Assembly (NCBI GenBank): GCA_017481595.1
Contig: JAFUOY010000007.1
Location: 1 to 51,141, forward strand
DNA: 51,141 nt
From: Clostridia bacterium
GTDB taxonomy: Bacteria > Bacillota > Clostridia > Oscillospirales > CAG-272
Reading direction: 5' to 3'
Within the stretch, counting starts at the first letter, position 1, and each line of letters opens with the position of its first letter. Shown here piece after piece: positions 1-51,141 of this stretch. A program made the position numbers and the translations under genes. The notes beneath the pieces were generated by a model. The model was not told the DNA's origin. It worked only from the letters and a program-made list of their open reading frames with translations, and made no database searches.

Positions 1-286
1 CCTATCTGTCGTGGGCGCAAGATATTTGAGAGGAGTTGACCTTAGTACGAGAGGACCGGGTCGAGCGTACCTCCGGTGCATCAGTTGTCCTGCCAAGGGC
101 ATAGCTGAGTAGCCGCGTACGAATGTGATAAACGCTGAAAGCATCTAAGCGTGAAACACACCTCAAGATTAGATATCTCCAACATTAAGTTGATAAGGTC
201 ACTTGTAGACTACAAGTTGATAGGTCGGAGGTGTAAGTACAGTAATGTATTCAGCTGACCGATACTAATAGACCGAACGCTTGAAC
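1..286 (+). rRNA. 23S ribosomal RNA, 3' end (partial)
   Basis: The sequence is the last ~285 nt of a bacterial 23S rRNA. The sarcin-ricin loop AGTACGAGAGGACC lies at 44-57, and the terminal region with GACCGATACTAATAGACC lies at about 257-274. The 5' part is outside the window. The 3' end at about 286 is placed by analogy with other 23S genes and is approximate. No 5S rRNA or tRNA can be recognised between it and the terminator at 389. Confidence 0.97.
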
Positions 287-388
287 TACTTTTGTATCGA
301 TTTCTTAATCATTCAATTGTTGAGTTTATTTAATGTTTGTTCTGATACTTTGTTTTACCTTTGTTCGGTTTTTAATGAGCATTTTTAA

Positions 389-420
389 AAGGACTGCAAA
401 ACGCAGTCCTTTTTTATTTA
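389..420 (+). terminator. Intrinsic terminator of the rRNA operon
   Basis: Stem AAGGACTGC/GCAGTCCTT (389-397 with 403-411), a short A-rich loop, then a T-rich run. It lies about 100 nt after the 23S end and closes the rRNA transcript. Confidence 0.9.
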
Positions 421-448
421 TTATATATTATAATAATGAAGATTTTTA

Positions 449-477
449 TTGAAAAAAGCTTATAAATGGTGTACAAT
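449..477 (+). promoter_or_regulatory. Sigma-A promoter of the ymfF operon
   Basis: TTGAAA (449-454), 17-bp spacer, TACAAT (472-477). Transcription would start near 484, downstream of the ATG at 466, which therefore cannot be the ymfF start. Confidence 0.75.
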
Positions 478-507
478 AAGTATATTAAGTTCCGAGGAGG
501 ATTTTAT

Positions 508-1782
508 ATGATTACAAGGACTATTGATATTGCAAAGGGCGTAAGAGCAAATTATATCCACACGGATAAATTCAAGACTAATTACGTATCCTTTAATTTT
601 ATAACACAGGCAGATAAGGAAAGATCATATCTTAACGCTATGATACCCGTTATTCTTATGCGCGGATGTAAAAAATATCCGTCACAGTCCGACCTTAACA
701 GAAGATTGCAGTTCCTTTATTCCGCAGATATAGATGCAAGAAACAATCTTGTTGGAGAATATCAGGTATTTGGCTTTTCATCAAATATGTTGAACGACAG
801 ATTTACCGGCGACGTTAAGACCACTAACGAAATGGCGGAGCTTCTTTGCGACATTATTTTCGATCCTTATCTTGAAAAGGGAGCATTCTCCGAAAAGTAC
901 ACGGAAAGCGAAAAGCTTAACCTTATTGACACCATTGAGGCGGAAATAAACAATAAGACTCGCTACGCGATGAACAGATGCATTGAGGAAATGTGCAAGG
1001 ACGAAATATATTCCGTAAGAAAATACGGAACGGTTGATGACGTTAAAACAGTAAACGCAACTAACCTTTATGATGCGTATCTTAGGGCTCTTAAGGAATA
1101 CAGAGTAGAAATTTATGTGGTTGGTGATTGCGATTTTGACAGCGTAGCGGGAATTTTTAAGACCTCATTTAATAATATTGAAAGAAACGTTATTGAACCC
1201 AAGCCCTATCCTATAGTATTGAAGGCTGATTCTGTAAGACAGATAGAAGAGGTACAGGATATAAATCAAGGTAAGCTTTGTATCGGTATGCGTACGGGCA
1301 AGACTATAGAGGACGGTAATTACCATATCGCGCAGCTCTTTTCCGAAATTTACGGCGCTTCCCCCACGTCAAAGCTTTTTGTAAACGTAAGAGAAAAAAT
1401 GAGCCTTTGCTACTTCTGCCGCTCCCAGATCTCACAGAGGAACGGACTTTTAATGGTAGCGTCGGGTATCGAGTTCAAAAACAAGCAGATTGCTGAGGAT
1501 GCTATTTTAAATCAACTTGAAGCGATCAAAAACGGTGAAATTACTGAGGAAGAGCTTGAAAATGCAAAAAGATCCCTTCGTAACGCGTATATGAGCATTT
1601 ACGATAGCGGATATTCAATGGAGCTCTGGACTCTCAACCGTTCACTTTCAAACAATACGGATACTCCTGCCGACGAAAAGAGCAAGGTGGAAAACGCAAC
1701 TATTGAGGAAATCGTGGAATACGCAAAGGGTATTACGGTTGATACGGTTTATTTCTTGAAGGGAGAGGAAAGCAATGGTTAA
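508..1782 (+). CDS. ymfF: M16-family inactive peptidase homologue YmfF (EF-P modification-associated)
   Basis: A 424-residue protein of the M16 (insulinase-like) superfamily. It lacks the HxxEH zinc motif where the catalytic subunit has it, so it is probably the non-catalytic partner of the next gene. In Bacillus subtilis the YmfF/YmfH pair is needed for 5-aminopentanol modification of EF-P; RefSeq lists the family as 'EF-P 5-aminopentanol modification-associated protein YfmF'. The start at 508 is chosen because AGGAGG (495-500) sits just upstream, and the in-frame ATG at 466 lies inside the promoter. Its stop overlaps the start of the next gene by 8 nt, which suggests translational coupling. 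EF-P is encoded in this window at 31991-32554. Confidence 0.87.
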   Translation: MITRTIDIAKGVRANYIHTDKFKTNYVSFNFITQADKERSYLNAMIPVILMRGCKKYPSQSDLNRRLQFLYSADIDARNNLVGEYQVFGFSSNMLNDRFTGDVKTTNEMAELLCDIIFDPYLEKGAFSEKYTESEKLNLIDTIEAEINNKTRYAMNRCIEEMCKDEIYSVRKYGTVDDVKTVNATNLYDAYLRALKEYRVEIYVVGDCDFDSVAGIFKTSFNNIERNVIEPKPYPIVLKADSVRQIEEVQDINQGKLCIGMRTGKTIEDGNYHIAQLFSEIYGASPTSKLFVNVREKMSLCYFCRSQISQRNGLLMVASGIEFKNKQIAEDAILNQLEAIKNGEITEEELENAKRSLRNAYMSIYDSGYSMELWTLNRSLSNNTDTPADEKSKVENATIEEIVEYAKGITVDTVYFLKGEESNG

Positions 1783-3079
1783 GATAATAGAAAAGGAAAA
1801 CAAGATACTTAACGAAAAATATTACGCCTTCAAGCATAAAACAGGCTTGGACGTGTACGTTTTTCCCAAAAAATTAACTACGTCCTACGCCCTTTTTGCC
1901 ACACGCTACGGCGCGGTTGACAACAAATTTATGATAGAGGGGGATAAGGATTTTACCTCCGTGCCCGACGGTATCGCCCACTTCCTTGAGCATAAGATGT
2001 TTGAGTGTGAGGGCGGAGTTGACGCCTTTGAGCTTTATGCAAAGACGGGCGCAAGCGCAAACGCTTATACCTCAAACACTATGACAGCTTATCTTTTCTC
2101 CTGTACGGAAAAGTTTGACGAGTCCCTTGAGATCCTTCTTGATTTCGTAACCCACCCCTATTTTACCGAGGCGACGGTACAGAAGGAGCAGGGTATTATC
2201 GGTCAGGAGATCAGAATGTACGATGACCACCCAGGCGCAAGACTTGAAAAGGGTCTTTTGCAGGCTATGTACGAAAAAAATAAGATGAGAATAGATATTG
2301 CAGGCACTACTGAGTCCATTGCGGAAATTACTGCCGACACTCTTTATAAGTGCTACTACACCTTCTACAATCTTAACAATATGGCGCTCTGCGTTTGCGG
2401 AGACGTAAGCGTGGACCAGGTTATGGCGGTTTGCGACAAGGTGCTTAAGGACGCGCCAAAGCAGACGATCATAAGAGACTACGAGGATGGGGACGAAAAG
2501 AGAGAGGTATATAAAAAGAGAAGCGTATGCGAGCTTCACGTTTCCAAGCCTATATTTGCTATCGGCGTTAAGGATATGGATATCTCCGATGATCCCAAGG
2601 AGCGCATGAAAAAGGCATACGGTATGAGTATTTTGAACGAAATGCTTTATTCCCAGTCCTCAGAATTCTATAACGAGCTTTACGATAAAAACCTTATAGC
2701 TCACGATCTGTCCTCTTCATCAGAACACACTAAGTATTGCTCCTTCGTGCAGATCTCATCCGAGTCCTCCGACCCTGAGGCGGTATACGATTATTTCGTA
2801 GAGTATATTGCAAAAATGCAGAAAAAGGGCTTGGACGTGGACGAATTTGAGCTTGCAAAGAGAACTATCTACGCCTCCAGCGTAAAATCCTTTGACTCTA
2901 CTGACGATATTGCAAACAACCTTATTTACAATGTGTTTGACGGCGGAGATATACTTGACGCCCCAGAGGTTATAAGCTCCATTGATATTGACTACGTAAG
3001 CGAGCTTCTTAATTCAATGTATAAGGAGGAATACTACGCAATGTCCGTAGTAAACCCCATTAAGAAAGGCAAGGAATAA
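1775..3079 (+). CDS. ymfH: M16-family zinc peptidase YmfH (EF-P modification-associated)
   Basis: A 434-residue M16 peptidase with the inverted zinc motif HFLEH at residues 69-73, in the family's usual N-terminal position. This makes it the catalytic member of the pair with ymfF. The family is linked to maturation of EF-P in Bacillus; the peptidase substrate is not known to me. It overlaps ymfF by 8 nt and is followed one base later by folD, so the three are cotranscribed. The length is normal for the family and nothing looks broken. Confidence 0.88.
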   Translation: MVKIIEKENKILNEKYYAFKHKTGLDVYVFPKKLTTSYALFATRYGAVDNKFMIEGDKDFTSVPDGIAHFLEHKMFECEGGVDAFELYAKTGASANAYTSNTMTAYLFSCTEKFDESLEILLDFVTHPYFTEATVQKEQGIIGQEIRMYDDHPGARLEKGLLQAMYEKNKMRIDIAGTTESIAEITADTLYKCYYTFYNLNNMALCVCGDVSVDQVMAVCDKVLKDAPKQTIIRDYEDGDEKREVYKKRSVCELHVSKPIFAIGVKDMDISDDPKERMKKAYGMSILNEMLYSQSSEFYNELYDKNLIAHDLSSSSEHTKYCSFVQISSESSDPEAVYDYFVEYIAKMQKKGLDVDEFELAKRTIYASSVKSFDSTDDIANNLIYNVFDGGDILDAPEVISSIDIDYVSELLNSMYKEEYYAMSVVNPIKKGKE

Positions 3080-3080
3080 T

Positions 3081-3932
3081 ATGGCAAAAATAATAGACGG
3101 TAGAGCAGTTGCCGCATCCGTAAGAGCAGGGCTTAAGGCAGAGTGCGAGCAGTTTTATGCTGATAACGGCTTCAGACCCGGTCTTGCCGTTATAATAGTG
3201 GGAGAGGACCCCGCATCCCAGGTCTACGTAAGAAATAAGGAAAAGGGCTGTAATGAGGTAGGATTTTATTCAGAGGTGTACAGACTTCCTGCCGATACGA
3301 CGGAGGAGACCCTGCTTGCGCTTGTTGATAAGCTTAACAAGGACGACAAAATACACGGCATCCTTTGTCAGCTTCCCTTACCCAAGCATCTTGATGAAAC
3401 GAAGGTCATCCTCGCAATCGATCCGTCAAAGGACGTGGATGCGTTCCACCCCGAAAACGTGGGCAAGATAATGATAGGTAACTATAGCTTCCTCCCCTGC
3501 ACTCCCGCAGGAGTTATGAAGCTTATTGAATCCACGGGAGTGGATATAAGCGGTAAGGAGTGTGTGGTTATCGGCAGAAGCAATATAGTAGGTAAGCCAC
3601 AGGCAATGCTTCTTTTACAGAAGAACGGTACCGTTACCATTTGTCACTCCAGAACCAAGGACCTTGCAGAGGTAACGCGCAGAGCAGACATACTCGTGGT
3701 TGCCATTGGCAAGGCTGACTTTATTACGGGAGATATGATAAAGGAGGGCGCCGTTGTAATTGACGTCGGTATGAACAGAAAAGATGACGGAAAGCTTACG
3801 GGTGACGTTGATTTTGCTTCCTGTGAGCCGAAAGCGTCCTTTATAACCCCCGTACCCGGCGGAGTCGGACCTATGACTATTACGATGCTGCTTCAAAATA
3901 CAATGACGTCCGCAAAAAATCACTTAAAATAA
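3081..3932 (+). CDS. folD: Bifunctional methylene-THF dehydrogenase / methenyl-THF cyclohydrolase
   Basis: FolD interconverts 5,10-methylene-THF and 10-formyl-THF in the cytosol, supplying one-carbon units for purines and formyl-Met. The 283-residue length is typical. Visible family motifs are the YVRNKEKGCNEVG segment with the catalytic lysine, the LPLPKH segment, the GRSNIVGKP nucleotide-binding stretch and the C-terminal PGGVGPMT signature. It starts one base after the ymfH stop. Formate-THF ligase, the partner enzyme, is at 7480-9153. Confidence 0.97.
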   Translation: MAKIIDGRAVAASVRAGLKAECEQFYADNGFRPGLAVIIVGEDPASQVYVRNKEKGCNEVGFYSEVYRLPADTTEETLLALVDKLNKDDKIHGILCQLPLPKHLDETKVILAIDPSKDVDAFHPENVGKIMIGNYSFLPCTPAGVMKLIESTGVDISGKECVVIGRSNIVGKPQAMLLLQKNGTVTICHSRTKDLAEVTRRADILVVAIGKADFITGDMIKEGAVVIDVGMNRKDDGKLTGDVDFASCEPKASFITPVPGGVGPMTITMLLQNTMTSAKNHLK

Positions 3933-3948
3933 ACACAAGGAGGGAGCT

Positions 3949-4938
3949 ATGTTAGAAAAGATAAAGTCAACCTTTGATAAAAACAATACGTTTACAAAAA
4001 TCGTGGCTATGTATCTTAACGAGTTCCCTTGTCTTGTTACCGAAGATATTATGACGGAGATAACGGGTGGCAACAAGGAGCTTGATGATAGCGGCTTTTG
4101 CGCCTTTTTATCCTCCGCGTTTATCGAGGACCGCAAGCTTGAAAGAGAGATGGAAAAAGAGTATTTTACCCACTCGGTAAAAAAGCTTGACCCTATGGTG
4201 TATGAAAACGATCCATACTACAAAAATATAAAAATTCCCAATAAAAAAATCAAAAACTGGACACTGGGTCAGCAAAAATACGCTCCCTACGAGGGATTTA
4301 TATGGAAGGACCTGACATTTTTTGACGGTTTTAAGGAAGTGTGCAATATAGGCTATTTCGACAGGGAATTTTCCTTTCCCACCGTGTTTGAAAACGGCGT
4401 GGAGTGGATGGCTATAAAGCCAAACGAAATAGAAACAATGAGGGACTCTATAAAAAAAGCCCGCGGACGTGTGGCTGTTTTCGGTCTTGGACTTGGCTAC
4501 TACGCGTATATGGTAAGCGAGAAGGAGGAGGTCAGCTCCGTCACCGTTATAGAAAGAGATGAGTCTGTAATAGAGCTTTTTAAAAGTGAGATACTGCCAC
4601 AATTTAAAAACAGGGGTAAAATTAAGATTATCAAGATAGATGCTCTCGATTTTATAAAGAAACGGGACAACGTGGTTGAATTTGACTACGCATTTATTGA
4701 TCTGTGGCACGATACCTCCGACGGAACGGACCTTTATATGAAGCTTAAAAAGATGGAAGCTAATTTTAAATGCTCCGTTGATTATTGGATAGAGGACTCA
4801 ATTCTTTCCCAAATACGAAAAAGGATATTTTACGCCATTTATGACAGTCATAAAAACGGCAAAAATACCCTTAGTTATAATGAAATAGTGGAAAGATTGA
4901 GCTTTAACTACATTCGCAATTTCGTGAAATTTATATAG
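3949..4938 (+). CDS. Uncharacterised protein with a SAM-methyltransferase-like Rossmann domain
   Basis: A 329-residue protein I cannot name. The N-terminal ~170 residues are unfamiliar and charged. From about residue 175 there is a class I SAM-binding pattern: VAVFGLGLGYYAY (175-187) as motif I, VIERD (200-204) as the acidic end of strand 2, KIDALDF as a motif-III-like strand, and DYAFIDLWHD (246-255) as motif IV. The arrangement resembles spermidine-synthase-type folds, but the substrate is not evident. An AAGGAGGG site precedes the ATG. It lies 16 nt after folD, before a terminator, so it is the last gene of the ymfFH-folD operon. Confidence 0.6.
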   Translation: MLEKIKSTFDKNNTFTKIVAMYLNEFPCLVTEDIMTEITGGNKELDDSGFCAFLSSAFIEDRKLEREMEKEYFTHSVKKLDPMVYENDPYYKNIKIPNKKIKNWTLGQQKYAPYEGFIWKDLTFFDGFKEVCNIGYFDREFSFPTVFENGVEWMAIKPNEIETMRDSIKKARGRVAVFGLGLGYYAYMVSEKEEVSSVTVIERDESVIELFKSEILPQFKNRGKIKIIKIDALDFIKKRDNVVEFDYAFIDLWHDTSDGTDLYMKLKKMEANFKCSVDYWIEDSILSQIRKRIFYAIYDSHKNGKNTLSYNEIVERLSFNYIRNFVKFI

Positions 4939-4941
4939 CAA

Positions 4942-4969
4942 AAAAAGAGTGCCACGTGGCACTCTTTTT
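4942..4969. terminator. Bidirectional intrinsic terminator
   Basis: A perfect palindrome centred at 4955/4956 (AAAAAGAGTGCCAC and its complement) with A- and T-runs on the outside. It serves the plus-strand operon ending at 4938 and the minus-strand gene ending at 4985. Confidence 0.85.
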
Positions 4970-4984
4970 ATGTATAGTTTTGAG

Positions 4985-5209
4985 TTACTGTAAGAAAAGC
5001 TTCTTGAAGAGAAGCACCCATACAAAGTCGATCCAACCGAATACTAAACCGCCGCCGATAGTAACGATGATACAAATGATAAGTCTGATAAGGCCGCCCT
5101 TCTTAAGCCAGGTGGACCATCTTACCACCAACTCAACGATCCAGTTAACACCGGGGATAAGGAGCAAAAGAAGCTGAACCAAACGGCTCTGTTTGTTAAA
5201 CCAAGTCAT
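4985..5209 (-). CDS. Small two-helix membrane protein, function unknown
   Basis: A 74-residue hydrophobic protein with two probable membrane segments, roughly residues 9-31 and 39-70, separated by a short basic linker. It has a good ribosome binding site (AGGAGG on the minus strand at about 5218-5223). The second segment contains GGGLVFGWIDFVW, loosely like small stress-related membrane proteins, but I do not recognise a family. It is a separate unit between a bidirectional terminator and the purC terminator. Confidence 0.7.
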   Translation of the reverse strand: MTWFNKQSRLVQLLLLLIPGVNWIVELVVRWSTWLKKGGLIRLIICIIVTIGGGLVFGWIDFVWVLLFKKLFLQ

Positions 5210-5311
5210 AAATAAATCCTCCTTTAAATTTGGTACTTTTATTTTACCATAAAAATATATCCCCGTGCAACAGTTAATTTTGTATTCACAGTTTTTTTAC
5301 ATTTTCAAATA

Positions 5312-5338
5312 AAAAAGGGTGCGTTTTGCACCCTTTTT
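5312..5338 (-). terminator. Intrinsic terminator after purC
   Basis: Stem of AAAAAGGGTGC and GCACCCTTTTT around a GTTTT loop. It begins directly after the purC stop codon. Confidence 0.85.
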
Positions 5339-5339
5339 G

Positions 5340-6023
5340 TTATCTGTTAAGAATAAGCTTTGTAAGCTCAACGGGATCAACGATTACGCCGTCCTTGTAA
5401 ACTCTCATGTTACCGGAAGCGATTTCGTCAATGAGGATAACCTCGTCGTTGTTGTAGCCGAACTCAAACTTGATGTCCCAAAGGTCAAGACCGATGGACT
5501 TAAGGTCGTCAGCAACGATCTTTGTGATCTTGAGTGTCTGCTCCTTCATGGACTCGAACATAGCGGGAGACATAACGCCAAGAGCAGCAAGTCCTTCGCC
5601 TGTTACAAGGGGATCGCCCTTTGCGTCGTTCTTAAATGTACATTCAACGTATCCGCCCTCAAGAGGTGTACCGTCAGCAATATACTCGCCGTATCTGCGG
5701 ATGAAGCTTCCTGTAGCAACAAGTCTGCAAATAACCTCAAGGCCGTGACCGAATACCTTACCGGGAAGTACCTCCATAGTAGCGTTATCAATATCAGCAC
5801 TTACGTAGTGAGTCTTGATGCCTGCGTTCTTAAGAAGCTCGAAATAATGGATGGATGTCTTAAGGTTCTCTCTACCGATACCCTCGATAGTAAGACCAAC
5901 TGTGTTTTCACCCGGATCAAATACGCCGTCCTTACCTGTGCAGTCGTCCTTGAACTTAAGCATTACGTTGCCGTTGTCAAGGGAATAAACATCTTTTGTT
6001 TTGCCTTCGTAAATCTTTTTCAT
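5340..6023 (-). CDS. purC: SAICAR synthase (phosphoribosylaminoimidazole-succinocarboxamide synthase)
   Basis: PurC joins aspartate to CAIR with ATP hydrolysis, step 8 of de novo purine synthesis. The 227-residue protein opens with the family start [12 protein letters not shown], contains [12 protein letters not shown] near the middle and [13 protein letters not shown] near the end, and is close to the usual length. It stands alone on the minus strand, away from other pur genes, with AAGGAG upstream and its own terminator. I see no purine riboswitch or clear PurR-type site in the 100 nt ahead of it. Confidence 0.95.
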
Positions 6024-6213
6024 CTGGAAAGTACTCCTTGTTTTAAAATTACGTAACTATTTTATCACTAATTTTTTCATTTGTACAGATTTTTTGATAA
6101 ATTTTTTTGAAAAATTTCAAGTTTTTGCATTATGGCAAAGAGTGGGGCCTAAACAGGTGCATTTTTGATAAAATTAGACAAAAAGTATATTTGTTATGTA
6201 AGTATAACGTATC

Positions 6214-6242
6214 TTGACTTTTTGAAGTCATCGTAGTATAAT
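6214..6242 (+). promoter_or_regulatory. Strong sigma-A promoter of the leader/GNAT unit
   Basis: TTGACT (6214-6219), 17-bp spacer, perfect TATAAT (6237-6242). The predicted start near 6249 gives a 5' leader of about 155 nt before the GNAT gene. Confidence 0.85.
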
Positions 6243-6280
6243 CAAAGTATATAGTAAAATCGTAAAAGGGGGTGGACGAA

Positions 6281-6331
6281 ATGACAAACGTAATATCGAT
6301 AAAATCAACTGCCATTTTGTCCGCGAACTGA
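6281..6331 (+). CDS. Putative 16-residue leader peptide
   Basis: A short ORF, MTNVISIKSTAILSAN, preceded by the SD-like run AAAAGGGGGTGG at 6264-6275. It lies about 32 nt from the predicted transcript start. A peptide this short is probably not the functional product. Codons 6-10 (6297-6308) are perfectly complementary to the loop of the terminator hairpin at 6361-6372, which suggests that ribosomes on this ORF control read-through. The ORF has no internal run of one amino acid as in classical biosynthetic attenuators, so a translation- or antibiotic-sensing leader is the better guess. This is inference. Confidence 0.5.
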   Translation: MTNVISIKSTAILSAN

Positions 6332-6352
6332 CAATACGTTATTCCTTGATCT

Positions 6353-6389
6353 AAATGCTCTTGATTTTATCGGGAGCATTTTATTTTTT
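6353..6389 (+). promoter_or_regulatory. Terminator-type attenuator hairpin with antiterminator-capable loop
   Basis: Stem AAATGCTC (6353-6360) with GAGCATTT (6374-6381), a 13-nt loop, then a U-rich tract running into the AAAAGGAG of the downstream gene. Loop bases 6361-6372 (TTGATTTTATCG) are an exact reverse complement of 6297-6308 inside the leader ORF. Because a 12-bp helix cannot sit inside a 13-nt hairpin loop, the two structures should exclude each other. A further 6-bp pairing (6287-6292 with 6335-6340) could form an early hairpin. Confidence 0.65.
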
Positions 6390-6404
6390 AAAAGGAGTAA
6401 CAAA

Positions 6405-6884
6405 ATGATGAAACCAACTGAAAACAAAATCAAAAACGGATCAGATTCAATTCTATCCGTAAAGCAAGCAGATATCAACGATGCGGAATTTGTCGAAAAA
6501 ATATTTTCTCAAAACAAGGTAGCCTTACACTCAGAAGATATTAGTTTAAGCGAATGGAAAGAAATACTTTCTGTAAAGGATGCGGATGAAAAACACTTTA
6601 TAGTGTGTGATGATGCAACACCTGTTGGCTATATGAAAATTAACGGGTTGTTAAGCCAAAAGGAAGCGTGGATATCTATGTTGATTGTTGCAAAAGAATA
6701 TCACAGACAAGGAATTGGTAGCTTTGCCATACGCTATGCCGAGCAATATGTTAAGTCACTTGAGTTTGAGGTGATCAAGATTCAAACGGACTCGGATAAT
6801 ATTCCTGCAATAAGCTGCTACCTAAAGAGCGGATATCGTGTATACGAGAAAAGCAAAAAAATCAGATTTTCTAAAGAACTATAG
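6405..6884 (+). CDS. GNAT-family N-acetyltransferase
   Basis: A 159-residue acetyl-CoA-dependent acyltransferase of the GNAT superfamily. The motif A acetyl-CoA loop is RQGIGS at about residues 104-109, followed by an Asn/Pro and SCYLKSGYRVYEK motif B region typical of the fold. The acceptor is unknown; small molecules including antibiotics, or protein N-termini, are possible. AAAAGGAG lies 8 nt before the ATG. The gene is visibly AT-richer than its neighbours and carries its own promoter and attenuated leader, which fits acquisition by transfer. No resistance family is recognised. Confidence 0.85.
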   Translation: MMKPTENKIKNGSDSILSVKQADINDAEFVEKIFSQNKVALHSEDISLSEWKEILSVKDADEKHFIVCDDATPVGYMKINGLLSQKEAWISMLIVAKEYHRQGIGSFAIRYAEQYVKSLEFEVIKIQTDSDNIPAISCYLKSGYRVYEKSKKIRFSKEL

Positions 6885-6910
6885 CCTTAATTTTATAAGT
6901 ATGTGAAATT

Positions 6911-7131
6911 AAGCCGAGGTGGATATCATCCGCAACTTGTTGCGGTATATCATCAACACAGAGTGTTGAATGGCATCAAGCCGCAGGAAAATGCACGCTG
7001 GCGCGTGATGAGATACAAGGGCGACGCGCCGCCCTTGATGATATCCACGACTGCGTCGTGATGATATGCCAAGCCTACGGGAACCCCCAAAGCTCGGTAA
7101 ACTCGCTTCGGGGAACCCCTACTGCGGCTTG
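6911..7131. repeat. Modular hairpin array 1 (linker GATGATATC)
   Basis: A run of small hairpins, including CGCAACTTGTTGCG (6931-6944), AACACAGAGTGTT (6955-6967), AAGGGCG/CGCCCTT (7017-7036) and ACGAC/GTCGT (7047-7059). They are separated by a repeated linker written GATATCATC in the first half and GATGATATC in the second. The outer arms GTGGATATCATC (6919-6930) and GATGATATCCAC (7037-7048) are exact inverse repeats. AAGCCGCAG near 6978 pairs with CTGCGGCTT near 7122. No gene is seen here. Confidence 0.8.
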
Positions 7132-7137
7132 GATAAA

Positions 7138-7176
7138 CAAAAAAGGAACTTTTGGTAGACAAAAGTTCCTTTTTTG
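7138..7176 (-). terminator. Intrinsic terminator after tRNA-Arg
   Basis: Long stem AAAAAAGGAACTTTT with AAAAGTTCCTTTTTT around GGTAGAC. It begins two bases after the encoded CCA end of the tRNA. Confidence 0.88.
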
Positions 7177-7177
7177 T

Positions 7178-7254
7178 TGGCCTGCCCGAAAGGATTCGAA
7201 CCTTCGACCTTCAGAGTCGGAGTCTGACGCGCTATCCAGCTGTGCCACGGGCAG
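7178..7254 (-). tRNA. tRNA-Arg (anticodon CCG)
   Basis: On the minus strand the acceptor arms CTGCCCG/CGGGCAG pair over 7 bp. The anticodon arm is TCAGA-CTCCGAC-TCTGA with CCG at positions 34-36 (reads CGG, Arg). The T-loop is TTCGAAT, followed by discriminator G and an encoded CCA. The D-stem GCAC/GCGC carries one A-C mismatch. A terminator follows immediately. Confidence 0.93.
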
Positions 7255-7255
7255 A

Positions 7256-7295
7256 TGCAAATGCAAAATGCAGAATGCAAAATGCAGAATGCAGA
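7256..7295. repeat. Short tandem repeat, unit TGCAGAA
   Basis: Several imperfect copies of the heptamer TGCAGAA/TGCAAAA ending in TTAA. The same unit occurs at 17854-17882 and 21433-21468. Confidence 0.8.
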
Positions 7296-7407
7296 ATTAA
7301 CGAAGCATTCCGTGTATATATTTTCACCAAAAGTTTGATGCTAAATTTTGGCTGACTTGAATTATATCACAAAAATGTGAATTTGTAAATAATTATATAA
7401 AAAATAT

Positions 7408-7436
7408 TTGAAATTATGATTTATATGTGCTACAAT
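7408..7436 (+). promoter_or_regulatory. Sigma-A promoter of the fhs operon
   Basis: TTGAAA (7408-7413), 17-bp spacer, TACAAT (7431-7436), about 44 nt before the fhs start. Confidence 0.75.
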
Positions 7437-7479
7437 ATACTAAGTAATGAGTTTTTACAGCGAAAAAGGAGAAAAAATT

Positions 7480-9153
7480 ATGTTATCTGACATTGAAATT
7501 GCACAGGGTGCAAAATTACTTCCCATTTCCGAAATTGCAAAGAAAATCGGACTTCTTGAAGAGGAGTACGAGCCTTACGGTAGATATAAGGCAAAGATCA
7601 CAGACGACTTTATAAAAAGAATGGAAAATAAGCCCGAGGGTAAGCTTATCCTCGTAACAGCCATCAACCCCACCCCCGCAGGCGAGGGTAAGACAACTAC
7701 CACAGTTGGTCTTGCAATGGCTATGAACAAGATCGGCAAGAATACCGTTATTGCCCTTCGTGAGCCCTCCTTGGGTCCCGTATTCGGTATGAAGGGCGGC
7801 GCAGCAGGCGGCGGATATGCGCAGGTTCTTCCTATGGAGGACATCAACCTTCACTTTACAGGTGACTTTAACGCTATTACTATCGCGCATAATTTGCTCA
7901 GCGCGGTTATTGACAACCATATCCATCAGGGTAACGTTCTTGGCATAGACCAGAGAAGAGTTCTTTTCCCCAGAGTTATGGATATGAATGACAGAGCCCT
8001 CCGTAACATTGTTATCGGTCTTGGCGCAAAGGTTGACGGTGTTCCCCGTGAGGACCACTTTATGATCACCGTTGCAAGTGAGATTATGGCTATTCTTTGC
8101 CTTTCCGAGTCCATTGCGGACCTTAAGACAAGACTTGGCAACATCCTCGTTGCTTATAAGCTTGACGGTAGCCCCGTATATTGCCGCGACCTTGGTGTAA
8201 ACGGCGCTATGGCGGCTGTTCTTAAGGATGCTCTTAAGCCTAACCTTGTACAGACACTTGAAAACACCCCCGCCCTTATTCACGGCGGACCCTTTGCCAA
8301 CATTGCCCACGGATGTAACTCCGTAAAGGCTACTAAGCTCGCATTGAAGCTTGGTGATTACGCTATTACAGAGGCAGGCTTTGGCGCAGACCTCGGCGCT
8401 GAAAAGTTCTTTGACATCAAGTGCCGCTACGCAGGACTTAAGCCCAGCGCAGTAGTTCTTGTTGCTACTGTTCGCGCTCTTAAGTACAACGGCGGAGTTG
8501 CAAAGGCTGACCTTGTAAACGAAAATATCGAAGCCCTTAAGGCAGGCGCAGTTAACCTTGAGGCTCACATTGACAACCTCCATAAGTACGGCGTTCCCGT
8601 TGTAGTTGCTATCAACCGCTTCGGTACTGATACAGATGCAGAGCTTAAGGCTGTTGAGGATATCTGTATTGCGAAGGGCGCTGAGTTTGCCCTCTCCGAG
8701 GTATTTGCCAAGGGCGGCGAAGGCGGTATCGAGCTTGCTGAAAAGGTTGTTAAGGCTTGCGAAAAGAAAAGCAATTTCCACGTGCTTTACGGTGACGATC
8801 TTACCATCAAGGAAAAGATCACAACCATCGCTAAGGAGATCTACGGCGCTGCCGACGTTAAGTTCGACGCCCAGGCATCCAAGGCTATTGCGGAATTTGA
8901 AGCGCTCTCTCCCGAATACTCCAAGTTCCCCGTTTGTATGGCTAAAACACAGTATTCACTTTCCGATGACGCAACTAAATTGGGCCGTCCCACAGGCTTT
9001 ACTCTTACTGTAAGAGAGGTTAAGCTCTCCGCGGGCGCAGGCTTTGTTGTTGCTCTTACAGGCGCAATTATGACAATGCCCGGTCTTCCCAAGGTTCCCG
9101 CGGCTATGAAGATCGACGTTGACGACAACGGAAAGATCACAGGACTTTTCTGA
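7480..9153 (+). CDS. fhs: Formate-tetrahydrofolate ligase
   Basis: Makes 10-formyl-THF from formate, THF and ATP, in acetogenic or folate C1 metabolism. The 557-residue length is normal. The ATP-binding loop [12 protein letters not shown] is near residue 58, and the family's [15 protein letters not shown] segment follows. The start at 7480 is chosen because AAAAAGGAG lies 5-10 nt upstream; an in-frame ATG at 7447 would place that site inside the gene. First gene of a run continuing into tsaE, tsaB, rpiB and araA. Confidence 0.97.
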
Positions 9154-9154
9154 T

Positions 9155-9577
9155 ATGACTGAATATATTTCTTGCTCCACCGAAGAAACCGAAAGGATAG
9201 CCGAGGACCTTGCAAAGGAGCTTAAAAAGGGCGACTTTGTGGCGATGTACGGCGATCTTGGAGTTGGTAAGACCGCGTTTGTGCGCGGACTTGCAAGAGT
9301 TTTGGCTCCTTGCGCTTCGGTAAAAAGCCCTACCTACACGGTAGTAAACGAATACAAGGGGGAAAAATGTAAGCTTTTCCATTTTGACGTTTACAGAATA
9401 GAGGACGATGACGATCTTTATTCCATCGGCTTTTACGATTACTTAAGAAAGGGCATCTCCGTTTGCGAATGGAGTGAAAATATTCCTTGGGCTATTCCCG
9501 ATGGGGCGTTTACCGTAACCATCGAAAGAGTAGCGGAGGATATAAACAAACGAAAAATTACTATAACAAAGGGTTGA
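9155..9577 (+). CDS. tsaE: tRNA t6A synthesis ATPase TsaE
   Basis: TsaE is the small ATPase that works with TsaB/TsaD to make N6-threonylcarbamoyladenosine at tRNA A37. The 140-residue product has the Walker A loop GDLGVGKTAFVRG near residues 32-44 and the SPTYTVVNEY segment typical of the family. The start at 9155 is one base after the fhs stop; an upstream in-frame ATG at 9119 would overlap fhs by 35 nt and add 12 residues with no family counterpart. tsaB follows after two bases. Confidence 0.93.
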   Translation: MTEYISCSTEETERIAEDLAKELKKGDFVAMYGDLGVGKTAFVRGLARVLAPCASVKSPTYTVVNEYKGEKCKLFHFDVYRIEDDDDLYSIGFYDYLRKGISVCEWSENIPWAIPDGAFTVTIERVAEDINKRKITITKG

Positions 9578-9579
9578 AT

Positions 9580-10272
9580 ATGAAAATACTTGCAATCGAC
9601 TCCTGTATGAACACCTCCTCCGTAGCAATACTTGAGGATGAAAATCTTGTCGCCTTGTATACCGTAAATACGGACAATACTCATAGCGAAACTCTTTTGC
9701 CTATGATAAGGGATATGCTTAAGTCCTCCGACGTTGGTATTGATGAGATAGACGCTTACGCCGCATCAAACGGCCCCGGCTCATTTACGGGTGTGCGTAT
9801 CGGCGTTGCAACGGTAAAGGGACTTGCATTCAATACTGGTAAGCCCTGCGTGGAGGTAAGCACCATTGAAGCTCTTGCGGAAAACTTAAGCGGCTTTAAC
9901 GGAATTATCTGCCCCGTTATGAACGCCCGCAGAGGTCAGGTATATACGGGAATATTCAAGGACGGATGCCGTCTTATGAATGATGAATGTATGATGCTAA
10001 AGGACCTTATCCCCATTCTTGAGGGATATAACGAGGATATTTATTTCGTTGGCGACGGCTACGGCCTTGCCGAGGAAAGCGATATAAAGGGTATGCGTAA
10101 TACTCCCGAGGTGCTTCGCTACGCTTGCGGATACTCGGTAGGTAAGGTGGCGTACAAAAAGATATTAAACGGTGAGTCCACCTCTGACTCCCTGCTCAGC
10201 GTAAATTATCTCCGTAAGCCGCAGGCTGAGAGAGAAAGAGAAGAAAGACTTAAAAAGGAAGGTAAAATATGA
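9580..10272 (+). CDS. tsaB: tRNA t6A synthesis protein TsaB
   Basis: TsaB is the ASKHA-fold partner that forms a heterodimer with TsaD in t6A synthesis. The 230-residue protein begins MKILAIDS and has the hallmark GPGSFTGVRIG near residue 65. It starts two bases after tsaE and overlaps rpiB by 4 nt. In many Firmicutes rimI and tsaD come next; here rpiB does, so tsaD must be elsewhere. Confidence 0.95.
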   Translation: MKILAIDSCMNTSSVAILEDENLVALYTVNTDNTHSETLLPMIRDMLKSSDVGIDEIDAYAASNGPGSFTGVRIGVATVKGLAFNTGKPCVEVSTIEALAENLSGFNGIICPVMNARRGQVYTGIFKDGCRLMNDECMMLKDLIPILEGYNEDIYFVGDGYGLAEESDIKGMRNTPEVLRYACGYSVGKVAYKKILNGESTSDSLLSVNYLRKPQAEREREERLKKEGKI

Positions 10273-10724
10273 AAAAACCTATTGCTATCGCATCTGACCA
10301 CGCTGCATTGAAGCTTAAAAGAGAGCTTATGAAGCATTTTGACGAGGTTGGCGTTGAATACGTTGACTACGGCACCTACGAAGAAAAAAGCTGCAATTAC
10401 CCCGACTACGCGGAGAAGCTCTGCGCCGCTATCTACGAGGGCAAAAATGACCTTGGCATTTTGGTGTGCGGTACGGGTATAGGTATGAGTATGGCTGCGA
10501 ACAAGTGCAAGGGCATACGCGCAGCAGTTTGCTCCGATACCTTTAGCGCAAGATTTACACGTCTGCACAACGATGCAAACGTGCTTTGCATGGGAGAAAG
10601 AGTTCTCGGCCCGGGTCTTGCCTGCGATATTGCCGACATCTTTCTGGCTACAGAGTTTGAGGGCGGCAGACACAAGACAAGAGTTGATCTGATAATGGCT
10701 CTTGAGGACAAGCTTTCCAAATAA
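10269..10724 (+). CDS. rpiB: Ribose-5-phosphate isomerase B
   Basis: Interconverts ribose-5-phosphate and ribulose-5-phosphate (or the allose analogue). The 151-residue product starts IAIASDHAALKLK, carries CGTGIGMSMAANK with the catalytic cysteine near residue 66, and has the usual length. It overlaps tsaB by 4 nt (ATGA) and lies 28 nt before araA, so a pentose-interconversion pair closes this operon. Confidence 0.95.
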   Translation: MKKPIAIASDHAALKLKRELMKHFDEVGVEYVDYGTYEEKSCNYPDYAEKLCAAIYEGKNDLGILVCGTGIGMSMAANKCKGIRAAVCSDTFSARFTRLHNDANVLCMGERVLGPGLACDIADIFLATEFEGGRHKTRVDLIMALEDKLSK

Positions 10725-10752
10725 TTTCGATCAAATTTAAAGGAGAATAAAT

Positions 10753-12213
10753 ATGAAGAAGGTTTATTTTATCACAGGCAGCCAGGACCTCTACGGTGAA
10801 GAGGTGCTTTTGCAGGTTGCTGAGGACAGCAAGGTAATCGCAAAATATCTTAATGAAAAAATAGATGGCGTGGAGATCGAATATTGCTCCACGGTAAGAG
10901 ACGAGGCAAGCTGCGTTGAGGCTTGCGCAAAGGCTACTAACGATAAGGATTGTATCGCTGTAATCACATGGATGCATACCTTCAGCCCTGCAAAGATGTG
11001 GATAAAGGGTCTTCAGTTCCTTAAGAAACCCCTCCTTCATTTCCACACACAGGCAAACGAAAAGCTCCCCTACGACTCCATTGATATGGACTTTATGAAC
11101 CTTAACCAGACTGCCCACGGCGGACGTGAGTATGCGTTTATGTGCACACGTCTCGGCGTAAAGCGTGAGGTTATCGTTGGATATTATCAGCACGAGGACG
11201 TAATCGAAAAGATCAAGAAGTTTATCGACGTTGCAAGAGCTGTTGACTTCTCAAAGAACCTTAAGGTTGCTATGTTTGGCAGCAATATGAGAGAGGTTTC
11301 TGTAACTGACGGAGACAGAGTAGAAAGCCAGATCAAGTACGGCTGGAACGTAAACTACTACGGCATTGGCGACCTTGTTGCTCTCGTTAATGCAGTTACC
11401 GACGAGGAGCTTGATGCCAAGATGGCAGAGTACAATCAGCTCTACGTTATGAACACAGACAATATTGACTCCGTTAAGGAGCAGGCAAAGTATGAGATCG
11501 CCCTTGACAAGTTTATGACAGAGGGTGGCTTCGGCGCGTACACAGACACATTCCAGGATCTTCACGGTCTTCGTCAGCTTCCCGGTCTTGCTACACAGAG
11601 AATGATGGGCAAGGGCTACGGCTTCGGCGCAGAGGGTGACTATAAGACCTCCGCTCTTGGCGCTATCTTCTGGGAAATGGCAAAGGGCAGAGAAGGCTCC
11701 ACAGGCTTTATGGAGGACTATACATACGACTTTACAAAGGGTGAGGAGGTCGTTCTCGGCGCTCATATGCTTGAGGTTTCTCCCGACTTTGCATCCACAC
11801 AGCCTAAGATCGAGGTGCATCATCTCGGTATCGGCGGCAAGGAACCCCCCGCGCGTCTTGTATTTGACGGCGTAGACGGAGAGGGCGTTGCAGTATGTAT
11901 GGTAGATATGGGTAACCGCTTCCGTCTTATCTGCGCAGCTATTGAGCTTGTAAAGCAGCCTAAGGAAATGCCTATGCTTCCCGTTGCAAGAATTATGTGG
12001 AAGCTTAAGCCCGACCACGCAACAGGCGCAGCAGCCTGGATCTATGCAGGCGGCGCACACCATACCGTAGTTTCCACAGCTCTTACGGTTGAGGATATCC
12101 GTCTCTTTGCAAAGCTTACAGATACAGAGCTTGTTGTAATCGACGATAATACAGATCTTAACAAGCTTCAGAGTGAGCTTGATATGCTCGATATAATAGC
12201 AAAATTGAAATAA
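10753..12213 (+). CDS. araA: L-arabinose isomerase
   Basis: AraA converts L-arabinose to L-ribulose using a divalent metal. The 486-residue protein has family features throughout: FITGSQDLYGEE at the N-terminus, WMHTFSPAKMWI, the EGDYK segment with a metal-binding glutamate, and HHLGIGGKEPPARL. A good AAAGGAG precedes the ATG. No araB, araD or araR lies nearby, so the rest of the pathway would have to be elsewhere. Alternatively the enzyme may act on another sugar. Confidence 0.95.
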   Translation: MKKVYFITGSQDLYGEEVLLQVAEDSKVIAKYLNEKIDGVEIEYCSTVRDEASCVEACAKATNDKDCIAVITWMHTFSPAKMWIKGLQFLKKPLLHFHTQANEKLPYDSIDMDFMNLNQTAHGGREYAFMCTRLGVKREVIVGYYQHEDVIEKIKKFIDVARAVDFSKNLKVAMFGSNMREVSVTDGDRVESQIKYGWNVNYYGIGDLVALVNAVTDEELDAKMAEYNQLYVMNTDNIDSVKEQAKYEIALDKFMTEGGFGAYTDTFQDLHGLRQLPGLATQRMMGKGYGFGAEGDYKTSALGAIFWEMAKGREGSTGFMEDYTYDFTKGEEVVLGAHMLEVSPDFASTQPKIEVHHLGIGGKEPPARLVFDGVDGEGVAVCMVDMGNRFRLICAAIELVKQPKEMPMLPVARIMWKLKPDHATGAAAWIYAGGAHHTVVSTALTVEDIRLFAKLTDTELVVIDDNTDLNKLQSELDMLDIIAKLK

Positions 12214-12228
12214 GATAAAACCCGATTT

Positions 12229-12263
12229 GGCGCTTACGTTTTCGTAAGCGCCTTTTCTTTTTT
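12229..12263 (+). terminator. Intrinsic terminator after araA
   Basis: Perfect 10-bp stem GGCGCTTACG/CGTAAGCGCC around TTTT, followed by a T-rich tail. Confidence 0.92.
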
Positions 12264-12301
12264 ATATTTAACATAAATATTCTACACATATCATTAAATT
12301 C

Positions 12302-12331
12302 TTGACAATAAACATATATTTATGATAGAAT
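12302..12331 (+). promoter_or_regulatory. Sigma-A-type promoter for the CotH lipoprotein gene
   Basis: TTGACA (12302-12307), 18-bp spacer, TAGAAT (12326-12331). A small dyad TTCAC/GTGAA (about 12357-12375) lies between it and the gene. Confidence 0.65.
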
Positions 12332-12394
12332 GTAATTGACAAATTTTATCATATTTTCACCAATTTGGCGTGAATATATGGGAAAGGAAAGAAT

Positions 12395-15300
12395 ATGAAA
12401 AAAATACTACTCGTTTTATGTGTGACGCTAATGCTTGCGTTTATGCTCGTTTCCTGCTCGAAGGATCATACTTTAATTATCAACGCAAATAACGGCTCGT
12501 CCTATGATGACGTTTCCTTTGATGTGGAAGACTATGACGATTCCTTGCTTCCCACTCCCGAAAAGAAAGGATATAGCTTTGAGGGCTGGTATCTTGACGA
12601 GGATTTTTCCGTAAAATTTGATATTGCTCTTGTTACCAAGGATATGGAAAAAATACCTTTGTACGCAAAATATACCATCAATACATATAAAGTAAATGTG
12701 GTTGACGGTGATGAAATAAGGGAGTATAGCTTTGTCTATGGCGATACTATAAGCCTTGTTACTCCTACCGACCCTGTAAATACCTTTGGCGGATACTTCC
12801 TTGATAAGGATCATACTGTTCCATTTACAAGTAAGGTAATGGATGACAGAAATATTGTATTGTACGTAAAATGGATAGAGCCCGAAATTAGGGTAAACTA
12901 CGTAACGAACAGTGAAGATACGCTTTCGACAGATACTATTCCTTACAGCAAACTTGTTTCCCATTCATATCCGACTCCAAAAAAGACAGGATATTCATTT
13001 GATGGCTGGTATATGGATGAGAGTCTTAAAACGGAATTTTCTTTTGAGTCCGTAACTCCGAAAACACAGAGCCTTACTCTTTATGCAAAATATAGTGTAA
13101 ACAGCTATTACATTACCTATCACAGTAAGGATGGGGACACAAGACTTGAGTATAAATACGGCACTGAAATAAAGCTTCCCGAGCCTACCTTGAAAAACCA
13201 CAGATTTGTAGGCTATTACACAAGCGAAGCATATGATGAGCCTTTTACACTTAATATAATGCCCGCAAATGATCTTGACGTTTACTTTATGTGGGAGGAG
13301 GCTACCGTAGATATATCCTTTGTTACAGGAACAGAGGAAAAGATAGAAAATAAGACTGTTTCCTTAAAGGATATAAGCAAATTCGAATTTCCTGTTCCTC
13401 AAAAGGAAGGCTTTACCTTTGCGGGATGGTATACGGATGCGGAATTCAACACCTTGTTTGATATAAACAGCGTAAGCGAGGAAACCGAGGCAGTTACTCT
13501 TTATGCAAAATATGTTCTCAATGTGTATAAGATAACCGTAGTTGACGGAGAAAAGGTTACTGAATATATTCACGATTACGGTGAGGAAATAAAGATTAAT
13601 ATACCCTCAAGACAGTATTATGATTTCGTTTGCTTCTGCAAGGATAGTGAGTGTAGTATACCTTTTGAAGAAACGCATATGCCTGCAGAAAATATAAGGA
13701 TTTACGTTTTATGGAAGTATTCTACGGTTGATATATCCTATAATACGGGTACAGATGATGTTACTTTTGATACTGTATCAGTAAAGCTTATGGACATTGC
13801 AGGCTATAAGCTCCCCACCCCCGAAAGAAAGGGACACACCTTTGTCGAGTGGTGTGCCGATAAAGAGCTTACAACAAAATTTGACCCAAGCACCGTAAAG
13901 GAAAGCGGTAAGATAACCCTTTACGCAAGCTATACGGTAAATGAATATAAGCTTACCATTGATCAGGGCGATGTTAAGATCAAGCAGAATATTCCCTACG
14001 GTGAAAGTCTTGAGCTTTACACCCCGGTAAAAGAAAACTACGTTTTTGCAGGCTTCTATACAAACAGCGGTTTAACGGAGAGATTTGATCTTGAAGCTAT
14101 GCCCGATAAGGACATAAAGCTATACGTAAAATGGAAGGAAGCCGAGGTTACCTTCGTTTATAACGGCAATACTGATTATTCCATTGATTCCAATACAGTG
14201 TCAATAGTTCGAATAGATCAGTTTGTACATCCCATTCCTGCAAAATCCTATCACGAATTTGTAGGCTGGTACGTAGATGCAGCTCTTACGACACCCTATG
14301 ACCCAAGCTACGTAACGGATAAAATGAAAACGGTAAATCTTTACGCAAAGTATAAGGAGCAAAGCTCGGATTCTTACGTCGTTACCGTTAAGGTAAATAT
14401 ACCCGGCGCCGTAACTCTTACGGGTAATACGGAGCAGACTATAAAAAATGCTTCCGAATTTGAAAAGGTTACAATCAAAGAAAATCTTGGCTACAAATTC
14501 CTTTATTATCAGATAAGAGGAGAAAAGTATTACGATAAGGAAATTTCCTTGACTTATCTTGCATCCGACACTGAGATTATAGTAGCTTGTGAGCTTGCAA
14601 CCAAGGAGCTTCCTATTATAAATATTACGGCGGGTAAGATAGATTCCAAATATGATTATACGGATATGACCTTTACTCTTACCAATACGGATACTGAGTA
14701 TCACGATCTTACGGGTGGCATAAGACTCCGCGGTAATTCCACAATGTATCACGTTAAAAAGCCTTACAGGATCAAGTTTGATGAAAAGGTAAGCCTTTTC
14801 GGACTTGAGAAGGCAAAGAGCTGGGTGCTTCTTGCGGATTATCTCGATCCCTCTACGTTGCACAATTACACCGCCTTCGAGCTTGCCGAATTGACCGATT
14901 CTATGGGCTTTAATGCTACGGGTACTAAGGTAAACCTTTATATGAATGGTGAATTCCAGGGCATCTACACCCTTTGTGAGCAGATACAGGAAAACGAGGG
15001 CAGAATAGATATCGAATATGAGATCACCGAGGATATGACGGAGCTTAAAGACTTTAATTTCTTCATTTGTATGGATAAATATGCCCCTGCTGACCGTGAT
15101 GCGGTATACGGCGAAACATATTTCTCCATAGGTGAATTTGAATTGTGGTTTGAGCTTAAATATCCCGAAAAGGCGGATTTCGCAAGCGAGGCTCAATTCA
15201 AAAAGTTTATGAATGACCTTACAGCGTATATTTACAAGCTGTTGGTTGCTTCAAGAGACGGTAACATTGAATATCTTAAGAAGGAATGTAATATAAATTC

Positions 15301-15778
15301 TTTGGCAGATTTTCTTATAATCGACCAGATAATGGGAGAAAGAGACCACAAGTCAAAGTCCTTTAATATGTATTTTACAACCACATCTGACGATCCCAAT
15401 ATCAATAATAAGCTTACCTTCGGTCCTATCTGGGACTATGACTGGGCGCTTTATACACCTTATACGGATCTTCCTAACGACTATTATGAAATAGGAGATG
15501 AATATGCATTCTCCAATGTGTTCTTTAAGGGAGTTGCAAATTCCGAGGAGCTTATGGAAATAGTTAAGGAAAGATATAATGAAATATTTGCTCCCGGACT
15601 TGAGGATCTTATTGTTCATCTCGAAGATGTTGAGGATGGAATGAAAGAATCACTTAGTCTTAACCAAAAAAGGTGGTACCAGAATTATACGGGAATAACT
15701 GATAAGAACATAAAATTCCTGAACGATTATCTTGCCCACAGACTCGAGTTCTTGAACGAAAAGTGGAAAATCAAATAA
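12395..15778 (+). CDS. Lipoprotein with InlB-type repeats and C-terminal CotH kinase domain
   Basis: An 1127-residue surface lipoprotein. It has a signal peptide with lipobox LVSC around residue 21. Alternating InlB/Listeria-Bacteroides repeat modules follow: type A (GWYxDxxF ... LYAKY) and type B (GYYxDxxxxPF ... LYVxW). Type A recurs at about 12571, 13001, 13420, 13842 and 14262, so the compound A+B unit is about 140 residues and occurs roughly 4.5 times. The last ~400 residues are a CotH domain: GGIRLRGNST, KSWVLLADYLDPS, a REDHKSKSFN-like stretch and FGPIWDYDWALY. CotH proteins are atypical secreted protein kinases, first known from spore coat. A paralogue without repeats is at 24962. The substrate is unknown. 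Confidence 0.85.
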   Translation: MKKILLVLCVTLMLAFMLVSCSKDHTLIINANNGSSYDDVSFDVEDYDDSLLPTPEKKGYSFEGWYLDEDFSVKFDIALVTKDMEKIPLYAKYTINTYKVNVVDGDEIREYSFVYGDTISLVTPTDPVNTFGGYFLDKDHTVPFTSKVMDDRNIVLYVKWIEPEIRVNYVTNSEDTLSTDTIPYSKLVSHSYPTPKKTGYSFDGWYMDESLKTEFSFESVTPKTQSLTLYAKYSVNSYYITYHSKDGDTRLEYKYGTEIKLPEPTLKNHRFVGYYTSEAYDEPFTLNIMPANDLDVYFMWEEATVDISFVTGTEEKIENKTVSLKDISKFEFPVPQKEGFTFAGWYTDAEFNTLFDINSVSEETEAVTLYAKYVLNVYKITVVDGEKVTEYIHDYGEEIKINIPSRQYYDFVCFCKDSECSIPFEETHMPAENIRIYVLWKYSTVDISYNTGTDDVTFDTVSVKLMDIAGYKLPTPERKGHTFVEWCADKELTTKFDPSTVKESGKITLYASYTVNEYKLTIDQGDVKIKQNIPYGESLELYTPVKENYVFAGFYTNSGLTERFDLEAMPDKDIKLYVKWKEAEVTFVYNGNTDYSIDSNTVSIVRIDQFVHPIPAKSYHEFVGWYVDAALTTPYDPSYVTDKMKTVNLYAKYKEQSSDSYVVTVKVNIPGAVTLTGNTEQTIKNASEFEKVTIKENLGYKFLYYQIRGEKYYDKEISLTYLASDTEIIVACELATKELPIINITAGKIDSKYDYTDMTFTLTNTDTEYHDLTGGIRLRGNSTMYHVKKPYRIKFDEKVSLFGLEKAKSWVLLADYLDPSTLHNYTAFELAELTDSMGFNATGTKVNLYMNGEFQGIYTLCEQIQENEGRIDIEYEITEDMTELKDFNFFICMDKYAPADRDAVYGETYFSIGEFELWFELKYPEKADFASEAQFKKFMNDLTAYIYKLLVASRDGNIEYLKKECNINSLADFLIIDQIMGERDHKSKSFNMYFTTTSDDPNINNKLTFGPIWDYDWALYTPYTDLPNDYYEIGDEYAFSNVFFKGVANSEELMEIVKERYNEIFAPGLEDLIVHLEDVEDGMKESLSLNQKRWYQNYTGITDKNIKFLNDYLAHRLEFLNEKWKIK

Positions 15779-15860
15779 TCAACCTTTAATAAAGAGAATG
15801 GCATACTTTTAAGGATAGTTCTTGAAATTAAATAAAACAAATTACCTACTTAACATAGAT

Positions 15861-15903
15861 AGGACGAGGCACTATAAAGCTCCTCGTCCTGTTTTCTTTA
15901 TTA
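15861..15903 (+). terminator. Intrinsic terminator
   Basis: Stem AGGACGAGG (15861-15869) with CCTCGTCCT (15882-15890), followed by a T-rich run. It ends the CotH lipoprotein transcript. Confidence 0.85.
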
Positions 15904-15917
15904 TTTTTTAGTTACAG

Positions 15918-16098
15918 GCGATATGTTTGCTTTGCAAACGCGATATATTTTCACCTATGCTCAAATGCGATATTACCGTCGCGTTGCTCGGTAGCGATAT
16001 GATATAAATCCTCGATAACGCCCGAGAGGGCATATCGCATCGAAGATATATCGCACGCTCATGTGTATATCGCAAATTCCGTAAGGGATTTATATCGC
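15918..16098. repeat. Modular hairpin array 2 (linker GCGATAT, 4 direct + 4 inverted)
   Basis: GCGATAT occurs at 15918, 15940, 15967 and 15994. Its reverse complement ATATCGC occurs at 16032, 16048, 16067 and 16092. Between neighbouring linkers sit short, mutually different hairpins such as TTTGC/GCAAA (about 15925-15937). The whole is symmetric about roughly 16010. No gene is seen here. It has the same design as array 1 with a different linker. Confidence 0.85.
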
Positions 16099-16156
16099 TG
16101 CGCAATGCTCTTAAGGCATTACGCTAAAGTATCGGCTCTTTTTTGTGTATTTTGAA

Positions 16157-16237
16157 GCATATGCTTAACATATGCTCAGCATATGCAGCTATATAGAAAT
16201 AGAATTAGAAATAGAATTAGAATTAGAAATTGAATTA
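16157..16237. repeat. Simple repeats: three CATATGC copies and an AGAAT(T/A) tract
   Basis: Three CATATGC copies in about 30 nt, two inside perfect GCATATGC palindromes (16157-16164, 16179-16186). They are followed by a low-complexity run of AGAAAT/AGAATT units. No gene or known signal is apparent. Confidence 0.7.
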
Positions 16238-16253
16238 AATTTAAATGTAAAAC

Positions 16254-16300
16254 CGACGCAGTCGATTTCATCACGGAAGTGATTTCATCTGCTTACAGAT
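16254..16300. repeat. Short modular hairpin array 3 (linker ATTTCAT)
   Basis: Hairpins CGAC/GTCG (16254-16264), CAC/GTG (16272-16281) and ATCTG/CAGAT (16287-16300), joined by ATTTCAT at 16265 and 16282. The design matches arrays 1 and 2, but without an inverted second half. Confidence 0.7.
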
Positions 16301-16473
16301 TTATTCCGTTTATGGATTTTATTGACTTTTAAAAGTTATAAGATTTTCAAAACTCTAACGGTCACTAACGGTTTTGTTTTGCTATAATCAAATGGGGCAG
16401 GGCAAAAGGGGCGGTATAAATAATTACGGATAAGAGAGAATAATGAATAAAAAGCGGAAATATACATAAAATA

Positions 16474-16549
16474 TGCATAAAATATTCACACAAAAGGGCT
16501 TTATATTATATAGGAGAAAAAAGTTTCAAAAAAATTGAAAAAATATTCA
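16474..16549 (+). promoter_or_regulatory. Two ARG-box-like operators upstream of argG
   Basis: TGCATAAAATATTCA (16474-16488) and TGAAAAAATATTCA (16536-16549) resemble the ArgR/AhrC consensus, which is two TGAATA-type half-sites facing each other. The second ends 8 nt before the -35 of the argG promoter. The spacing of about 62 nt between sites is compatible with hexameric ArgR binding. No argR gene lies in the window, so the assignment rests on motif and context. Confidence 0.5.
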
Positions 16550-16557
16550 AAAACCTA

Positions 16558-16586
16558 TTGACATTGGTAAAACAAAGGACTATAAT
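16558..16586 (+). promoter_or_regulatory. Promoter of the arginine operon
   Basis: Consensus TTGACA (16558-16563), 17-bp spacer, TATAAT (16581-16586), about 40 nt before argG. Such a strong promoter next to ARG-box-like sites fits repression control. Confidence 0.88.
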
Positions 16587-16626
16587 AGGAGCATATTTTT
16601 GATTTTTGACTCAGGAGGCATACAAA

Positions 16627-17853
16627 ATGAATAAGAAAGATATTAAAAAGGTAGTTCTCGCATACTCAGGCGGACTTGATACATCCATCATCATTCCTTG
16701 GCTTAAGGAAAACTATAACAACTGCGAGGTTATTGCAGTTTCAGGTAACGTAGGTCAGGCAGACGAGCTTGAGGGACTTGAGGAAAAGGCTCTTAAGACA
16801 GGCGCGTCCAAGCTCTACATAGAGGACCTTACAGAAGAATTTGTAAACGACTTTATCGTGCCCACAGTTAAGGCAGGCGCGCTTTACGAGGAATATATGC
16901 TCGGTACATCCTTTGCCCGTCCCATTATCGCAAAGAGAATTTGTGAGATCGCTCTTGCAGAGGGCGCTGACGCAATTTGCCACGGCTGTACAGGTAAGGG
17001 TAATGACCAGGTTCGTTTTGAGCTTACTATCAAGGCATTTGCTCCCGGTATGCACATTATCGCTCCCTGGCGTGAGTGGAGCATTAAGTCACGTGAGGAG
17101 GAGATCGAGTATGCAGAAGCGCATAACGTTCCCCTTAAGATAAACCGCGAGACAAACTATTCCAAGGATAAAAACCTCTGGCACCTCAGCCACGAGGGAC
17201 TTGACCTCGAGGATGCGGGTAATGAGCCTATGTACGAAAAGAAAGGCTTCCTTGAAATGGGCGTTTCTCCCATTCAGGCTCCAGACGTACCTACATACAT
17301 CACACTTGACTTTGAAAAGGGCGTTCCCGTTGCATTCAACGGCGAGAAGATGAGCGCAAAGGAAATTATCCTTGCCCTCAATAAGGTAGGCGGAGAAAAC
17401 GGTATCGGTCTTCTTGATATCGTAGAAAACCGTCTTGTAGGTATGAAATGCCGCGGCGTATACGAAACCCCCGGCGGAGCTATCCTTTACTTCGCTCACA
17501 ACTATCTTGAAACACTTTGTCTTGACAAGATGACAATGCACAAGAAGCAGGAGCTTGCTATTACCTTTGCTGACCTCGTATACAACGGTCAGTGGTACAC
17601 ACCCCTTCGCGAGGCTCTTTCCGCTTTCGTTGACAAGACACAGGAAAACGTAACAGGTAAGGTTAAGATCAAGCTTTACAAGGGCAATATGATCAAGGCA
17701 GGCGCTTGGAGTGATTACTCCCTCTATTCCGAGGAGATCGCAACCTTCGGTGAGGACAACGTATACAATCAGGCGGACAGCGCAGGATTTATCAACCTCT
17801 TCGGTCTTCCTATCAAGGTTCAGGCTGAAGTTAATGCAAAAAACAAAAAATAA
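16627..17853 (+). CDS. argG: Argininosuccinate synthase
   Basis: Condenses citrulline and aspartate with ATP to argininosuccinate. The 408-residue length is standard. The ATP-pyrophosphatase loop AYSGGLDTS is near residue 10, with [15 protein letters not shown] and the C-terminal [12 protein letters not shown] segment. AGGAGG at 16613-16618 fixes the start at 16627, not the upstream in-frame start at 16606. First gene of a seven-gene operon giving the full route from glutamate to arginine. Confidence 0.97.
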
Positions 17854-17882
17854 TGCAGAATGCAGAGTGCAGAATGCAGAAT
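17854..17882. repeat. TGCAGAA tandem repeat between argG and argH
   Basis: Four near-perfect copies of the heptamer (one reads TGCAGAG), starting right after the argG stop codon. Same unit as at 7256 and 21433. Confidence 0.85.
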
Positions 17883-17902
17883 TAAGGTAAGGAATTTTTA
17901 CT

Positions 17903-19276
17903 ATGGACAAAATGTGGGCGGGAAGATTTGAAAAGGCTCTTGACAAAATGGCAGACGATTTTAATTCTTCCATTCATTTCGATAAAAAAATGTATAAGCA
18001 GGATATAAGAGGATCTATTGAGCACGCGACAATGCTTTGCTCCGTCGGTATTCTTACCGAGGCAGAGCTTGACTCCATAACTGACGGTCTTTGCTCCATC
18101 CTTGATGATCTTAACTGCGGTAAGCTCACTTTTGACGAAAACGCAGAGGACATTCATATGTTCGTAGAGGCAGAGCTTACCAAGCGTATCGGGGATGCGG
18201 GTAAAAAGCTTCACACCGCAAGAAGCCGTAACGACCAGGTGGCTCTTGACCTTCGCCTTTATATGAGAGACGAGGCAAAGGACGTAATCGCCTTGTTAAA
18301 GAAGCTTATTTCAGCCCTTCTTGAACAGGCAAAGGAGAATACCGAAACTATAATGCCCGGCTACACTCACCTTCAGAGAGCGCAGCCCATCACCTTCGCC
18401 CATCACCTTTTGGCGTACTGTATGATGTTTCTCCGCGATATTACAAGAATCAGCGACGCCCTTAAGAGAATGAATTATTCTCCCTTGGGCTCCTGCGCCC
18501 TGGCAGGCACTACGTACCCCACCGACAGAGATATGGTAGCGGACAGGCTTGGCTTTGACGGTGTGTGTATGAACTCTATTGACGGTGTTTCCGACAGAGA
18601 CTACTGCATAGAGCTTGAAAGCGCGTTTGCCACGGTTATGATGCATCTTTCCCGCCTTTCCGAGGAGATAATCCTCTGGAGCAGCTGGGAATTCAAATTC
18701 GTGGAGCTTGATGACGCTTACACAACGGGCTCATCAATTATGCCACAGAAGAAAAACCCCGATATGGCAGAGCTTGTAAGAGGTAAAACGGGACGCGTTT
18801 ACGGTGACCTTATGGCAACTCTTACAATGCTTAAGGGTATTCCCCTTGCGTATAACAAGGATATGCAGGAGGATAAGGAAGCGATATTCGACGCTACGGA
18901 AACCGTTAAGAAATGTCTTGAGGTATTCGTACCTATGATAGCGACTATGAAGCCCCTTAAGGAAAATATGTACGCGGCGGCAAAGCGCGGCTTTATCAAC
19001 GCCACCGACCTTGCAGACTATCTTACAAAACGCGGCTTGCCCTTCAGAACATCATATAAGATAGTCGGAACTATAGTGGGTAAATGCGTAAAGGAGAACA
19101 AAACCCTTGACGAGCTTACCCTTGAGGAATATAAGGAATATTCAGACGTATTTGATGCTGATCTCTATACGGAAATATCTCTTGAGACCTGTGTGGGCAA
19201 GAGAATTTCAAAGGGCTCTACGGGTTACGGCTCAGTAAAGGAGCAGATCATATACGTTGAGGAGATGCTGAAATGA
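17903..19276 (+). CDS. argH: Argininosuccinate lyase
   Basis: Splits argininosuccinate into arginine and fumarate, the last step of the pathway. The 457-residue protein begins MWAGRF as the family does, has the TARSRNDQVALDLRLY substrate loop, and carries the signature SSIMPQKKNPD near residue 278 with the catalytic serine region. It overlaps argC by 4 nt and lies about 50 nt after argG, across the heptamer repeat. Confidence 0.97.
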   Translation: MDKMWAGRFEKALDKMADDFNSSIHFDKKMYKQDIRGSIEHATMLCSVGILTEAELDSITDGLCSILDDLNCGKLTFDENAEDIHMFVEAELTKRIGDAGKKLHTARSRNDQVALDLRLYMRDEAKDVIALLKKLISALLEQAKENTETIMPGYTHLQRAQPITFAHHLLAYCMMFLRDITRISDALKRMNYSPLGSCALAGTTYPTDRDMVADRLGFDGVCMNSIDGVSDRDYCIELESAFATVMMHLSRLSEEIILWSSWEFKFVELDDAYTTGSSIMPQKKNPDMAELVRGKTGRVYGDLMATLTMLKGIPLAYNKDMQEDKEAIFDATETVKKCLEVFVPMIATMKPLKENMYAAAKRGFINATDLADYLTKRGLPFRTSYKIVGTIVGKCVKENKTLDELTLEEYKEYSDVFDADLYTEISLETCVGKRISKGSTGYGSVKEQIIYVEEMLK

Positions 19277-20202
19277 AAAAGGTATTTATAGACGGTAAGG
19301 CGGGTACAACAGGCCTTCGTATAGCGGAAAGATTATCACAGCGAGATGACGTAGAGCTCATCTCGCTTTCCGACGATTTAAGGAAGGATGCTTCTGCCCG
19401 CAAAAAAATGATAAACGAGGCGGATATAGTATTTCTTTGCCTGTCCGATGCCGCATCCATTGAGGCGGTGTCCATGGTAGAGAACGAAAATACCGTTATA
19501 ATCGACGCATCCACAGCCCATAGAACCAATCCCGATTGGGCATACGGACTTCCCGAGCTTGGGGCGGAATTTTACGATAAGATAGTAAGCAGTAAAAGGA
19601 TCGCCGTGCCGGGATGCCACGCAAGCGGATTTATCGCGCTTGTATATCCCCTTGTAAAGAACGGCATAATTTCAAAGGACACCTTGCTTTCTGCCACATC
19701 CCTTACAGGATACAGCGGCGGCGGTAAGAGTATGATCGCCGACTACGAGGGTGAGGACAGATGCGCTCTCCTTGATGCACCAAGACAGTACGGCATTGCG
19801 CAAAAGCATAAGCACCTGCCCGAAATGTCAAAGATCACGGGACTTAATAACGCCCCCGCGTTTTTACCCATAGTAGGTGATTTTTATTCGGGTATGGAGG
19901 TAACCGTTCCCCTGTTCAAGCAGCAGCTTTTAAAGGGCGGTATCGAGGATATAAAGGAAATATACAGAAATTTATATAATTCTCCCATCCTTTCCTATGA
20001 GGAGGGCGGGGACGAGGGCGGATTTTTGTCTGCCAACAAATTAAGCGGCAAGGACTCAATGCGCATATCCGTATACGGTAACGAGGACAGAATACTCCTG
20101 GTTGCAAGATACGATAACCTTGGTAAGGGCGCGTCGGGAGCTGCCGTTGAATGTCTTAATATTAAGCTTGGTTGCGAAAAGACCAAAGCACTTGAGATCT
20201 GA
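19273..20202 (+). CDS. argC: N-acetyl-gamma-glutamyl-phosphate reductase (short, type 2)
   Basis: Reduces N-acetylglutamyl phosphate to the semialdehyde with NADPH. At 309 residues, with N-terminus KVFIDGKAGTTGLRIAERL, it belongs to the shorter 'argC_other' class rather than the ~345-residue class usual in Bacillus. The active-site cysteine is in PGCHASGF near residue 117. It overlaps argH by 4 nt and precedes argJ by 15 nt. Confidence 0.94.
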   Translation: MKKVFIDGKAGTTGLRIAERLSQRDDVELISLSDDLRKDASARKKMINEADIVFLCLSDAASIEAVSMVENENTVIIDASTAHRTNPDWAYGLPELGAEFYDKIVSSKRIAVPGCHASGFIALVYPLVKNGIISKDTLLSATSLTGYSGGGKSMIADYEGEDRCALLDAPRQYGIAQKHKHLPEMSKITGLNNAPAFLPIVGDFYSGMEVTVPLFKQQLLKGGIEDIKEIYRNLYNSPILSYEEGGDEGGFLSANKLSGKDSMRISVYGNEDRILLVARYDNLGKGASGAAVECLNIKLGCEKTKALEI

Positions 20203-20217
20203 TTTTAAGGAGTATAT

Positions 20218-21432
20218 ATGGAAATTATTAAGGGCGGCGTTTGCGCCGCAAAGGGATTTTTAGCAGGCGGAATACACTGCGGTATCAGAAAAAACAAGAC
20301 AAAAAAGGATCTTGCGCTTATATATTCCGAAAAGAAGGCTGCCGCCGCTGCGGTTTACACCACCAATAAGGTTAAGGGCGCGCCACTTTCCGTTACAAAA
20401 AGCAATATTGCAAACGGTTACGCGCAGGCGGTTATCTGCAATAGCGGAAATGCAAATACCTGTAATGCAGACGGCATTGAGGTTGCGGAAAAGATGTGCG
20501 ACCTTATTGCAAACGAGCTTAAAATAGAAAAAACCGATGTTGTCGTTGCCTCCACAGGCGTTATCGGTCAGCCCCTTGATATTACGCCTATTAAAAACGG
20601 AATCGGCAGCCTCGTTGCATCCTTGGGTAAGGATAACAGTAAGGATGCGGCAGAGGGCATTATGACAACGGATACAAGGCTTAAGGAAATTGCGGTAAGC
20701 TTTGATATAAACGGAGTTGAATGTAAGATCGGCGGTATTGCCAAAGGCTCGGGTATGATACATCCCAATATGGCAACTATGCTCGTATTTATCACGACCG
20801 ACTGTAATATCACCCCCGCAATGCTTTCAAAAGCGCTTTCCTCCGATATTAAAAACACATTTAATATGGTAAGCGTTGACGGAGATACCTCTACTAACGA
20901 TATGGTAAGCGTGCTTGCAAACGGTATGGCAGGAAACGACCTTATCGATAGCGAGGGAGAAGCATTTTCTCAGTTTATGAAGGCGCTTAATACGGTTACG
21001 GTTTACCTTTGCCGTTGCATAGCGGGTGACGGAGAGGGAGCGACCAAGCTTCTTGAATGTGAGGTAAGCGGAGCAAAGGACGAAAATAATGCAAAGATAA
21101 TTGCAAAGAGCGTAATTTGTTCATCCCTTGTAAAGGCGGCTATGTTTGGTTCAGATGCCAACTGGGGCAGAATCCTTTGCGCTATCGGTTACAGCGGAGC
21201 AGAGGTGGACGTAAATAAGGTAGACGTATCCTTTAAGTCCTCAAAGGGAGAGATCCCCGTTTGTAAAAACGGCGCAGGCATTGAATTTTCCGAGGAGATA
21301 GCAAAGGAAATTCTTTTGGAAAAGGAGATCGGCATCGTGGTAAAGCTTGGTGACGGAGACGGAAAGAGCGTAGCCTGGGGATGCGATCTTACTTATGAAT
21401 ACGTTAAGATAAACGGAGACTACAGAACTTAA
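20218..21432 (+). CDS. argJ: Bifunctional ornithine acetyltransferase / N-acetylglutamate synthase
   Basis: ArgJ moves the acetyl group from N-acetylornithine to glutamate, making the pathway cyclic. The bifunctional type also makes N-acetylglutamate from acetyl-CoA. The 404-residue precursor has the autocleavage site MATMLVF near residue 190, where the new N-terminal threonine is the nucleophile. No argA or argE is seen in the operon, as expected for an ArgJ pathway. AAGGAG precedes the ATG. Confidence 0.96.
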   Translation: MEIIKGGVCAAKGFLAGGIHCGIRKNKTKKDLALIYSEKKAAAAAVYTTNKVKGAPLSVTKSNIANGYAQAVICNSGNANTCNADGIEVAEKMCDLIANELKIEKTDVVVASTGVIGQPLDITPIKNGIGSLVASLGKDNSKDAAEGIMTTDTRLKEIAVSFDINGVECKIGGIAKGSGMIHPNMATMLVFITTDCNITPAMLSKALSSDIKNTFNMVSVDGDTSTNDMVSVLANGMAGNDLIDSEGEAFSQFMKALNTVTVYLCRCIAGDGEGATKLLECEVSGAKDENNAKIIAKSVICSSLVKAAMFGSDANWGRILCAIGYSGAEVDVNKVDVSFKSSKGEIPVCKNGAGIEFSEEIAKEILLEKEIGIVVKLGDGDGKSVAWGCDLTYEYVKINGDYRT

Positions 21433-21468
21433 TGCAGAATGCAGAATTCAGAATGCAGAATTCAGAAT
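21433..21468. repeat. TGCAGAA / TTCAGAA tandem repeat between argJ and argB
   Basis: Five heptamer copies, alternating TGCAGAA and TTCAGAA, starting right after the argJ stop. Same family as at 7256 and 17854. Confidence 0.85.
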
Positions 21469-21506
21469 TGATAATGTGGAAATAGAAAGGCATATTGGTA
21501 GAAATT

Positions 21507-22385
21507 ATGTCACTTGAAATAAGCAACGCGCACCGCGCGGAAATACTTACACAGGCCTTGCCCTATATACAGAAATATTACGGCAAGATCATAGTTATCA
21601 AATACGGCGGCAACGCAATGATAAACGATAAGCTTAAGGAGCAGGTAATGGAGGACATCGTCCTTTTGCACCTTGTTGGCGTTGAGGTCGTTCTCGTTCA
21701 CGGCGGAGGCCCCGAAATTACACAGACTCTTAAAAGAATGGGCAAGGACTCCATTTTCTTAAACGGACTCAGAGTTACGGATAAGGAAACCGCTGACGTG
21801 GTACAGATGGTGCTTGCAGGTAAGATAAACAAGAGCCTTGTAAACCTTCTTCAGATAAAGGGCGGCGCGGCTATCGGTCTTTCAGGTCTTGACGGTCATA
21901 TGATCAAGGCGGAAATGAAGGACAAGGAGCTTGGCTACGTCGGAGAAATAACCGACGTTGATATCAAGCCCATTATCGACCTTATAAACAACGATTACAT
22001 TCCCGTTGTTTCCACCATCGGATGTGACGAGGAGGGTAACGTATACAATATCAACGCAGACACCGCCGCCGCTTATATTGCGGGTAAGATGAGAGCGGAG
22101 CGCCTTATTACAATGACTGATATTGAGGGCATTTTAAGAGATAAGGAGGACCCGAAATCTCTTATTCAGTGCATAGATATTGCAGAGGCAAGGGAGCTTT
22201 TTGAAACGGGTATAATCTCGGGCGGTATGATACCTAAGGTACAGTGCTGTATCGACGCTATTGAAAAGGGTGTTAAAAAGGTTACTATACTTGACGGTAG
22301 AGTTCCCCACGCGCTTCTTATCGAAACTCTTACTAACGAGGGCGCGGGAACAATGGTTATAAAGGATAAGAACGATGAAAACTGA
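21507..22385 (+). CDS. argB: Acetylglutamate kinase
   Basis: Phosphorylates N-acetylglutamate, the second step and a usual point of arginine feedback. Motifs: IVIKYGGNAM near residue 30, VHGGGPEIT near residue 70 and a C-terminal GGMIPKV stretch. About 292 residues from the ATG at 21507. A TTG at 21495 sits closer to the only SD-like run (AGAAAGG, 21484-21490) and would add four residues, so the exact start is uncertain. It overlaps argD by 11 nt. Confidence 0.94.
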   Translation: MSLEISNAHRAEILTQALPYIQKYYGKIIVIKYGGNAMINDKLKEQVMEDIVLLHLVGVEVVLVHGGGPEITQTLKRMGKDSIFLNGLRVTDKETADVVQMVLAGKINKSLVNLLQIKGGAAIGLSGLDGHMIKAEMKDKELGYVGEITDVDIKPIIDLINNDYIPVVSTIGCDEEGNVYNINADTAAAYIAGKMRAERLITMTDIEGILRDKEDPKSLIQCIDIAEARELFETGIISGGMIPKVQCCIDAIEKGVKKVTILDGRVPHALLIETLTNEGAGTMVIKDKNDEN

Positions 22386-23547
22386 GACTAAGCGTCAGGA
22401 CAGGGAGTTTATTGCAGGTACCTACGGCAGATTTGACCTTGAATTGGTATCGGGCAAGGGATCCCTTGTTTATGATGAAAACGGAAAAGAATATATAGAT
22501 ATGCAAACGGGTATTGCGGTAAATACCCTTGGACTTTGTGATGACGAATGGGTAAAGGCGGTAACTGAGCAGCTTACAAGGGTTCAGCACACCTCCAATT
22601 TGTACTATTCATCCCCTTGCGCTACCTTGGCGTCCCTCCTTTCCGAGAGAACGGGCTGTAAAAAGACCTTCTTTTCAAATTCGGGAGCTGAAGCAAACGA
22701 GTGCGCTATCAAGACCGCAAGAAAATGGGCGCTTGATAACAAGGGAGAGGGATATTACAATATCATCACTCTTAAAAACAGCTTCCACGGAAGAACAATA
22801 ACTACCTTGGCGGCAACGGGACAGGACGTTTTCCACACCACCTTCAATCCTTTTACAGAGGGATTTTTGTACGGTGAGGCAAACAATATCGACAGTATAA
22901 AAGCTCTTTGCAAGGAGAACAAGTGCTGCGCGGTTATGATGGAGTTGGTACAGGGCGAGGGCGGAGTTATGGCTCTTGATAAGTCCTTCGTTGACGGAGT
23001 GGCTGCGCTTTGTAATGAATACAATATGCTATTGGTTATCGACGAGGTGCAGACGGGCAACGGCAGAAGCGGCAGCCTCTACGCATTTCAGCATTACGGC
23101 ATTGCGCCCGATATCGTAACCACGGCTAAGGGTCTTGGGGGCGGATTGCCCATTGGCGCTACAATGTTCTTTGATAAGACGGAAAACACCCTTACTGCAG
23201 GAACCCACGGCTCTACCTTCGGCGGTAATCCTATTGCCTGCGCAGGCGCTATCAATATTCTTAAAAGAATAGATGATAAACTCCTTTCGGGAGTTAAGGA
23301 AAGATCCGAATATATTATAAAGGAGCTTTCGGGCGCTGAGGGAATCAAATCCGTAAGCGGACTTGGTCTTATGCTTGGTATCGAAACGGAAAAGGATGCC
23401 TCAAGCGTAATAAAATACTGTATGGAAAACGGCGTGCTTCCCATTAAGGCGAAGAACAAGGTAAGATTACTCCCCGCATTGAACATCCCTATGGAGCTTC
23501 TTGAAAAGGCGGTCAAGGTTATCAAGGATGCCGCAAAAGGAGAATAA
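22375..23547 (+). CDS. argD: Acetylornithine aminotransferase
   Basis: A PLP enzyme converting N-acetylglutamate semialdehyde to N-acetylornithine with glutamate. The 390-residue protein shows the class III aminotransferase pattern: [15 protein letters not shown] near residue 100, [13 protein letters not shown] near residue 221 and the PLP lysine in [13 protein letters not shown] near residue 250. The start overlaps argB by 11 nt and the stop is one base before argF. Confidence 0.96.
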
Positions 23548-23548
23548 A

Positions 23549-24562
23549 ATGGAATTTAAGTATAACGAAAAAAATATTGGCTTTTTAAAGGGCAGAGATT
23601 TTTTAAAGCTTCTTGATTATACTCCTGCCGAAATGGAGTCGCTTCTGGAGCTTGCTGCCGAGCTTAAATATAAGAAAAAGAACGGTATTGCCCACGATTA
23701 TTTCAGAGGCAAGAATATCGCGCTTATATTTGAAAAGACAAGCACACGTACCCGCTGCAGCTTTGAGGTGGCGGCTTACGATCTTGGTATGGGGGTTACA
23801 TATCTTGACTCCCAGGGCTCACAGATAGGCAAAAAGGAAAGCATTGCCGACACGGCAAGAGTTCTTGCGTCTATCTATGACGGTATAGAATACCGCGGAT
23901 ACGGACAAGAAATCGTTGAGGAGCTTGCAAAGTATTCCAAGGTGCCCGTTTGGAACGGACTTACAAACGAGTTTCACCCCACTCAGATCCTTGCGGACTT
24001 CCTTACAATAAAGGAGCATTTTAACAAGCTTAAGGGAATCAAATTCGTATATATGGGTGATGCCAGATACAATATGGGCAACTCCTTGATGGTAGGCTGC
24101 GCTAAAATGGGTATGGACTTCGTTGCCTGCGCTCCCGAAAAATATTTCCCCGATGCTTCCCTTGTGGCAGAGTGCCGTAAGATAGCCGAGGAAACAGGCG
24201 CTACCATCACTCTTGAAAGCGATAAGGAAAAGGCGCTTAAGGGCGCTGACGTAATCTATACGGACGTATGGGTTTCAATGGGTGAGCCCTATGAGGTATG
24301 GGAGGAAAGACTTAAGGAGCTTTATCCCTACCAGGTAAACAAGGCGGCTATGGATATGGCATCAGAGGGCGCGGTATTTATGCATTGTCTCCCCGCATTC
24401 CACGATCTTAAGACAGGCGTTGGCAAGGAAATAGGCGAAAAGTTCGGTCTTGACGCCCTTGAGGTAACTGACGAGGTATTTGAGTCGGATGCTTCTATCG
24501 TATTTGCCGAGGCGGAGAACAGAATGCATACTATTAAGGCGGTAATTGCTTCTACTATTTAG
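23549..24562 (+). CDS. argF: Ornithine carbamoyltransferase
   Basis: Makes citrulline from ornithine and carbamoyl phosphate. The 337-residue protein has the carbamoyl-phosphate loop [19 protein letters not shown], and the C-terminal ornithine loop HCLPAFHD. The start at 23549 is set by AAAAGGAG just upstream; an earlier in-frame start at 23501 would overlap argD by 47 nt. No carAB genes are in the window, so carbamoyl phosphate comes from elsewhere. A terminator-bearing repeat follows the stop. Confidence 0.96.
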
Positions 24563-24794
24563 GGGGGCTGCTGCAATAAGCACAGATCAAAACAGACACG
24601 TTTAATATCCAAGCGTTAATTTGTTTGTACATATTATAATGTTTAAAGTTGAGATTTTGCTTTATGGCAAAATCTCTTCTTTTTATTTGTCTGTTTTTAA
24701 GCGCGACTGCTACTCCCACGGGGTCCCCGTAAAATCCGAGAGGATTTTTGGGGAATGGGTCAGCCGTACTAAGTACAGCGACGAGTACGCATTC
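24563..24794 (+). repeat. 3'-flank terminator repeat, copy A (after argF)
   Basis: Left module GCTGCAATAAGCACAGATC starts 4 nt after the argF stop. A core of exactly 108 bp (24590-24697) is bounded by AAACAGACAC and its near-perfect inverse TTGTCTGTTT. Inside is an intrinsic terminator: GAGATTTTGC (24651-24660) with GCAAAATCTC (24667-24676) and a T-run. A right module containing GACGAGTACGCATTC follows. Compared with copies B and D, about 45 nt of extra small hairpins are inserted in the right module. Homologues are at 26543, 31449, 35691 and 46259. Confidence 0.85.
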
Positions 24795-24903
24795 GCACCT
24801 TCCCCAAGGGTTCCCTAAAATTGTTTCACAATTTAAGGGGTTGGGTCAACACTCATTTCGCTAGCCCCTGATGATATATAGGCTGCTCCCGTTTTTTATT
24901 AAC

Positions 24904-24932
24904 TTGACATATATGAATTTTTATGGTAAAAT
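24904..24932 (+). promoter_or_regulatory. Promoter of the second CotH gene
   Basis: TTGACA (24904-24909), 17-bp spacer, TAAAAT (24927-24932), followed by AAGGAGG 6 nt before the start codon. The 24795-24903 stretch holds more small hairpins and no gene. Confidence 0.8.
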
Positions 24933-24961
24933 TTAAACGTACTTAATCAAGGAGGAATGCT

Positions 24962-26482
24962 ATGAAAAGAATTGCTGTTATTATATGTGCTTTTTTGTTT
25001 TGCGCTCTTTTTATGTGCGCCTGCTCAAAGGAGTATGTTACGGTAAAGAATAGGGACGGTGGCAAAATCGAGCTTACCGTACATGACGATACCAAAAAAA
25101 CCGTAACCCTTGCTCCCAATTACGATTGCTCCATAAGGGTTGAGCCTGTAAGCGGTAAGGACGAGGTCACAATTTTGGAAAATCCGGGATATAAGCTCCT
25201 TTACTACGAGGTAAACGGAGAGAAAATATACGACTCCTCAATAGACTTGTCCGACTATACCGACGGAGCGACGGTCAACGTGGTAATGGACTACGCCACG
25301 TATGAGCTTCCTATTGTAAATATAGACACGGACGGCAAGGAGATCGTTACAAAAAGCGCCTATTACAATATGTCCTTCAGCCTTACCAATACGGATAAGG
25401 AGCTTGAAAACGTAAAGGGCGGAATACGCCTCCGCGGTAACGCAACCCTTCTTTTCCCGAAGAAGGCGTACAGAATGGAATTTACGGACAAGCAGGGGCT
25501 TTTCGGTCATAAGGAGGCAAGAAGCTGGGTACTCCTTGCGGATTATCTTGATCCCTCCGCCTTGAATAACTACGCCGCATTTTCCTTGGGCGCAAAGTCA
25601 GATGCCCATCTGTTTACCCCCACCGCCCATAAGGTAAACGTGTATATAAACGGGGATTTCCGTGGCTTGTACACTCTTTGTGAGCTTATTGAGGGGGAGC
25701 CGGGACGCCTTGGCATTGAGCAGAGGATAACGGGAGATATGATGGACTTAAAGGACTTTAATTTCCTTGTAAGTATGGACAAATACGCCGTAGACGATCC
25801 CGATGCAAGAAGAAATGAGACTTATTTCTACATAGAAAGCATAGATAAGTATTTTGAGCTTAAGTACCCGACGAAAAAGGATTTCGTCAGCGAATATCAG
25901 TTCAGACAGTTCTTCAGTCAGCTCGTTCTGTATTATGAGGATATTATTGCCGCCTTCCAAAACGGAGATACCGAAAAGATAAAGAGCGAGGTAAACGTAG
26001 ACTCCCTTGTTGACTATCTTATAATCGACCAGATAATGGGAGAAAAGGACCATTATTGGAAATCCTTTAATATGTTCTACATTGCCGACTCAAGCAACGA
26101 AAAAGCAAGCGGCAAGCTTAATTTCGGTCCCGTTTGGGACTATGACTGGGCTCTTTATACCCCATATACCGAGGCTCCCAATCAGCATTACGAAATAGGT
26201 GAGGACTATAGATTTACCAATTTCTTCTATATGTCCGTAATGGAAAATCCCGAGCTTTATAACAGAGTTGAGCAAAGGTATAACGGTGTATTTGCCCCCG
26301 CCCTTGCAGAGGTTATTGAGGATTTAAAGGTGCAAGAGGGTAAAATGACGGAATCCTATAATGAAAACCAAAAAAGATGGTATTCATCCACCCCCGATAT
26401 TACTGAGAAAAACATAGATTTCTTAAACCGCTATCTTGATTTCAGACTCGAATTTTTAAAGGAAAAATGGAAATTGGAATAA
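24962..26482 (+). CDS. CotH-family kinase lipoprotein
   Basis: A 506-residue lipoprotein with signal peptide and lipobox FMCAC around residue 21. A short N-terminal domain follows, then a CotH kinase domain over about residues 125-500: GGIRLRGNATL, RSWVLLADYLDPSALNNYAAF, QIMGEKDHYWKSFN, and FGPVWDYDWALYTP with the metal-binding Asp pair. It is clearly paralogous to the C-terminal part of the protein at 12395-15778, but without InlB repeats. CotH kinases phosphorylate secreted or spore-coat proteins in Bacillus; the target here is unknown. The two paralogues flank the arginine operon. Confidence 0.87.
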   Translation: MKRIAVIICAFLFCALFMCACSKEYVTVKNRDGGKIELTVHDDTKKTVTLAPNYDCSIRVEPVSGKDEVTILENPGYKLLYYEVNGEKIYDSSIDLSDYTDGATVNVVMDYATYELPIVNIDTDGKEIVTKSAYYNMSFSLTNTDKELENVKGGIRLRGNATLLFPKKAYRMEFTDKQGLFGHKEARSWVLLADYLDPSALNNYAAFSLGAKSDAHLFTPTAHKVNVYINGDFRGLYTLCELIEGEPGRLGIEQRITGDMMDLKDFNFLVSMDKYAVDDPDARRNETYFYIESIDKYFELKYPTKKDFVSEYQFRQFFSQLVLYYEDIIAAFQNGDTEKIKSEVNVDSLVDYLIIDQIMGEKDHYWKSFNMFYIADSSNEKASGKLNFGPVWDYDWALYTPYTEAPNQHYEIGEDYRFTNFFYMSVMENPELYNRVEQRYNGVFAPALAEVIEDLKVQEGKMTESYNENQKRWYSSTPDITEKNIDFLNRYLDFRLEFLKEKWKLE

Positions 26483-26512
26483 AAAAGGCTGTCGAAAGAC
26501 AGCCTTTTTCCT
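26482..26512 (+). terminator. Intrinsic terminator after the CotH gene
   Basis: Perfect stem AAAAAGGCTGTC/GACAGCCTTTTT with a GAAA tetraloop, overlapping the last base of the stop codon. Confidence 0.93.
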
Positions 26513-26542
26513 TAGGGGAAGTGGAATGAGTGCAGAAGGCGT

Positions 26543-26732
26543 GAATGCGTACTCGTCGGCGTACTGGCGTACGGCAGAGAAGCAGTCGCGCCTAAAAAAC
26601 AGACATATAAAAAGAAGAGATTTTACCTAAAAGGCAAAATCTCAACCTTAAATTTTATGAAATTTACTGACAAATCATCGATTAGTCATTAAACATGTCT
26701 GTTTTTGGTCTGTGCTTATTCAACAATCCCTT
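26543..26732 (-). repeat. 3'-flank terminator repeat, copy B (after the SleB-like gene)
   Basis: Same element as copy A on the minus strand, starting at the base after the hydrolase stop codon. The 108-bp core is 26597-26704, bounded by AAACAGACAT and ATGTCTGTTT (perfect inverse). The terminator stem GAGATTTT/AAAATCTC lies at 26617-26643. The right module GAATGCGTACTCGTC reaches 26543. Confidence 0.85.
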
Positions 26733-27554
26733 CTATAGATAAAATGCGTGATTACCAATAGTAGCAAAGTGCGGTCTGTTCTTGACGACCCAACTGTTGG
26801 GGGCTTTTCTCGGGTTGACAAAATAGATTATTTTATCATTTATACTGTAGCCCTCAAGGCAGATCTTTGCCGCTATTATGCTTTCCTCATTTGGCGTATT
26901 GTAAATTGTTCCGTTGGAGGTAGGGGAAAACTGTACGCCGTATCTTTTGTCGAAAATTACGCCGTATATGGTATTCGGATAAGACGAGGATCTTACTCTG
27001 TTAAGGATAACGTTACCAACGGCTATCTTACCGCGAAGGGGCTCGCCGCCGCTTTCTGCATTGATAATTCGGGATAGCCACAGTACCTCGTCGTCACGGT
27101 ATACGCTTCTTGAGTTTGCAATTCCACCCGTTGAGCGTGTTATCTTGAATCCGCCCATAGTATCACTCCAGCTTATTTTCGCCCCAAAGGCTCTTGCAAG
27201 GAGGATAACGGGGGCGTACATTCTGCCGCCGCTCATATAAATAGGCGTTTCCGTGTAAAGATAACGGCCGTTTGCCTCTATGTAATTTGCACCGTCCTTA
27301 CATACAAGGGTAAGCTTATCTGTTTTTACAGTTATGGTCCTTGTGGAGGAATTGTAGCTTACCTTTGCACCCTTGTACATCTCGGTGGAAAAGTGTCTTA
27401 TACCGACGTATGTGGTATTGTTCCGTATCTGTGTCGTTCCTTCATATGATTCTCCGTCTATGGTTACCTTTACCCAGCTTGAAGCCGCCGTAGGGATGAC
27501 CGCAAGGGATGATAGTATAACAAGAAAGAGAAGCACAGAGATTAACTTTTTCAT
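26733..27554 (-). CDS. SleB-type cell wall hydrolase with N-terminal copper-amine-oxidase-like domain
   Basis: A 273-residue secreted protein: signal peptide (residues 1-24), a Cu-amine-oxidase N-terminal-like stalk domain (about 30-140, with GGRMYAPVILLARAFGAKISW), then a SleB/CwlJ hydrolase domain (about 155-273). The latter has WLSRIINAESGGEP with the catalytic glutamate, GKIAVGNVILNRV and IYFVNPRKAPN. Such enzymes degrade spore cortex or cell-wall peptidoglycan as lytic transglycosylases. No ypeB partner is adjacent. A vegetative role cannot be excluded, since the promoter looks sigma-A-like. Confidence 0.9.
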   Translation of the reverse strand: MKKLISVLLFLVILSSLAVIPTAASSWVKVTIDGESYEGTTQIRNNTTYVGIRHFSTEMYKGAKVSYNSSTRTITVKTDKLTLVCKDGANYIEANGRYLYTETPIYMSGGRMYAPVILLARAFGAKISWSDTMGGFKITRSTGGIANSRSVYRDDEVLWLSRIINAESGGEPLRGKIAVGNVILNRVRSSSYPNTIYGVIFDKRYGVQFSPTSNGTIYNTPNEESIIAAKICLEGYSINDKIIYFVNPRKAPNSWVVKNRPHFATIGNHAFYL

Positions 27555-27614
27555 TTACCGTCCTTTCTTTAGTCATGCATGATAAAATGGAATTTTGAAA
27601 ACGTTTACTCTGAT

Positions 27615-27643
27615 ATTGTAACATATGTAATACTTTATTTCAA
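27615..27643 (-). promoter_or_regulatory. Promoter of the SleB-like gene
   Basis: On the minus strand TTGAAA (27643-27638), 17-bp spacer, TACAAT (27620-27615). Confidence 0.65.
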
Positions 27644-27699
27644 GAAACAATATCTGGTAAAAAGGCAGTAAATGGAAATATGAGATTTTTTAAAAAAAG

Positions 27700-29358
27700 T
27701 CAGACACGTGTACGATTTTTATACTTTTTTATTAAATGCTTTATAAAGGACGTAAGCACCGTACCAAGGATAGCGCACAGTAAAACGTAGGCAAATGAGG
27801 TAAGGGCAATTTCAAATACTATAACTCTTTTAAGCAGTGGGGACGTACCGTTTAACACGGCTACAAGATATCCCTTGAACATAAAACGGGCAAGTGATGT
27901 TGCAAGAATAATTGATAAAAGGGGCTTGAACACCCATTTTACGTATGGTACGGGCACCTTGGTCACCTTTATCAGACGAAGAAGGCTAAGGGCGGTATTA
28001 AAAAGCTCCGTTATGAAAATTACAGCCACGTATCCCCGTATTCCGTAGGCGGGTAAAAGAGTAAAAATAAGAATTATGCTTATTATGGAGTCTATGATAT
28101 TTACCCTCATACAGTACATCTGCTCCCCAAGACCCTTAAGCATACAGTCAACGGAGTTGTCAAGGTACATAAGTGGTATAAGAGGAGAAAGGATGCGAAT
28201 ATATTCCCCCGCCTCCTCCGAGCCGTAAAGGAAATATCCGATCTCATAGGAATAGGAAATAAGAATACCCGACACTCCCAAGGAAAAAAGCAGAGAAAGG
28301 GAAATAACGGAGGATACGGTTTTTCTTATGGAGGAAAGGTCCATTTTTGCCTGTGATGCGGAAAGCTCGGGAATCAGAAGTGAGGAAAATGCGTTTAATA
28401 CGGCGGAGGGGAAAAGCAAAAGGGGAAATACAACGCCGTGGAGTATTCCGTAGGAGGACAAGGGATTTGCTCCGCCGCTTTTTTTAAGTCCCCAGGGAAT
28501 TGCAATATGCTCTATAGTTGACAAAAGTGAACGGACGTAGCCGCTTACCCCCAAGGGAAATGCAACGGAGAATAGGGTGTTAAAATCACATTCCTTATTT
28601 TTTAATGCTTCTTCGGTTTTGTATCCTGTTTTCAATACCGTGCTTGTGTTTTTCGTATGCTTTTTAAAATCGAAATAGTATAAAAGCACAGAAAATACAA
28701 GTCCCATAAGCTCGCTTACGACCCCTGCGCATATTACGGTAAGGCAGGCATATTCCACCCTTGATGGCATAATAAAGGTAAGAATGATAAGGCTTAAGGA
28801 CATCTTGACAGATTGCTCCAGCACCTGAACAAAAACTGTTTTATATACCCGTCTGACACCGTTGAAATACCCGTTTAAGGCGCTTCCTACGGATATGGGG
28901 GCAAGTGACAGGGCAAGCGCTCTTAGGGAAATAACGGTGCGTCCGTCGTTTAATAATCGCACGCCTATATTTTCCGCGCTTACAAAAAGAATGACCGAGG
29001 CGGATATGGAAAATATGGCGGAGTATGTAATACCGTTTTTAAGAATGGATCTTACTCTTTTTTCGCACTCGTATTCGCATTTTCCCGCCCCGTCCTCGTT
29101 GTAGCAGGAGGAAATAAGCCTTGTAACGGCAAGGCTGATTCCAGAGGTGGCAAGGGTTATAAAAAATCCGTACACCCCTCCAAGCAAGGTGATAAGTCCC
29201 ATACCCTCGCCCCCGATTTTTGAGGTCAGATATGCGTTGAATAATACGGACGCCCCACGGATACAAAGGGAGGCGCAGGACAGAATTACTCCGTTTAATA
29301 GATATTTTTTGAGCCTTTTTATATTTATCCCTCCCCTCCTTAAATTTATATGAGGCAA
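27700..29358 (-). CDS. SpoVB-like polysaccharide flippase (MATE/MOP superfamily)
   Basis: An integral membrane protein of about 540-550 residues with about 12-14 hydrophobic helices. The N-terminal helix pattern LNGVILSCASLCIRGASVLFNAYLTSKIGGEGMGL matches the Wzx/SpoVB family, which flips lipid-linked cell-wall or cortex precursors. The start is unclear. The farthest start is TTG at 29358, but AAGGAGG (minus strand 29341-29335) falls inside that reading. The codon 6 nt beyond it is ATA (29328), with no ATG, GTG or TTG following nearby. Divergent from tcdA. Confidence 0.85.
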   Translation of the reverse strand: MPHINLRRGGINIKRLKKYLLNGVILSCASLCIRGASVLFNAYLTSKIGGEGMGLITLLGGVYGFFITLATSGISLAVTRLISSCYNEDGAGKCEYECEKRVRSILKNGITYSAIFSISASVILFVSAENIGVRLLNDGRTVISLRALALSLAPISVGSALNGYFNGVRRVYKTVFVQVLEQSVKMSLSLIILTFIMPSRVEYACLTVICAGVVSELMGLVFSVLLYYFDFKKHTKNTSTVLKTGYKTEEALKNKECDFNTLFSVAFPLGVSGYVRSLLSTIEHIAIPWGLKKSGGANPLSSYGILHGVVFPLLLFPSAVLNAFSSLLIPELSASQAKMDLSSIRKTVSSVISLSLLFSLGVSGILISYSYEIGYFLYGSEEAGEYIRILSPLIPLMYLDNSVDCMLKGLGEQMYCMRVNIIDSIISIILIFTLLPAYGIRGYVAVIFITELFNTALSLLRLIKVTKVPVPYVKWVFKPLLSIILATSLARFMFKGYLVAVLNGTSPLLKRVIVFEIALTSFAYVLLCAILGTVLTSFIKHLIKKYKNRTRV

Positions 29359-29373
29359 AAGAGGGTATTATCA

Positions 29374-29402
29374 TTGATTTTTCCGCCTTGATGTGATATC
29401 AT
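29374..29402 (+). promoter_or_regulatory. Promoter of tcdA
   Basis: TTGATT (29374-29379), 17-bp spacer, TATCAT (29397-29402), just ahead of a GAGGTGAT ribosome binding site. Confidence 0.6.
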
Positions 29403-29424
29403 ATATAGGAAATGAGGTGATATT

Positions 29425-30129
29425 ATGGAGTGGTTATCCCGTACTGAGCTGCTTTTCGGCGAGGAAAGCGTAAATAAGCTTAAGGATAAAAGGGTAATAG
29501 TTTTCGGCGTTGGCGGAGTAGGCGGCTACGTATGTGAGGCGCTGTCCCGAAGCGGAGTCGGTCATATCGATATCGTGGACAACGATACGGTCTCTGTGTC
29601 CAATATAAACAGACAGATAATAGCTCTTCATTCCACCGTGGGACAGTACAAGGTGGAGGTAATGGCAAAGCGAATGAGGGATATCAACCCCGAAATAGAG
29701 ATAAACACCTATAACACCTTTTACACCCCCGATACAGAGGGCGAATTTGACTTATCGAAATATGATTACGTGGTTGACGCCATTGACACCGTAAGCGGTA
29801 AAATAAGCCTTGCCGTAAGGGCAGAGGAGTGCGGCACAAAAATTATTTCGTCAATGGGCGCGGGAAATAAAAAAGATCCCACCGCGTTCAAGGTGGCGGA
29901 TATATACAAGACCTGCGTTTGTCCCCTTGCAAGGGTAATGAGGACGGAGCTTAAAAAGAGAGGCGTAAGGTCATTAAAGGTGGTCTACTCCGAGGAAAAA
30001 GCCATCTCCCCCCTCTATCCCGAGGAAATGAAAACGGAAAGAAAGCTTCCTCCCGCCTCCTGCGCCTTTATCCCCTCCGTTGTGGGACTTATTATCGCCT
30101 CCGAGGTTGTTAAGGATTTGATCAAATAA
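29425..30129 (+). CDS. tcdA: tRNA threonylcarbamoyladenosine dehydratase
   Basis: TcdA (CsdL) is an E1-like enzyme that dehydrates t6A37 on tRNA to the cyclic ct6A form using ATP. The 234-residue protein begins with WLSRTELLFGEE, has the nucleotide loop FGVGGVGGYVCEAL near residue 28, DNDTVSVSNINRQ, and CPLARVMRTELKKRG near residue 171. It acts after TsaE/TsaB, which are encoded at 9155-10272. Its short operon of one gene ends at a terminator. Confidence 0.95.
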   Translation: MEWLSRTELLFGEESVNKLKDKRVIVFGVGGVGGYVCEALSRSGVGHIDIVDNDTVSVSNINRQIIALHSTVGQYKVEVMAKRMRDINPEIEINTYNTFYTPDTEGEFDLSKYDYVVDAIDTVSGKISLAVRAEECGTKIISSMGAGNKKDPTAFKVADIYKTCVCPLARVMRTELKKRGVRSLKVVYSEEKAISPLYPEEMKTERKLPPASCAFIPSVVGLIIASEVVKDLIK

Positions 30130-30130
30130 C

Positions 30131-30160
30131 AAAACGCTTGTGAAATTCACAGGCGTTTTC
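30131..30160 (+). terminator. Intrinsic terminator after tcdA
   Basis: Stem AAAACGCTTGTGAA with TTCACAGGCGTTTT (one G-T pair), directly after the stop codon. Confidence 0.85.
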
Positions 30161-30195
30161 ACTTTAAATTCGAGTTTGACTCAAAAACCGTGTTA

Positions 30196-30224
30196 TTGAT
30201 TTTGGTGCGCGTCTGTGCTACAAT
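30196..30224 (+). promoter_or_regulatory. Promoter of the XRE regulator
   Basis: TTGATT (30196-30201), 17-bp spacer, TACAAT (30219-30224); AAGAGGAGAA precedes the start codon. Confidence 0.7.
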
Positions 30225-30266
30225 AAGATCACCGAGCCGGAACGGAATAAAAGAGGAGAATCAATT

Positions 30267-31307
30267 ATGAAATCAATAGGAGAAAGAATTAAGGAATACA
30301 GACTTAAAAATAATATGACGCAGGAGCAGCTTGCATCATATCTGTACGTTACGTATCAGACCGTTTCCAAGTGGGAAACGGGAGTATCAAGCCCCGATCT
30401 TTCCTTAATAGTTCCGATAACAAGGATATTTCACATAACGGCGGATGAGCTTCTTGGCGTAAATGACGTACAGGACGATAAAAGATACGTAGAATTAAAA
30501 AAGGCGTACGATCAGACGTTTAAAACGGAGGATTTTGCCGAAAGACAAAGAATTTGCGAGCTTGCGGTAGCCGAGTATCCCGGAGATATGAATTGGCTGC
30601 GAAATCTTGCTTGGGTAATTTCCAACCGTTCCTTTGAATACGCCGACAATGAAAAATACGCAGCCGAGCAGGAAAAAGCAATAAAGCTGTTTGATTCGGT
30701 AATAAAAAACTGTAAGGATGACGTAATAAAAGGTAGCGCCATAACGGGAATTACGCAGCTTCTTTGCTGGAGAGGGCGCAAGGACGAGGCAAGAAGATAC
30801 GTTGAGATGATTCCTGAGAGAAGTATGATCACAAGAGAAGCCGTTTTGGAATACACGCTGGAGGGAGAGGAGCTTGCTATCTTCAAGCAAAAGAGAATAA
30901 TGAGCCATATGGAGGGCATTATCTGGGATCTTTCCCTTGCAAGGGACTTAAGAAGCGATCTTATACGCAAAATAATAGACACAATGCTTCCCGACGGCAA
31001 CTATTTAAGATTTAATCTTGATCTCTATCAAGCGGCAGAAAAGGAATTAAAGTATATTTTAAATAACGGACAGGAAAATTCCAAGGAGAAAATATCAGCT
31101 TTACTTAAGGAAATGAGAGCATATGCTGAAGCATATGATAGGATAGTCTTTAAAAAACCGGGTGTATATAAATATACCGCGCCTTGGTTTGACCGTATTG
31201 AGGAGGACACACGCCTTTGGATAGGAAACGAGGGCACTCATATGATTGATGAGTACAGAAAGCTTGTAAGCAAGGAAAAATTCGATAATATAAGAGATAT
31301 GCTCTAA
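30267..31307 (+). CDS. XRE-family helix-turn-helix regulator with long helical C-terminal domain
   Basis: A 346-residue protein. Residues 1-65 form a Cro/CI-type helix-turn-helix (IKEYRLKNNMTQEQLASYLYVTYQTVSKWETGVSSPD). The remaining ~280 residues are helical with many aromatic and charged positions, possibly TPR-like. It resembles single-gene regulators in Clostridia that sense an unknown ligand or peptide. It stands alone between terminators. A second protein of the same architecture is at 36039-37124. Confidence 0.85.
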   Translation: MKSIGERIKEYRLKNNMTQEQLASYLYVTYQTVSKWETGVSSPDLSLIVPITRIFHITADELLGVNDVQDDKRYVELKKAYDQTFKTEDFAERQRICELAVAEYPGDMNWLRNLAWVISNRSFEYADNEKYAAEQEKAIKLFDSVIKNCKDDVIKGSAITGITQLLCWRGRKDEARRYVEMIPERSMITREAVLEYTLEGEELAIFKQKRIMSHMEGIIWDLSLARDLRSDLIRKIIDTMLPDGNYLRFNLDLYQAAEKELKYILNNGQENSKEKISALLKEMRAYAEAYDRIVFKKPGVYKYTAPWFDRIEEDTRLWIGNEGTHMIDEYRKLVSKEKFDNIRDML

Positions 31308-31334
31308 AACAAATGTTAATATAATATGGCAGAA

Positions 31335-31384
31335 AGCCATTATGACTCGGGTCGTCGGGGACGTCGACCCCTACAAATATGGCT
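31335..31384. repeat. Intergenic palindrome with GGGTCG...CGACCC core
   Basis: Outer arms AGCCAT (31335-31340) and ATGGCT (31379-31384) enclose GGGTCG/CGACCC, giving a nested hairpin. It looks like a dispersed repeat; no other copy is in this window. Confidence 0.5.
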
Positions 31385-31406
31385 TTAATTCAAAAAGAAA
31401 TATAGA

Positions 31407-31441
31407 AAAAACCGATATGGGAATTTTCCATATCGGTTTTT
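31407..31441. terminator. Bidirectional intrinsic terminator
   Basis: Stem AAAAACCGATATGG with CCATATCGGTTTTT around GAATTTT. It ends both the XRE gene (plus) and the Cys/Asp-rich gene (minus). On the minus strand it takes the place of the terminator core in repeat copy C. Confidence 0.88.
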
Positions 31442-31448
31442 GATTATA

Positions 31449-31483
31449 GTGTCTGTTTTGGTCTGCGCCTATTGCAACAGCCC
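31449..31483 (-). repeat. 3'-flank terminator repeat, copy C (left module only)
   Basis: On the minus strand GGGCTGTTGCAATAGGCG continues to CAGACCAAAACAGACAC, 5 nt after the stop codon of the gene at 31489. The 108-bp core is missing; the unrelated hairpin at 31407-31441 stands in its place. Confidence 0.8.
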
Positions 31484-31488
31484 GGAGA

Positions 31489-31917
31489 TTATTCAGCAAA
31501 GTTCTTGCCGCAAGCGGGGCAAATAAGCTCTGCAGGGTCAAGCTCGTTGTCGAAGCAGATGGTTTCCTTACAGTGAGGGCACATAGCCTCCATAAAGTCC
31601 TCATCACAGCAGTCACAATCATCGTCACAGCAATCGCAATCATCATCGCAATCGCAGCAGTCACAATCATCGTCACAGTCGCATTCGTCATCGAATACGT
31701 ATTCTTCTACTTCGCCAAGGTCGTGGTCAACCTCTTCAATGTAATCGCCAAGTGTAGCAACCTCATCATCCATATCTGCGATAGTTTCGCAAATGTCGGA
31801 GAGAAGATCGATAACTGCCTTAAGTACCTTACCCTCAGCCTTTGTCTCGTCGAGGTTAAGTCCGTCAGCAAGTCCCTTTATATAAGCACATTTTTCAAGA
31901 ATATCCATTTCGTTCAT
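31489..31917 (-). CDS. CD1247-family protein with Cys/Asp-rich tract and zinc ribbon
   Basis: A 142-residue protein. The N-terminal ~75 residues match the Clostridial 'CD1247 N-terminal domain' type (KCAYIKGLADGLNLDETKAEGK, then acidic helices). The middle ~28 residues are almost only Cys and Asp. The C-terminus is a zinc ribbon with CPHC and CPAC pairs. The start at 31917 is supported by AGAAAGGA upstream; an earlier in-frame start at 31962 lies beyond it. It is next to efp, as is common in Clostridia. The function is unknown. The Cys/Asp tract could bind metal, but this is inference. Confidence 0.8.
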   Translation of the reverse strand: MNEMDILEKCAYIKGLADGLNLDETKAEGKVLKAVIDLLSDICETIADMDDEVATLGDYIEEVDHDLGEVEEYVFDDECDCDDDCDCCDCDDDCDCCDDDCDCCDEDFMEAMCPHCKETICFDNELDPAELICPACGKNFAE

Positions 31918-31990
31918 CTTAAGTATTCCTTTCTTGTTTTTATTTATCAAAGGGACCGACAAAATAGCGGTCCCCGGGATATTTGGTCAA

Positions 31991-32554
31991 TTATTCCTTA
32001 ACTCTTTCAAGGTATTCGCCTGTTCTTGTGTCAACACGGAGAAGCTCACCCTCGTTAATGAAGATGGGAACTCTGATAACCGCGCCTGTTTCAAGAGTAG
32101 CAGCCTTAGTTACGTTAGTAGCTGTGTCACCGCGAACGCCGGGCTCTGTTTCAACAACGCGAAGCTCAACGAATGTGGGAGGCTCAACTGCAAATACTTC
32201 ACCCTTGATGGAGGAAAGCTTGCACATTTCGTTTTCCTTAACGAACTTGAAGTTGTCGCTAAGCTTATGGGAGTCAACGGGAATCTGCTCGTAGGATTCC
32301 ATATCCATAAAGTAGTAAAGCTCACCGTCGTTGTAGAGGTACTGAAGCTCTCTACGCTCAACAGATACAGTTTCAAACTTAGCTGTGGGGTTGAAGGAAG
32401 CCTCACGGATTGCGCCTGTAACTACGTCCTTATACTTTGTTCTTACGAAAGCCGCGCCTTTACCGGGCTTAACGTGCTGGAATTCAATAACCTGATAAAC
32501 CTTACCTTCCATTTCAAAGGTAACGCCGTTTCTGAAATCACCTGCTGTAATCAT
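31991..32554 (-). CDS. efp: Elongation factor P
   Basis: EF-P binds the ribosomal E-site and relieves stalling at polyproline. The 187-residue length is standard, with three beta domains. The conserved loop [10 protein letters not shown] places the modifiable lysine at position 32, as in Bacillus subtilis, where it carries 5-aminopentanol. The ymfF and ymfH genes tied to that modification are at 508-3079. The order with a PepP-type peptidase upstream is the usual Firmicutes arrangement. Confidence 0.97.
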
Positions 32555-32706
32555 TTGTTTTTTCCTTTTCTGGCACTGTTATTCGGGATTGCGATCCGCC
32601 ACGATCGATCCAACTGGCATAAGCCTATAATATACATAAACATTTTACTATAAAAGAAGTAATATTGCAATAGGTAAATAAAAAATTTTCCTCTTTTTTC
32701 GCAAAA

Positions 32707-33774
32707 TCAGTAAATTTCTATAAGCTCCTTAGGTGATTTTGTCAGATTAAGTATGGAATTTTCCTGTATCACCACAAGATCCTCAATACGGCAGCCGTAT
32801 TTTCCTTCAACGTATATACCCGGCTCAACGGTTACGATATTACCGGGAAGTAAAATTCTGTTTGAAAGAGAAGAAAGGTTGGGTCCCTCGTGTATCTCGA
32901 GTCCAACGCTGTGACCGAGGGAGTGACCGAAGCAGCCCTTGTACTCCTTATCGATTATATCTCTTGCCACCTTGTCGGCGTCGGAGCAGAGCATACCCGC
33001 CTTTAATACGTCAAGGGCGGCAAGCTGAGCGGAAAGCACGGTATTGTAAAGCTTTTTCATCTCCGCATCCGCTTTTCCGATGCAGATCGTTCTCGTCATA
33101 TCCGCGTGGTAGCCGTCTACCAAAGCGCCAAAGTCCATTGTCAAAAAGCCCTTGTTAAGCTTGATATCCCCGGGCACGCCGTGGGGCAGGGAGGAGTTTA
33201 CTCCGCTTACCGCAATGGTATCAAAGCTCTTGTCGTCGGCTCCGTTTTTGCGCATAATATATTCAAGCTCTGTTGCCACGTCCTTTTCCGTCATATCGGG
33301 AGTGATCATTTTTAAAACGTGGTCAAAGGCAATATCCGTAATTCTTTGCGCCTCTTTTACCTTGGCAATTTCTGTTTCGTCCTTTACCTCGCGAAGGGAA
33401 TTTACCATAGCTCCCGCAAGATCAAGGGTTGCCTTTACGTTTTCCTTAAGTCCCTTATACTGGGCAAGAGGCATACAAAGATCCTCAATAAGAAGGGTCT
33501 TTATTTCTTCCTTGTCTACTATCTCGTTAACGTGGTCGTAAAGTCTGGAGCGGCTTAATTCCACAACGGTATACGCCTCGCTAAGCTGCTTCTTAGCAAC
33601 CTCAATATATCGAAAATCCTCAAGGGCGTATGCGTTTTTTGTAGTAATTACAAGGTAACCGTCGGGATTATCGAATTTTGCTAAATATCTGTGGCTCACC
33701 GCTGAGCTTATAAGAATTGCATCAGCATCTGCCTTGATAAGTTCATTTTGCAATTGTCTGATCTTTGCTATCAT
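32707..33774 (-). CDS. M24-family Xaa-Pro aminopeptidase
   Basis: A 355-residue metallopeptidase of the PepP/PepQ group, removing N-terminal residues ahead of proline. An N-terminal creatinase-like domain (about 1-125) is followed by the pita-bread catalytic domain. Metal-ligand segments visible are TMDFGALVDGYHADMTRT, GHSLGHSVGLEIHEGP and VTVEPGIYVEGKYGCRIED. It lies upstream of efp in the same direction (about 150 nt apart), a conserved pairing in Bacillota. Divergent from the sugar isomerase gene. Confidence 0.94.
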   Translation of the reverse strand: MIAKIRQLQNELIKADADAILISSAVSHRYLAKFDNPDGYLVITTKNAYALEDFRYIEVAKKQLSEAYTVVELSRSRLYDHVNEIVDKEEIKTLLIEDLCMPLAQYKGLKENVKATLDLAGAMVNSLREVKDETEIAKVKEAQRITDIAFDHVLKMITPDMTEKDVATELEYIMRKNGADDKSFDTIAVSGVNSSLPHGVPGDIKLNKGFLTMDFGALVDGYHADMTRTICIGKADAEMKKLYNTVLSAQLAALDVLKAGMLCSDADKVARDIIDKEYKGCFGHSLGHSVGLEIHEGPNLSSLSNRILLPGNIVTVEPGIYVEGKYGCRIEDLVVIQENSILNLTKSPKELIEIY

Positions 33775-33849
33775 TTTATCTCACCTCGCAAATATTTTAA
33801 CACATATTTCAAAAAATGTAAACTATTTAATTGTATTTACTTGAAAAAA

Positions 33850-33878
33850 TTGACTCGGTATGGTAAAATAATTATAAC
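33850..33878 (+). promoter_or_regulatory. Promoter of the isomerase/oxidoreductase pair
   Basis: TTGACT (33850-33855), 17-bp spacer, TATAAC (33873-33878), about 26 nt before the start codon. Confidence 0.7.
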
Positions 33879-33904
33879 GATAAAATACTGCGAGGTAATA
33901 TTTT

Positions 33905-34723
33905 ATGAAGATAGGAACAATGGTTCATCTTGACGAAAACGTATGCTCCAAAATAAAGGACGTTAAGGCATACGGTATGGAATCCTTTCAGCTTTGCTGC
34001 TGGAATCTTTCATTCTTTACTGACGAAATGGCAGAAAAGATAAAGGCTGCGGCAGATGAGGCGGGACTTGAAATAAGCGCCGTTTGGTGCGGCTGGAGCG
34101 GAGAAGCGCAGTGGAACTTCACACGCGGACCTCTTACCCTTGGTATCGTGCCCGTTTATTTCAGAGAGCAAAGACTTAAGGAGCTTAAAAGCGGCTCCGA
34201 TTTTGCAAAGAAGCTTGGCGCGACAAATTTGGTAACACATATGGGCTTCTTGCCTGAAAATCCCGATACTGACGAATTCCGCGCTGTCGTTTTGGCGATC
34301 CGTGACCTTGCCGAATACTGTAAGGCAAACGGTCAGTATCTCCTTTTTGAAACAGGACAGGAAACTCCCATTACTCTTAAGCGTACCATTATTGAGGTGG
34401 GCACAGGCAATCTCGGTATCAACCTTGACCCCGCTAACCTTCTTCTTTACGGTAAGGCTAACCCCTGCGACGCCGTTGATATCTTCGGAGATTACGTTCG
34501 CGGCGTTCACGCAAAGGACGGCGAATATCCTACCGATCCCAGATATCTTGGCGAGGAAAAGAGAATAGGCGACGGCAGAGCAAACTTCCCCGTGCTTATC
34601 AAAAAGCTTATTGAACACGGCTACGACGGATCTCTTACCATTGAGCGTGAGATCGACGGTGCAAAGCAGATCGAGGATATACTTTACGCTAAAAAATTCT
34701 TGGAGGATATTATAAATGGCTAA
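33905..34723 (+). CDS. Sugar phosphate isomerase/epimerase (AP endonuclease 2-like TIM barrel)
   Basis: A 272-residue TIM-barrel protein of the xylose-isomerase-like family. Metal and substrate segments typical of the fold are visible: THMGFLPENP near residue 112, LFETGQET near residue 149, LGINLDPANLLLYG near residue 175, VHAKDG near residue 204 and LTIEREIDG near residue 242. The exact sugar is unknown. It overlaps the following Gfo/Idh/MocA gene by 8 nt; such pairs often handle inositol or keto-sugar derivatives. Confidence 0.88.
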   Translation: MKIGTMVHLDENVCSKIKDVKAYGMESFQLCCWNLSFFTDEMAEKIKAAADEAGLEISAVWCGWSGEAQWNFTRGPLTLGIVPVYFREQRLKELKSGSDFAKKLGATNLVTHMGFLPENPDTDEFRAVVLAIRDLAEYCKANGQYLLFETGQETPITLKRTIIEVGTGNLGINLDPANLLLYGKANPCDAVDIFGDYVRGVHAKDGEYPTDPRYLGEEKRIGDGRANFPVLIKKLIEHGYDGSLTIEREIDGAKQIEDILYAKKFLEDIING

Positions 34724-35690
34724 TCTCAGAGTTGGACTTATCGGTATCGGCGGTATGGGCGGATGCCACTATGGAAACTATAAGGATGTAAAGGGCGCTA
34801 CTCTTGTTGCGGTTTGCGACGTAAGAGCGGATATGGCAAAGGAAAAGACAGAGGGCACAGGCTTACCCATTTACACCGATTATAAGGAAATGATCGAAAA
34901 AGAAAGCCTTGATATGGTTGATATCTGTACTCCCAGCCATATGCACAAGGAAATGGCTATCTACTGTCTCTCCAAGGGACTTCACGTTCTTTGTGAAAAG
35001 CCTATGACACTTAATAAGGAGGACGCAGAGGAGGTCGTTAAGGCTGCAAACGCAACTGACAAGTTCTTTATGGCAGCTCACGTTGTAAGATTTATGGCTC
35101 CCTATGCATACCTTCGCGAGGTTATTAAGTCAGGTGAGCTTGGCAGACTCCTTCGTCTTGATATGAAGAGAATCTCATCTATCCCCATTTGGAGCTGGGA
35201 GGACTGGATGAGAGACGAGAGCAAGAGCGGCGGCGTTATTACCGACCTTTCCATTCACGATATTGACTACGTTCAGAGCATTTTCGGTATGCCCGATAAG
35301 ATAAGCAGCTACCGTCACGGTATGAAGAACAATAACGATTTTGCAGTTACCGAAATGGTTTACGGTGACACTATCGTAAGCTGCGAGGGCACCTGGTACA
35401 ATACAGGCATCCCCTTCCACGCTACATATCTTGCAGTGTTTGAAAACGGATACGTTGAAAGCACGGATAAGATCTACAAAAACGGCGTAGCCGTTGGCGG
35501 TGATGAAAAAAAGGCAGAGGAGCTTGACCTCGGCATCAATATCGGCAACGATAACGGATACCTTAACGAAATTCAGTATTTCGTAGACTGCGTAAATAAC
35601 GGCGTATCCCCCGATTTCGTAACTCCCGAATCATCATGCAACACTATGAAGCTTGTAGATGCTATTAAGGACGTAGCTATAAAACTATAA
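34716..35690 (+). CDS. Gfo/Idh/MocA-family NAD(P)-dependent oxidoreductase
   Basis: A 324-residue sugar dehydrogenase-like protein. The Rossmann N-terminus LIGIGGMGGCHYGNY is followed by VDICTPSHMHKEMAI and LHVLCEKPMTLN, whose lysine in EKP is the usual catalytic/cofactor residue. The C-terminal half is the alpha/beta substrate domain with GGVITDLSIHDIDYV. The substrate is unknown. It is translationally coupled to the isomerase, so the two probably act in one carbohydrate pathway. Followed by repeat copy D. Confidence 0.9.
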   Translation: MANLRVGLIGIGGMGGCHYGNYKDVKGATLVAVCDVRADMAKEKTEGTGLPIYTDYKEMIEKESLDMVDICTPSHMHKEMAIYCLSKGLHVLCEKPMTLNKEDAEEVVKAANATDKFFMAAHVVRFMAPYAYLREVIKSGELGRLLRLDMKRISSIPIWSWEDWMRDESKSGGVITDLSIHDIDYVQSIFGMPDKISSYRHGMKNNNDFAVTEMVYGDTIVSCEGTWYNTGIPFHATYLAVFENGYVESTDKIYKNGVAVGGDEKKAEELDLGINIGNDNGYLNEIQYFVDCVNNGVSPDFVTPESSCNTMKLVDAIKDVAIKL

Positions 35691-35877
35691 AGGGTTGCTG
35701 CAATAGGCATAGACCACAACAGACACTTTTTATGACTTGGCTATCATTCGCATAAAATATTTAATAAAAATTATGGTTGAGATTTTGTCTTATGGCAAAA
35801 TCTCTTCTTTTTATGTGTCTGTTGTTAAACGTGACTGCTTCTCTGGTGTACGCCAGTACACCGACGAGTACGCATTC
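35691..35877 (+). repeat. 3'-flank terminator repeat, copy D (after the oxidoreductase)
   Basis: Left module GGGTTGCTGCAATAGGC starts immediately after the stop codon. The core at 35717-35824 is again 108 bp, with perfect 10-bp ends CAACAGACAC/GTGTCTGTTG. The terminator stem GAGATTTTG/CAAAATCTC with T-run lies at about 35779-35812. The right module GACGAGTACGCATTC ends at 35877. Confidence 0.88.
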
Positions 35878-35956
35878 CCGTTTTCTATATCCATTTCGCT
35901 AACCCTTAAAAAAGGGCTGTCCTGAGCATCTGCACAATTAGCGGTAAAATGAGATT

Positions 35957-35987
35957 AGCCACCACGGTTTTTCGTGGTGGCTTTTTG
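35957..35987 (+). terminator. Intrinsic terminator-like hairpin
   Basis: Stem AGCCACCACG/CGTGGTGGCT around GTTTTT, followed by TTTT. It lies between convergent genes. Confidence 0.7.
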
Positions 35988-36005
35988 ATACGCAGAAAGC
36001 AAAGA

Positions 36006-36027
36006 AAAGCCCCGCGTGAGGCGGGGC
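36006..36027 (-). terminator. Intrinsic terminator of the XRE/TPR gene
   Basis: GC-rich stem GCCCCGC/GCGGGGC with a T-run on the minus strand, 12 nt after the stop codon at 36039. Confidence 0.8.
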
Positions 36028-36038
36028 AAGACGGGGGA

Positions 36039-37124
36039 TTACGCAAGTGCATTTTTCTTGATCATGATATATTCTTCATCATTTCCAAAGAACTTGTCAA
36101 ATGACACAAGCATTGATTCATAAGGGGTGCCAGAAAGGTATTCTTCCATTGCTTCTCCGTCCTCTATATTTGCAAAATACAGTGGATTACGCACGGAAAT
36201 ATGATAGTCACGCTTATTATCTGCCGAATTGATTTGTCTGCCAAAATGGAATACCTGCCTGATCGCTTCCAGACAATTCGCTTTATCTTCGAGTTTCCTG
36301 TAATTATGAGCAAGTGCCAATGCGGCAAAAAATTTATGAGCAGAATAAAAATCACGACACCCATCATCAAAAACAGACAACAGTTTCAAATGAAGCTTTC
36401 CAAACTCTACTGATTCGGAGTATCGCCCCATTTCAGTTAATCTTGATGTAAGTACCTGTAAATTCAAATCTGCTGCTAACCAGCAGTGAAACAGATTCTG
36501 CTCAACAAACCGCATTAAAGCAGCATCGTTGTGTGCGTATCCGTAAGTTGTTGCGATGCCGACAATTCTGAAAAAGTAATTATCTGCACTGATTTTTTTT
36601 ACAGTATCGAGAGCTTTTGCGTGTTCTCCAGTTTCCCCGTAAATACGGGTCAACATATTGAGTGCGTTATCTACATAATTGATGTCCCCACAAGTATCTA
36701 TAACTTCTGTACATAGCTTAATTGCTTTTTCAATTGCGTTATTTCGCTCATTTTCATTCTCTGAAATTCGATTGACTATCGATAAGGAGAAAGCAAGAGC
36801 GATTTTCAGATCAGGACTGTTCGGATATTTTTCAAGACCTTTAGTAAGAATCTCAATTTCTTTATATGTATCCTTACTGCCGTCAGCTACCTTCATAACC
36901 GCCTTAACTTCATCGGCATAGCTGTTCATGTGATATCCAAAAAGGCGATCAATTGAAACACCGAAATAATCTGCAATGATTGGAAAAAGGCTTACATCGG
37001 GAGCACATTGATTATTTTCCCATTTAGAAATAGCCTGTTCCGATACTCCAAGCTTTTCAGCAAGCTGTGCTTGCGTGATTTTCTTTTCCTTGCGGAGAGT
37101 GTATATATTTATTCCAATATTCAT
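36039..37124 (-). CDS. XRE-family regulator with TPR-like C-terminal domain
   Basis: A 361-residue protein. The helix-turn-helix is in residues 1-65 (LRKEKKITQAQLAEKLGVSEQAISKWENNQCAPDVSLFPIIADYFGVSIDRLFG). The rest is helical, TPR-like, with a motif ending GYHMNSYADEVK at the junction. It has the same layout as the protein at 30267 but different sequence. The gene is AT-richer than its neighbours, which suggests separate origin. The palindrome GTGATCAC (37152-37159) between promoter and start may be its own operator. Target genes are not evident. Confidence 0.86.
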   Translation of the reverse strand: MNIGINIYTLRKEKKITQAQLAEKLGVSEQAISKWENNQCAPDVSLFPIIADYFGVSIDRLFGYHMNSYADEVKAVMKVADGSKDTYKEIEILTKGLEKYPNSPDLKIALAFSLSIVNRISENENERNNAIEKAIKLCTEVIDTCGDINYVDNALNMLTRIYGETGEHAKALDTVKKISADNYFFRIVGIATTYGYAHNDAALMRFVEQNLFHCWLAADLNLQVLTSRLTEMGRYSESVEFGKLHLKLLSVFDDGCRDFYSAHKFFAALALAHNYRKLEDKANCLEAIRQVFHFGRQINSADNKRDYHISVRNPLYFANIEDGEAMEEYLSGTPYESMLVSFDKFFGNDEEYIMIKKNALA

Positions 37125-37151
37125 GAGATTTTCTCCTCAAAATAGATTTTT

Positions 37152-37195
37152 GTGATCACTGTAATAATTATAGCACATCATTCTGTTCTTTCCAA
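37152..37195 (-). promoter_or_regulatory. Promoter and candidate operator of the XRE/TPR gene
   Basis: On the minus strand TTGGAA (37195-37190), 17-bp spacer, TATAAT (37172-37167). The palindrome GTGATCAC at 37152-37159 covers the likely transcription start region. Confidence 0.6.
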
Positions 37196-37261
37196 CATAT
37201 TAAAAAGATATTTTTTTACAAGCAAAAGTCAACCTTAGGTTGATTTCCGTTTTTTCGACGC

Positions 37262-37485
37262 TTGTGTCTGGGGCAAGCATAGCGCGTGGCAGTCCACGCA
37301 CCATCGGGCAGAAGCCCGAACCCACTATCCGCAGAAGCACGGCGCACAAAAGCCTTCCTCCGGGAGGAAGGGGGACCACGAAGTGGTGGAAGGAGCCCGC
37401 GTGACTTTCAGCTTACGCAAATTTTATTGTCACGCGCTCTCCCTCAGTCGCCTGCGGCGACAGCTCCCTCCCGGAGGGAGCCTTT
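37262..37485. repeat. GGCTCC/GAGGGA hairpin repeats, inverted pair
   Basis: First comes a run of separate hairpins (GCGTGG/CCACGC, TCGGGC/GCCCGA). Then two halves of a dispersed element face each other: 37348-37405 and 37429-37485, with CGCGTGAC and GTCACGCG at the inner ends. Each half contains CTCC-rich borders and its own small hairpins. A third, truncated copy is at 51038. No gene is seen in 37200-37580. Confidence 0.75.
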
Positions 37486-37584
37486 CGCATATTCTCACCG
37501 ATAGAAAACACCACCAAAGAATAATCCTTGGTGGTGTTCGTGTCTTCTCCGCTAAAGATGCATAGCAGACGTACAGCCCTGATG

Positions 37585-37953
37585 TTATCTTTTAGGCTTT
37601 GATGAAAAAATAACCGAAGCGATAATGCCGAATATGATAGCGGCGGAAATTCCTGCGGAGGTGGCGGTAAGTCCGCCTGAAAGAGCGCCGATGAGCCCGT
37701 CCTTATCCACCGCCTCCCGAACGCCCTTGGCAATACTGTAGCCAAAGCCCGTAAGAGGTGTGGTAGCTCCCGCTCCCGCAAAATTCACAAAGGGCTCGTA
37801 TAATCCGATACCCGTAAGAAGCACTCCCGTACAAACGTAGATAACGAGTATTCGAGCAGGGGTAAGCTTCGTTTTATCTATAAGTATCTGGGCTATAACG
37901 CAAAGAAATCCCCCTGATACAAAGGCGTATAAATAGGGAAGAAAACCGTTCAT
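37585..37953 (-). CDS. spoVAE: Stage V sporulation protein AE
   Basis: A small (122-residue) membrane protein of the SpoVA channel, with about three hydrophobic segments and the family stretch LLTGIGLYEPFVNFAGAGATTPLTGFGYSIAKG. SpoVA proteins move dipicolinic acid into the forespore and release it on germination. It follows spoVAD by one base. The order C-D-E without A, B and F is the common Clostridial form. Confidence 0.94.
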   Translation of the reverse strand: MNGFLPYLYAFVSGGFLCVIAQILIDKTKLTPARILVIYVCTGVLLTGIGLYEPFVNFAGAGATTPLTGFGYSIAKGVREAVDKDGLIGALSGGLTATSAGISAAIIFGIIASVIFSSKPKR

Positions 37954-37954
37954 A

Positions 37955-38956
37955 TTACACCTCCGAGGAGCTTAATCTGACAAGATGGGATATGGCGGGA
38001 ATGGATTGTCCCTGGCACATGGTAAGGGAGTTCATAAGCGCTCCCGTTCCTATAAATAATACGTCACCAAGCTCTCCTTCTTCCATTTTTTTAATTACAT
38101 ACGCGGACATTACGGAGGCGCTGCATCCGCATCCCGAGCCCCCTGCGTGCTTGTCCTGTTTTTTTCTGTCATAGACCAAAATGCCGCAGTCTGTGTGATT
38201 TTTTCGTATGTCAATACCGTCAGCGAGTAGAAGATCCTTTAAAATATCGCTCCCCTCGTAGCCAAGGTCGCCCGTGATTATAAGGTCAAAGTCGGAGGGG
38301 CTTTTTTCACCCTCGGAAAAATACGTTTTGATGGTTTCTGCGCAGGAGGGAGCCATTGCCGCGCCCAGGTTGTTTATATCCTTTATTCCCATATCCTTGC
38401 TTATGCCGAACACCGCCTCCTTGACGCTGATACGTCCTTCATCTCCGAGAATAAAGGCTCCCGCTCCCGTTACCGTCCATTGGGAGGTTGGCGTGCGCTG
38501 CCCTCCGTATTCAAGGGGGAAGCGAAACTGCCTTTCACTGGAGCAATAGTGGGAGGAGGTTATGGCGGCTACTCGCTTTGCTATACCTCCCGAATAAAGG
38601 GATGCGCCAAGCGCCAGCCCCAGGGCGCAGGTAGAGCAGGCACCGTAAAGACCGACGTAGGGTATATCGTATTCAAGAAGCCCGAAGCTTGATCCTACGC
38701 ATTGGTTAAGCAGATCTCCTGCAAGTAAAATGTCAATATCCGTCTCGCAAAGCCCCGCCTTTTTTATAGCCCCATATAATGCTAATCTCTGCATTTCGCT
38801 TTCCGCCTTTTCCCAGGAATCCTTGCCGAATTTATTATCCTCGGAGCAATAGGAAAAAAACTTTCCGAGAGGGCCCTTTTGCTCCTCGCTTCCCACACAG
38901 GAATAGGTGGATATTATTTTTGGCGGATTATTGAAAACGATTTTTCCTTTATTCAT
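37955..38956 (-). CDS. spoVAD: Stage V sporulation protein AD
   Basis: A 333-residue soluble SpoVA subunit with thiolase-like fold that binds dipicolinic acid. Recognisable segments are STYSCVGSEEQKGPLG near the start, the CSTCALGLALGA stretch near residue 108 and HAGGSGCGCSASVMSAY near residue 268. It overlaps spoVAC by 4 nt and spoVAE follows at once, so the three are translationally linked. Confidence 0.96.
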   Translation of the reverse strand: MNKGKIVFNNPPKIISTYSCVGSEEQKGPLGKFFSYCSEDNKFGKDSWEKAESEMQRLALYGAIKKAGLCETDIDILLAGDLLNQCVGSSFGLLEYDIPYVGLYGACSTCALGLALGASLYSGGIAKRVAAITSSHYCSSERQFRFPLEYGGQRTPTSQWTVTGAGAFILGDEGRISVKEAVFGISKDMGIKDINNLGAAMAPSCAETIKTYFSEGEKSPSDFDLIITGDLGYEGSDILKDLLLADGIDIRKNHTDCGILVYDRKKQDKHAGGSGCGCSASVMSAYVIKKMEEGELGDVLFIGTGALMNSLTMCQGQSIPAISHLVRLSSSEV

Positions 38957-39393
38957 AAAAGTATCCCCGCAAGGTAATATATCACACCGTATATCGTACC
39001 CGAAAGCAAGCCAAAAACGATAACAGGTCCCGCAATTATAAACATTTTTGCCCCGACGCCGAGAATATAGCCCTCGCTTTTATTGTCTATGGCGGCGGAA
39101 GAAACTGCGTTTGCAAATCCCGTGATGGGTACCAGCGTGCCTGCCCCTGCAAATCTTGCGATTTTATCGTATACCCCTATTCCCGTAAGCAATACGGAAA
39201 TGAAAATAAGGCTTACGCAAACAAGAGACGACGTTATTTTTTCGTCCCCCGTGAGGGAAGAATATATATCCCTAAGCCCCTGCCCGATGGTACAGATAGC
39301 GCCGCCTGTAAAAAATGCAAAGGCGCAATTTTTATAAATAGGCGATTTTTTCGATTTTTTCTCTACATATTCCGTGTATTCCTTCTTATTCAT
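38953..39393 (-). CDS. spoVAC: Stage V sporulation protein AC
   Basis: A 146-residue membrane protein with about four hydrophobic segments. SpoVAC of Bacillus is reported as a mechanosensitive DPA channel. The motif FAGAGTLVPITGFANAV is shared with spoVAE in a related form. GGAGGAG precedes the ATG. First gene of the operon. A forespore sigma-G promoter is expected upstream, but I cannot identify one with confidence. Confidence 0.95.
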   Translation of the reverse strand: MNKKEYTEYVEKKSKKSPIYKNCAFAFFTGGAICTIGQGLRDIYSSLTGDEKITSSLVCVSLIFISVLLTGIGVYDKIARFAGAGTLVPITGFANAVSSAAIDNKSEGYILGVGAKMFIIAGPVIVFGLLSGTIYGVIYYLAGILL

Positions 39394-39457
39394 AGCTCCT
39401 CCACGCGATTTATTTACTAAAAGTGTGTGTTTTTTTAAAAAAATTATGCGAAATGGT

Positions 39458-39486
39458 TTGACAAAACGGTAAAAGTATAGTATTAT
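39458..39486 (+). promoter_or_regulatory. Promoter upstream of the 118-residue protein and mscS
   Basis: TTGACA (39458-39463), 17-bp spacer, TATTAT (39481-39486). A second, overlapping -10 candidate (TAGTAT) starts five bases earlier. Confidence 0.75.
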
Positions 39487-39516
39487 ATATGTAAAGAATA
39501 CTTTTGGAGGTCAACC

Positions 39517-39873
39517 ATGGCTGAGATAATTTCTAAAGTATCTGAAAAGATAAAGACCGCTGCAGACGTTACGGTTAAAACCACTAAATCGGTTGCTTCC
39601 GTTGCTATGTCTACGGTTCAGCTTAAGTCGCTTAAGTCGGATCTTAACAAGTGCTATAAAAAGCTTGGTATGGCTCTTTACGAGCAGATAAGAAACGACA
39701 GGGATATGGATGAGGTAATTGCCATTCGCATTTCCGAGGCTGACGAGATCCTGAATGAGATAAGCAAGGTCAAGGCGGAAATAGAAAGAAAAAAGGCGGA
39801 GCTTTCAAAAAACAAGGACGAGCCTATCGAAGCAGGTTACGAGGTCATCGAGGATGATGATCTTTCCAATTAA
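39517..39873 (+). CDS. Small coiled-coil protein, function unknown
   Basis: A 118-residue protein without signal peptide or membrane segment. The N-terminal ~45 residues form an amphipathic, Lys/Thr/Val-rich helix (EKIKTAADVTVKTTKSVASVA). The middle (residues 70-100) is a likely coiled coil with Glu/Lys heptads and the C-terminus is acidic. A TTTGGAGG ribosome binding site is present. It lies 34 nt before the MscS gene under one promoter. I do not recognise a family. Confidence 0.7.
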   Translation: MAEIISKVSEKIKTAADVTVKTTKSVASVAMSTVQLKSLKSDLNKCYKKLGMALYEQIRNDRDMDEVIAIRISEADEILNEISKVKAEIERKKAELSKNKDEPIEAGYEVIEDDDLSN

Positions 39874-39907
39874 GTAGCTTTAAACAAGAAGTAGAAGGAG
39901 ATTCTAA

Positions 39908-40726
39908 ATGAAAGATTTTTTGGACAGATTGATTGATTTTCTTACAGCACCATCAACTCTTATGTCAGTATTGAGATTTGTTGTTGCTATTCTTGTTATC
40001 CTTATTGGATGCAGGATCGTTAAGGTTTTCACAAGAAAGCTTGTTAACTCAAAATCATTCTCACATTTTTCAAAGACAATGCGTGTTTTCCTTAAGCACG
40101 TAATCGCCGTATGTCTCTACATAGTAGTTATTGTTATCGGCGCTATCATTCTCGGCGTTGAGCTTTCCGGCTTCTCCGCAGTTATCGCATCTGCAGGTAT
40201 TACCGTTGGTCTTGCTTTGCAGGGTAGCCTTTCCAACATTGCAGGCGGCGTTATGATCGTTGGTCTTAAGCCCTTTGAGGTTGGTAACTACATTGAGGGT
40301 AACGGCGTAAGCGGTACAGTTACGGATATCGGTATTTTCTATACCACACTTACAACACCCGACAACAAGAAGGTTGTTGTTCCTAACGGCGCGCTTTCCA
40401 ACTCAACAGTTACAAACTACTCCGCATACGATACAAGACGTGTTGACTTCAACTTTTCCGTTTCCTATAACGCAGACCTTTCTCTCGTTAAGAAGGTTCT
40501 TTACTCCTGCGCTAAGGTAGATGAAAGAGTTCTTGCTGATCCTTCACCTGTTGTATACGTTACAGGTCACGGTGATAACGGTGTTAATCTCCAGCTCCGC
40601 GTTTGGGTAAACGCCGCTGATTACTGGGCTGTTAACTTCGCTATTATCGAGCAGGTTAAGCTTACATTCGATCAGTTTGAAATCGAAATTCCTTATCCTC
40701 AGATCGACGTTCATATGGCAAGATAA
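39908..40726 (+). CDS. Small-conductance mechanosensitive channel (MscS family)
   Basis: A 272-residue membrane channel that opens under osmotic downshock. Three N-terminal membrane helices (about residues 17-37, 62-85, 92-120) are followed by the pore-lining segment GITVGLALQGSLSNIAGGVMI, typical of TM3. The beta and C-terminal domains follow, with VPNGALSNSTVTNYS. The length matches compact MscS. AAGGAG precedes the ATG. Codon choice is biased toward GTT/CTT, suggesting good expression. Confidence 0.95.
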   Translation: MKDFLDRLIDFLTAPSTLMSVLRFVVAILVILIGCRIVKVFTRKLVNSKSFSHFSKTMRVFLKHVIAVCLYIVVIVIGAIILGVELSGFSAVIASAGITVGLALQGSLSNIAGGVMIVGLKPFEVGNYIEGNGVSGTVTDIGIFYTTLTTPDNKKVVVPNGALSNSTVTNYSAYDTRRVDFNFSVSYNADLSLVKKVLYSCAKVDERVLADPSPVVYVTGHGDNGVNLQLRVWVNAADYWAVNFAIIEQVKLTFDQFEIEIPYPQIDVHMAR

Positions 40727-40740
40727 GAAAGCCAAATATT

Positions 40741-40775
40741 ATGCCCGACCCTTTATTGAGGTCGGGCATATTTTA
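40741..40775. terminator. Bidirectional intrinsic terminator
   Basis: Stem ATGCCCGACC/GGTCGGGCAT around a 9-nt loop, between the convergent mscS and clpC genes. Confidence 0.85.
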
Positions 40776-40789
40776 CTTTAAAACGAAGG

Positions 40790-43198
40790 CTATTTTTCCT
40801 TAGTTATTTTTATTCCGGTATCATAGGAAACTGTTACTCTGTCCCCCGAGGATATCTTGCCCGAGAGCATCATATCGGAAAGGGGATTTTCTATATGAGT
40901 GGTAATGGTCCTTCTTAACGGTCTTGCGCCATAGACCTTGTCGTAGCCCACCTCCGCAAGGTAAGAGATAGCTTCCTTGTCAAAGGAAAGGCTTATGCCC
41001 GATGCCAGGGCAAGCTTTTTTACGTCCTTTAATAAGAGAGTAATTATCTCCTCTGCGTTTGCGCGGTCAAGCTTATTAAATACGATAATTTCATCAAGCC
41101 TGTTTAAAAATTCGGGAGAGAAGTGGGACTTTAATTTGGTCTTTACCTGCGATACCGAGCCCTTATTCTGCTCCGCGTCGGATTTTTCGTAAAAGCCGAA
41201 TCGCTTTTGCTCCGTCATAAGCTCCGCGCCTAAGTTTGAGGTAAGAATTATAATGCAGTTTTTAAAGTCCGCCCGCCTGCCCTTGGCATCGGTAAGAGAT
41301 CCATCCTCAAGTATCTGCAAAAGCAGGTTGTAAATATCCCTGTGCGCCTTTTCGATTTCGTCAAAAAGCACCACCGTATATGGCTTTTTTCTCACCTCGT
41401 CGGTAAGCGCTCCTCCCTCTCCGTAGCCTACGTATCCAGGGGGAGAGCCGATAAGCTTCGATACGGAATGAGCCTCCGAGAACTCCGACATATCAAGCCT
41501 TATAAGGTTGTTTTTCCCGGGGAATAGCTCCTCGCAGATGCATTTTGCAAGGGCAGTCTTGCCAACTCCCGTAGGGCCTAAAAATAAAAACGAGCTGATG
41601 GGTCGCTTCGGGTCCTTAAGACCGAGGCGACCTCTTTTTATAGCGTTTACCGCTATGCTTATCGCATCCTCCTGACCGATTATCCTTTGCATCAGTCTGT
41701 CCTTAAGGGTGATAAGTTTGTTTTTTTCATCCTCGCAAAGTCTTGATACGGGGATGTTGGTCCATTGTGACACCGCATCCCGAATGTCGTCCTCCGTAAT
41801 GGATAATTGACCATTTTCCGCACTGTAATATTCCGCCTTAAGCTTGTTTAAGGCTATCTTTTTTGACATCTCCGCATCCCGAAGCTCGGAGGCAAGCTCA
41901 AAGCTTTCCTTTAAGATCGCCTCCTCCTTCTTCCTCTGCAGCTCCCGTATCTCCTCCTCGTATTGCTTGATTACGGGACTTTTGCCTGAGCCCTCAATTC
42001 GCTTCCTTGAGCAGGCCTCGTCAATAAGATCTATTGCCTTGTCGGGCAGAAATCGGTCGGTTATATACCTTTTGGAAAGAGCAATGGCGCTTCCTATAGC
42101 CTCATCCGTTATTTTTACGCCGTGATGCGCCTCGTATTTCTCCTTGATACCGTAAAGAATGTTCCTCGTTTGCTCCTCGTCGGGCTCCTCTATGCTCACG
42201 GGCTGAAAACGTCTTTCAAGGGCGGCATCCTTTTCTATATATTTTCTGTATTCGGAAATTGTAGTCGCGCCGATTACCCGTATCTGCCCCCTTGAAAGGG
42301 CGGGCTTGATTATATTTGCCGCATCCACCGCCCCCTCGGCAGAGCCTGCGCCGATTATGGTGTGTATCTCATCTATAAAAAGTATAATGGAGGGATTTGC
42401 TTTTACCTCGTTTAAGACCTGCCGCATCCTTTCCTCAAATTCTCCGCGGTATTTTGCCCCTGCCACCATTGAGGAAAGGTCAAGAGAAACTATTATCTTG
42501 TCGCTAAGACATTCCGCCACGTCTCCCGAGGCTATCTTTATTGCAAGACCCTCCGCTATCGCCGTTTTGCCAACGCCCGGCTCACCGATCAGACAGGGAT
42601 TGTTTTTTGTCCTTCTTGACAGTATCTGTATCACCCGTAAAAGCTCCGCATCCCTCTCGATAACGGGGTCGAGCAGATTCTTTTTTGCAAGGTGATTGAG
42701 ATTTGTTCCGTACTGAAACAGAGTGGGCGCGTGGGAGGAGCCTCCTCCCTTACCGTTCCCCTCGTATCCCATTTCAAGAAAGGAGCATATCTCATTTTTC
42801 ATCCCCTGCAGATTTATTCCATAGGAGGAAAGTATCCTTGCCCCAACGGAGTCGGCAGAGTCGCAGATGGAATACAAAATATGCTCCGTCCCTATAAAGG
42901 CGCTGTTGAATCTTGCGGCAAAGGCGGATGAGGACTCAAGTATCCTTTTGCATTTTGGTGTAAAGGAGCAGGAAATAAGAGGAGAGGCAGTCCCCGAGCC
43001 CGATATCCTTACGATACTGTCATATACGTCGGTGTACTGTATTTTCTTATCGTCAAGCAGCTTTGAGGCAACGCACTCCGTACATATTATTCCAAGCAGA
43101 ATATGCTCCGAGCCTATGTAGGTGTGACCAAGCTTTTCTGCGTACTCCTTTGCCGATTCCAATGCTTCCTTTGATTTTTTTGTGAATTTTTTTGTCAT
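40790..43198 (-). CDS. clpC: ClpC-type AAA+ chaperone ATPase
   Basis: A HSP100 unfoldase that feeds proteins to ClpP. About 802 residues: two N-terminal Clp-N repeats (1-145), first AAA+ domain with Walker A GEPGVGKTA near residue 205 and VILFIDEIHTIIGAG-type Walker B, a UVR-like coiled segment (EEEIRELQRKKEEAILKESF) that marks ClpC rather than ClpB, then a second AAA+ domain with GPTGVGKTA near residue 540. The start at 43198 (ATG after AAAGGA) is preferred to the TTG three bases earlier. The usual ctsR-mcsA-mcsB partners are absent here. Confidence 0.92.
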   Translation of the reverse strand: MTKKFTKKSKEALESAKEYAEKLGHTYIGSEHILLGIICTECVASKLLDDKKIQYTDVYDSIVRISGSGTASPLISCSFTPKCKRILESSSAFAARFNSAFIGTEHILYSICDSADSVGARILSSYGINLQGMKNEICSFLEMGYEGNGKGGGSSHAPTLFQYGTNLNHLAKKNLLDPVIERDAELLRVIQILSRRTKNNPCLIGEPGVGKTAIAEGLAIKIASGDVAECLSDKIIVSLDLSSMVAGAKYRGEFEERMRQVLNEVKANPSIILFIDEIHTIIGAGSAEGAVDAANIIKPALSRGQIRVIGATTISEYRKYIEKDAALERRFQPVSIEEPDEEQTRNILYGIKEKYEAHHGVKITDEAIGSAIALSKRYITDRFLPDKAIDLIDEACSRKRIEGSGKSPVIKQYEEEIRELQRKKEEAILKESFELASELRDAEMSKKIALNKLKAEYYSAENGQLSITEDDIRDAVSQWTNIPVSRLCEDEKNKLITLKDRLMQRIIGQEDAISIAVNAIKRGRLGLKDPKRPISSFLFLGPTGVGKTALAKCICEELFPGKNNLIRLDMSEFSEAHSVSKLIGSPPGYVGYGEGGALTDEVRKKPYTVVLFDEIEKAHRDIYNLLLQILEDGSLTDAKGRRADFKNCIIILTSNLGAELMTEQKRFGFYEKSDAEQNKGSVSQVKTKLKSHFSPEFLNRLDEIIVFNKLDRANAEEIITLLLKDVKKLALASGISLSFDKEAISYLAEVGYDKVYGARPLRRTITTHIENPLSDMMLSGKISSGDRVTVSYDTGIKITKEK

Positions 43199-43256
43199 CA
43201 AGCGTTTTCCTTTCAGTATTTACAAGGATATTGTTGACACAAAAGATCCTGTTATT

Positions 43257-43787
43257 TCACTTACTTGAGGAAATTATTATTTCATACTCGTCAAAAAGTC
43301 TGTTAAGGGTGGCAACGTCAATAACGCTTGTATCGTCAAGGAGGTTTCTCCGCTTGAAGGCGTAGACGGCATCCTGGGTAGCCTTATCGTATATTCCCGT
43401 CATTTCCAAGGCGCCGCCACTTTCGTCATTTACGGATATTTCATTCAGCATATGCTGTAAAACGTAGATTATGGAGTTTTTAGTGTCGGGCAATATCTCA
43501 TAAGAGGAATATCTTGGAAAAATATAGACTGAGCGAGGTACGCTTGCGTCATTTATTGTGTTTGAATGTACGGAGCTTAGTATTTCCCAGGTCTCCGTAT
43601 CAACCTTACCCGTCGGGGCAAGGCCCATATCTCTTTGAAAGGCGGTGACGGAATGTCTTGTGGCAGTGTCGTATACGCCTGTAATACCCTGGGATGCGTC
43701 GTCATAATTGAGATACGATATATCCCTTAGCATCCTTTGTATCTGTAATATAAAATTTTTTTCGTCCGTTATATCAAGATAGCTCAT
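43257..43787 (-). CDS. Peptidoglycan-binding domain protein (no signal peptide)
   Basis: A 176-residue protein of two PG_binding_1-like units (about 10-70 and 100-170), each with GxYDxATxxxVxAFxRxxxL. No signal peptide or membrane segment is visible. It ends a three-gene run with the SpoIID-like protein (9 nt upstream) and a small beta-domain protein. Absence of a secretion signal in a wall-binding protein suggests mother-cell assembly onto the forespore cortex or coat. That is inference. Confidence 0.8.
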   Translation of the reverse strand: MSYLDITDEKNFILQIQRMLRDISYLNYDDASQGITGVYDTATRHSVTAFQRDMGLAPTGKVDTETWEILSSVHSNTINDASVPRSVYIFPRYSSYEILPDTKNSIIYVLQHMLNEISVNDESGGALEMTGIYDKATQDAVYAFKRRNLLDDTSVIDVATLNRLFDEYEIIISSSK

Positions 43788-43795
43788 ATTTACTC

Positions 43796-45190
43796 CTACT
43801 CAATATCAAATCCGGGATACTGTCCCACCGTGGCTCTGCTTCCGTCGTAGAGGGAACGGTATTCCTCGGTTATGGCGTTCCATAATCTTGACGAAACTAT
43901 TCCCGATTGATTAAATCCCTTTATACCCTCAAATATCCTTACCGCGTTTTCCGTTGAAGGCCCGTAAACTCCGTCCACCGCTATCTTGGGTATTTCCGTA
44001 TAAGTGTTTCCGATGTAATTAAGATATTCCTGCAGAGCCTCAACGTAGGGCCCCGTTGAGCCTGCCCGAAGGACTGAGCCGGGGTAGGGCAGAGTAGAGG
44101 AATCAAAATATCCCTCGGGTAAGGAATTAAGAATTCCGACGTACGCCCGATACAGCTGATCCCAGGTGGTAAAGCCTACGTTGCCCGTTACGTCAAGACC
44201 GTAGGAACGCTGAAATGCTTCCACCGCGCTTTTTGTGCTTGGACCGAAGATACCGTCGGGAGTAATAACGGGCAGCTCCTCGTTATAAGAGCCCACAAGG
44301 GCAAGAAGATACTGCAGCTCAAACACCTCGGAGCCCGTATCCCCCTCGGAAAGGTTTATAAGAAACAGATTGTTTATTTCCTCAAGGGTTATCCCCTCGG
44401 ATTCAAGGTCGTTAAGCCTTTTAACCGCGTTGTATACTCTTTGTATGGAATACCAGGTCGCCTTGCCTACTATTCCGTCGGGAGTAAGATTAAATGCTCT
44501 TTGATATTCTCTTACCGCGTTTTCCGTGGTGGTATCGTATACTCCGTCAACGGGATATATCTTTGGTATGGAGGGATAGTTCTTTGATATTCTGTTAAGG
44601 CGTATCTGTATCTGCTGTACGTCATTGCCGATTGCCCCAAGGGTAAGATCTCTTTCGGGCAAGGGCTGGGGAATGTTTTCAACGGGAGCGTTTCTTACTA
44701 TGCTTATATCGTCGCCGTAGTAATACTGTAATATCTCATATGGTGTATATCCCTGCTCCGCAAGAGTTACCGTACCCCATTGCTCAAGGCCCGCGCACTG
44801 TACCTCCACTCCGTCGCAGTATGCGGTAAAAAACGGCTCCACCGCGTTTCCCTTAATTACGTAATCGTTAAAAAGCTCGTCAACTATTCTTGATATGTTG
44901 TCAAAGTAATCCCGCCCGTAAACGAAGGACTGGTCTATGGCTATGGAATTGGTTATATCGAAATCATACCCGCGGGAGCGATAGTATTGGGTGTAATATC
45001 TGTTCAGCGCGAAGGATACCTGGGCATATATATTGGCTCTCAAGGCGTTTTCGGGCCAGGTGGGAAAGATCTCGCTGGACGCCACGTTTTTAATATAGTC
45101 TGCAAAGGGCACGGTCACGTTTTCCGCATTGGAATCGGGAGAGCCTAAGTGTACCGTTATAAACTCGGGAATAATAGGTCTGTTTGGCAT
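43796..45190 (-). CDS. SpoIID-like domain fused to three peptidoglycan-binding domains
   Basis: A 464-residue protein. The first ~175 residues resemble SpoIID: VASSEIFPTWPENALRANIYAQ parallels the catalytic-glutamate helix region, and CAGLEQWGTVTLAEQGYTPYEILQYYYGD parallels the SQyGA...ILkhYY end. Three PG_binding_1 units follow (about 185-260, 285-360, 380-455). SpoIID is a lytic transglycosylase in forespore engulfment, but this protein has no signal peptide. The start at 45190 is set by AAAGGAG; a TTG at 45205 lies before that site. It is widely seen in Clostridia as a 'peptidoglycan-binding protein', with its role unproven to my knowledge. Confidence 0.8.
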   Translation of the reverse strand: MPNRPIIPEFITVHLGSPDSNAENVTVPFADYIKNVASSEIFPTWPENALRANIYAQVSFALNRYYTQYYRSRGYDFDITNSIAIDQSFVYGRDYFDNISRIVDELFNDYVIKGNAVEPFFTAYCDGVEVQCAGLEQWGTVTLAEQGYTPYEILQYYYGDDISIVRNAPVENIPQPLPERDLTLGAIGNDVQQIQIRLNRISKNYPSIPKIYPVDGVYDTTTENAVREYQRAFNLTPDGIVGKATWYSIQRVYNAVKRLNDLESEGITLEEINNLFLINLSEGDTGSEVFELQYLLALVGSYNEELPVITPDGIFGPSTKSAVEAFQRSYGLDVTGNVGFTTWDQLYRAYVGILNSLPEGYFDSSTLPYPGSVLRAGSTGPYVEALQEYLNYIGNTYTEIPKIAVDGVYGPSTENAVRIFEGIKGFNQSGIVSSRLWNAITEEYRSLYDGSRATVGQYPGFDIE

Positions 45191-45201
45191 ATCTTCTCCT
45201 T

Positions 45202-45618
45202 TCAAAGCGTACTGTCGGGAACTCTTGTATATCTTCCCAAAAAGTCGGGTGTTGCGGAATAAGGATTGGAAAACTCCGCCAGCGGTATTAAATTCACCGT
45301 CTGCAAGGAGGTAATTCCTTGAAAAATGGGAATATTTACCTTTTCGCTTTCGTAATATCCGTCCTTGTGGACCGTTAACGTGTAGGTAGTATAAGGCTTT
45401 TTATCCTCGGGAGTAAGGGAAAGAGAGGAGGAGAGGGCGTCAAGGGCGACCTTATCCGTTTTTCCCGATGCATCCGTCCTTAAGGAGTAAATTGCGTTTG
45501 TATCCGCCTCCTTTCCGTATTCGTAAATATTGACTATTGCGTTTTCCACGGGCAGGGCTCCGTTTGCCGTCACCGTCTGCACCGTGAGAAAGCCTATGGT
45601 ATCAAGCTCTTCATTCAT
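45202..45618 (-). CDS. Small beta-sandwich (carboxypeptidase-regulatory/CnaB-like) protein
   Basis: A 138-residue protein with the pattern of a carboxypeptidase-regulatory or CnaB-type domain: GFLTVQTVTANGALPVENAIVNIYE at the start, a LRTDASGKTDKVAL turn, and YTLTVHKDGYYESE near the end. No signal peptide. First gene of the operon with the SpoIID-like and PG-binding proteins (11 nt to the next start). Likely a structural or scaffold partner in the same process; the function is unknown. Confidence 0.75.
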   Translation of the reverse strand: MNEELDTIGFLTVQTVTANGALPVENAIVNIYEYGKEADTNAIYSLRTDASGKTDKVALDALSSSLSLTPEDKKPYTTYTLTVHKDGYYESEKVNIPIFQGITSLQTVNLIPLAEFSNPYSATPDFLGRYTRVPDSTL

Positions 45619-45668
45619 AAAATCACCTCCGTATCCTTAACAGTTTATGCAGAATTTAAAAATTGGTC

Positions 45669-45697
45669 TTGCTTTTTTAATTTAAATGATATATAAT
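45669..45697 (+). promoter_or_regulatory. Promoter of queT
   Basis: TTGCTT (45669-45674), 17-bp spacer, TATAAT (45692-45697). Transcription would start near 45704, at the first base of the riboswitch. Confidence 0.7.
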
Positions 45698-45704
45698 CGT
45701 CGTT

Positions 45705-45745
45705 AGTGAGTTCGAAACCATCCTCACTTAAATAAAAACTAGGAG
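45705..45745 (+). promoter_or_regulatory. PreQ1-I riboswitch
   Basis: P1 stem AGTGAG (45705-45710) with CTCACT (45723-45728), loop TTCGAAACCATC, A-rich tail TTAAATAAAAACTAGGAG. This is the H-type pseudoknot layout of the preQ1-I class. The tail AACTAGGAG includes the ribosome binding site, so ligand should act by hiding the SD of queT (translational control). It lies 9 nt before a queuosine-precursor transporter, the expected target. Confidence 0.9.
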
Positions 45746-45754
45746 AAATTAAAA

Positions 45755-46252
45755 ATGAAAAGCAAAAGAGAAAAGATCACCTATCTGACCTACGCCTCAA
45801 TGATCGCGGCGCTGTACTTCATTCTTACCTGGATGTCGGAAATACTCGGCCTTGCCTATCTCACCCCGCAGATAAGATTGGGAGAAGCATTGTGCGTGCT
45901 TACCTGGTTTACTCCTGCCGCCGTCCCCGGACTGTTCGTAGGCTGCATTATTTCAAATCTTACAATGGGCTGCGTGGTGTGGGACGTTATATTCGGCTCT
46001 CTTGCGACGCTTATCGGCGCGTTTTTCGGCTCTAAAATGAAGCGCAAATGGTTGGTGCCGTTGCCTACGGTAATATCTAACACGGTAGTAGTTCCCTTCA
46101 TTATATTATATTGCTATATGGATGGAGTGGGAATAGAGCTTTATACCGCAACCGCCTTGGGAGTATTCGTTGGTGAGGTGCTTTCCGCCTACGTTATCGG
46201 GTTGATGCTTTTGTACGCCGTTGATAAGCGGAACATATTTAAAAAACGATAA
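45755..46252 (+). CDS. queT: Queuosine precursor ECF transporter S component QueT
   Basis: A 165-residue membrane protein with about five to six helices, the substrate-binding S subunit of an energy-coupling-factor transporter for queuosine precursors (preQ1/preQ0 type). Family features are PQIRLGEALCVLTWFTPAAVPGLFVGC and GSLATLIGAFFGSKMKRKWLVPLPTVISN. Controlled by the preQ1-I riboswitch upstream. The shared ECF ATPases and T subunit are not in this window. Followed by repeat copy E. Confidence 0.93.
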   Translation: MKSKREKITYLTYASMIAALYFILTWMSEILGLAYLTPQIRLGEALCVLTWFTPAAVPGLFVGCIISNLTMGCVVWDVIFGSLATLIGAFFGSKMKRKWLVPLPTVISNTVVVPFIILYCYMDGVGIELYTATALGVFVGEVLSAYVIGLMLLYAVDKRNIFKKR

Positions 46253-46258
46253 AAATAT

Positions 46259-46366
46259 GGTCGTTGCAATAAGCGCAGACCAAAAACAGACACGTTTTAT
46301 ATCTTAACGTAAGTTTGTCGGTATATTTCATAATATTTAAAGAGGCTGTCTTAATGCGACAGCCTC
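46259..46366 (+). repeat. 3'-flank terminator repeat, copy E (hairpin replaced)
   Basis: Left module CGTTGCAATAAGCGCAGACC and ACAGACACG start 6 nt after the queT stop. The left half of the core is alignable to copies A and B up to about 46340. There the usual GAGATTTTGC hairpin is replaced by GAGGCTGTC/GACAGCCTC (46342-46350 with 46358-46366). The right module is missing. Confidence 0.8.
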
Positions 46367-46406
46367 ATTGCTTATCTAAAAAAATCATAATTTTTGTAAA
46401 AAGGTA

Positions 46407-46435
46407 TTGACAAAAGCAAATTCGTGTGATATTAT
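46407..46435 (+). promoter_or_regulatory. Promoter of tRNA-Lys
   Basis: TTGACA (46407-46412), 17-bp spacer, TATTAT (46430-46435). Confidence 0.8.
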
Positions 46436-46463
46436 ATGTAGGCACAAAAAACAAAATAGGTTT

Positions 46464-46539
46464 GCCCCTGTAGCTCAGACGGTAGAGCACTTGACTTTTA
46501 ATCAAGGTGTCCGGAGTTCGAATCTCCGCAGGAGCACCA
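46464..46539 (+). tRNA. tRNA-Lys (anticodon TTT)
   Basis: 76 nt with encoded CCA. Anticodon arm CTTGA-CTTTTAA-TCAAG with TTT at 34-36; D-arm GCTC/GAGC; T-arm CGGAG-TTCGAAT-CTCCG. The acceptor arm GCCCCTG/CAGGAGC carries one C3-A70 mismatch. Confidence 0.95.
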
Positions 46540-46541
46540 TA

Positions 46542-46566
46542 CCGACGGTTTATCCGTCGGTTTTTT
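46542..46566 (+). terminator. Intrinsic terminator after tRNA-Lys
   Basis: Stem CCGACGG/CCGTCGG followed by TTTTTT, 2 nt after the tRNA. Confidence 0.92.
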
Positions 46567-46659
46567 GTTTTTATTTCAAATAAATTGGAAATTTCTCTTT
46601 TATTTTTCTTTCTCTTATGATAAAATGGAAGGGAAGAAAATATATTGAGGTATGAGCTT

Positions 46660-47430
46660 ATGGAAAAATACTATCTTTGGGAAAATCCTCCCTATATCAG
46701 CGACACGAATAATGATTTCCGTCCCTCTATTACCGAGTATAAGGTAAACGATAATAAGACCGCGGTAATCGTTTGTCCGGGCGGTGGATACGGTATGAAG
46801 GCGGATCACGAGGGTGAGCCTATTGCCGTAATGTTTAACGAGCACGGCATCAACGCCTTCGTCCTTGACTACAATGTTTACCCCTGTAATAAATTTGCTC
46901 CCTTGTCCGACGTACAAAGAGCGGTGCGCCTTGTTCGCAGCATGGGATATGAAAAGGTTGCCACCCTCGGCTTTTCCGCGGGCGGACATCTTTGCTGCAC
47001 CTCGGGTACGCTTTACAATTTTAACGCATACCCCAAGACCGACGAGGTAGACGAGCTTTCTGCCCGTCCCGACGCGTTTATGCCCTGCTATCCCGTTGTC
47101 AGCTTCCGTGACGAGCTTACACATATGGGCTCAAGACAAAATCTTTTGAGAGATGAAATGAACGATCCCGTTCTTGTGAGTATGTTCTCAAACGAGCTTA
47201 ACGTTACCAAGGACACTCCTCCTTGCTTTATGTGGATTACGAGAAACGATGACGCCGTAAGCTCAAGAAACGTAATGGCTCTTGCCAACGCCCTTCTTGA
47301 CAAGGAGGTTTACTTTGCCCTCCATATCTATCCCAACGGTTGCCACGGCTTGGGACTTGCAAAGGACAGAAACGACGTGTCCACCTGGTCCGACCTTGCC
47401 TCCACATTCTTAAAAAATCTCGGATGGTGA
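46660..47430 (+). CDS. Alpha/beta hydrolase, acetyl-esterase-like
   Basis: A 256-residue hydrolase of the BD-FAE/acetyl xylan esterase-like group. CPGGGYGMKADHEGEP forms the oxyanion region near residue 43, the nucleophile elbow GFSAGGH is near residue 108, and the acid and histidine appear as WITRNDDAVSS and YPNGCHGLG. Likely removes acetyl or related ester groups from sugars; no signal peptide, so cytosolic. The start at 46660 follows GAGG by 9 nt; a TTG at 46645 is less likely. The SDR gene follows after 4 nt. Confidence 0.87.
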   Translation: MEKYYLWENPPYISDTNNDFRPSITEYKVNDNKTAVIVCPGGGYGMKADHEGEPIAVMFNEHGINAFVLDYNVYPCNKFAPLSDVQRAVRLVRSMGYEKVATLGFSAGGHLCCTSGTLYNFNAYPKTDEVDELSARPDAFMPCYPVVSFRDELTHMGSRQNLLRDEMNDPVLVSMFSNELNVTKDTPPCFMWITRNDDAVSSRNVMALANALLDKEVYFALHIYPNGCHGLGLAKDRNDVSTWSDLASTFLKNLGW

Positions 47431-47434
47431 TGTT

Positions 47435-48193
47435 ATGAGTAAAATTGCTGTGATCACGGGCGCCTCAAGCGGACTTGGCGTAGAATTTTTTAAGGAGCTT
47501 CAAAAGGAGCCCCTTGAAGAAATATGGATAATAGCGCGCAGAGAAGACAGACTTAAGGAAATTGCCGAAAAGCTTGGTAAAATAAAAACGAGAGTAGTTC
47601 CTATGGATATTACTCTTGCCGAAAACGTAGAAGCGTATAAAAATCTTTTGAAGAGCGAAGGCGCAGACGTAAGATTCCTTGTAAACAATGCGGGCTTCGG
47701 TACAGTCGGTAATCTTGACGAGGCAGACTACGTTAAGCAGGGACAAATGGTTGACCTTAACGTAAGAGCCTTAACGGAGTTTACCGTTGTTACCCTCCCT
47801 TTTATGAATAAGGGCTCCTCTGTAATAAATGTTTGCTCCATTGCTTCCTTCGTACCAAACGCACGTATGACGGTTTATTCCTCCACTAAGGCGTATGTTA
47901 TGAGCTTTACGAGGGGATTAAGATACGAGCTTAAAAAGAAAAAGATCAATGCTACCGCCGTTTGTCCCGGGCCTATGAGCACGGAATTTTTAAACGTTGC
48001 GGGCATCGAAAAGGGAACGTCCAAGACCTTTGATACCCTACCTTATTGCGACCCCGCAAAAACGGCAAGAGGCGGCATTAAGGCTGCAAAAAAGGGCAGA
48101 TGTGTGTACACTCCCCGTGCGTTTTTTAAGCTTTACAGACTCCTTGCCAAGGTTTTACCCGCGTCATTTTTGATGGGTCTTGCCAAGGTTTGA
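47435..48193 (+). CDS. Short-chain dehydrogenase/reductase
   Basis: A 252-residue classical SDR. The cofactor loop TGASSGLG is at residues 8-15, NNAGFG near residue 88 and the catalytic YSSTK near residue 148; PGPMSTEF follows. The C-terminus (about 230-252) is hydrophobic, as in the DltE/YqjQ-like subgroup, which could associate with membrane. The substrate is unknown. Closely coupled to the esterase gene. Confidence 0.9.
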   Translation: MSKIAVITGASSGLGVEFFKELQKEPLEEIWIIARREDRLKEIAEKLGKIKTRVVPMDITLAENVEAYKNLLKSEGADVRFLVNNAGFGTVGNLDEADYVKQGQMVDLNVRALTEFTVVTLPFMNKGSSVINVCSIASFVPNARMTVYSSTKAYVMSFTRGLRYELKKKKINATAVCPGPMSTEFLNVAGIEKGTSKTFDTLPYCDPAKTARGGIKAAKKGRCVYTPRAFFKLYRLLAKVLPASFLMGLAKV

Positions 48194-48461
48194 TTATTTG
48201 ATACACCTTGCTTTTGCAACGTGAAAAAGCAGAATTTTTATTGTTTTTTCTTCATTATTATTTATGTATACTATGGCGCAAACGATTTTGATACAGTTAA
48301 GCGAAAAAGCCTCGTAAGGCAAAAAAAGCGATATAAGTGTAAATGTAACGAAAAATTTACCATTTATTCCCTTTTTTCCTCTTTTTCGCACAAAAAGCAT
48401 CAATAGGGAAAAAAGTTGTGCATAATTTACAAAAAAATAAAAAATAATAATGAAATTCTGC
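48194..48461. other. AT-rich intergenic region without recognised feature
   Basis: AT-rich DNA between the SDR gene and the promoter at 48462. I see no ORF with a ribosome binding site, no RNA gene and no clear terminator. Confidence 0.5.
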
Positions 48462-48490
48462 TTGACAAATTGCAGATGCTGTGTTATACT
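48462..48490 (+). promoter_or_regulatory. Promoter of the secreted CxxC-repeat protein
   Basis: Consensus TTGACA (48462-48467), 17-bp spacer, TATACT (48485-48490), followed by AAAAAGGAG before the start codon. Confidence 0.85.
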
Positions 48491-48532
48491 TAAGTTACAA
48501 AAAATTCTTTTAAAAAAGGAGAAACATTCAAA

Positions 48533-50890
48533 ATGAAGAAATTCATGTTAGTTTTAATGGCTATCTTGATGGTTGCTTCTATGCCTGTTGCTGCTTTTGC
48601 GGCACACTGCTCAACTGGCGACTGTCCTGATTGGAACCACGAACAGCTTGGTTTCTTGTACCATCCTTGCTATGCAGGCGCAGATGATGCGGTTGTTGAC
48701 ATGGTAGGCGACGGCACAAACCCAGTCATCACATTTTTCCCCACTGTATGGAATGAGGAAAGCGAAGTAGTTGATCTCAACGACAACTTTGACCTTTCTT
48801 ACCTCATCGACGGTGATCCCGCTACAGGTACATACTTGCCTGCAGCTAAGACAACAAGATTGAGATTCAACTTCGGTCATCCCCAGGAGTTCTCTGCAAT
48901 CAAGGTTGTTGTAAACGGTCACGGTACACTTAATCCCGGTGCTGAATCCAAGGGTGAAGTTTTCAAGGACACAAACTTTGATTTCACAGTAAAGGTTGTA
49001 GTTAAGGATCAGCTCGGCGGCAACGTTCTTTATGAGTCCGAAGCTAAGTCCGCAAAGGACGTTAAGGAGCTCGTATTTGACGTTGTAGTTCCCGAAGGCG
49101 CTAACGCTCAGGGCCAGACATTCGACGTTATCATTACAGATGCTGCTACTTCCACAACAATTCCTCGTCTTTGGGACATCGTTGTTATGGAAAAGAATGC
49201 ATCTTATGCTGGCGCATTTGATGAAAGCGAATACGTACACGACTTCAACAAGGAAGTAATCGATCAGAAGCCCACAACAGTAACTCCCGGTCAGGCTCAC
49301 AAAGAATGTACACGTTGCGGACTCGTTGACGAAGTAACAGGTACATATGACATTCCCGTTCTCACATTGGGTGACTTGGAAAACAACGGTGTAGTTGGCG
49401 CTGATGACGTAACAATTACAGAAGACATCCTCATTTATGACGAGGACGGTAAGGAAATCGTTGATATCGACGGTAACAAGCTTGAGGCTCCCGTATACGA
49501 AGGCTCCAGCAAGGATGCTTTGTTCGATGGCGACTATACAACATTCTGGTCCGCTGGTAATGATGCTAATCTTACAATCGAATTTAAGAAGCCCATCACA
49601 GTTTATACATTCAACGCTGTAATGGATTTGGCTGCAGATTCTGAAGTTAAGTTTGAGTTCTACAATGGCGAAACAGCAGTTGCTGAAGACGCACTTGCAG
49701 GCAAGGAAATCACTAAGATCGTTATCACAATGGTAGACGTTGCTGAAGGCGATAAGATTTATGAACTTGAAATCACAACACACGAGCACAAGTTTGAGGC
49801 TGATCCTACTGTTGTAGGTGTAAACGGCGGTGAAGAAGATCCTTGTAAGTGGACATACACAGATACTTGCGTAGAGTGTGAGTATGTTCAGACAGGTATT
49901 GTTAAATATGTTCATGACAACGAAACAACAGTAGTTAAGGAACCTACTTGTGGCGATGGTATCTCTTCTGACAAGTGTAAGGTTTGTGGCTATGAGTCCG
50001 GTGAGTACGCAGTTGCAGGTACAGGCGAGCACGACTTTGTAACTACAGTTTCCCAGAGCAAGCTTGCTAACTGCGGTGCTGAAGGCGTTGCTGAATTCGT
50101 TTGCCCCACATGTGAGGCAAAGGAAACAGCTTCCGTTGAGGCTCTCGTTGGTAAGGTACTCGCAGGTGACCTCGTTGGTTGTTACGGTACAGTAGCGGCT
50201 GCAGGAACAGAACTCACAGAAGAAATTGTCATTATGGCTGTTAACACAGGCGCAATGAAGTTCCCTGTTAAGGCTGTTGATGTTAAATCCGGTGCAGAAG
50301 TAACAGTTAACTATACACTCGCTGTTGACTTTGAAACAGGTGACGTTATCGTTAAGTCAGTAGGCGCAGCTCCTGCTGGTTACCATAAGGTAGGCTGGAA
50401 GACAGTTGTTGAACCTACATACACAACACGTGGTCTTGAAGTTGCATACTGTACAGTATGTGGTGAAGAGTTCAAGGATACAAACAAAGACTTGGCAACT
50501 GTTCAGCCTTGGAAGGTTCGTGTTCCTGGCGAAGGCATTAAGCCCATTATCACATTTGACGGCTTCTCCAAGAGAGTTGCTGACTTTGATGGTATCAGAG
50601 CTACATTCACAGTTGATAGACACGCTATAAAGACTATCACAGATCAGGGTTACAATGTAAACATTTGGATCGTTGTTACTAACGAAGCTGGCGAAACTAA
50701 GCAGATTCAGGTAAGCGGTGCAGGCGCTAAGAACTGGGCTGACATCGAAGGTAAGACAGCCGTAGTTGTTAAGGGTGTTGACGCTGGTGAAGTTGTTAAG
50801 TTCCAGATCAACCTTAAGATTTGGAATGCTGCAGGTACACAGGTATACTTCCAGGAAGTTGGCACAACAAGCTTTAACGATATCAAATAA
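48533..50890 (+). CDS. Large secreted protein with discoidin-like domains and CxxC repeats
   Basis: A 785-residue exported protein: signal peptide (residues 1-23, AAFA cleavage), a first discoidin/F5-8-type-like domain (about 60-220, with LIDGDPATGTY), and a second similar segment (about 310-415, with LFDGDYTTFWSAG). Cys-rich modules each have a His-containing lead and a CxxC pair: CTRC, CVEC, CKVC, CPTC, CTVC. The C-terminal ~110 residues form a separate beta domain. No sortase motif, SLH domain or membrane anchor is visible. Strong promoter, RBS and terminator, and codon use biased to GTT/GCT/ACA, suggest high expression. The function is unknown; a surface or matrix protein is plausible. 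Confidence 0.78.
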   Translation: MKKFMLVLMAILMVASMPVAAFAAHCSTGDCPDWNHEQLGFLYHPCYAGADDAVVDMVGDGTNPVITFFPTVWNEESEVVDLNDNFDLSYLIDGDPATGTYLPAAKTTRLRFNFGHPQEFSAIKVVVNGHGTLNPGAESKGEVFKDTNFDFTVKVVVKDQLGGNVLYESEAKSAKDVKELVFDVVVPEGANAQGQTFDVIITDAATSTTIPRLWDIVVMEKNASYAGAFDESEYVHDFNKEVIDQKPTTVTPGQAHKECTRCGLVDEVTGTYDIPVLTLGDLENNGVVGADDVTITEDILIYDEDGKEIVDIDGNKLEAPVYEGSSKDALFDGDYTTFWSAGNDANLTIEFKKPITVYTFNAVMDLAADSEVKFEFYNGETAVAEDALAGKEITKIVITMVDVAEGDKIYELEITTHEHKFEADPTVVGVNGGEEDPCKWTYTDTCVECEYVQTGIVKYVHDNETTVVKEPTCGDGISSDKCKVCGYESGEYAVAGTGEHDFVTTVSQSKLANCGAEGVAEFVCPTCEAKETASVEALVGKVLAGDLVGCYGTVAAAGTELTEEIVIMAVNTGAMKFPVKAVDVKSGAEVTVNYTLAVDFETGDVIVKSVGAAPAGYHKVGWKTVVEPTYTTRGLEVAYCTVCGEEFKDTNKDLATVQPWKVRVPGEGIKPIITFDGFSKRVADFDGIRATFTVDRHAIKTITDQGYNVNIWIVVTNEAGETKQIQVSGAGAKNWADIEGKTAVVVKGVDAGEVVKFQINLKIWNAAGTQVYFQEVGTTSFNDIK

Positions 50891-50904
50891 GTTAAATCTA
50901 TAAT

Positions 50905-50936
50905 AAAAAATCACTGGCTTCGGCCAGTGATTTTTT
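50905..50936 (+). terminator. Intrinsic terminator of the CxxC-repeat protein gene
   Basis: Perfect stem AAAAAATCACTGGC/GCCAGTGATTTTTT with TTCG tetraloop. Confidence 0.95.
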
Positions 50937-50952
50937 TATTGTATAAACGAAT

Positions 50953-51141
50953 ACCACGCGATAGTCGCGTGGTTCAAAAGAGACTCTGCCGATGAACAGA
51001 AAGCAGATAAAAGATAAGCGTAGAGTGTATTTGTGAGAAAGGCTCCCTTGTGTAAAGGGTGATTCCCCACAGTGTGGGGAAATGTCTGCACAGCAGACAA
51101 AAGGGCTGGCACGTAGTGTGTCAGCGAAGCTGACTGAGGGA
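50953..51141. repeat. Hairpin repeats including truncated GGCTCCC...GAGGGA element
   Basis: A hairpin ACCACGCG/CGCGTGGT opens the stretch. From 51038 runs a copy of the dispersed element seen at 37348-37485: AAAGGCTCCC at the left, ACTGAGGGA at the window end. Inside are small hairpins CCCCAC/GTGGGG, TGTCTGC/GCAGACA and GTCAGC/GCTGAC. The element continues past the window. Confidence 0.75.

Follow-up and report, generated by a model that had tools for sequence, protein, structure and literature searches.

A conserved leader ahead of an acetyltransferase gene and other, unrelated genes in Clostridia is probably a vmlR-like attenuator

In the erm and cat leaders a leader ORF lies ahead of a resistance gene, and a motif in the peptide or its codons stalls elongation. 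Attenuation by arrest at the start codon is, to our knowledge, described from single genes such as vmlR. As predicted for the leader analysed here, the vmlR leader of Bacillus subtilis has its upstream ORF (uORF) inside an anti-antiterminator hairpin and an antiterminator that overlaps the terminator, and it is induced by retapamulin and lincomycin, which are expected to arrest the initiating ribosome (PMC9226507, consulted in part); tlrB is mentioned alongside it in the same part as having a drug-inducible leader. The toiL-topAI leader of Escherichia coli would be similar in that its uORF answers several antibiotic classes, tetracycline and retapamulin acting at the start codon (PMC12121999, consulted in part). 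Related attenuators ahead of unrelated genes, as found here, have been described as mobile attenuators (PMC2965389, Genome Biol. 2010, consulted in part).

The window, i.e. the whole stretch of 51,141 nucleotides that was analysed, carries the leader on its forward strand. The promoter (TTGACT-17-TATAAT, 6214-6242) agrees with the consensus at 11 of 12 positions, and transcription would be expected to start near 6249. It is followed by a Shine-Dalgarno-like (SD-like) run (6266-6274), a leader ORF of 16 codons (6281-6331, MTNVISIKSTAILSAN) and an intrinsic terminator, consisting of a hairpin of 13 pairs (6353-6381) and a U-tract to 6389. The preliminary description of this DNA had placed all five elements where we find them. 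The SD of the downstream gene (6392-6397) lies 3′ of the U-tract, and the gene that the leader would control (6405-6884, ATG at 6405) encodes a GNAT acetyltransferase of 159 aa (Pfam Acetyltransf_1, 6e-17).

Within the leader ORF, segment B (6297-6308), which starts 16 nt past the A of the AUG, is an exact 12-nt reverse complement of segment B′ (6361-6372) in the terminator. The complement had been noted before and is confirmed; an exact complement of at least 12 nt between ORF and terminator arose in 1 of 20,000 mononucleotide shuffles of the leader ORF, and it goes beyond chance in that relatives keep the complementarity with altered sequence. B′ had been called the terminator loop. The folded loop has 3 nt, and the segment comprises the upper stem together with the loop, i.e. 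the terminator top. Folding also revealed a hairpin absent from the preliminary description, P1 (6272-6283 with 6313-6324), whose 5′ arm contains the 3′ end of the SD-like run and buries the leader AUG at 6281, and whose loop holds B. By itself P1 is predicted at -15.0 kcal/mol, the antiterminator of 12 + 5 bp (B-B′ plus 6313-6317/6353-6357, the former being part of the P1 3′ arm) at -12.5 kcal/mol and the terminator at -14.5 kcal/mol. Sequence, folding and comparison agree that the three are mutually exclusive and have the layout of a three-way switch. As in a vmlR-type attenuator, the leader start codon is predicted to lie in an anti-antiterminator hairpin, and the antiterminator is an alternative to both this hairpin and the intrinsic terminator, the type III relatives failing the column-wise test described below.

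We consider it probable that the leader is a vmlR-like attenuator, which lets transcription continue into the gene when a ribosome is arrested on or close to its start codon, antibiotics being the probable trigger. If the regions are numbered along the RNA, P1 joins regions 1 and 2, the antiterminator joins 2 and 3 (leader codons with the 5′ arm and top of the terminator), and the terminator, formed by 3 and 4, would end transcription before the GNAT gene. By default the terminator would form, with region 2 either sequestered in P1 or masked by a translating ribosome on its way along the leader. Arrest on the start codon, or one or two codons later, would let the ribosome melt P1 and leave region 2 free, because region 2 begins at the front edge of the ribosome. 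Free region 2 would catch region 3 during transcription, before the 3′ arm of the terminator exists, and RNA polymerase would then read into the acetyltransferase gene. The most likely trigger would be a stress that halts ribosomes during initiation or very soon after it, antibiotics included, which we infer from vmlR and toiL. The core of the preliminary description, a transcription attenuator with a leader ORF and the 12-nt pairing as antiterminator, is supported by our analysis.

Using a covariance model built from nine leaders, all of the window's family, we obtained candidate matches at E ≤ 0.01 in 60 of 395 family genomes, and 26 places in 25 genomes (the window's included) at E < 1e-8. 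Of 391 genomes of the class, 35 had candidate matches at E ≤ 0.01, with four places beyond the window's at E < 1e-8. A DNA pattern made up of the leader start region, a spacer of 18-45 nt and TTGTCC matched at least 117 stretches in genome contigs. Among the 80 match titles listed, about 60 were Clostridia by name and 17 plainly were not; the latter are mostly chance matches, with leaders at two loci, one named Bacilli (L148) and one from Paenibacillus (L162). Through 18 pattern loci, 17 genomes were found to hold 24 copies, at most three each, and a reversed control pattern gave none. One genome (G788) has three leaders, before a kinase-like P-loop gene, a GNAT gene and an S66 peptidase gene (L091, L127, L190). 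At the locus from Paenibacillus ginsengarvi (L162), the same leader layout occurs outside Clostridia before a PF09818 P-loop ATPase.

A crude terminator filter passed 73 of 120 matches; the 47 filtered out comprise some real leaders (locus ends, missed terminators) and otherwise chance matches. A rescan with looser patterns, including the model-found loci, gave 124 rows with an ORF of 13-24 residues, of which 106 were distinct and 94 had a downstream ORF; these patterns miss some true model-found leaders, e.g. L038, L046, L053 and L055. Five of the 106 were dropped (L098, L168 and L183 as chance or doubtful, two as antisense), and 92 of the remaining 101 had a terminator according to the terminator finder and form the main sample. 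The other nine (L050, with an insertion, L054, L058, L100, L102, L153, L159, L175 and L189) are truncated, contain runs of N, or have a hairpin that is weak or absent. Removal of the same three loci from the 94 left 91 downstream proteins. According to terminator sequence the 92 leaders were grouped into type I (42), II (4), III (26), IV (8) and other (12), labels that are our own.

A promoter-like site occurs within 85 nt upstream in 75 of the 92 leaders, against 7 of 256 control windows. The SD-like run is also kept, partly since GGTGGAC is required by the search pattern. The P1 arms are likewise largely fixed by the pattern in pattern-found rows, so their constancy there is not evidence. 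A pattern free of P1 (B and B′ only) found 12 distinct places in the 395 family genomes, of which 11 have the P1 3′ arm and lie in genomes that the covariance model also matched; the remaining one (G052) is a chance match. Judged by sequence, there is a large set of related leaders, most of them from Clostridia, and the genes behind them are of many kinds.

The pairing between leader and terminator was compared with permutations and shuffles, the significance of which is overstated throughout since the rows are related by descent. With this reservation, the own duplex of the 92 leaders averages -16.06 kcal/mol against -10.94 for permuted pairs (sd 0.36; lowest of 2000, -12.20), and 85 of the 92 leaders have p ≤ 0.05 against mononucleotide shuffles of the terminator segment. 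When permuted within groups, none of 2000 permutations was as good as the true pairing in type I, type III or the other group, and 165 and 925 were in types II and IV. We aligned 59 of the 66 non-type-III rows, leaving out L065, L120, L181, L202, L206, L169 and L171. The antiterminator is 92.3 % paired in this alignment and has two-sided changes at 7 of its 12 pairs, with 46 two-sided-change cells against 16.4 in shuffles (0 of 500 as high, inflated by relatedness as above); versions with a slid register reach at most 55.9 % pairing. The terminator stem is altered on both sides at 10 of 13 pairs in 59 aligned relatives. In the 26 type III rows, covariation at fixed columns gave no two-sided changes and 73.6 % pairing, which 488 of 500 shuffles equalled or exceeded. 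We think that bulges shifting the register account for this failure. L186, L202, L096 and type III have quite different sequences that still pair. The preliminary description had proposed to look for covariation and ORF conservation in homologous upstream regions: both hold in type I and similar leaders, and type III fails in the column form. On this comparative evidence, the leader structure is real and conserved.

Regarding the position of the ribosome, the first base of the antiterminator (A of the AUG = 0) lies at +16 in 37 of 92 leaders and at +16 or later in 88. In the vmlR leader, the toeprint of the initiation complex lies 16 nt downstream of the start-codon A (PMC9226507, consulted in part). 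We modelled the ribosome as a mask from -14 to +15 and folded the RNA to an end before most of the terminator 3′ arm, in a model that has no means of showing a pseudoknot between P1 and B-B′. When the AUG occupies the P site, the mean nascent antiterminator has 14.7-16.5 pairs in all five groups; the mean falls over the next codons to at most 0.7 pairs on codons 6-10 and rises again near the stop. In the model, the antiterminator is freed best by a ribosome on the start codon and not by an empty leader. In the window leader, a ribosome on codons 4-14 covers the antiterminator strand. Geometry and modelling support the proposed mechanism of start-codon arrest, and it is by the masking model and the +16 offset that such arrest is predicted to leave the antiterminator free, as in a vmlR-type attenuator. 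In full-length RNA, group means of the terminator exceed those of the antiterminator at almost every ribosome position, apart from cases in type II, which is a small group; control would therefore need to be kinetic for the most part. When a ribosome sits on the AUG of the window leader, full-length folding gives 9.0 antiterminator against 6.0 terminator pairs.

The return of the antiterminator near the stop codon would also fit stalling late in the leader, in which a ribosome on the last codons, past B, blocks P1 and leaves B free for B′. For the window leader, a ribosome on codons 15-17 gives 11.0-13.6 nascent pairs; the tail residues are similar across leaders (AILSAx or AVLSVCD), and erythromycin appears to stall ribosomes at the stop of E. 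coli toiL (PMC12121999, consulted in part). We nevertheless regard late stalling as unlikely. The P1 3′ arm includes the tail codons, whose similarity is accounted for by pairing with the region of the start codon; TTGTCC was a requirement of the search. Moreover, four type II leaders (L051, L052, L056 and L063) read the tail stretch in another frame and so lose the tail, and the offset from the AUG ties the start of the antiterminator to the start codon.

The preliminary description had proposed that an empty leader reads through and that a ribosome over codons 6-10 causes termination, so that the leader would sense loss of initiation. The effect of a ribosome covering B stands in the model. 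The empty leader fares less well, as P1 holds wholly or partly in three of five groups: in the model without a ribosome, mean P1 pairs outweigh the antiterminator in type I and the other group and equal it in type III. The window leader itself is split (8.8 nascent antiterminator pairs against 5.8 P1 pairs), and in types II and IV the antiterminator forms even on the empty leader, which means that P1 is weak there. These cases speak for sensing of initiation loss, but every group has more antiterminator when a ribosome sits on the start codon, and we consider this version quite unlikely.

A U-rich YTTTY stretch between the leader stop and the terminator was found in 62 of 81 linkers (25.5 expected) and is absent from the window linker. 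In the two alignments, the conserved stretch is often ACCTTTTTCATACGGAT in type I and often TATCTTTCTG in type III; judging from its sequence, it is possibly a pause site of RNA polymerase.

Relatives of the GNAT gene were sought in 295 family genomes, of which 98 matched, mostly weakly. All 12 best homologues outside the window's genome, from other genera (L003-L014; ten at 45-63 % identity, two at 40-42 %), have a recognisable leader, including L010, which has an insertion of more than 100 nt in the terminator top, and L011, with two changes in B, one breaking a pair. A motif scan found no leader at the weaker homologues L015-L031. Many of the relatives are tandem GNATs. Among the nine same-genus genomes in this search, the only strong match was in the window's own, and two others matched at E 2e-6 and 4.5e-6. 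Of 20 same-genus genomes covered by the model search, one other (G334, E 1.3e-23) has a leader, which stands ahead of a different tandem GNAT. G241 is the nearest relative when judged by the neighbouring purC (89 %), and its homology to the window ends at about 6140, just 5′ of the promoter, so that the leader-GNAT unit looks accessory. In the window's genome, model and pattern searches showed no second leader; a model match (C7, E 0.0024) is a bare terminator by eye, and a pattern match (C30) has no leader features by eye.

Regarding mobility, leader-gene units that are nearly identical sit within different flanks in different genera (L003-L007), the leader precedes unrelated genes, and up to three exact-pattern copies are found in one genome. 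All this would suit a mobile or repetitive element that carries terminator-like hairpins but senses nothing. Diverged copies, however, keep the promoter, the ORF frame, the position of the stop and the leader-terminator pairing, and we regard a purely mobile element as improbable. Searches for carriers of the leader-GNAT unit gave two weak matches of the window GNAT gene to plasmids and none to phages, one 27-nt match (E 0.4) of the leader to plasmids, no match for the one MFS cassette queried, and no match of the leader pattern in viral contigs.

A GC-rich inverted repeat with a T-run and a core like CCTGCGATAAAGCAGG lies 5′ of the promoter in L003-L007; the flanks differ 5′ of it, which suggests that the repeat may be the edge of a moving cassette. 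In L010 and L050, an insert of more than 100 nt with inverted repeats of its own parts the terminator arms and disrupts B′. Behind the window GNAT gene, at 6915-7080, short inverted repeats (CGCAAC..GTTGCG, CAACAC..GTGTTG) stand among GATGATAT-like words and look, by eye, like an intergenic repeat family. Short tandem AATGCA(A/G)A-like units at 7255-7300 adjoin a tRNA gene (7181-7254, minus strand).

The first ORF of at least 80 codons whose start lies no more than 480 nt from TTGTCC was taken as the downstream gene, one preceded by an SD-like run being preferred. Nine of the 91 assigned genes begin over 200 nt past the leader, two of the three ABC genes among them. The 91 proteins include 57 with Acetyltransf_1, six with GNAT_C and NAT_N and four with GNAT_acetyltran (some of them also with Acetyltransf_1), as well as three ABC, three MFS, two methyltransferase, two histidine phosphatase and two TIM barrel proteins. 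Among representatives we also found an S66 LD-carboxypeptidase, a kinase-like P-loop protein, HAD, phosphorylase and lactonase proteins, an alpha/beta-hydrolase-like N domain and, in Paenibacillus, the PF09818 P-loop protein. Resistance is not an obvious role for some of these (histidine phosphatase, TIM barrel, lactonase, phosphorylase). One MFS protein is weakly like Mef(A) (57.5 of 675 bits). L064 and L186 precede large GNATs whose extra part is alike by eye and recalls a kinase; the Pfam match in L186 covers only residues 333-435 of 456.

The window GNAT matched 33 NCBIfam families at E ≤ 0.1, the best 25 of the 33 all far below cut-off (AAC_3_I at 26.1 of 200 bits). As a candidate aminoglycoside or streptothricin acetyltransferase it falls short of the curated NCBIfam cut-off, and by its sequence no named resistance family can be assigned to it.

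The leader ORF has no in-frame stop before TTGTCC in any of the 92 leaders, a result partly enforced by the filter for 13-24 residues. Frame 2 has stops in 37 of 92, and frame 1 always, owing to the ATGA that nearly every pattern match includes. In 85 of 92 the end of the stop codon falls 9 or 12 nt past TTGTCC. The N-terminal codons vary, with 806, 1442 and 1493 differences at positions 1, 2 and 3 in type I and 260, 382 and 362 in type III, position 3 being no more variable than position 2. The frame and stop thus look conserved and the N-terminal peptide unconserved, which makes a specific arrest peptide unlikely; the conserved nascent peptide of the erm and cat type of resistance leader was not seen. 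An amino-acid attenuator of the trp/his type, sensing charged tRNA, would share the same 1:2, 2:3 and 3:4 layout, but is very improbable, as the preliminary description had already judged for the standard kind, because neither MTNVISIKSTAILSAN nor the variable peptides of its relatives offer a run of one residue, the N-terminal codons vary freely and the downstream genes do not form one pathway.

We found no match to the window leader in Rfam release 15 at gathering score; a relaxed search gave a best E of 0.35 (freshwater-2, 21.2 of 49.9 bits), and none of five matches on 12 related loci lay over a leader. Literature searches, which included leader letters and peptides as queries and had most subscription papers outside their scope, found no description of the leader, and the word acetyltransferase is absent from the text of PMC2965389. 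With somewhat less than even confidence, we propose that the leaders form a widespread, apparently undescribed family of cis-acting sensors for start-codon-arrested ribosomes, which would join unrelated genes of Clostridia in a regulon without a regulator protein. If so, attenuation by start-codon arrest would extend to a family of leaders found before about a dozen unrelated kinds of gene, and the leader would be a sequence tag for genes switched on under ribosome poisoning. The controlled genes would then include unknown resistance enzymes against antibiotics encountered in the gut, with candidates among tandem and triple GNATs, GNAT fusions, GNAT_C acyltransferases, MFS and ABC exporters, methyltransferases and the S66 peptidase, and the tag would help to pick candidate resistance enzymes from uncultivated gut genomes with no need for the drug. 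The covariation and the +16 geometry make this reading directly testable.

Compared with the known systems, the leaders described here share a leader ORF with the drug-inducible arrest-peptide leaders (erm, cat, tlrB) and differ from them in that the N-terminal peptide of the window leader looks unconserved. Mobile attenuators differ in being described as transposon-borne (PMC2965389, consulted in part), and the toiL-topAI leader works through translation and Rho-dependent termination instead of an intrinsic terminator (PMC12121999, consulted in part). The vmlR leader has a three-codon uORF, a separate pause hairpin, a hairpin that sequesters the SD and a single ABC-F gene (PMC9226507, consulted in part), whereas our leaders, compared with it by description, have ORFs of about 15-24 codons, an antiterminator strand inside the ORF from +16 and many unrelated genes. 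With its 16-codon ORF and GNAT gene, the window leader was rejected as a vmlR homologue. According to the modelling it would work like the vmlR leader, without being a member of the vmlR family by ORF or by gene.
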